From: a virus
Length of the DNA stretch: 25,185 nt
IMG/VR virus record: IMGVR_UViG_3300032286_001098
Span: 1 to 25,185 of that record
Strand: one strand, 5' to 3'
Below are positions 1 to 25,185 of the stretch, piece by piece. A model generated the notes under the pieces. The model had not been told where the DNA came from, made no database searches, and was given only the letters and a program-made list of their open reading frames with translations. Each line of letters opens with the position of its first letter. The first letter of the stretch is position 1. The position numbers were made by a program, and so were the translations under genes.

Positions 1-3000
1 ATAGGGGTGGTCGTAGACCAAATCCAATGGGCGGACCAAGTTCTATGAGAGTTCCTCTCAGAGCCAAGTCGGTCAAGGGTAAATTGGAAGATATTCAAAA
101 AGAACTCGAAACTTTGAAGAAAGTGAAGGGTAAGCTCGGCTCGACTATTAAAAAAAAGGAAAAGAAAAAGAAAGAAGATCCAAAAGTCGACCCAGCAAAG
201 GATGAGGGATTTCTTTCTTCAATATTAGGGAAACTTGGTGAAGCAGGTATTGCAAGAATAATTCTCGGTGCGTTAGGTATTGGCGCAACAGCAATTTCCC
301 TTTCTGCATTACCGAAGGCGATTCAAAATACTATGGATCGTATGGAAGGTAAACTTCCCAACGAAGATAGACTTGTTGAATACGTTAGCCAGAAGAAAGA
401 TTCTGCAGTGATGGCTGCATCTGCGGGTGGATTAGTAGCCACTGCACCTTTAGCAATAAGAATGGCTCGCGGTGCATCCAGAATAATTTCTGGAAAAACA
501 GTTGGCGGAGCTGCTAATGTTCGAGCAGCTGGTGGCACTCCAGGAGCTGCAGGACTTGGAGCAAATCCAAATGCGAGAGGCGGTGGCTACGGATTCTTAA
601 AGGATCCAGCTGCTCGCAATACACAAGTCAAGTATGTTAAACAAGTTAGAAGCCTTACCAACAGATACATTAGAGAAGGCATGACCAGAGCTGATGCTGC
701 GGCTAAGGCAACGCAATATGTTAGCAATTTAACTGCTGCTAAAGGCGGGAATTTCGTAAACCCAACAATAAAACCCGATCGCAAGTGGTTAGCAGTCGGC
801 AAAGTTCTTCGCAATGCAGGAAAAGTTCTTCCTGCCGTTTCTGCTGCACTAATCGCATATGAAATTTCGGCAATGTCTGGTTATCATGCTGATTTTGAAA
901 ACAGAAATATAAATTTTCAACAGTACAAAAAAAGAATGTCTGAAGGGTACGCTGATATCGTACAGATGATTGGCGTCCCTGCAGCCATGACATTACTCGG
1001 TGGCGCTATTGGCAGTACACTTGGTCCATTAGGGACTCTTGGTGGGTTGGCGTTTGGAGTTGTCGGCGGTCTCGGTCTTTCTTTATTTACTGACAAACCT
1101 ACCGACTATGTTGGTGAAAAACTCTTTGAGATGATTCATGAGGGTAGCGTTCCAGCAGAAATTCGTAATGAAGGGTCAGACAGAAGAAAGGCTGAAGTTG
1201 CGCAGCAAGCAGCAAGTATGGCGACTGGTGCTGCTGCAACAATAGGGGCAACTAGTGCTATGGGGTCCACTGGTGGATCATCTAGTTCAACAGGTGGATC
1301 ATCTAGTTCAACAGGTGGCACACCAGCACAAGTTTCATCATTACAAACAACTACATCAGCAACGACAGGTGAATTGCTAGGCGTTAGAGATTCAGGTAGC
1401 GCGAAATCTGCTCTGAAGTTTTTCCAAGATAAAGGTTGGACCAAAGAACAGGCAGCAGGTATTGTTGGCAATCTTATGGCTGAGTCTAGCCCAAATTTAA
1501 TTACCAATTCTTTGGGAGATGGCGGAAAGGCATATGGTCTCGCCCAATGGCATGCAGATAGACAGACTAATTTCTCAGAAATTTATAAAAAGCCAATTCA
1601 GCAAGCGGGGTTTGAAGAACAGCTCGAGTTTGTTAACTGGGAATTAAACAATACTGAATCTAAAGCAGGCAAGGCTCTACAAACTGCAAAAGACGCATCA
1701 ACAGCAGCATACGTTATTGATGCAATGTATGAGCGTTCTAAAGGAACACACCGCCAAAAACGTATCGACTATGCAAACCAGTTGATGGACGAGAAATACG
1801 TTGAAACGATTGGGTCGAATGCACAAAGAGCTGCAGCAACAAAAAGTCAGGCTGCAGGGACTCCAGGACCTGGAGGAACTAGCGCAGGTGGGGCTACAGC
1901 GGCAGGTATCGCTAGATCTGGTGGTATGGGTGCAGGTGCCACTCAATACATGCTTCCATCTCAATTAGAAGAAGGTCAGGAAGTTACTCAAGAATATGCA
2001 GACAAAGCAAATGCTGCTATTAAAGCAAAGTATTTGTTCGGTGTTGATGAAAAAGAATTGGATTATCTCTATAGAGTAAACTCACGCCCATTAGACGGAT
2101 ATGAATACTTCGTCAAGGGTAAGAAATATCGTTTCACCAAAGAAATTAAAAGCGCCACACCTCGCCCTGGCGCAGAATATAAGGGTGGAGTATATGTGAC
2201 GCCACCACATTGGACGCTAGTTAAGCCAGACCAATTTAATGATGTTGATAAAGTTTTGGCTGCTAAGGATTGGACTGGTCCTGCCAATGTTTCTATGGAA
2301 AGAGCAGAAAAAGCGAAGAAGGGTGAGATCGGCGTTCGCGAAAAACTTTTTGGACAAGACGATATTTCCCAAGGAACTTCATATGATGTAGTTTCAAACG
2401 ACACAGTGTATACTGCGGACGATTTGAAAAAACTAGATCTCGTAAACAAAAACGGTGACGTTGACGACGAACTGGCTGCTCAGAAGGGATACAAGAAACT
2501 TCCTGGTGCTAGAGGGCGCAGAACATATGTCTTTGTTGGTCCAAAAGAAGCAATGAAGGCATATGAATCGACCTATGACACTAATTTAAAGCAATCGCCA
2601 AATTACACTCTGATGCAAACAGGATTTGCTTCTAGAGAAGAAGCCATTGCTGGTGGATATGTTGAGCAACCAGACAAATCGTTCAAGTTCTCAGGCAAGA
2701 AGAACGAAGAACTGCAAAAACTTAATGAGCAAATTAAAAAATTGACCGAAACTGGTGGGTCTAAGTCCACGCCTTATTTGACAGAAAGCACTAAGATAAA
2801 GTTAGATTTTGATAATAACATAGAAATAGAAAAATTAAAGCAGCAGCGCACAGCCATGATGAGCGGCAAGCAGCTTGATCGTGGGTGGGAACCTGCAGAA
2901 ATTGCAGAAGGGCAAACGATTTCAGATTATATCGCTAAAAAATATCCTGCTGGTAAAGTCGGCGATGAGTATTGGGTTGATGGGCAAAGATATAAAGCCG

Positions 3001-4445
3001 CCACAGTTCAAAAGGTTAGTGAGGTTATTGATCCAAAAACAGGAGAGGCGAATAAAATAGTACAAGCTGACGGTACAGTCGTCAAGCAAATGATGTCAAC
3101 ACCTGTTCTTGAGTGGCAACCTTTCAATCCAGGGTTGTTTAAATCTGATGGATTTGAATATATCTATAACCACCTCAAAGAAATTGAATACAGTGGTCTG
3201 CCGCCAGCGAAATTGGGTAAGAGAGCTTATCAGATGTTGGCTCAACCTACAGCACAAGAACAAGCAGCGGTTGGCGCGAAAAAGGGAAGAACTGGTAAGT
3301 TTGACGAAGAGTCGGGCATATACCAGAGCGATTTGCAGCAAAAGGTTAATACTGGACAAGGTCTCACAAAATACGAACAAGATGCCTACGACAGAATGAA
3401 CAATGTTGTTGGTGCAAAAAATCCTGATGGAACGGCTTATACTGGTGTAGCAGGAAAAGCGTCGACTGTTGTTTCGACCTTTGCTCCTGGAATAGCCGAA
3501 GACAATGTTGGGCAAACTCTTACTATTCCACAAGAAACAAAACAGAAAGTGGTGCAGGGCGATACTTCATTAATAATTCCTGCTGACCCGAGCCAACTTT
3601 CTTATTCTACGTCACAGCCAACTGCGACACCTTCGACAGAACCTACTGCAGCAACAGTAACTCCTGCGACCCCAGCAGCAGCTACTACACCACCCGCAGT
3701 TGTAGCGACACAAACAACAGAAACAGCTGCAGCAACAACACCATCAACCGAAGAAGAAGTTTTTGAGGTTATGGTAACTGCATCACCAAGAAAAATAAAA
3801 CCAAAACCTACACCTATCCAACCATCTTCTGTCCCTGTCGAGGCTGAAGATGTTAAGATGGGCGAAGGAATCAACTATGGTGAAGCAGCCAAACCATCTA
3901 AGATGACTATTGAAGGATTTAATCCAAAAGATTATCCTGACCAATATTATCCATCTTTGAGGGCATATCTTGCTGGAACGAATATCGGTAATGTTACTGC
4001 TAGAAGAGAAGCAGAAGTTAAGGCGGCTGAGGATGTGAAACAGTTGCTGCTTTCTGGCTCATTGCGACCAAAGGGTAAGACAAAACTTATTCCTATCCAA
4101 ACAACATTCGAAGCACTAACTCCACAAACTCAATTTCAACAGCCAAGTGCTGAAGTAGTGCAGCCACCAGTTCCTCAGATGAAAACGTCATCAACGCAAG
4201 CTCCAATGCTACCGCCAGTAGAACCAATGGAAGAAATAGAAACAAGTAATCAAAATTTAGATGCAAGACTATCAAATCTAGAACAGCAAGTTGCTAGCGT
4301 GGCTCAGTCAACTGCTGCATTAGGTGCAGGAACTGCACAACTTGGTAAAAAGGTTGCGTCGAATACTTTGGCAATGGATAATGCAAATGAATTCCGCACA
4401 GCAAGAAATCTTGACAGAGGTATATCTGAATATCGACGTGTGTAA
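1..4445 (+). CDS. Large virion protein with tail-lysozyme domain, 5'-truncated by window edge
   Basis: The reading frame is open through base 3 and no ribosome binding site precedes the ATG at 27, so the gene almost certainly starts upstream of the window; residue numbers below count from that ATG. Order: charged Lys/Glu coiled segment (about 15-60), hydrophobic stretches at about 75-96, 127-149, 257-283 and a Gly/Leu-rich one at 316-354, a Gly/Ser linker with a perfect 7-residue tandem repeat (about 416-430), a phage tail-lysozyme (Phage_lysozyme2 type) domain at about 454-595 with the motif GIVGNLMAESS (candidate catalytic Glu486) followed by YGLAQWH, a long region of unknown fold, a Pro/Thr/Ala-rich linker (about 1195-1245) and a C-terminal coiled coil (about 1405-1472). 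Likely a baseplate or tail component that cuts peptidoglycan during DNA entry. At over 1472 residues it is far larger than ordinary tail lysozymes, and the hydrophobic segments are unusual for one. Domain call is good; exact virion position is inference. Confidence 0.85.
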   Translation, partial: RGGRRPNPMGGPSSMRVPLRAKSVKGKLEDIQKELETLKKVKGKLGSTIKKKEKKKKEDPKVDPAKDEGFLSSILGKLGEAGIARIILGALGIGATAISLSALPKAIQNTMDRMEGKLPNEDRLVEYVSQKKDSAVMAASAGGLVATAPLAIRMARGASRIISGKTVGGAANVRAAGGTPGAAGLGANPNARGGGYGFLKDPAARNTQVKYVKQVRSLTNRYIREGMTRADAAAKATQYVSNLTAAKGGNFVNPTIKPDRKWLAVGKVLRNAGKVLPAVSAALIAYEISAMSGYHADFENRNINFQQYKKRMSEGYADIVQMIGVPAAMTLLGGAIGSTLGPLGTLGGLAFGVVGGLGLSLFTDKPTDYVGEKLFEMIHEGSVPAEIRNEGSDRRKAEVAQQAASMATGAAATIGATSAMGSTGGSSSSTGGSSSSTGGTPAQVSSLQTTTSATTGELLGVRDSGSAKSALKFFQDKGWTKEQAAGIVGNLMAESSPNLITNSLGDGGKAYGLAQWHADRQTNFSEIYKKPIQQAGFEEQLEFVNWELNNTESKAGKALQTAKDASTAAYVIDAMYERSKGTHRQKRIDYANQLMDEKYVETIGSNAQRAAATKSQAAGTPGPGGTSAGGATAAGIARSGGMGAGATQYMLPSQLEEGQEVTQEYADKANAAIKAKYLFGVDEKELDYLYRVNSRPLDGYEYFVKGKKYRFTKEIKSATPRPGAEYKGGVYVTPPHWTLVKPDQFNDVDKVLAAKDWTGPANVSMERAEKAKKGEIGVREKLFGQDDISQGTSYDVVSNDTVYTADDLKKLDLVNKNGDVDDELAAQKGYKKLPGARGRRTYVFVGPKEAMKAYESTYDTNLKQSPNYTLMQTGFASREEAIAGGYVEQPDKSFKFSGKKNEELQKLNEQIKKLTETGGSKSTPYLTESTKIKLDFDNNIEIEKLKQQRTAMMSGKQLDRGWEPAEIAEGQTISDYIAKKYPAGKVGDEYWVDGQRYKAATVQKVSEVIDPKTGEANKIVQADGTVVKQMMSTPVLEWQPFNPGLFKSDGFEYIYNHLKEIEYSGLPPAKLGKRAYQMLAQPTAQEQAAVGAKKGRTGKFDEESGIYQSDLQQKVNTGQGLTKYEQDAYDRMNNVVGAKNPDGTAYTGVAGKASTVVSTFAPGIAEDNVGQTLTIPQETKQKVVQGDTSLIIPADPSQLSYSTSQPTATPSTEPTAATVTPATPAAATTPPAVVATQTTETAAATTPSTEEEVFEVMVTASPRKIKPKPTPIQPSSVPVEAEDVKMGEGINYGEAAKPSKMTIEGFNPKDYPDQYYPSLRAYLAGTNIGNVTARREAEVKAAEDVKQLLLSGSLRPKGKTKLIPIQTTFEALTPQTQFQQPSAEVVQPPVPQMKTSSTQAPMLPPVEPMEEIETSNQNLDARLSNLEQQVASVAQSTAALGAGTAQLGKKVASNTLAMDNANEFRTARNLDRGISEYRRV
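1272..1313 (+). repeat. Two perfect 21-bp tandem repeats encoding GGSSSST
   Basis: Two identical copies of a 21-bp unit lie head to tail, followed by a partial third (GGT). They encode a flexible Gly/Ser linker just before the lysozyme domain. Identity at nucleotide level suggests recent duplication by slippage and likely length variation between related phages. Confidence 0.9.
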
Positions 4446-4447
4446 AA

Positions 4448-4469
4448 AAGGAGAGCCGAAGCTCTCCTT
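4448..4469 (-). terminator. UUCG-tetraloop terminator, best read on the minus strand
   Basis: Perfect 7-bp stem GGAGAGC/GCTCTCC (4450-4456 with 4461-4467), extended by two A-T pairs. On the minus strand the loop is TTCG closed by C-G, the very stable tetraloop, and the stem is followed by six T (4444-4449 region). On the plus strand the tail is only TT, so it is mainly a minus-strand terminator for the gene 32 unit, perhaps bidirectional for the convergent virion gene that ends at 4445. Confidence 0.85.
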
Positions 4470-4471
4470 CC

Positions 4472-4519
4472 AAAACGTCACTTGAACCGTTGTTTAGACG
4501 TACATAATTCGGACGTTTT
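4472..4519 (+). other. 8-bp inverted repeat, possible plus-strand terminator
   Basis: AAAACGTC (4472-4479) and GACGTTTT (4512-4519) are perfectly complementary with a 32-nt loop, and the right arm runs into TTTTTATTT. This could end plus-strand transcription of the virion gene, but the long loop makes it weak. Confidence 0.3.
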
Positions 4520-4573
4520 TATTTGCGTCAGTCTGCTGCTAATTTTTCAAAGAAAAAAATACTAAATAAAGGT

Positions 4574-4604
4574 GTCGGTCGCGATATTACCAGTATCCAC
4601 CGAC
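4574..4604 (+). promoter_or_regulatory. Leader hairpin upstream of the NUMOD3 gene
   Basis: GTCGGT (4574-4579) pairs with ACCGAC (4599-4604); inside, GATA and TATC can extend the pairing. It lies 14 nt before the Shine-Dalgarno site of the next gene. Stem-loops in this position control translation of several T4 homing endonuclease genes; the same role here is inference. Confidence 0.35.
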
Positions 4605-4629
4605 TCTAACACTAAACAGGAGTGCCAGC

Positions 4630-5085
4630 ATGTATACTTATAATTTTTCTAAACGACTTTGCGAAATTCTCAACACAAAGTTTGACCCAACACAATTTCA
4701 TCCAGATCAAGAATTATCTATTACGCCAACTGATTATTATTCCAAATGGAATTTTACCAATAAAGGTGGAACTATATCTGAGGAACATAAAGAAGCAATT
4801 AGAAAGGGTAGAACTGGGCGCAAAGACTCAGAAGAAACTAAAATAAAGAAAAGTAAAGCCAGGCTGGGCAATCTAAATCCAATGTATGGTATTCATCGTT
4901 TCGGCGAAACTTCTCCTATGTTTGGAAAAATCCACTCACAAGAAACCAGAATCAAATTATCAGAAAAGGCTAAAAATAGAAAAAGTTTTATATGCGATTG
5001 TTGCAATAAAACTGTGAGAGGAAAAAGTAACTGGGATAGACATTTACAATCAAGTAAACATCTATCCCAGTCGAATCACAAATAG
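4630..5085 (+). CDS. Orphan NUMOD3 plus C2H2 zinc-finger protein (SegG-like position, no nuclease domain)
   Basis: 151 residues. The start is fixed by AGGAG (4618-4622) 7 nt before the ATG. Residues about 50-118 hold NUMOD3-type DNA-binding repeats: two copies of the NPMYG/SPMFGK pattern, each next to a segment like S-E-E-T-K-I-K-K-S. The C-terminus carries C-x2-C-x12-H-x5-H, a single C2H2-type finger. No GIY-YIG or HNH catalytic motif is visible, so this is either a remnant of a Seg-type homing endonuclease or a free-standing DNA-binding protein. It lies on the strand opposite gene 32 and the two stop codons abut with no spacer. In T4 the homing endonuclease segG is also next to gene 32, which supports origin as an invader of this locus. 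Confidence 0.8.
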   Translation: MYTYNFSKRLCEILNTKFDPTQFHPDQELSITPTDYYSKWNFTNKGGTISEEHKEAIRKGRTGRKDSEETKIKKSKARLGNLNPMYGIHRFGETSPMFGKIHSQETRIKLSEKAKNRKSFICDCCNKTVRGKSNWDRHLQSSKHLSQSNHK

Positions 5086-5997
5086 TTAGTCTTGTGCAAG
5101 ACGCTCAAAAAATGCCATATCGTCATCATCGACGTTGGTTTCTTCAGCAGTTACCTTACGAGCCTGAGGAGCTGGAGCCGAACGCTTTGGCTCTTCCCAA
5201 GGTGCCGAGTCATCCTCGATCTTAGGAGCAGCTGCGCCCTTTGCGCCACCAGCACCTAGAACCTTGTCCAACTTAGCCTTGAGTTCTTCGTACGACTTGA
5301 AGTTGCTAGGGGCAACAACTTCCTTGAGCGAGTAGGAGTTCTTCCAAACCTGCTCAATCTTCTTGTCGTCACCATCGAACAGAGCAGACGTGGTATCAAA
5401 CTCACTCTTATCGTAATTGGGATAACCCTCATACTTACGAACCTTCAGCTTGAAGTTTGCACCCTTCCAAAAGTCGAACGGATTCATCGGCTTTTCGTCA
5501 GGGAAGTTCGGCTCGATCTTTTCGCTGATCTTGTCATAGATCTTCTTACCAAACTTATAGAGGAAGATCTTACCTTCGTTCTGCGGACGCTTCGGGTCAG
5601 AGACGACCATAATGTTGCAGACATAGGTCAGCTTGCGCTTCTGCTTACGAGCAATTTCCTTGTTGGCTTCAACGCCACTGTTCCAAAGAACAGTGTTCAT
5701 TTCAGACACAGGGTCAGCCTTGCCCATAGTAGTCAGGCTGTTCTCGATGTACCAGCCGCCTGGACCCTGGAACGCATGGGACCAAATCTGAGCCCAAGGC
5801 ATGCCATCTTCACCGTCAACTGCTGGAGTATCAAGGAAGCGGATTACGGCATAACCGTTGCCAGAAGCATCAACATCAGGCTTCCAAACGCGATCGTCCG
5901 CGTACTTACTCTGGGAACTGCCGCCACTCGAGGACTGCTCAACAGCCTTCTTCAACTTATCTAGCGACGAACCCTTCTTCAAATTTGCAAATGTCAT
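5086..5997 (-). CDS. 32: Single-stranded DNA-binding protein gp32
   Basis: 303 residues, the T4 gp32 length. It coats ssDNA in replication, recombination and repair. Seen: a basic, Ser/Leu-rich N-terminus (residues 6-18) in the place of the cooperativity arm; the core with GYAVIRFL, GPGGWYIEN, NIMVVSDP, NEGKIFLYKFGKKI and a region of PFDFWKGANFKLKVRKYEG type; and an acidic C-terminal tail rich in D/E that in T4 binds partner replication proteins. The T4 zinc site (H64, C77, C86, C90) is not kept: the His is present (H74) but Ser/Pro/Met-type residues replace the cysteines. My recollection is that cyanophage-type gp32 shares this loss. SD AAGGA lies 9-10 nt before the ATG. It follows gene 59 after 68 nt. 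Confidence 0.96.
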   Translation of the reverse strand: MTFANLKKGSSLDKLKKAVEQSSSGGSSQSKYADDRVWKPDVDASGNGYAVIRFLDTPAVDGEDGMPWAQIWSHAFQGPGGWYIENSLTTMGKADPVSEMNTVLWNSGVEANKEIARKQKRKLTYVCNIMVVSDPKRPQNEGKIFLYKFGKKIYDKISEKIEPNFPDEKPMNPFDFWKGANFKLKVRKYEGYPNYDKSEFDTTSALFDGDDKKIEQVWKNSYSLKEVVAPSNFKSYEELKAKLDKVLGAGGAKGAAAPKIEDDSAPWEEPKRSAPAPQARKVTAEETNVDDDDMAFFERLAQD

Positions 5998-6058
5998 ATT
6001 AGTATATCCTTGTATATTAGTATTGATAGTATGTTTTTTTGTCCACTTTCTTCATCAC
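5998..6058 (-). promoter_or_regulatory. A/U-rich unstructured gene 32 leader with repeated ATACTAAT
   Basis: The leader before gene 32 is A/T-rich, lacks strong stems, and has ATACTAAT twice (with near copies) around the ribosome binding site. T4 gp32 represses its own translation by cooperative binding to an unstructured A/U-rich leader. The same control is inferred here, not shown. Confidence 0.4.
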
Positions 6059-6064
6059 CATACT

Positions 6065-6093
6065 ATTATATAGTATTTTCATCAGAAAGTAAA
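6065..6093 (-). promoter_or_regulatory. Putative sigma70-type promoter for gene 32
   Basis: On the minus strand TTTACT (6088-6093), 17 nt, TATAAT (6065-6070). It lies in the last codons of gene 59, the same place where T4 gene 32 has its own promoter. The -10 is perfect; the -35 matches 4 of 6. Confidence 0.45.
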
Positions 6094-6674
6094 GCCTGAC
6101 GAGTCAACTTTTTATATTTGTCAACATCAACAGTCAAGAATGCTCCATACTTGCGAACTCTTCTTGATATCTTGGGATAGATGACATCATCGTCTATCTT
6201 CTTATCCCAAATTCGAAAGAAGTCAAAGATGTTATTGAGAATCACAAGAACCTCAATACGGATATCTCCTTGTAGGAAATGCGCTAGCAACTTCGGGTGT
6301 TGCCCATCCTTGACTTCGAATAAACTATTAAACTCTTTTGGGTCAGAGCAGATACTTTTCAACTGCTCAACATAGACTCGACTCATCGAGTCTGTTACCC
6401 TTCTCCACTCCCGAAAAGTTTCTTCCGCAGCTTCTTCCAAGAGCGACTTTGTCCAATTAGTGTCACTGTTAATAAAATTGGCAACAAGAAAACTAACCAT
6501 GTCAGCAGAGTCGTATTTTCTCGCCAGTCGATGAAAGAGGAATTTGTCTTTTCGCTTTTCAAATGAGTCTACCGATACTCTTGTTCTTCCGTCATACTGA
6601 AAGAAGTTATAGTTTTCAGATGTGAAGTGTAACTTGATGGATTGGTAGAGACAATATAAATCATAACCGTTCAT
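6066..6674 (-). CDS. 59: Helicase loader gp59
   Basis: 202 residues (T4 gp59 is 217). It loads the replicative helicase onto gp32-coated forked DNA. I recognise the T4 gp59 pattern in residues 1-60: a start of Y-x-L-Y-x-x-I-K-x-H type, then Y-D-G-R-T-R-V-S, then KRKDKFLFHRLARKY, which parallels KRRDKYFFQKLSEKY in T4. The helical basic C-terminus also fits. Position directly upstream of gene 32 and downstream of gene 33 is the T4 order. Its start overlaps the previous gene by 14 nt, indicating coupled translation. Confidence 0.9.
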   Translation of the reverse strand: MNGYDLYCLYQSIKLHFTSENYNFFQYDGRTRVSVDSFEKRKDKFLFHRLARKYDSADMVSFLVANFINSDTNWTKSLLEEAAEETFREWRRVTDSMSRVYVEQLKSICSDPKEFNSLFEVKDGQHPKLLAHFLQGDIRIEVLVILNNIFDFFRIWDKKIDDDVIYPKISRRVRKYGAFLTVDVDKYKKLTRQALLSDENTI

Positions 6675-6882
6675 TTCTCTTTGCTATCCTTGTCAATTCT
6701 TCGAGCTGCTTGTTCAACTTCTCTACCTGTTCTTCCTGTTTCTTCATTAACTCAGAACCATTGTTCCATGCAGTGAACAATCCTGGAATGATTAGCCACC
6801 ACAAAGAAGCGTGGTTCAGAGTAATCATTGCACCAGTAAAGGTCCAGATGAAGATGTTCCAAACAATAACTTGCCAACTCAT
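6661..6882 (-). CDS. Small two-helix membrane protein with coiled-coil tail, between 33 and 59
   Basis: 73 residues. Two hydrophobic segments (about 3-20 and 27-40, Trp-rich) are followed by a charged heptad-like tail (about 44-73) of the K-x-x-E-E-Q-V-x-K-L type. I do not recognise a family. The start overlaps the gene 33 stop as ATGA and the end overlaps the gene 59 start by 14 nt, so its production is tied to both neighbours. T4 has no gene here. It may tether a replication or late-transcription factor to the membrane, but that is a guess. Confidence 0.75.
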   Translation of the reverse strand: MSWQVIVWNIFIWTFTGAMITLNHASLWWLIIPGLFTAWNNGSELMKKQEEQVEKLNKQLEELTRIAKRNERL

Positions 6883-7130
6883 ATAGGCAGTCGACTAGAT
6901 CTTGGTAGATAACGCAGTTCTTGCGCTTCGCCTTGGATAAGACTCTTCAAAGAATCATTGATTAGCGTAGCAGCAATCTCGATCTCTAGGTTGTTCTCTT
7001 CGCAATATGTTGCGACTGCATCCATGTGGTCAATCTTATCTCGCTGGGCAAGTTCGATTATCATGATAGAAAACTTGTTCTTTTCTTCTCGAGTTGCCAT
7101 TTTCTTTACACTCTTAGTTTGTAGTAGCAT
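6879..7130 (-). CDS. 33: Late-transcription co-activator gp33
   Basis: 83 residues. In T4, gp33 bridges host RNA polymerase (beta flap) and the sliding clamp so that gp55-polymerase fires at late promoters. The body matches the gp33 pattern: a helix with I-x-x-L then D-A-V-A-T-Y-C-E-E-N (T4: EATTAFLEEN), then E-I-E-x-A-A-x-L-I and S-L-x-x-x-I-Q-G-E-A. The first ATG overlaps the guaC stop as TAATG and has GGGA upstream; a second Met (residue 11, position 7100) is an alternative start with only a weak A-rich SD. Its presence agrees with the TATAAATA late promoters at 13743 and 16769. A gene 55-like sigma factor is not in this window. Confidence 0.85.
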   Translation of the reverse strand: MLLQTKSVKKMATREEKNKFSIMIIELAQRDKIDHMDAVATYCEENNLEIEIAATLINDSLKSLIQGEAQELRYLPRSSRLPI

Positions 7131-8164
7131 TAGCCGTTCCCAAAGATGTTATTGAGTTGGCGGTTGACTCGAACGAATCGAGCGTTGTCGCTGAGTTCCA
7201 TTAGATTACGTGCACCAAGGTAAGTACAAGCCGAGCGTAGACCGCCTAGCATTTCATTTACAGTGCGGTCTACTGGTCCCTTGTACTTCAAAATGACTTC
7301 TTTACCTTCAGATGCGCGATAGTCAGCCACACCACCATTATGTAGATCCTGCGCAACTTTTGACGCCATTCCATAAAAATGGACGTTGCTCATATATTCT
7401 ACTTTATCCTTACGCTCAGGAGACAGTCCTTCTTCATGACCAGCAAACAAACCGCCAATCATCACAAAGTCTGCGCCAGCACCGAATGCCTTGGCGACAT
7501 CTCCAGGACAAGTGATACCACCGTCTGCACAAACAGAATGCACGTCCGCACACTCAAGTACTGCAGAGAACTGTGGATAACCGATGCCTGTCAACTTGCG
7601 AGTAGTACAAACAGAACCAGGACCGATACCCACCTTTACGATATCAATTCCGATGAGCGACAGTTCGTGTACCTGCTCAGGAGTGACTACGTTACCTGCC
7701 ATGATAGGCATGGTTGGGTAAGTGTCAACGATTCGCTTCAAGGCATCAGTAAACTGCGTTGTGTATCCGTTTGCAACGTCGACGCAAATACCGTACGGTG
7801 AATTAATTTCGCCAATAGTAACATGAGTCATAAACTCGTGCAGTTTAGTCATATCATCTTCGCCGATACCCATACTGTAGAAGCAGTTCCTGGACGCCTC
7901 TTCACGCTGGAAGAATGCTACGAGTTCTTCGAGGGAGTAATGCTTTACGAGAGCAGTTAGCATCTTATGCTTGTATAAAGACTTCGCCATCTCAAAAGTT
8001 CCAACACCGTCCATGTTTGCGGCGATAATTGGGATCACACCAGTAGGATATTCTAATTCTACTTCACTACGAGAAGCAACATCTCCTTGGCACGGAACCA
8101 TCAACACATCGGAATAGTCCAACTTCTCGTCGTGGTGGAGAAACTTATCTTCATAATATTCCAT
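7130..8164 (-). CDS. guaC: GMP reductase
   Basis: 344 residues; reduces GMP to IMP with NADPH, releasing ammonia. Alignment from memory to E. coli GuaC is near full length: PIIAANMDGVGTFEMA, AGNVVT, KVGIGPGSVCTTRKLTG, GDVAKAFGAGADFVMIGG, GGVADYRASEGK, MLGGLRSACTYLGA and the C-terminal RV-x-x-Q-x-N-x-IF. With the ATG at 8164 the catalytic Cys falls at residue 186, exactly as in E. coli. A GTG at 8170 overlaps the previous stop but sits too close to the GGAAG site, which is well placed (8 nt) for the ATG, so I choose 8164. The lack of CBS domains and the GuaC-type motif separate it from IMP dehydrogenase. It heads the 33-59-32 operon. It may turn scavenged GMP into IMP for adenine nucleotides. 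Confidence 0.95.
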   Translation of the reverse strand: MEYYEDKFLHHDEKLDYSDVLMVPCQGDVASRSEVELEYPTGVIPIIAANMDGVGTFEMAKSLYKHKMLTALVKHYSLEELVAFFQREEASRNCFYSMGIGEDDMTKLHEFMTHVTIGEINSPYGICVDVANGYTTQFTDALKRIVDTYPTMPIMAGNVVTPEQVHELSLIGIDIVKVGIGPGSVCTTRKLTGIGYPQFSAVLECADVHSVCADGGITCPGDVAKAFGAGADFVMIGGLFAGHEEGLSPERKDKVEYMSNVHFYGMASKVAQDLHNGGVADYRASEGKEVILKYKGPVDRTVNEMLGGLRSACTYLGARNLMELSDNARFVRVNRQLNNIFGNG

Positions 8165-8166
8165 AA

Positions 8167-8766
8167 TCACTTCTTCCTATAAAAGATATGAGCACCAATA
8201 GTAGTGAACAATTTCATTGTTTTTGCCCATGCTGGGTCAACATAATTTGCATGGTAATACAAAACGTCAGGAGTTATTATACGCGATCTGCGGTTAGAAA
8301 GCAAGACATCTTCGGCAATTTTAACAGACTCGATATATCCACGGCGGTCGTGGATAATGTCAGACTTGCCGTCACAAACCCAAGAGAACTGACAACCCCT
8401 ACTACTCTGGTCAAGCACAACACCACAAACAGTTCTTGGGAACACGTGGCTTTGCACTCGGTTCATCGTAACAGTAGCGACAGCCAACTTACCCTCAACT
8501 GGTTCTAGGTTTGCTTCGAAGTAAATGTTCTTGGCAAGACATTCAGTCTCGTTACGAATAAAGTCTACGTGGGAAAGTTTCTTGCGGAGGTCTTTGATGA
8601 TGTCATCAGCAGACTTCTGATTGTTGTACAATTCGTACTCTAGATTCTTGTATCGAAGGTTGGCTTCATAGATTTCTTTTCCCAAGAAAAGAGAGAGGGA
8701 AGCGAAGAAAATAAACGCGCACATACGCACCAAGTCCATAGGACTATGGGTTATACTCTTTTGCAT
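8167..8766 (-). CDS. SleB/CwlJ-type cell-wall hydrolase with N-terminal membrane anchor
   Basis: 199 residues from the ATG at 8766, chosen for GAGG 5 nt upstream; an earlier in-frame start at 8826 would overlap the previous gene by about 50 nt. A hydrophobic segment (about 11-29) without a clear cleavage site is followed by a short coiled linker (about 35-65) and a Hydrolase_2 (SleB) domain (about 74-199). Seen: E-C-L-A-K-N-I-Y-F-E-A-N with the catalytic Glu84, then GKLAVATVTMNRV, TVCGVV and CQFSWVCDG. The family cuts muralactam or glycan strands as lytic transglycosylase or amidase. The layout resembles a signal-anchor endolysin that is exported by the host Sec pathway. It is a good candidate for the phage lysin, although no holin is recognisable beside it. 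Confidence 0.9.
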   Translation of the reverse strand: MQKSITHSPMDLVRMCAFIFFASLSLFLGKEIYEANLRYKNLEYELYNNQKSADDIIKDLRKKLSHVDFIRNETECLAKNIYFEANLEPVEGKLAVATVTMNRVQSHVFPRTVCGVVLDQSSRGCQFSWVCDGKSDIIHDRRGYIESVKIAEDVLLSNRRSRIITPDVLYYHANYVDPAWAKTMKLFTTIGAHIFYRKK

Positions 8767-8776
8767 TTTAGCCTCA

Positions 8777-9235
8777 CTAGTCGAGATAGTCGCTGCAAAT
8801 TCCAATGCATTGCGATATATCGTCATTATATAATTCAGGCATCACTGCAATACTTCCAGTCACAGGCTGCTTACCAGGATAGACCCACCAAAATTTCTTA
8901 GAGGTCAGGGTCATCGTATCGTTCTCATGCCAAAAGTAATTCAATTCCGTCATCGTAAACTTAGCAAAATTTGAGATCCAAACAGCCGCTTCTTTTGACT
9001 TGCAATGTACCCACAGACTTCTATTATACCTGATTAACCACCGAAAGTCAATACTGTACTGAGGTTCATCATGTCCCAAGAATAACTTAGCGTCGAACCA
9101 ATCTTTTGCGGGTTCAACCCAAAGGTCAATTTCAACATCATACCCAAGAGCAATAGCCTCAAGAATATACTCAGGCGAGTTTTCTCTTGCTTTGTTAGGT
9201 CCTTTGGTGTTTCCACGATGCGCAATTTTAATCAT
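8777..9235 (-). CDS. Compact glycerophosphodiester phosphodiesterase-like protein
   Basis: 152 residues, well below the 230-250 usual for GDPD. Motifs: I-A-H-R-G-N at residues 4-9 (catalytic His), E-N-S-P-E-Y, D-V-E-I-D-L-W (metal-binding Glu/Asp) and L-F-L-G-H-D-E-P (second catalytic His), then L-W-V-H-C-K. These are the GDPD TIM-barrel landmarks, so the catalytic half is intact and the C-terminal barrel is shortened. The substrate is unknown; a phosphodiester in a glycan or lipid headgroup is likely given its place at the end of a glycan cluster. Its start overlaps the WavE-like gene stop as ATGA; it ends 10 nt before the hydrolase start. Confidence 0.8.
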   Translation of the reverse strand: MIKIAHRGNTKGPNKARENSPEYILEAIALGYDVEIDLWVEPAKDWFDAKLFLGHDEPQYSIDFRWLIRYNRSLWVHCKSKEAAVWISNFAKFTMTELNYFWHENDTMTLTSKKFWWVYPGKQPVTGSIAVMPELYNDDISQCIGICSDYLD

Positions 9236-10002
9236 AGTTCTTGCGCAAGAGAATGAGAATTACGAACATCAGTTGGATCGGCAATATAGTATGTGCAGTC
9301 GTTCCAAAAATTTTTCAAGAAATTAGCAGTAACATAAAAATTGCCCAATTCAAAGCTGCTAACTATGTCAAAATGTTTAACCATCAATTGATTAATTGCT
9401 AAAAAATTTTCTGGTCGATTAATTGCTGGAAGATCCAAATAAGAATACTTTTGATTTGATGCTCTACTTTCCTGCTGAGCAATATACGTCATACCTATAA
9501 TTTGCTCGGAAACACAAAAATAATTATTTTTACACATAATGCAACATTCTTCAAAGAGGGAAATCATATATTCAGTTTTCGCAGCCATCAGATGGTCTGA
9601 TGGATGATATTGATAAAATTTTGTTTTTCTAAAGAAGACATCATTGGTTATCATCTTTTCAGGGCTAGAAATAGATGTAGCAATGATAGGATCTAAATTC
9701 GAATAGTATTCATCTGATCTAACTTTGATAGCAAATTTTGTTTTTACTGCGCGCATGCCATGTAAACTGGACATAAATTGGTAGTATCTATTTCCAACAT
9801 TATTAATATTTTCTGTATCTGGAAGAGGATTGCTCACTATAGTTAGATTTGGTCTAAGTGCTTTTTGCAAAAATTGTTCATGTGGTATGTCTGAATCCCA
9901 TGTGCTAACAATCGTTTCCATATCTCTATGAAAATTGCACATCTCTATGGTTCGCTCGTGAATCTTACCTTGAATTACTATCGTGTAATCTCTTTTATCC
10001 AT
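9232..10002 (-). CDS. WavE-like glycosyltransferase
   Basis: 256 residues. The N-terminal pattern I-V-I-Q-G-K, then E-T-I-V-S-T-W-D-S-D, N-P-L-P, G-N-R-Y-Y-Q-F-M-S-S-L-H-G and I-K-V-R-S-D-E is that of the WavE LPS-core/capsule glycosyltransferase family; R-S-D-E stands at the place of a metal-binding acidic motif of a GT-A fold. Acceptor and donor are unknown. It is the third of the five-gene minus-strand run reading from 12878 to 8777. The region is visibly richer in A+T than the replication genes, which suggests a separate origin. Confidence 0.75.
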   Translation of the reverse strand: MDKRDYTIVIQGKIHERTIEMCNFHRDMETIVSTWDSDIPHEQFLQKALRPNLTIVSNPLPDTENINNVGNRYYQFMSSLHGMRAVKTKFAIKVRSDEYYSNLDPIIATSISSPEKMITNDVFFRKTKFYQYHPSDHLMAAKTEYMISLFEECCIMCKNNYFCVSEQIIGMTYIAQQESRASNQKYSYLDLPAINRPENFLAINQLMVKHFDIVSSFELGNFYVTANFLKNFWNDCTYYIADPTDVRNSHSLAQEL

Positions 10003-10030
10003 TTTTCGCCAACTCCAAAAAGTTTCTATT

Positions 10031-10708
10031 TTACGAAGTTTTCATAATTATCCAAAATCTTCTAAATCCTGTAATAAAATCATCTGGTGCAGGATCTGGC
10101 ATAACCCAATCATAAGTATGAAATCGACTATTGATATCGTTAGAGTCATGGCGGCGAAAGATGCATCCTAACTTCGACAAACAATTTTCTACAGCTGCAG
10201 CTGAGGGTCTAGTGCCCATGCAACGATCATTTACCGCTTGGTCATATAGAGGTTTTTCTTGTAACTTTAGTTCAAAATCTATTTTATTACTACGACCGAC
10301 TTCTGATTCTAAAAATATTAGATCAGCGTGTCGCACTGCGCATTCTAGATCTTGTTTCCAATTATCTAAGTGATATAAAACTCCCCAGTGTAGTACAATG
10401 TCAAACTTTTTACCGAGATCCCAGTCAGTTTCTTGGTTGAGGTGGATAACTTCTGCTTCTGGATATCTCTGCTTAATCACCTCAACATTTTCCTTTCTAC
10501 CTTCTGCGTATGTAACTTGAGCACCAAGAGCTGCTAGCATTGATCCATTATCGCCGTGGGCTGCACCCAACTCAAGAATAGTTTTGCCGCGAAAAAAATC
10601 TGCACCAAAAATTGAGACTAATTTATTCACTCTACTTTTTTGCCAGTCAACATAGTGACTATATCCAGATGTTTTATTGACCCAATCTTCAAATGTTATA
10701 GTTTCCAC
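10031..10708 (-). CDS. SAM-dependent class I methyltransferase
   Basis: 225 residues. Motif I I-L-E-L-G-A-A-H-G-D (residues 44-53), an acidic strand-2 end (Y-A-E-G-R), then F-D-I-V-L-H-W-G-V-L-Y-H-L (motif IV/V) mark a Rossmann-fold methyltransferase. The start is GTG at 10708, supported by AGGGG 6 nt upstream and 2 nt after the previous stop. The context of sugar enzymes suggests O- or N-methylation of a glycan or nucleotide sugar; DNA methylation motifs (DPPY, PCQ) are absent. Confidence 0.85.
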   Translation of the reverse strand: METITFEDWVNKTSGYSHYVDWQKSRVNKLVSIFGADFFRGKTILELGAAHGDNGSMLAALGAQVTYAEGRKENVEVIKQRYPEAEVIHLNQETDWDLGKKFDIVLHWGVLYHLDNWKQDLECAVRHADLIFLESEVGRSNKIDFELKLQEKPLYDQAVNDRCMGTRPSAAAVENCLSKLGCIFRRHDSNDINSRFHTYDWVMPDPAPDDFITGFRRFWIIMKTS

Positions 10709-10710
10709 AA

Positions 10711-12081
10711 TTATCCCCTAAAATTTTCTAAAAAATAATCTAGATCTTCTGGCGTACCGATGCCCCACATGCGCTGGATTTCTTTGATACGAACCTTCTT
10801 ACCTTCTTGGATTGCTTCGTTAAACACTGGGCAAACGTAGAACTCGTTGTTTACTCGAATGTCTTTCGCAATCATCTGCTCTGCGCAGCGCACATAGTCG
10901 GAGCCATGTTTCCAAAAGTAAACGCCGACTGTAGCGTCATTGCTGATTGGCTTCTTTTCTGCAACCTCTGCAACAAACCCATCTTCACCCACGCGAGCGT
11001 ATGACCACTTAGGATGCGTATTCTTGAAAGTAACAATACCTGCATCAATACCATCAGCGTTAAATGCGTAGAGGCACTCGTTGCTGTTCCACTCCAGGAA
11101 CTGGTCGCTATTCGCAATGAGGAGAGGCTCATCATTGTTTATATATTCCTTAGCGAGCAGAGTAGTGCAAGCAGCGCCCTCCGTGATTCCGTTGACTTGA
11201 ACGATGTTGCATCCTGGGGCGATAAGATTTAAGAGATACTTGAGGTTGTACTTTTCATAATGTTCTTCTTGTACAATAAAAGTATACTTGGCTTCAATGT
11301 TTAGATTATCAACCACAACCTGAATCATTGGCTTGCCGTTCACTTCAATTAATGGCTTCGGGAAGGTATACCCCGCTGAAGCAAATCGGCTTCCTGCACC
11401 AGCCATAGGGATGAGCACGTTCATGTTTTGAGCCTTCCATGGAATGTTGGTTACTCTATCTTGACTGAGGTATTCAATCGCTTTGGTAATCTTGTCTACG
11501 TTCAAGTCAAATCTATTCTCTACAGGAATAAGATGTGCTCCACTATCCACAGCACCTTGTCTACCAATGTGGCTGTCTTCAATGATAACTGTGTTCTTTG
11601 GTAGTGCATTACACGCAATCATACAACGCCAATACATTTCAGGGAATGGCTTGGTGCGCTTTACGTCTTCATTAGAAACGTAGTAATCTACGAACTCCAG
11701 AATACCCAGTCTTATTAGAACCAGCTTTACTGTGTTTCGAATGCTGTTGCTTGCTACAGCAATTTGAAATCCTTGCTCTTTCAATCGAGAAAAGTATTCT
11801 ATTAGACGAAAATCTTTTTGGAGATTGTTGAAGATGGACAGCGCCGCTTTCTGCTTATCTTCCCAAATCTGATTGTTGTATTCTGAAGGAAGGCTTTTAT
11901 TCTTAGCGAGCATTTCTAACTTCTTAGTTGTAGAAAGCCCGTCATATAAACTTAGATGTTCGTCGCGAGTGATAACATACTTTGCGTCTATCTTATTCAA
12001 GGCAGCATTTAGCGCGTCATAGTGGATGTCGCGGCTATCGAGTAACACACCATCCAGATCGAAGATTATAAGTTTGTTCAT
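10711..12081 (-). CDS. HAD phosphatase/phosphomutase fused to a sugar nucleotidyltransferase
   Basis: 456 residues, two catalytic domains in one chain. Residues 1-205: HAD with F-D-L-D-G-V-L-L-D (D8, D10), H20 at the position used in beta-phosphoglucomutase, V-A-S-N-S (motif II), K-R-T-K-P (motif III) and V-I-I-E-D-S-H-I-G (motif IV). Residues 220-456: nucleotidyltransferase with L-I-P-M-A-G-A-G-S-R-F, F-P-K-P-L-I-E and A-N-S-D-Q, the G-x-G-x-R and metal-Asp signatures of sugar-1-phosphate NTP transferases. One reading is that the HAD half makes or trims a sugar phosphate and the other half activates it to an NDP-sugar for the two neighbouring transferases. The start overlaps the upstream gene stop as ATGA. 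Both domains look complete. Confidence 0.9.
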   Translation of the reverse strand: MNKLIIFDLDGVLLDSRDIHYDALNAALNKIDAKYVITRDEHLSLYDGLSTTKKLEMLAKNKSLPSEYNNQIWEDKQKAALSIFNNLQKDFRLIEYFSRLKEQGFQIAVASNSIRNTVKLVLIRLGILEFVDYYVSNEDVKRTKPFPEMYWRCMIACNALPKNTVIIEDSHIGRQGAVDSGAHLIPVENRFDLNVDKITKAIEYLSQDRVTNIPWKAQNMNVLIPMAGAGSRFASAGYTFPKPLIEVNGKPMIQVVVDNLNIEAKYTFIVQEEHYEKYNLKYLLNLIAPGCNIVQVNGITEGAACTTLLAKEYINNDEPLLIANSDQFLEWNSNECLYAFNADGIDAGIVTFKNTHPKWSYARVGEDGFVAEVAEKKPISNDATVGVYFWKHGSDYVRCAEQMIAKDIRVNNEFYVCPVFNEAIQEGKKVRIKEIQRMWGIGTPEDLDYFLENFRG

Positions 12082-12878
12082 ACTGTCACACGATATTTAA
12101 ATTTATTAGGATTTTTTTCTATATCCAACTCGCAATCATAAACGCACCAGTCATATAACATTCTTTCTGGGTCTGATAGACCATGATTCTTTAAGATGTG
12201 CGAGAAATTATTATATAGGTCGCATACTTTATCCATAGTTTTAGAATCTCCGTAGAAAAAGATGTCTTGTAAGATATCGCTGTCGTGCGTGTGCCCAAAC
12301 TGCCGAACCTTTTCTCCAGGAATAAAATGCTCATATTTTCTATTTGGGAATGCTGAGCCGCGAACGCATAAAGTATTTGGTAGAACTTCACCAATGTGTA
12401 GAGGTGCTTCTAGTTGAATGTTCGATCTATATCGAACTACAGCATCATACTTAAATCCGTTCTTTTCTTCGTGTTGCCTTTTTAACAAATTTGCTCGATA
12501 TATCTTATAGTACATTGGAGTGCTATGGAAATATCCAGCAGAGTTGTAGATGAGCCCAGCCAAGTCATAATCGCTAGAAAAATTGCGAAGATTAAACATT
12601 GGAGACATGTCTCCAAATATTTCAATTTCTATTTCTACTGGTTTCAAAAAAGACAATAGTTCTTTGTCTACTAATTTTGAATCTATGTTATGGCGATATC
12701 TTGCAGTTTGCGCATTATGCGTTTCCCATAAACTGAAGAACAAATCAACTTGGTCTCCCTGCTTTCTATGCTCTTCAATTCCCTTTACGAAATTGTTAAA
12801 CTGCACTAGATCATTAGATACAGTGTCAGTAAGAAAGTTTCTTAGGTGACCAGAAAAGCATATGGCAATTCTTCTCAT
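12078..12878 (-). CDS. Putative glycosyltransferase-like protein
   Basis: 266 residues. The opening I-A-I-C-F-S-G-H-L-R-N-F, then D-L-F-F-S-L-W-E-T-H and D-A-V-V-R-Y-R-S-N resemble the skeleton of WavE-type and other GT-A proteins (sheet start, W-E/W-D motif, R-x-R-S-D/N), but I cannot name a family with certainty. It begins the glycan operon, with a weak AGAAG site 9 nt before the ATG. The tmRNA terminator ends only 22 nt upstream of its start, so the operon either depends on readthrough or has a promoter I cannot see. Confidence 0.75.
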   Translation of the reverse strand: MRRIAICFSGHLRNFLTDTVSNDLVQFNNFVKGIEEHRKQGDQVDLFFSLWETHNAQTARYRHNIDSKLVDKELLSFLKPVEIEIEIFGDMSPMFNLRNFSSDYDLAGLIYNSAGYFHSTPMYYKIYRANLLKRQHEEKNGFKYDAVVRYRSNIQLEAPLHIGEVLPNTLCVRGSAFPNRKYEHFIPGEKVRQFGHTHDSDILQDIFFYGDSKTMDKVCDLYNNFSHILKNHGLSDPERMLYDWCVYDCELDIEKNPNKFKYRVTV

Positions 12879-12899
12879 TAAATAATCTTCTATAGATGT

Positions 12900-12939
12900 G
12901 AAAAAAGGTAGGTTTATTCTGTTACCAAGAAAACCTACC
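12900..12939 (-). terminator. Terminator of the HNH-tmRNA unit
   Basis: On the minus strand GGTAGGTTT and AAACCTACC form a perfect 9-bp stem (12931-12939 with 12907-12915) with a 15-nt loop, followed directly by six T (12901-12906). It lies just after the tmRNA coding piece. Confidence 0.9.
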
Positions 12940-12964
12940 GAAAACTCTTGTACTAACGTGCTAA

Positions 12965-13003
12965 TTAAGCAGCGATAGCCTGATAGTAAGATGCGTCATT
13001 GGC
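12965..13003 (-). other. tmRNA tag reading frame, ANDASYYQAIAA-stop
   Basis: Starting at a GCC resume codon (13003-13001) preceded by GTAAAT, the frame reads A-N-D-A-S-Y-Y-Q-A-I-A-A and TAA. It begins with AND and ends with a hydrophobic residue plus Ala-Ala, as do bacterial tags (E. coli ANDENYALAA), so it should be recognised by ClpXP-type proteases. The exact resume codon is inferred from the AND alignment. Confidence 0.85.
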
Positions 13004-13089
13004 ATTTACATTTTTTTGCGCGAATTACGTTCGTCGCCTTTCGGGTAGTCAGTCTTCCTATTATACGCCAATCGAAACCTGTCAGCCCC

Positions 13090-13170
13090 ATCAAAAGCAT
13101 ACTGCAAGGAACAACCTAATCCTTTTTCAGTTGTTTACCGTTGCTATTTCAGGGCAACGCAATATGCTTT
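13090..13170 (-). ncRNA. Intervening segment of the permuted tmRNA
   Basis: Joins the CCA end of the acceptor piece to the 5' end of the coding piece in the precursor. AAAAGCATA and TATGCTTTT pair (sharing the final A of CCA), stacking on the acceptor stem; two inner hairpins give a cloverleaf-like fold. It is expected to be removed by RNase P and 3' processing, leaving two RNAs. Confidence 0.8.
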
Positions 13171-13225
13171 TGGTGGAGCTGGGGGTATCGAAACCCCGTC
13201 TTGCCGTTTTTACGATTTCCTCATA

Positions 13226-13720
13226 CTACCATATCAACTTTCTACCTACACTCCAACCATCTGGAATTTCTTCTGACTTCGGAATACATTTAGAAATTTT
13301 TAACTCTTGATTATATATCCACTTTTTACCAAAGTTTGAATTTTTCTCTCCACTTTGGTGCTTGATATTTTTAAATGTTTGTTTTCGTTTCGCTTTTGCT
13401 TCATCAGTTTGAGCCAATGAAGCAACTTGTTTCCTAAACTCTTCATTAATGGCAAAATTGCCTTGGGTTTGTGTTCCAGTAAATGGATTTCCTAACCTCT
13501 TCAATTTTTCTTTGGCTGCTTCAGACTGAACTTGACGTATCAATTCATCTCTCGGAATCATCTTGGATAGTCCTTGCCAAGCGAGATAGTCTTGCCAATG
13601 ACCGTGCTCTTCAAACAATCTTTTATGGGCTTCGGCGTGTTCTTCTACACTCAGGTCTATTAAGTTAGAAGGATCATCGCTTCCGCCCATATACTTCGGT
13701 ATTATATGATGTTTATGCAT
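13226..13720 (-). CDS. HNH homing-type endonuclease
   Basis: 164 residues. Residues 1-35 hold H-K-H-H-I-I-P-K-Y-M-G-G, S-N-L-I-D-L and E-E-H-A-E-A-H-K, the HNH catalytic frame typical of phage free-standing homing nucleases. The middle (about 60-125) is basic with a partial NUMOD-like T-F-K-N...G-E-K-N-S-N-F-G-K. The end (about 130-164) W-I-Y-N...C-I-P...P-D-G-W is a recurrent C-terminal DNA-binding module in such proteins. Start is firm: AAGGAG lies 7 nt before the ATG, just below a TATAAATA late promoter. The stop codon lies inside the first helix of the tmRNA acceptor piece, so both probably share one transcript. Confidence 0.88.
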   Translation of the reverse strand: MHKHHIIPKYMGGSDDPSNLIDLSVEEHAEAHKRLFEEHGHWQDYLAWQGLSKMIPRDELIRQVQSEAAKEKLKRLGNPFTGTQTQGNFAINEEFRKQVASLAQTDEAKAKRKQTFKNIKHQSGEKNSNFGKKWIYNQELKISKCIPKSEEIPDGWSVGRKLIW

Positions 13721-13742
13721 AGAAAAACTCCTTATCTATGCA

Positions 13743-13750
13743 TATTTATA
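13743..13750 (-). promoter_or_regulatory. T4-type late promoter core TATAAATA
   Basis: Exact T4 late consensus on the minus strand, 23 nt before the HNH start codon with the SD between them. Its first T is the last T of the upstream terminator tract. It would be served by gp55-like sigma and the gp33 encoded at 6879. Confidence 0.85.
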
Positions 13751-13775
13751 AAAAGTGCGATTCCCTAAATCGCAC
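13750..13775 (-). terminator. Terminator fused to late promoter
   Basis: On the minus strand GTGCGATT, loop TAGGG, AATCGCAC (8 perfect pairs), then TTTTT running straight into TATAAATA. It ends the transcript coming from the glycine-zipper gene and isolates the late unit. Confidence 0.88.
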
Positions 13776-13827
13776 CCCCGTCCAAGATGCCTTTAGTTAA
13801 AGGTTTACTACCATTATTTTTTATTTA

Positions 13828-14286
13828 TTAGCGATGATACCGATGACCGCCTTCACTACCTTCTTGATACGCTTCGTTCTCGATTTCCTGCTGTTCAGCA
13901 ACCTTACGGTTTACACAACCACTAATCCAAGCATTCCGCGTTCCATGGTTCCGATTATATCGAGTGGGAACTAGTTTCTTGCATTGACGATAGAAATATG
14001 TTTCCATGTCAGAATATGAGCGACTATAGAAGATGCCATTAGAACCATAATAGTATGCGTTGTTTTCTTCGTAGTAACGATCGCGTTCTCGATGATTGTT
14101 ATCTGCAACGCTAGCACCAATTACAGCACCAGCAGCCATCGCAAGTGTACGACCGTCGCCCTTTCCAATAGTAGAACCGACGGCAGCTCCCACAGCAGCT
14201 CCAATCAGTTTATCGGTATCTGATGCATTTGCTACTGGAGTTACCAGAAGAGCAGCAAGAATCGTAGCAGTTATTAGTTTGTTCAT
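13828..14286 (-). CDS. Exported glycine-zipper protein (17-kDa-antigen-like)
   Basis: 152 residues from the ATG at 14286 (AAGGA 7 nt upstream; an ATG at 14310 has no SD). A signal peptide (about 1-21, ending V-A-N-A-S) is followed by a glycine-zipper segment (about 27-62) with G-A-A-V-G-A-A-V-G-S-T-I-G and A-A-G-A-V-I-G-A-S-V, then a Tyr-rich region and two cysteines. The signal ends in Ala rather than a lipobox Cys, so it is likely a periplasmic or outer-membrane associated protein, not a lipoprotein. In phages such proteins could alter the envelope or block superinfection; the role is unknown. It has its own sigma70 promoter, which points to early expression. Confidence 0.85.
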   Translation of the reverse strand: MNKLITATILAALLVTPVANASDTDKLIGAAVGAAVGSTIGKGDGRTLAMAAGAVIGASVADNNHRERDRYYEENNAYYYGSNGIFYSRSYSDMETYFYRQCKKLVPTRYNRNHGTRNAWISGCVNRKVAEQQEIENEAYQEGSEGGHRYHR

Positions 14287-14315
14287 TTGGATATCCTTAC
14301 AGCCCGACATAGTCT

Positions 14316-14344
14316 AGTATACTATAGAGTCAAGTAAAAGTCAA
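14316..14344 (-). promoter_or_regulatory. Strong sigma70 promoter for the glycine-zipper gene
   Basis: On the minus strand TTGACT (14339-14344), 17 nt, TATACT (14316-14321). The -35 overlaps the stop codon of the upstream nuclease gene. ACTTGACT occurs twice, 11 bp apart, which could be chance, a second -35 or an operator. Confidence 0.75.
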
Positions 14345-15006
14345 GTTTTGTTGTAGTATGCTTCAATATATTTATGGAGTTCTTGCCGATGACCATCCAT
14401 CTCTTCTTTCTTGACGGTCAAAGTTTGGGCAAAGTTTGCAGTGTCAACGCCAATCAGAATTACGATCTGGTCGACCTCAAGCCCAGTCATCTCGCTAAAC
14501 ATATCCGCATACGCCACGCCTTGCATGAAGTAGTTTTGGATATGCTCTTTCTTCTTGAGGCGAATGGAAGTCTTGAAGTCTACGACTGAAAGAACTCCAT
14601 TATGCTCAGCGATACAGTCAACCGTACCAGCAAGCCGAAGTTTGTGGGAGAATAGTCGAGTTTCCAAACAATGAATATTGTCCATCTTCTCGAGTTCTGG
14701 CTTCATACGATAGAACAGCGATTTGACGTTTGGCATCATATCGTGCTGAGAGATATCTTCGTTGTTCAAGAAGGTTTCAATAACCTTGTGAACGGAAGTG
14801 CCGCGAGTGGTAGCCTTGCGAGAAATCTCGTTAGCCTTCTCCTCACCAACCTTCTTTCTCCACTGCATTATACCTTCCTTGTCATATTCTGACAGAACAG
14901 TAGTTACAGAGGCATACTTCTCACCGTTGGGCGCGACGTACAATCGACGCCCTTCGGTGTTTTCCTGAAGAAGTTTGGGGAACTCGTGAGTCACATGATT
15001 AAACAT
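14341..15006 (-). CDS. PD-(D/E)XK nuclease, Cas4/RecB-like
   Basis: 221 residues from the ATG at 15006, which follows the PhoH stop by 16 nt and has AGGA upstream; a longer start would overlap PhoH. Motifs in order: R-G-T-S-V-H-K-V-I-E (His motif), L-A-G-T-V-D-C-I-A (active Asp), V-V-D-F-K-T-S (the E/D-x-K pair, D-F-K) and Q-G-V-A-Y-A (motif Q-x-x-x-Y). This is the RecB/Cas4-type exonuclease fold. No Cys cluster for an iron-sulphur centre is seen. Likely a phage DNA-processing exonuclease in recombination or host DNA breakdown. Cotranscribed with PhoH. Confidence 0.9.
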   Translation of the reverse strand: MFNHVTHEFPKLLQENTEGRRLYVAPNGEKYASVTTVLSEYDKEGIMQWRKKVGEEKANEISRKATTRGTSVHKVIETFLNNEDISQHDMMPNVKSLFYRMKPELEKMDNIHCLETRLFSHKLRLAGTVDCIAEHNGVLSVVDFKTSIRLKKKEHIQNYFMQGVAYADMFSEMTGLEVDQIVILIGVDTANFAQTLTVKKEEMDGHRQELHKYIEAYYNKT

Positions 15007-15022
15007 AATATAATTTCCTAAT

Positions 15023-15775
15023 TTAAAATTCTTTACTTTCGTACTTATCAACAGCAATCAAGAAGTCTTTGACAAGGCTGCTGCGCACGATGTCATCGGT
15101 TGTAAATTCAATATTTGTGAATGAGTCCATCGTCATTGCGATCGCATGAAACTTATTCAGTCCAGAAAGGTCGCCTTTCTTACGGTAGAGGTCTGACTGC
15201 TTATAGTCTCCGCAGAAGATAATCTTGGAGCGATAACCAACGCGAGTGATGATAGTAGATAGTTCTTCCCAGTTCATATTTTGGCATTCGTCTACGATTA
15301 CAATCGAATCGTCAAACGTACATCCACGAATAAAACTTGTAGAGATAAATTCAATCTTGCCACATTCCTTTAGGGATTCGTATGCATCTCGGCGATTAAA
15401 CAGCGTATGATAAATTTGCATATAAGGCTGTTCATAGAGACTCATCTTTTCTTCTAGAGACCCTGGAGTAAATCCCACATCACGAGACTGTACAGCAGAA
15501 CGAACGATAACCACGCGCTTAAAAGAAGAAGTTTTCTCAAAAACTTCTTGGATTGCCTTGTAGCATGCAATAAAGGATTTCCCAGTACCAGCGCTACCAG
15601 TAAGCATAATAAAATAGTGACCACGTGCATAAGCGTCGTAAAATTTACCTTGATTTTCTGTTAGTGGGTCGAATGATTGGAGTTCGGAAGGTTTGAGTCG
15701 GGGAATTATTTTTCTGTCTTCGAGATCAGGTTCACTTTTGATGGTTATTGTATTCGCCTGTTTCTTTCTGGACAT
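15023..15775 (-). CDS. phoH: PhoH-like ATPase
   Basis: 250 residues. Walker A G-S-A-G-T-G-K-S (60-67), Walker B I-V-I-V-D-E-C-Q-N, and downstream I-I-F-C-G-D-Y-K-Q-S-D-L, the full PhoH/SF1-like signature. PhoH is widespread in marine and T4-like phages; proposed roles are RNA helicase or phosphate-stress linked ATPase, and its function in phages is unsettled. GAGG lies 4-5 nt before the ATG; 10 nt separate it from the upstream gene. Confidence 0.95.
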   Translation of the reverse strand: MSRKKQANTITIKSEPDLEDRKIIPRLKPSELQSFDPLTENQGKFYDAYARGHYFIMLTGSAGTGKSFIACYKAIQEVFEKTSSFKRVVIVRSAVQSRDVGFTPGSLEEKMSLYEQPYMQIYHTLFNRRDAYESLKECGKIEFISTSFIRGCTFDDSIVIVDECQNMNWEELSTIITRVGYRSKIIFCGDYKQSDLYRKKGDLSGLNKFHAIAMTMDSFTNIEFTTDDIVRSSLVKDFLIAVDKYESKEF

Positions 15776-15785
15776 GGATCCTCGC

Positions 15786-16115
15786 TTAGGGCTTTGCCTG
15801 CTTTTGTTGTTGCTTTTTCATAGCCTTGTCAATAGCCTGGTCAGTCTTGATTCGCTTCGTATCTTTACGAAGGTGTTGGTCGGCTAGAGGGCTTCTTGGG
15901 TTCTGCTCGGCAATTTTTGCCATTACCTCCTTCCAAGTGTTATCTGTTTTTTTACCCATAGCATCACCTGGTCCATTATAACTGAACATCGGAGCTTGTC
16001 CGTGATATCGTTCTAGGTGTGGATTGTTATCCTTAAATGCATCATAAGCCTTTATCGACATCATATGTTCTTCAAGTTTTCCTGTTTTGTTGTTCAGGAA
16101 TTCATAAGTTGGCAT
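15786..16115 (-). CDS. Conserved T4-superfamily small protein, FmdB-like N-terminus without zinc ligands
   Basis: 109 residues. Starts M-P-T-Y-E-F, as FmdB zinc-ribbon proteins do, then E-E-H-M-M-S-I and N-P-H-L-E-R. No cysteine is present, so the zinc ribbon is absent. The rest is Lys/Gln-rich, ending in a run of K and Q. I recall similar proteins next to phoH or structural genes in cyanophage-type myoviruses. Function unknown. It follows the HAD gene stop by 3 nt. Confidence 0.8.
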   Translation of the reverse strand: MPTYEFLNNKTGKLEEHMMSIKAYDAFKDNNPHLERYHGQAPMFSYNGPGDAMGKKTDNTWKEVMAKIAEQNPRSPLADQHLRKDTKRIKTDQAIDKAMKKQQQKQAKP

Positions 16116-16118
16116 AAA

Positions 16119-16742
16119 TCACCCGTGATAGCGTTTCGAAGATCCGTCTGGTTGTACATGAAAAGCATGCAACTTTACGCCTGGATGCTTATCCTTGAGC
16201 GCAAGAAAATGTTGCAAGTTTTCTTCGTTGTCGTCGTAGAGAGTGGCTCGTTTGTGACCACCCTTCTCGATTTGCTGAGAAATAACTTTGGCTTTCTTCT
16301 CAGCAACAGATTCATCCCCAGGCATATTACCTGCGCGATGAACATGAATATTGTCGATATCAACACCATGCTTTCTGAAAGCATTTAGGAATCGATCCTT
16401 GTCGTCGAAGTCGGCTCGAGCCGTAGCAATAATAACCTTGCTGCCGTCCTTCTTCTTGGAATTATTGTGTATCGCTTTCATTTTCGAAAGCATGCGGCGA
16501 TTCGGTTTTGACTCGTCGTCAAACTTGGCTGCATCTCTAAACTCGCTGAAATCGTATTTCTGACCCTTCGGGAGCTTATGAGTATTATAACTCGAGTTGC
16601 TCAAATTGTCAACTCTATTGCCTTCGTGGTCCACGACCTTTACTTTTGCGGTCGTGTGAAAAAGGGTATCGTCGATGTCAAAGACATGCAACCCATGACC
16701 TTCCTGTTTCTTTTCGGATAGAAATTCTACAAAACGTAGCAT
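16119..16742 (-). CDS. HAD-superfamily hydrolase, late gene
   Basis: 207 residues from the ATG at 16742. An ATG at 16754 is possible, but the late promoter at 16769 would leave it almost no leader, whereas GAGAG lies 5-7 nt before 16742. Motifs: L-H-V-F-D-I-D-D-T-L-F (motif I, both Asp), I-I-A-T-A-R-A-D (motif II), a Lys in the A-E-K-K-A-K region, and A-T-L-Y-D-D-N-E-E-N-L (motif IV). This is the acid-phosphatase/nucleotidase side of HAD; substrate unknown. Related to HAD domains found alone in T4-like phages near structural genes. No kinase P-loop, so not a full polynucleotide kinase. Confidence 0.88.
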   Translation of the reverse strand: MLRFVEFLSEKKQEGHGLHVFDIDDTLFHTTAKVKVVDHEGNRVDNLSNSSYNTHKLPKGQKYDFSEFRDAAKFDDESKPNRRMLSKMKAIHNNSKKKDGSKVIIATARADFDDKDRFLNAFRKHGVDIDNIHVHRAGNMPGDESVAEKKAKVISQQIEKGGHKRATLYDDNEENLQHFLALKDKHPGVKLHAFHVQPDGSSKRYHG

Positions 16743-16768
16743 TATTGCTCTCATCTACCAGTACTTCT

Positions 16769-16776
16769 TATTTATA
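16769..16776 (-). promoter_or_regulatory. T4-type late promoter core TATAAATA
   Basis: Second exact late consensus on the minus strand, 26 nt before the HAD gene ATG. It lies 2-5 nt below the T-tract of the hairpin at 16782-16804, the same terminator-then-late-promoter layout as at 13743-13775. Confidence 0.85.
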
Positions 16777-16778
16777 AT

Positions 16779-16804
16779 AAAAATGGCGGCTCTAAGCCGC
16801 CATT
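16779..16804 (-). terminator. Terminator overlapping the end of a gene
   Basis: AATGGCGGCT (16782-16791) and AGCCGCCATT (16795-16804) form a 10-bp stem with a 3-nt loop; on the minus strand it ends in TTTTT-A-TT. The loop TAG is the stop codon of the gene at 16792-17349, so the last codons are part of the terminator. Confidence 0.88.
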
Positions 16805-17349
16805 GGAATATAATCGTCCCACCAGGACGGTGTAGGTCGTACAGACCACTTAGCAAATCTCGCCTTATGATTGTAATAATAATTGCGGTATGCTATGACG
16901 CTAGAGAGGATGTTCTTCGAATCGTCAGGCATGCATTGTGGCGGCTCTTCGAATATTGAAGCATAGGACTGGTTGGAGGGAAACCGTTGGAGAGGTTTCA
17001 GCAGCATTTCGCACTTGTGAATCTTGCCGTACCTGAACGTGTACTCGGTCAGAAGATGACCGAATAGAGCGTGAAGCCAATTGTAATGGTAGGGAGAAGC
17101 CCGTACCCAAACAGCAGATGGGTGATTGACATGACTCGCGGAATAATAGACAGAATCAAACTCATTATTTAAACTCCAACGCTTTACATTTCGACCAGTC
17201 TTAGACTTCCCCCCGACCATGACCCCATCAAGCACACGATGAGCCGTAGAGAGTAATTGAGCACTCTCGAGAATCATCTTGACAACATGCTTGTCACAGT
17301 GGTACTGCGCAGCACGTTCTGGGTCACGGTCGAGGTAGAAGATATTCAT
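16792..17349 (-). CDS. Conserved phage protein of unknown function, His/Trp-rich
   Basis: 185 residues. The opening M-N-I-F-Y-L-D-R-D-P-E, then C-D-K-H-V-V-K-M-I-L-E-S-A-Q-L-L and H-V-N-H-P-S-A-V-W-V are a pattern I recall from cyanophage and other T4-like genomes, always unannotated. The conserved Cys, His, Asp and Lys in the N-terminal helix suggest an enzyme or metal site. Start overlaps the previous stop by one base (TAATG). Confidence 0.85.
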   Translation of the reverse strand: MNIFYLDRDPERAAQYHCDKHVVKMILESAQLLSTAHRVLDGVMVGGKSKTGRNVKRWSLNNEFDSVYYSASHVNHPSAVWVRASPYHYNWLHALFGHLLTEYTFRYGKIHKCEMLLKPLQRFPSNQSYASIFEEPPQCMPDDSKNILSSVIAYRNYYYNHKARFAKWSVRPTPSWWDDYIPMAA

Positions 17350-17591
17350 TAGTGCACCGATGCTTGATTGCGGTCAATACGATTGATTCGATCCCTGTTT
17401 TGGAAGATATAATCCATCATCGTATTATAGTCCTCGGGGGAAAGAGAAGTCTTATACATGCTGAGCGCGATGTTAGACATCACGCCAGCAACAGCAAACG
17501 GCTTGTGACCTTCCTCGAGCAGTTCCGTTACGAATTGGAAAACTGCATCGCGCACGGCTTCAAGCGAATCGATGTCTGAATCCATATCCAT
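17349..17591 (-). CDS. Small conserved phage protein, unknown
   Basis: 80 residues, acidic N-terminus, then A-V-A-G-V-M-S-N-I-A-L-S-M-Y-K-T and L-S-P-E-D-Y-N-x-M-M-D-Y-I, which resembles a helical family common in cyanophage-type myoviruses. No function known. It lies between two coupled genes (6 nt after one stop, one-base overlap with the next start). Confidence 0.8.
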   Translation of the reverse strand: MDMDSDIDSLEAVRDAVFQFVTELLEEGHKPFAVAGVMSNIALSMYKTSLSPEDYNTMMDYIFQNRDRINRIDRNQASVH

Positions 17592-17597
17592 TTTAGA

Positions 17598-18056
17598 TTA
17601 GAGACCCAACTGCATCTTCAGATCGTCCAACTCGCGATCGCTGACCTCAGAGATATCGAGGTCACGGTCGAGTGTCGGGATATCAAAGGCATCAGCCTTC
17701 GGCTTGCGAGACACAACTGCCTTGCTCTTGGCGACAGCCACCTTAGCAGCCTTGATAGGATTGACCTTAACAGCCTTGGGAGCCTTGACCTTGGCAGTCT
17801 TGGTCACCAAACCCGAACCCTTCAGCACCATGTGCTTCGCCAGATCGCCAGCATTGTTCAACTGGTAGGATTCGACCTTGCGACCGACGCGGATCGTCTC
17901 GACCTCACCACCCCAAATCTGACGCAGAGCGCAGATGTAGGTCATCACGGTGATTTCCTTGACGCCAACAGCCTTGACCATGTCAGCAAAAGCAACGGGA
18001 TTGCCGCTCTTCAGCATTTCATAGATCGTCAATTCCTGAACACTTGGATTACGCAT
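17598..18056 (-). CDS. Winged-helix-like protein with basic Lys/Ala linker and acidic tail
   Basis: 152 residues from the ATG at 18056, chosen for GAGGAA 8-9 nt upstream. The N-terminus (about 1-70) looks like a winged helix: V-Q-E-L-T-I-Y-E-M-L, a turn, then I-T-V-M-T-Y-I-C-A-L-R as recognition helix and R-V-G-R-K-V-E-S-Y-Q-L as wing. A Lys/Ala/Val/Pro linker (about 80-120) follows, like histone-type DNA-binding tails, then an acidic C-terminus. Likely a DNA-binding regulator; no family name can be given. Confidence 0.8.
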   Translation of the reverse strand: MRNPSVQELTIYEMLKSGNPVAFADMVKAVGVKEITVMTYICALRQIWGGEVETIRVGRKVESYQLNNAGDLAKHMVLKGSGLVTKTAKVKAPKAVKVNPIKAAKVAVAKSKAVVSRKPKADAFDIPTLDRDLDISEVSDRELDDLKMQLGL

Positions 18057-18104
18057 AATAAATTTCCTCACAAACAATAATAAAAAAATAGCGCAAATAA
18101 GGGA

Positions 18105-18134
18105 GTCTGTTGCGTCGCGCCACGCGCAACAGAC
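18105..18134 (-). other. Strong 10-bp hairpin without adjacent T-tract
   Basis: GTCTGTTGCG and CGCAACAGAC pair perfectly around a 10-nt GC-rich loop. On the minus strand a T-rich run follows only about 25 nt later, so it is not a classic terminator. It lies 8 nt after one gene and about 50 nt before the next; a processing site or mRNA stabiliser is possible. Confidence 0.6.
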
Positions 18135-18141
18135 AATTCAA

Positions 18142-18615
18142 TTAGCAGTCGCTGTCGCGCAACTGCTGATTCAGCAGATCGCCGATGCTGGTAGAATATG
18201 AGTTCGTTCGCTTTATTGTCCAACCTTCACGGAGGTCCTTCTGGGTTTCCAGGGCAAGCCACTCAGGAATCCAAGTCTTGTGCTTGACGTAACCTTGTCG
18301 TGCCAAGTCCTCGGTCAAAAACTTGGCTTCCTTCAGCCCCAAGTTGAACTCCTCGCGGAAATACTTGACCGCACGAACCTTGTCCATCGGACCGAGAGAC
18401 CGCAGAAACTCGAGTTGTCCGTGGGTGATGTTGATATTACCGAAACCAGTCAGGACGACCTCAGCAGCCGTGACATCGCCGATGACTGCCTGAGCGAACA
18501 CATCGGGATGCGTTTCCGCGATCTTGAGAGCCACCTCAGCCAGACCAGCGTCGGTCAGGTCACGAGCGATGCTCAGAACGTTCTTGCCGTTGTACATGAA
18601 ATTCAACTTGTTCAT
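18142..18615 (-). CDS. Protein with ribosomal L7/L12 C-terminal-like motif
   Basis: 157 residues. In the middle (about 78-107) D-K-V-R-A-V-K-Y-F-R, then L-G-L-K-E-A-K-F-L-T-E-D matches the L7/L12 C-terminal domain motif (K-I-x-V-I-K-x-V-R..LGLKEAKDLV). The rest, with helices I-A-R-D-L and A-L-K-I-A-E, is unrecognised. In the ribosome this motif recruits GTPase factors; whether the phage protein does so is unknown. SD AAGGA is 6 nt before the ATG. Confidence 0.85.
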   Translation of the reverse strand: MNKLNFMYNGKNVLSIARDLTDAGLAEVALKIAETHPDVFAQAVIGDVTAAEVVLTGFGNINITHGQLEFLRSLGPMDKVRAVKYFREEFNLGLKEAKFLTEDLARQGYVKHKTWIPEWLALETQKDLREGWTIKRTNSYSTSIGDLLNQQLRDSDC

Positions 18616-18624
18616 ATTTTTCCT

Positions 18625-18804
18625 TTAGATCCAATTACCAGTGCCGCCGCAAGCATAGCAAACATACGGCAAACCTTCGTCGTCGCACCCATGGTCGCCA
18701 TGACCATCGCAGGTGGGGCACATATTAATATGCTTGTAATACGCAAGCATGCTTTCTTCCTGGCGCATCTGCGCATACTCGAGCCAGTTATTGATGCTGT
18801 TCAT
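18625..18804 (-). CDS. DnaJ-type zinc-finger microprotein
   Basis: 59 residues from the ATG at 18804; a longer frame overlaps the previous gene. The end has C-P-T-C-D-G-H-G and C-Y-A-C-G-G-T-G, two C-x-x-C-x-G-x-G units as in the DnaJ cysteine-rich domain, enough for one zinc. No J domain is present. It may be a small protein-binding or thiol-handling factor. Start lies 1 nt after the previous stop, so translation is coupled. Confidence 0.8.
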   Translation of the reverse strand: MNSINNWLEYAQMRQEESMLAYYKHINMCPTCDGHGDHGCDDEGLPYVCYACGGTGNWI

Positions 18805-18805
18805 C

Positions 18806-19168
18806 TTAGGCAACCTCTTCGAAGCCAACCATCGCAACGCGATACTTCTTGCCGTCCTTGACCAGGATGTCACCCATCATGGTGGAGCGCAGACCGTACT
18901 CGCGACCGTCCACAACGTGGAGCGGAGCCTTGACCCACACCTCAGGGTGGAAGTCCTCGTTCTCGACAAGACGATCGTACTCGTCGAACACCAGTCGCGT
19001 CTTCGACCACGAACCGTTGTAGTTCTGCGTCATCTGGTACGCTTCCTCGAGGCTGTCGGTCAGCACTTCGGCGACCAGTTCCTGAGGGTTGTTCATGACG
19101 GGACTGCCATGCACCAGGACGGTAAACTCGTCTTCGGCGGTCCACGTGCGGTGATAAACTTGAATCAT
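18806..19168 (-). CDS. Small phage protein of unknown function
   Basis: 120 residues from the ATG at 19168, supported by AAGGA 9 nt upstream; no earlier start has an SD. Acidic, with a conserved-looking end Y-G-L-R-S-T-M-M-G-D-I-L-V and K-K-Y-R-V-A-M-V-G-F. No family recognised. It is the first gene behind promoter module A. Confidence 0.8.
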   Translation of the reverse strand: MIQVYHRTWTAEDEFTVLVHGSPVMNNPQELVAEVLTDSLEEAYQMTQNYNGSWSKTRLVFDEYDRLVENEDFHPEVWVKAPLHVVDGREYGLRSTMMGDILVKDGKKYRVAMVGFEEVA

Positions 19169-19185
19169 CTTTTTTTCCTTAACCT

Positions 19186-19259
19186 TCACTATACATATAT
19201 TGTACTTGAAAACGGGAAAAACACAATAGAAAAAACTCTAATAAAATCAATGACTTACG
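19186..19259 (-). promoter_or_regulatory. Promoter module A
   Basis: On the minus strand: -35 TTGTGT (19221-19226), 16-bp spacer, -10 TACAAT (19199-19204), then TATAGTGAA. Upstream are an A/T tract and a repeat core (19231-19259). It matches module B over about 78 bp with few changes. Drives 18806 and genes below. Confidence 0.8.
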
Positions 19260-19267
19260 TGCGCCCT

Positions 19268-19296
19268 AAAAAACCTAATAAAATCAACGAGTTACG
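19268..19296 (-). repeat. Second copy of the CTAAT..ATCAACGA..TTACG repeat, upstream of module A
   Basis: 29-bp copy of the repeat found beside every module (others: 19231-19259, 21490-21518, 21976-22004, 22451-22479, 22478-22506, 22528-22556). The TGA stop of the upstream gene lies inside it (19284-19286). Confidence 0.8.
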
Positions 19297-19715
19297 TCCG
19301 CCGAGGCTTTTTCGACCTCGAAAATATAGTGCCCTCCGCGACGGGATTGGAACCACGTCATCCACCAAAGCATATTGTTCTTTTCCATGGCTCGAATAAT
19401 GGCTTCGTTGCCCGACCAGCCAGCGGTAGAAACATTGTGTATGGTTACAAACTCATCTTCTTTCCAGCGATGAGGTTTGACGCGAGAGTTCCAGCCCCAA
19501 TTGGCATAATACCACTGCTGGGAGATAAACTCAAACCAGCCAGTTGGGTCAGAATGATGCCACTCTGAGATTAGAGTAAGGCAATCCTTGGTTGGATAAC
19601 CGTCCGCATCTCGCAGTTCGCAATGCTCTAGAGTATATTCCTTGAGCAATTCAAACTGCTGCTTCTTCATCGTGTTATAAGCATTAGCCATTTCAAGAAA
19701 CTTATCACGTTCCAT
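19284..19715 (-). CDS. Hypothetical Trp-rich phage protein
   Basis: 143 residues from the ATG at 19715 (AGGGG about 8 nt upstream). A longer frame would run through the 88-residue gene upstream and is rejected. Rich in Trp (W-H-H, W-Y-Y-A-N-W-G-W, W-W-M-T-W); no family recognised. It overlaps the previous stop by 11 nt. Confidence 0.75.
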   Translation of the reverse strand: MERDKFLEMANAYNTMKKQQFELLKEYTLEHCELRDADGYPTKDCLTLISEWHHSDPTGWFEFISQQWYYANWGWNSRVKPHRWKEDEFVTIHNVSTAGWSGNEAIIRAMEKNNMLWWMTWFQSRRGGHYIFEVEKASADVTR

Positions 19716-19971
19716 TATTCTCGCCCCTCGCACGGATGGTCGCAACGCAATCTTCAACAGCCTCGTAATACCGCTGATCAAAAATGCGCTGGCTTGGTAG
19801 CAGTGTTTCGCACTCTTTTGCGCACAGTTCGCGCTCCGCAGCGGCGACAAGTTTAGCAAACTGTTCGTCCCGCACTTCATGCTTGTCGGGATGCCACTCG
19901 CCAAGACCAAGTTTCTTATCAGCATAGGCATCCGCTTCTTCAGCCATGCGCAAAGCGTCATAGCGGTTCAT
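19705..19971 (-). CDS. Small hypothetical protein
   Basis: 88 residues, acidic helical N-terminus (A-L-R-M-A-E-E-A-D-A-Y-A) and A-K-E-C-E-T-L pattern with A-V-E-D-C-V-A-T-I-R, seen in many short phage proteins that accompany DNA-metabolism genes. Function unknown. ATGA overlap with the gene upstream. Confidence 0.75.
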   Translation of the reverse strand: MNRYDALRMAEEADAYADKKLGLGEWHPDKHEVRDEQFAKLVAAAERELCAKECETLLPSQRIFDQRYYEAVEDCVATIRARGENNGT

Positions 19972-20192
19972 GCAACTTCCTTGGGCACAAAAGTATCCTG
20001 CAGCGCATCAATCATATTGGTGATGGCTTCGACAATCTCTTCTGGTTCCGCATCAAAGAACGGATCCCACACGAGAACATCTTCGTCAGTCTCTCGCAGC
20101 ATGAGAAAAAGTTGAGCAAGACTGACGTTCTCAGGATAAGAACTGAGGAACTGGTCAGCAGCAAACTTCTCATAAACATTCAACTCATTCAT
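19968..20192 (-). CDS. Small acidic hypothetical protein
   Basis: 74 residues, strongly acidic (D-E-D-V, D-A-E-P-E-E-I-V-E-A-I). No family recognised; acidity of this kind is common in DNA-mimic or inhibitor proteins, but nothing specific supports that. AGGGG 8 nt upstream; TAATG junction with the previous gene. Confidence 0.75.
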   Translation of the reverse strand: MNELNVYEKFAADQFLSSYPENVSLAQLFLMLRETDEDVLVWDPFFDAEPEEIVEAITNMIDALQDTFVPKEVA

Positions 20193-20365
20193 TACTTATT
20201 CCCCTCAAACGAAAGCATCCACTGGAAAAGAATCTCTTGTGCCTCAGCCCTGCTGACGCCAAACACGTCAACAAGATATGGAGCAGCCCCAAACATGTTG
20301 GTCACGCCAGTATCACGGAGAGAGTTTAGGAAATTGTAATAGTGGTTGTTTTGACCTTTGTCCAT
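20192..20365 (-). CDS. 57-residue phage microprotein
   Basis: Not a long frame but well supported: GAGGG 6 nt before the ATG at 20365, and its TAA shares a base with the next ATG. The product reads M-D-K-G-Q-N-N-H-Y-Y-N-F-L-N-S-L, then N-M-F-G-A-A-P-Y-L and A-Q-E-I-L-F-Q-W-M, a helical pattern seen in small proteins of many phages. Function unknown. It overlaps the upstream gene by 40 nt in another frame. Confidence 0.8.
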   Translation of the reverse strand: MDKGQNNHYYNFLNSLRDTGVTNMFGAAPYLVDVFGVSRAEAQEILFQWMLSFEGNK

Positions 20366-20622
20366 TTCAGTCCCTCATTAAAAAACTTCAAAGCATCAAC
20401 GATGCGACTGTGGTTGACCTGCGCTTCCAGTTTGGAAGTGTACATTGCAACGACTTCTGAGCGAGAATCGTTGGTGTCATCGAACAGGCATGTTTCCCAA
20501 CGGTCAGGGTCACGCTTCATCTTGGGCAGACGTACCGTGGACACCGTGACATGACCAACAACAGTCGCATCAATTTGCGATGACGCAACGAATTCATTTG
20601 GGTCAAAATTTGTCTTCAACAT
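20326..20622 (-). CDS. Hypothetical protein
   Basis: 98 residues, mixed strands and helices (V-V-G-H-V-T-V-S-T-V, W-E-T-C-L-F-D-D-T), ending in a Thr-rich tail encoded in the overlap with the next gene. No family recognised. TAATG junction upstream. Role unknown. Confidence 0.75.
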   Translation of the reverse strand: MLKTNFDPNEFVASSQIDATVVGHVTVSTVRLPKMKRDPDRWETCLFDDTNDSRSEVVAMYTSKLEAQVNHSRIVDALKFFNEGLKWTKVKTTTITIS

Positions 20623-20783
20623 TACTTCTTCCTCTTCAGTGCATTCAATTCGGCACTCAGTGCCTTGTATTCACGCGCAAGTTTGTCATATGCAACCTTG
20701 CTGACATAGTTCACATAACGCGAACGACCAACGCTGGAAGTGGTTTGGTTCCAAATCCTGAACACATACGGATATTCTACCAT
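20622..20783 (-). CDS. 53-residue phage microprotein
   Basis: Short gene between 20622 and 20783. Reads M-V-E-Y-P-Y-V-F-R-I-W, then Y-D-K-L-A-R-E-Y-K-A-L-S-A-E-L and a basic K-R-K-K end, so a short coiled helix. ATG follows the previous TAA directly and its own TAA overlaps the next ATG, which is the main evidence that it is a gene. Confidence 0.7.
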   Translation of the reverse strand: MVEYPYVFRIWNQTTSSVGRSRYVNYVSKVAYDKLAREYKALSAELNALKRKK

Positions 20784-20951
20784 TTACACTGCCTCTACTT
20801 CAATCCGCGCCCAGTTAGGAAACTTGCGCTGCGCATCTTTTAAAAAACGATTGTGCGCGGTCACGGCATTACCGTTAAACGTCCTAACATATTCGATGCT
20901 GGCTGCACCAACGTCGCCTTCAAACCAAATTTGGATAAGTGCTGAATTCAT
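20784..20951 (-). CDS. 55-residue small protein
   Basis: From the ATG at 20951 with GAGG about 10 nt upstream (an in-frame TTG at 20966 lies inside the previous gene and is rejected). Looks like one beta-alpha unit (I-Q-I-W-F-E-G...A-H-N-R-F-L-K-D-A). Function unknown. Confidence 0.65.
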   Translation of the reverse strand: MNSALIQIWFEGDVGAASIEYVRTFNGNAVTAHNRFLKDAQRKFPNWARIEVEAV

Positions 20952-20952
20952 T

Positions 20953-21129
20953 TCAATAAACCTCAAACAGAGTTGCTACTGCACCATTGGCGGCAGGAGA
21001 CTTCGCAATCACCTTGGCATCACGCTCCATGGCGCGACGGGCAGCGGCAAGAGTCTTGTAATACTTGCCCTGCTGCGTCCACAGGAAACCCTGCGTCGTT
21101 TCGATGATTGTGACGGTTTGCTTCAACAT
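20953..21129 (-). CDS. 58-residue small protein
   Basis: ATG at 21129, TGA at 20953-20955, one base before the next ATG. Reads Q-T-V-T-I-I-E-T-T-Q-G-F-L-W, Y-Y-K-T-L-A-A-A-R-R-A-M-E-R-D, a strand-then-helix pattern. No family recognised. Confidence 0.65.
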   Translation of the reverse strand: MLKQTVTIIETTQGFLWTQQGKYYKTLAAARRAMERDAKVIAKSPAANGAVATLFEVY

Positions 21130-21133
21130 TAGA

Positions 21134-21232
21134 TTACAGCCCCACGTTCTCGTAGACCCATTCCGCGATAGGCGTCGGGAATTTTGAAAGTTGATAATTG
21201 GTGAAAATGTACCATGCGATCTGTTCTTTCAT
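21134..21232 (-). CDS. 32-residue phage micropeptide
   Basis: ATG at 21232 preceded by AAGGGA (which includes the TAA of the gene upstream), TAA at 21134. Reads W-Y-I-F-T-N-Y-Q-L-S-K-F-P-T and I-A-E-W-V-Y-E-N. The tight fit between neighbours and the SD support it despite its size; no function known. Confidence 0.6.
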   Translation of the reverse strand: MKEQIAWYIFTNYQLSKFPTPIAEWVYENVGL

Positions 21233-21245
21233 TTTTGCGATTCCC

Positions 21246-21428
21246 TTAGATCTGCTCGCCGCGAACCCAATAGCGGTCGATTATAGTGACCTCGATGAGT
21301 TCACCGTTTTCAACGGTCACGTACTCGAGAAACGCTGCGACTGCTTCGTTGGCAGTTTCGCCTTCGTGGTCGAAAATCTCGAGATAGTCGCCCTGCGTAT
21401 TCTTTAAAGCGATTCGGTAGTTCTTCAT
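21246..21428 (-). CDS. Small acidic hypothetical protein
   Basis: 60 residues from the ATG at 21428, with AAAGGGA 7 nt upstream. Acidic with strands (Y-R-I-A-L-K-N, V-T-V-E-N-G-E-L-I-E-V-T-I). It is the first gene behind promoter module B, whose start site lies about 20-25 nt above. Function unknown. Confidence 0.75.
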   Translation of the reverse strand: MKNYRIALKNTQGDYLEIFDHEGETANEAVAAFLEYVTVENGELIEVTIIDRYWVRGEQI

Positions 21429-21443
21429 ACTTGTCCCTTTACT

Positions 21444-21518
21444 TTCACTATACAACTATTGTACTTGAAAATGAGAAAAACGCAATAGAAAAAACTCTAA
21501 TGGAATCAATCACTTACG
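21444..21518 (-). promoter_or_regulatory. Promoter module B
   Basis: -35 TTGCGT (21480-21485), 16-bp spacer, -10 TACAAT (21458-21463), TATAGTGAA below, repeat core at 21490-21518 above. The TGA of the upstream gene (21510-21512) is inside the core. Confidence 0.82.
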
Positions 21519-21908
21519 CTTGGCGACTTTCTTCTTCGCCTTCTTCTTGGCGTCTTCGGCTTCCGCGTCTGCCAGTTCCTTGCGCAACTTCGCAAGACGG
21601 GCAACACGTGCCTTTTCCTGACGTTCCTTGCGCAACTGACGCTCAATCTTCGCCTGTTCTTTTTCCTTGGCTTCGCGCAGTTTGCGAGCAGCATCTTCCT
21701 TCTGGTGTTCTTTCCACCAGTTCATGTGCTGCTCTTTGGTGATGCCAACTTCCTTCCAGTTGATGCGGTCAACAATGGTGGGGTCAATCTGCATGATGCC
21801 GCACAGGACAGCCTCAAACTTCTCAACCACCTTTTCCATCTTGCGCACTTCGCTGTACGCGCTGTTGTAGCCACGATCGTACGAGTCATCACCATTATAA
21901 CAAGGCAT
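21510..21908 (-). CDS. Lys/Glu-rich coiled-coil protein
   Basis: 132 residues. A tyrosine-rich start (M-P-C-Y-N-G-D-D-S-Y) and a globular part to about residue 65 are followed by a long single helix (about 68-132) of K/E/R/A with a run of K near the end (A-K-K-K-A-K-K-K). Nucleic-acid binding by the basic tail is plausible. It resembles the neighbour at 22000-22380 in overall style. Driven by module C. Confidence 0.8.
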   Translation of the reverse strand: MPCYNGDDSYDRGYNSAYSEVRKMEKVVEKFEAVLCGIMQIDPTIVDRINWKEVGITKEQHMNWWKEHQKEDAARKLREAKEKEQAKIERQLRKERQEKARVARLAKLRKELADAEAEDAKKKAKKKVAKRK

Positions 21909-21925
21909 CTTCTTTTCTCTCTCTT

Positions 21926-22004
21926 TCCTAACTCTATAAACTTATTATGCTTGAATTCTAGAAAAACTCAATAGCAAAAAACTCAATAGAATCAACGACT
22001 TACG
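21926..22004 (-). promoter_or_regulatory. Promoter module C
   Basis: -35 TTGAGT (21966-21971), 16-bp spacer, -10 CATAAT (21944-21949), TATAGAG below, repeat core at 21976-22004. The TAA of the upstream gene (22000-22002) is in the core. Confidence 0.78.
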
Positions 22005-22380
22005 CAGCGACCTGCTCAGCCGAGATGAACGTCACAGCCGACGCCTTCTTGTTCGCCTTCTTCAGAGCCTTCGGCGACTTCGCCTTCAAGATCTTGGCTT
22101 CGAGAGCCGCGAGACGCGCCTCGAGGCGAGCCTTCTGCTCCGCAGCCTTGGCGGTCAGGCGCATCGTGCGCTCAGACTTCTTGGCGGCAGCAGCAGCCTT
22201 CTTCTCGGCGATCTTCTCGGCGCGGAGACGCTTGGCTTCCTGGCGCACGATCTTGGTCAGGACGCGCTCGTTCTTCTGGTCGGCGACCAGAAACTTGATA
22301 CGGGCACGCGATTCGCGGACCTGCGTCATGAGGGTCTTGAGGGTTTCGCGCTCGGCGGCGATGAGGGTCTTATTCGTCAT
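22000..22380 (-). CDS. Ala/Lys/Arg-rich coiled-coil protein
   Basis: 126 residues, almost all predicted helix: V-R-E-S-R-A-R-I-K-F-L, E-K-K-A-A-A-A-A-K-K-S-E, then A-R-L-A-A-L-E-A-K-I-L-K-A. Strongly basic and more GC-rich than the glycan genes; histone-like or nucleoid-binding character is possible but unproven. AAGGA lies 9 nt before the ATG; driven by module D. Confidence 0.8.
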   Translation of the reverse strand: MTNKTLIAAERETLKTLMTQVRESRARIKFLVADQKNERVLTKIVRQEAKRLRAEKIAEKKAAAAAKKSERTMRLTAKAAEQKARLEARLAALEAKILKAKSPKALKKANKKASAVTFISAEQVAA

Positions 22381-22399
22381 TTTCGTGATTCCTTAGTTA

Positions 22400-22479
22400 A
22401 ACTTCACTCTATAGACATATTCTGCCTGAAACGGCAAAAAACGCAAGAGTAAAAAACCTAATGAAATCAACGACTTAGG
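22400..22479 (-). promoter_or_regulatory. Promoter module D
   Basis: -35 TTGCGT (22441-22446), 16-bp spacer, -10 CAGAAT (22419-22424), TATAGAGTGAA below, repeat core 22451-22479 above. The -10 is the weakest of the four. Confidence 0.7.
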
Positions 22480-22556
22480 AAACTCTAATGAAATCAACGA
22501 CTTACGTGCGTTCGGGGGCTAGGGTAGAAAAACCCTAATAGAATCAACGACTTAGG
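22451..22556 (-). repeat. Three clustered repeat cores in the intergenic region
   Basis: Copies at 22451-22479, 22478-22506 and 22528-22556 share CTAAT, then RAATCAACGACTTA. Only the first abuts a promoter; the other two are orphan. Two of the three have CCTAA/TTAGG ends that can pair. The region 22381-22661 holds no gene I can support. Confidence 0.85.
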
Positions 22557-22671
22557 CGACTCTCCAGGACCTCCTAGAATCGCTCAGGTGCCCCGATGGG
22601 TTTGGGGGAGGTATCGGTGGGGGGACCGCCTAAAACGGGGCATCCAGGCGGCAGGGTTTTGTCAAACCCTG
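22557..22671. other. GC-rich island with hairpins and G-runs
   Basis: Between A/T-rich flanks this stretch has G-runs on the plus strand (GGGTTTGGGGGAGG, then GGTGGGGGG) and two stems: CCGCCT/AGGCGG (22627-22652 region) and CAGGGTTT/AAACCCTG (22652-22659 with 22664-22671). The second spans the stop codon of the FkbM gene. No T-tract follows on the minus strand, so a standard terminator is not certain. G-quadruplex formation is possible. Confidence 0.5.
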
Positions 22672-23312
22672 ATTATATTATTGACGCTCAAATAAGAATA
22701 TTTGGCTTGACGCAACATAAACATAATATCTAATTGTAAAACCGTATCTTCAGATCGATGAATTTGAAATACCTCGACAGGAAGATAATCAAAACTCTTA
22801 AAGTACTGAAGATAATCATTTATATTTGGAGCATCCTTATTATACTCAATAATTGGACATTCACAATAGATTAACTCAGTTTTTCCAATTACCTTGGTCG
22901 CTCCTTTTAGAATGTCAAGTTCAGATCCTTGAGTATCTAGTTTGAGTAACTGCGGAATCGGTAAATTTTTCTCTTCTATTATTTTGTCAAGAGTTGTAGC
23001 AGGTAATCTAGTTGCCAATTTATTTTCATATATGCTAGTAGTTTCTTTATAATAAGAATCACCAGTATTTAAACCTTTGTAGAAATCAACATATTCTCTG
23101 CCGTCAGAAAGAACCTTAATATAGAAAGACATACCCAAACCTAATAAATCGTTTAGATATTCTTGATTTGCTTCAAACAGATAATAATTTGCTTGGGGTA
23201 ATACTTCTCTTCTTAAATTTAAACTAAACTCACCAAAACATGCGCCAACGTCATATACTGTGTCAATGTTCATGCCTCTAGAAAGTACATAATTTATAAA
23301 ATTGTCAATCAA
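22662..23312 (-). CDS. FkbM-family methyltransferase
   Basis: 216 residues. V-Y-D-V-G-A-C-F-G-E-F-S (SAM motif I, about 19-30), Y-Y-L-F-E-A-N (acidic strand 2), T-L-D-K-I-I and L-L-K-L-D-T-Q-G-S-E-L-D-I-L-K-G-A are the FkbM signature. The family O-methylates sugars and natural products. The start is TTG at 23312, backed by AAGGAG 7 nt upstream; the next Met is 13 residues in and has no SD. The frame overlaps the previous gene by 8 nt. Pairs with the glycosyltransferase upstream as a second glycan locus. Confidence 0.9.
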   Translation of the reverse strand: MIDNFINYVLSRGMNIDTVYDVGACFGEFSLNLRREVLPQANYYLFEANQEYLNDLLGLGMSFYIKVLSDGREYVDFYKGLNTGDSYYKETTSIYENKLATRLPATTLDKIIEEKNLPIPQLLKLDTQGSELDILKGATKVIGKTELIYCECPIIEYNKDAPNINDYLQYFKSFDYLPVEVFQIHRSEDTVLQLDIMFMLRQAKYSYLSVNNIIRV

Positions 23313-24327
23313 GGAATATCTCCTTAAATTGTCGCATCACGTTATGTGGATTATACTTTTCTACTATTTGCTTATAGTTGCCGCCAACTCTATTCGGCAG
23401 ATCAACTATTCTATTGTAAATATCTTGCTCATCTTCACTGTACAGCAAATCGTATGGTTTAAGCATATCAACATGATTTGCGTCGAAACCACCTTCCCAT
23501 GCAAGAACAGGTTTATTGTGGAAAAGGAACTCACTGATTGCCAATCCGTTAGACTCACCGAGCCTTCTACCGTGGACCATCGCGTCACATGCGCAAATAT
23601 AATTTGATTTTGCTTGTTGTCCGAATAATGGACCAGTAAAAATCAAATTATCCATTTTAGGACCGAATGGATGAGTATTAACAAACCAGAAAACGATTTT
23701 TGGATTATCTCTAGCAACTCGCAATACTGCCTTCATGGCGAATTCTAAATCGAAGGTTTCAAATCCACCATATCGACCAATAATAAAAGAATCTAAAGGT
23801 ATACCTAGTTTCTCTTTTAATGTGAGCCTGAGGTTTTGATTCGGTGGCGGTAGATTAATCGGAAACGGCACAAACTTCTGCGGACCGATATTATGTTCCG
23901 CATACAAATTTTCTACAGCCTTTGCAAGCCATTCAGAAATATATGTGTATACATCACCATGTGGTTGGTAATATTGAAATACAGAATGAACACCAAACTT
24001 CGTAGTTTTTACTTCTGGAAGTTTCTTGTTTCCATCCATAGGGTCATAGAGAACCCCTGCGCGCTGAGAGTAGCAAAAGTCAAATTTTGATGCAGTAGCA
24101 TTCAGGCTAGATTCGTTTGAGAAAGAATATAGTGGATAAAGTTTAGAAACTTCCCCAATCAACTCAGGTTTGGTGCCGACATCTTTTCCTGGTGGATCGA
24201 CAGAGTTATAGATGATTGCGCTTTCGTTGCCAAGCACTTCTTGATTGTACTTGGCAAATTCTAACACAGAACTGAGTACACCACGATAACTTAACTGGTC
24301 GACTTGAAATAATATTTTCTTAGACAT
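23305..24327 (-). CDS. GT-B-fold glycosyltransferase (GT4-like)
   Basis: 340 residues. N-terminal Rossmann half with I-L-F-Q-V-D-Q-L-S-Y-R-G, then the C-terminal donor half: I-I-G-R-Y-G-G-F-E-T-F, V-F-W-F-V-N-T, and V-H-G-R-R-L-G-E-S-N-G-L-A-I-S-E-F-L, which has the E-x7-E-like loop of retaining GT-B enzymes. Substrate unknown. Starts 8 nt inside the end of the glutaredoxin gene. A/T-rich like the other glycan cluster. Confidence 0.85.
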   Translation of the reverse strand: MSKKILFQVDQLSYRGVLSSVLEFAKYNQEVLGNESAIIYNSVDPPGKDVGTKPELIGEVSKLYPLYSFSNESSLNATASKFDFCYSQRAGVLYDPMDGNKKLPEVKTTKFGVHSVFQYYQPHGDVYTYISEWLAKAVENLYAEHNIGPQKFVPFPINLPPPNQNLRLTLKEKLGIPLDSFIIGRYGGFETFDLEFAMKAVLRVARDNPKIVFWFVNTHPFGPKMDNLIFTGPLFGQQAKSNYICACDAMVHGRRLGESNGLAISEFLFHNKPVLAWEGGFDANHVDMLKPYDLLYSEDEQDIYNRIVDLPNRVGGNYKQIVEKYNPHNVMRQFKEIFLD

Positions 24328-24640
24328 GTTTCACCAAAGTTCTTTCCAAGGAACCAAAGTCGCGCTCGTATACTGTTTTACCCTTATCAGGACTTTCGTA
24401 GATTTTGGGTTTGCGCTGCGAATCGAAGTGAGCCTTCAATTCAGTATATCCGCCGATCAACTCACCGTCAAGAAAAATTTGCGGAACCGAACGAGCGCCA
24501 GGAACTGCCTCAAGCAGTTCTTCTTTCAGATAACCATCTCCGATCTTTCGCTCTTCAATCTCGTATCCCTTGCTGGCTAGAAGATTTTTTGCCTGATCGC
24601 AATAAGGACACATCACTTTCGACCACATCACTGCTTTCAT
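24320..24640 (-). CDS. grx: Glutaredoxin
   Basis: 106 residues from the ATG at 24640, with GGAG 6-7 nt upstream; an earlier frame start would lie in the tRNA. C-P-Y-C at 11-14 is the active site; S-V-P-Q-I-F (cis-Pro) and I-G-G-Y are the glutathione-binding motifs. Phage glutaredoxins reduce phage ribonucleotide reductase. The C-terminus is about 20 residues longer than minimal Grx. Confidence 0.95.
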   Translation of the reverse strand: MKAVMWSKVMCPYCDQAKNLLASKGYEIEERKIGDGYLKEELLEAVPGARSVPQIFLDGELIGGYTELKAHFDSQRKPKIYESPDKGKTVYERDFGSLERTLVKHV

Positions 24641-24655
24641 ATAAACTCCATAAAA

Positions 24656-24730
24656 TGGTAGCAGGAACGGGACTCGCACCCGTGACCCCTGGATTATGAG
24701 TCCAGTGTTCTGCTGCTGAACTATCCTGCA
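24656..24730 (-). tRNA. tRNA with CAU anticodon (Met elongator or Ile2)
   Basis: 75 nt with an encoded CCA. Acceptor TGCAGGA/TCCTGCT pairs at 6 of 7 with a U1-U72 mismatch; D-arm GTTC/GAAC with loop AGCAGCA lacking the usual GG; anticodon arm CTGGA-CTCATAA-TCCAG; T-arm ACGGG-TGCGAGT-CCCGT (G instead of T at position 55). The anticodon stem has no GGG/CCC run, so it is not an initiator. Whether it is Met or lysidine-modified Ile2 (AUA) cannot be told by eye. A 1-72 mismatch and odd D- and T-loops hint at some decay. The stop of the micro-gene upstream is inside its 5' end. Confidence 0.88.
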
Positions 24731-24858
24731 ACTGATTCTTTATTTAGGCTCTTTTTCTTAGCCGTCTTTTTCTTCGCGCCAAAGATAGCGTCCCAGCTTT
24801 CGTCAAACTGTTTTTGCGGAACGCTCAATGGGCGTGGCTTGCTTCCTTTGCCGCTCAT
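24721..24858 (-). CDS. 45-residue phage microprotein
   Basis: ATG at 24858 with GGAG 8 nt upstream. The product starts M-S-G-K-G-S-K-P-R-P-L-S-V and has F-D-E-S-W-D-A-I-F-G, a pattern widespread among tailed phages (an unnamed small protein), then a basic tail. Its TAG is in the tRNA (24721-24723), so message and tRNA overlap by 10 nt. Confidence 0.85.
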   Translation of the reverse strand: MSGKGSKPRPLSVPQKQFDESWDAIFGAKKKTAKKKSLNKESVAG

Positions 24859-24859
24859 A

Positions 24860-25185
24860 TCAATTTCTCCATACTCTAGAAGTCTTAGGAATGCTCGCCA
24901 TTAGAAAGTCCATCTGGTCAGCAAGAATCTTTCTATTTTCGAGAAGCATTCTTTCATGAACAGTTGGAGCATAAGGTACATACAGCAGCTGCATCTTCGC
25001 TTCTTCTGGAGTCTTAGATCCCTTGCGATGATTACACGGACGGCATGCAGTTACGCAATTTGTCCACATATTTGTACCACCGCGAGACTTAGGCATCACG
25101 TGGTCGATAGTCAAACCACGATCCGTTTGAGAAACCGAGCCGCAATATGCGCACATATGACGATCGCGGGAGTAGAGGGTTATAC
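24860..25185 (-). CDS. HNH endonuclease, start outside the window
   Basis: The frame is open to the right edge; residues before the first Met continue as S-R-D-R-H-M-C-A-Y-C, which is normal HNH sequence, so the true start is beyond 25185. Seen: C-A-Y-C, L-T-I-D-H-V-M-P-K-S-R-G-G and C-R-P-C-N-H-R-K-G-S-K-T-P-E-E-A: zinc-bound HNH with both C-x-x-C pairs, of the bacterial housekeeping-like type rather than a homing type with NUMODs. Function unknown; such genes are common in phages near packaging or nucleotide genes. Confidence 0.88.
   Translation of the reverse strand, partial: ITLYSRDRHMCAYCGSVSQTDRGLTIDHVMPKSRGGTNMWTNCVTACRPCNHRKGSKTPEEAKMQLLYVPYAPTVHERMLLENRKILADQMDFLMASIPKTSRVWRN

Follow-up and report, generated by a model that had tools for sequence, protein, structure and literature searches.

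tmRNA is a near-universal ribosome-rescue RNA. Its circularly permuted, two-piece form is already known as a class in phages: such a gene has been described in Melnitz, a T4-like Methylophilales phage, in work that also puts the number of unique two-piece tmRNA structures in sequenced phages at 53, of which 50 come from marine or aquatic samples (PMC9004378), and the Rfam family RF04321 has been described together with a list of 79 unique phage tmRNA sequences of all forms (PMC11915505). Free-standing homing endonuclease genes (HEGs) have a literature of their own. T4 SegB, as summarized in passages of two papers (Brok-Volchanskaya 2008, via PMC13096335 and PMC3984707), is a free-standing HEG of the tRNA region of T4-like phages. 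In fungal mitochondria, the insertion of mobile ORFs has produced gene hybrids in atp6 of Allomyces and in atp6, atp9, cox2 and nad3 of Glomus (PMC3630166). In the open-access literature, we found no paper describing free-standing HEGs, of either the HNH or the GIY-YIG type, in permuted tmRNA genes.

Here, we are concerned with a single gene, which lies in a 25,185-nt stretch of viral DNA (IMG/VR record IMGVR_UViG_3300032286_001098; hereafter, the window). How did its tmRNA come to have the halves that it now has? We argue, with a probability of about 0.82, that a free-standing homing-endonuclease cassette invaded the gene, replaced the half that it had severed, and left a tmRNA that is chimeric but complete and permuted. 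As a permuted tmRNA, the gene is an ordinary new example; what is new, as far as sequence comparison can carry the point, is an endonuclease cassette that appears to break and rebuild a phage permuted tmRNA, a variant of a mobile-element kind that is already known. The HEG sits inside the tmRNA gene, and an earlier sequence-only reading of this DNA did not mention it. The parts of the locus, all on the minus strand, are given below in the order in which that strand is read (L numbers are our handles for the other loci compared).

13768-13812 (-): the recipient tmRNA's original acceptor half, now displaced, GGTAGTAAACCTTTAACTAAAGGCATCTTGGACGGGGGTGCGATT, broken at the T-loop end (identical over 45 nt to the L171 acceptor half; nhmmer match without CCA)
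13750-13775 (-): terminator-like hairpin of the target T-loop GTGCGATT and the left end of the element AATCGCAC, then a T run (fold, -11.1 kcal/mol)
13743-13750 (-): T4-type late-promoter-like sequence TATAAATA before the endonuclease gene (from sequence and its recurrence in the family)
13226-13720 (-): HNH homing endonuclease gene, 164 aa (phrog_655 homing endonuclease, E 3.6e-17)
13171-13230 (-): functional (new) acceptor piece, with P2 5' strand, T-arm, acceptor 3' strand and CCA (RF04321; after the HEG stop, 100% identical in L009 and L011)
13090-13170 (-): intervening spacer, 81 nt, a hairpin extending the acceptor stem (fold; 81/81 identical in L011; 4 nt in L171)
13044-13089 (-): 5' part of the coding piece, with acceptor 5' strand, D-loop equivalent and P2 3' strand ending CTACC (46/46 identical in L011)
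12968-13003 (-): tag reading frame ANDASYYQAIAA, stop TAA at 12967-12965, native to the recipient clade (from sequence and the tags of relatives)
12907-12939 (-): 3' terminal hairpin with CTTGGTAACAGAA, then T6 (the alpha_tmRNA match reaches 12907; fold, -13.3 kcal/mol)

The sequence-only reading had proposed that the minus strand carries a two-piece tmRNA, circularly permuted, and covariance models bear it out: RF04321 (Rfam tmRNA_permuted) matches 13230-12965 (-) over its full length, scoring 119.8 bits where the cut-off is 47 (E 3.2e-23), and alpha_tmRNA (RF01849) matches 13288-12907 (-) at 68.6 bits against a cut-off of 50. The acceptor stem, the TTTCGA element, the 81-nt spacer and the tag all lie where that reading had placed them. 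Read from the sequence, CCA stands at 13173-13171, upstream of the coding piece, which begins GGGGCTGA at 13089, and the acceptor stem is GGGGCUG/CAGCUCC, with the G3-U70 pair of alanine identity; the T-arm is GGGGU-UUCGAU-ACCCC, with a loop of 6 nt. The tag frame is open and ends in a hydrophobic residue and AA, in the AND...A-I/L/M-AA pattern of the relatives. The tmRNA strand folds better than 100 of 100 dinucleotide shuffles (z -4.7), and its predicted fold includes an acceptor stem lengthened by the spacer helix. A blastn comparison of the window tmRNA with named phages gave partial matches only (E > 0.01).

The window itself is a fragment of a T4-like phage, with genes for gp32, gp59, gp33, PhoH, a PDDEXK exonuclease and IMPDH, and its gp32 is nearest, among isolates, to those of cyanophages, pelagiphage HTVC008M and Melnitz. 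In many gp32 relatives whose contigs reach the locus, a permuted tmRNA lies between the exonuclease and gp33 genes; a permuted tmRNA in a T4-like phage had been called unusual, and it proves instead to be common in this phage clade, besides having published examples. Among the loci found, the shortest spacer has 4 nt and the longest 92 nt, and eight loci (L056, L064, L066, L070, L085, L108, L112 and L171) have only 4-5 nt between CCA and the coding piece. At L234 (4762-5163), the tmRNA match spans 402 nt, with a much longer spacer that contains a small open reading frame. Elsewhere in the window, the phage IMP dehydrogenase/GMP reductase-like gene (7130-8170, -) is kept beside gp33 in most relatives, and a 157-aa protein (18142-18615, -) has a weak match, just under the Pfam cut-off, to the C-terminal domain of ribosomal L7/L12.

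The stop codon of the HEG (13228-13226) overlaps the 5' edge of the acceptor piece (13230) and is part of the 5' strand of tmRNA helix P2. The Pfam HNH score of its product, 20.4 bits, falls just under the cut-off of 21.4, and that of the L131 homologue is 23.4 bits; the H, N and H residues are invariant in the alignment of HEG homologues. The late-promoter-like sequence before the gene is weak evidence on its own, because two copies occur in the window, counting both strands, and about two are expected from base composition; (C/T)ATAAATA or CTAAATA precedes most members of the endonuclease family. Expression probably moves under this late-type promoter of the element. A second probable homing-endonuclease gene, with a NUMOD3 motif and a zinc finger, lies at 4630-5085 (+), between the tape-measure and gp32 genes.

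What did the site look like before the cassette came? The closest relative, L171 (exonuclease 95% and PhoH 98% identical in amino acids; IMPDH, L044 on the same contig, 96%), carries a tmRNA that is intact and free of any HEG, and its acceptor half matches the displaced fragment of the window at 45 of 45 nt. Because L171 is intact and this match is complete, about 66 nt of the recipient, from the end of the T-arm to GGCTACC, gave way to about 720 nt of HEG and new tRNA-like domain. At the point where the window has its HEG, the acceptor piece of two other relatives that lack the gene, L007 and L047, is unbroken, and alleles with the HEG (the window and L011) and without it (L171, L007 and L047) are found at one site in related genomes.

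The comparison with L011, a distantly related phage, marks out what was transferred. Between the two, the HEG is 99.2% identical, and the acceptor piece, the spacer and the coding piece as far as CTACC are 100% identical (182 nt); the flanks up- and downstream are 51-53% identical, the tag coding sequence 57%, and gp33 and gp59 51-52% in amino acids. The right end of the cassette is the segment 13044-13089, beyond which identity to L011 drops to 82% and then to 57%. L009 is identical to L011 over the cassette segment. The displaced half and the tag domain remain particular to each recipient, the window and L011. Between the window and its closest relative, the tRNA-like domains are no more than 67-69% identical, whereas those of that relative and L007 are 83-90% identical. 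By these comparisons, the cassette, that is, the HEG and a complete tRNA-like domain, is foreign to the recipient clade and mobile.

In the tRNA-like domain, the 7 nt that precede GAC pair with the 7 nt that follow TTCGA. We scored this pairing, leaving out L236 and L239, where the coding strand was not found automatically, and L241, where the wrong strand was picked. Over 19 distinct strand pairs, a locus's own strands pair at a mean of 6.1 of 7 positions and foreign combinations at 4.3. The displaced half pairs at 7/7 with an L171-type coding strand and at 3/7 with the present one; the new acceptor half pairs at 6/7 with the present coding strand and at 1/7 with that of L171. Duplex energies, also computed for the displaced and new halves, likewise have the foreign halves pairing mutually and the displaced half no longer doing so. 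By these counts, the pairing partners of the tRNA-like domain were swapped as a unit.

The arrangement is not peculiar to the window. An HEG in the tmRNA, with an HNH or a GIY-YIG head on what aligns as a common C-terminal region, recurs in at least 10 further contigs, and the family members are all metagenome contigs. Scans with the L131 HNH and L015 GIY-YIG endonucleases gave L212, L215, L216, L224, L225 and L233-L241. Displaced halves are present in L131, L015, L212, L215, L216, L224, L225, L233 and L236-L241; in L227, L234 and L235, they are weak or absent. Most members have, in order, a displaced half ending at or near the T-loop, the late-promoter-like sequence, the HEG and a new acceptor half, which in most of them overlaps or adjoins the 3' end of the HEG. 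L131, whose HNH HEG is diverged (56-58% in amino acids), has the same architecture as the window and a tmRNA that scores 115 bits; it has two displaced halves, one ahead of the HEG and another, older, immediately following the exonuclease gene. Such recognizable fragments, left at each insertion, make the insertion history directly readable. In one group of GIY-YIG members (L015, L225 and L233), the break follows GGACGC and so comes slightly earlier, by a few bases. At the left end of many elements, the T-loop stands in inverted copy (TCGAAC in L215, L216 and L236-L241; AATCGCAC in the window) and forms a hairpin with the target, which is terminator-like in the window and L011. Clustered at 90% identity, the 24 HEG sequences that we examined fall into 18 groups.

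Other HEGs lie near tmRNAs in other ways. In L217, L132-L134 and L218, an HNH HEG is in the spacer between CCA and GGGG, not in the T-loop, and at L217 (3880-4400), the 3' end of the homing endonuclease gene is the 3' arm of the spacer, adjoining GGGG. One 8.5-kb phage contig, L010, carries two different permuted tmRNAs (670-847 and 6623-6873, -), one with a very short spacer and the other behind an HNH gene; the same tmRNA and HNH gene are found in L013 and L019. These three loci, where the HNH gene ends at the tmRNA, were not counted, because no displaced half was seen. L165, taken up as a further broken T-loop, was rejected, as the pattern match there is an ordinary one-piece tmRNA.

What the HNH and GIY-YIG members have in common is the C-terminal region. 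Residues 62-163 of the window HEG product are 32-46% identical to GIY-YIG members, with E values as low as 4e-14, and L131 and L216 are 57% identical over 141 residues. Of the 29 contigs whose HEG has this region, 24 have it within or next to a permuted tmRNA; for HEGs with the HNH head only, the count is 0 of 30, all but a few near copies among them having been searched one by one. The difference gives a Fisher p of 5e-12, or 3e-8 after a rough thinning of near copies, where adjacency was labelled by comparing coordinates by hand and the contigs are not fully independent. In one of the five exceptions, L226, the contig ends just after the new acceptor half; the other four (L142, L221, L229 and L230) have tRNA neighbourhoods, and what is targeted may therefore be any T-loop. 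Together, these alignments and counts suggest that the C-terminal region directs the enzyme to T-loops. The tRNA neighbourhood of L221 also has, upstream of the homing endonuclease gene, a match to the abiF RNA family (RF03085) at 3744-3780.

The historical event (insertion, replacement, a displaced half, a common cassette, sharp borders, compensating pairs and recurrence) is well supported by these comparisons, and we propose that it ran as follows. In a cell infected by two phages, the endonuclease made by one would cut the HEG-free tmRNA gene of the other at the T-loop, at or near GGGTGCGATT. Repair from the donor would copy the HEG and the whole tRNA-like domain, that is, the acceptor piece, the spacer and the first 46 nt of the coding piece, in a tract reaching as far as the conserved end of helix P2. 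The recipient's acceptor half would stay upstream as a displaced fragment, closed off by the terminator-like hairpin and the late-promoter-like sequence, and its tag and pseudoknot domain would stay downstream; the new halves would pair mutually in a tmRNA that is presumably active in trans-translation. The tract ends that survive may be those that take the two halves of the domain from a single source, and this would account for a border at the end of P2. It could be selection on the RNA, not the element itself, that sets the right border of the cassette.

Could the endonuclease be a bystander? T4-like phages recombine freely, and free-standing HEGs are common; ordinary recombination might have swapped the HEG and the tRNA-like domain together, and cutting by the enzyme is, after all, putative. 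We consider this improbable, given that many diverged insertions, by two nuclease types, share one insertion point in the T-loop or adjacent T-stem and that adjacency to a tmRNA follows the C-terminal region of the endonuclease. The same insertion point invites the thought of a spliced intron, with the displaced half as a true 5' exon that is joined to the T-arm once the HEG is removed, since the T-loop of tmRNA is also where group I introns break in (PMC11915505). This we find hardly credible and have rejected: at Rfam gathering cut-offs, no group I or group II intron family is found in the window, a second acceptor half, which is complete, lies beyond the HEG and pairs with the coding strand, as the displaced one does not, and a terminator-like hairpin follows the displaced half.

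If the cassette is accepted, the tmRNA that it rebuilt might still be a dying pseudogene, kept merely as the flank of an HEG; the 6-nt loop of the T-arm would fit, as would the lack of any tmRNA call by ARAGORN on the window. That seems quite improbable when all tRNA-like and tag features are intact, when the same T-arm with its 6-nt loop occurs in the phage tmRNA of L021 with no HEG beside it, and when the more diverged insertion L131 still scores as it does. Moreover, in the alignment, a stem in the recipient's own domain that is CTGA/TCAG in L011 and the relatives is CGAA/TTCG in the window, a double compensating change. The sequence-only reading had offered a different history, in which the phage captured a permuted ssrA from its host and thereby sets its own tag and dose. 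The alpha-type 3' part of the gene lends this something, and phage tags do differ among themselves. We nevertheless hold it very improbable, and its account of the gene's origin, as one piece from a host, is already contradicted: the gene is a feature of the clade, its tag domain comes from the phage's own clade, and its tRNA-like domain is foreign to that clade and arrived with an HEG shared with a distant phage. HEG relatives are few in bacterial genomes, and we found no host copy, as the five bacterial loci checked gave no RNA family match; the HNH relatives in S-SKS1 and S-B05 have no tmRNA annotated beside them. Nor is there support for a special tag set by the phage, because the tag is of the ordinary kind, the usual degradation type.

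A further idea, which goes beyond the invasion by an endonuclease cassette that we favor, is that the HEG and the tmRNA are one regulated unit, in which the cassette limits its own endonuclease while driving domain swapping among phage tmRNAs. Maturation of the tmRNA from a transcript would destroy the HEG stop codon, since that codon falls within the acceptor piece, either in helix P2 or immediately beyond it. If the idea were true, the HEG message, its stop codon lost, would be a non-stop substrate of the very tmRNA that it carries. We regard this as doubtful.

T-loop endonucleases that carry a rebuilt tRNA-like domain would explain chimeric phage tmRNAs, and such a cassette would offer a route for the transfer of RNA domains between lineages; it would also be a natural case of two nuclease types with what looks like one common targeting region. 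How does the locus stand beside the known systems? Melnitz, like the window, is a T4-like aquatic phage with a permuted two-piece tmRNA between PDDEXK nuclease and gp33 genes (PMC9004378), but no endonuclease gene is annotated in or beside its tmRNA, and no foreign tRNA-like domain is reported for it in the parts of that paper that concern the gene. SegB, in the passages that describe it, is said to cut within tRNA-containing sequences and to favor the inheritance of neighbouring tRNA genes, which is much like what we propose; as described there, it is not inside an RNA gene, and no rebuilt target half is mentioned. The group I introns of tmRNA interrupt the gene at the T-loop, as the cassette does, and some carry HEGs, of the LAGLIDADG type (PMC11915505); they self-splice and leave the gene interrupted, whereas no intron was found in the window, where it is the DNA itself that is rebuilt. 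Integrative islands of tmRNA genes (Islander, PMC4383910) also split their target, restore it with a carried piece and leave a displaced fragment, but they are whole islands, moved by a tyrosine integrase in a bacterial chromosome, unlike the cassette. The nearest working analogue, which we do not claim as a relative, is the mobile-ORF gene hybrid (PMC3630166). There, too, an endonuclease ORF, of LAGLIDADG or GIY-YIG type, inserts, brings a foreign replacement and leaves the native part displaced. Those hybrids arise in protein genes, at 3' ends, in mitochondria; here, the 5' half of a phage RNA gene is replaced, with a pairing between pieces to be kept, and the gene-hybrid principle of fungal mitochondria would thus extend to a structured RNA in phages.
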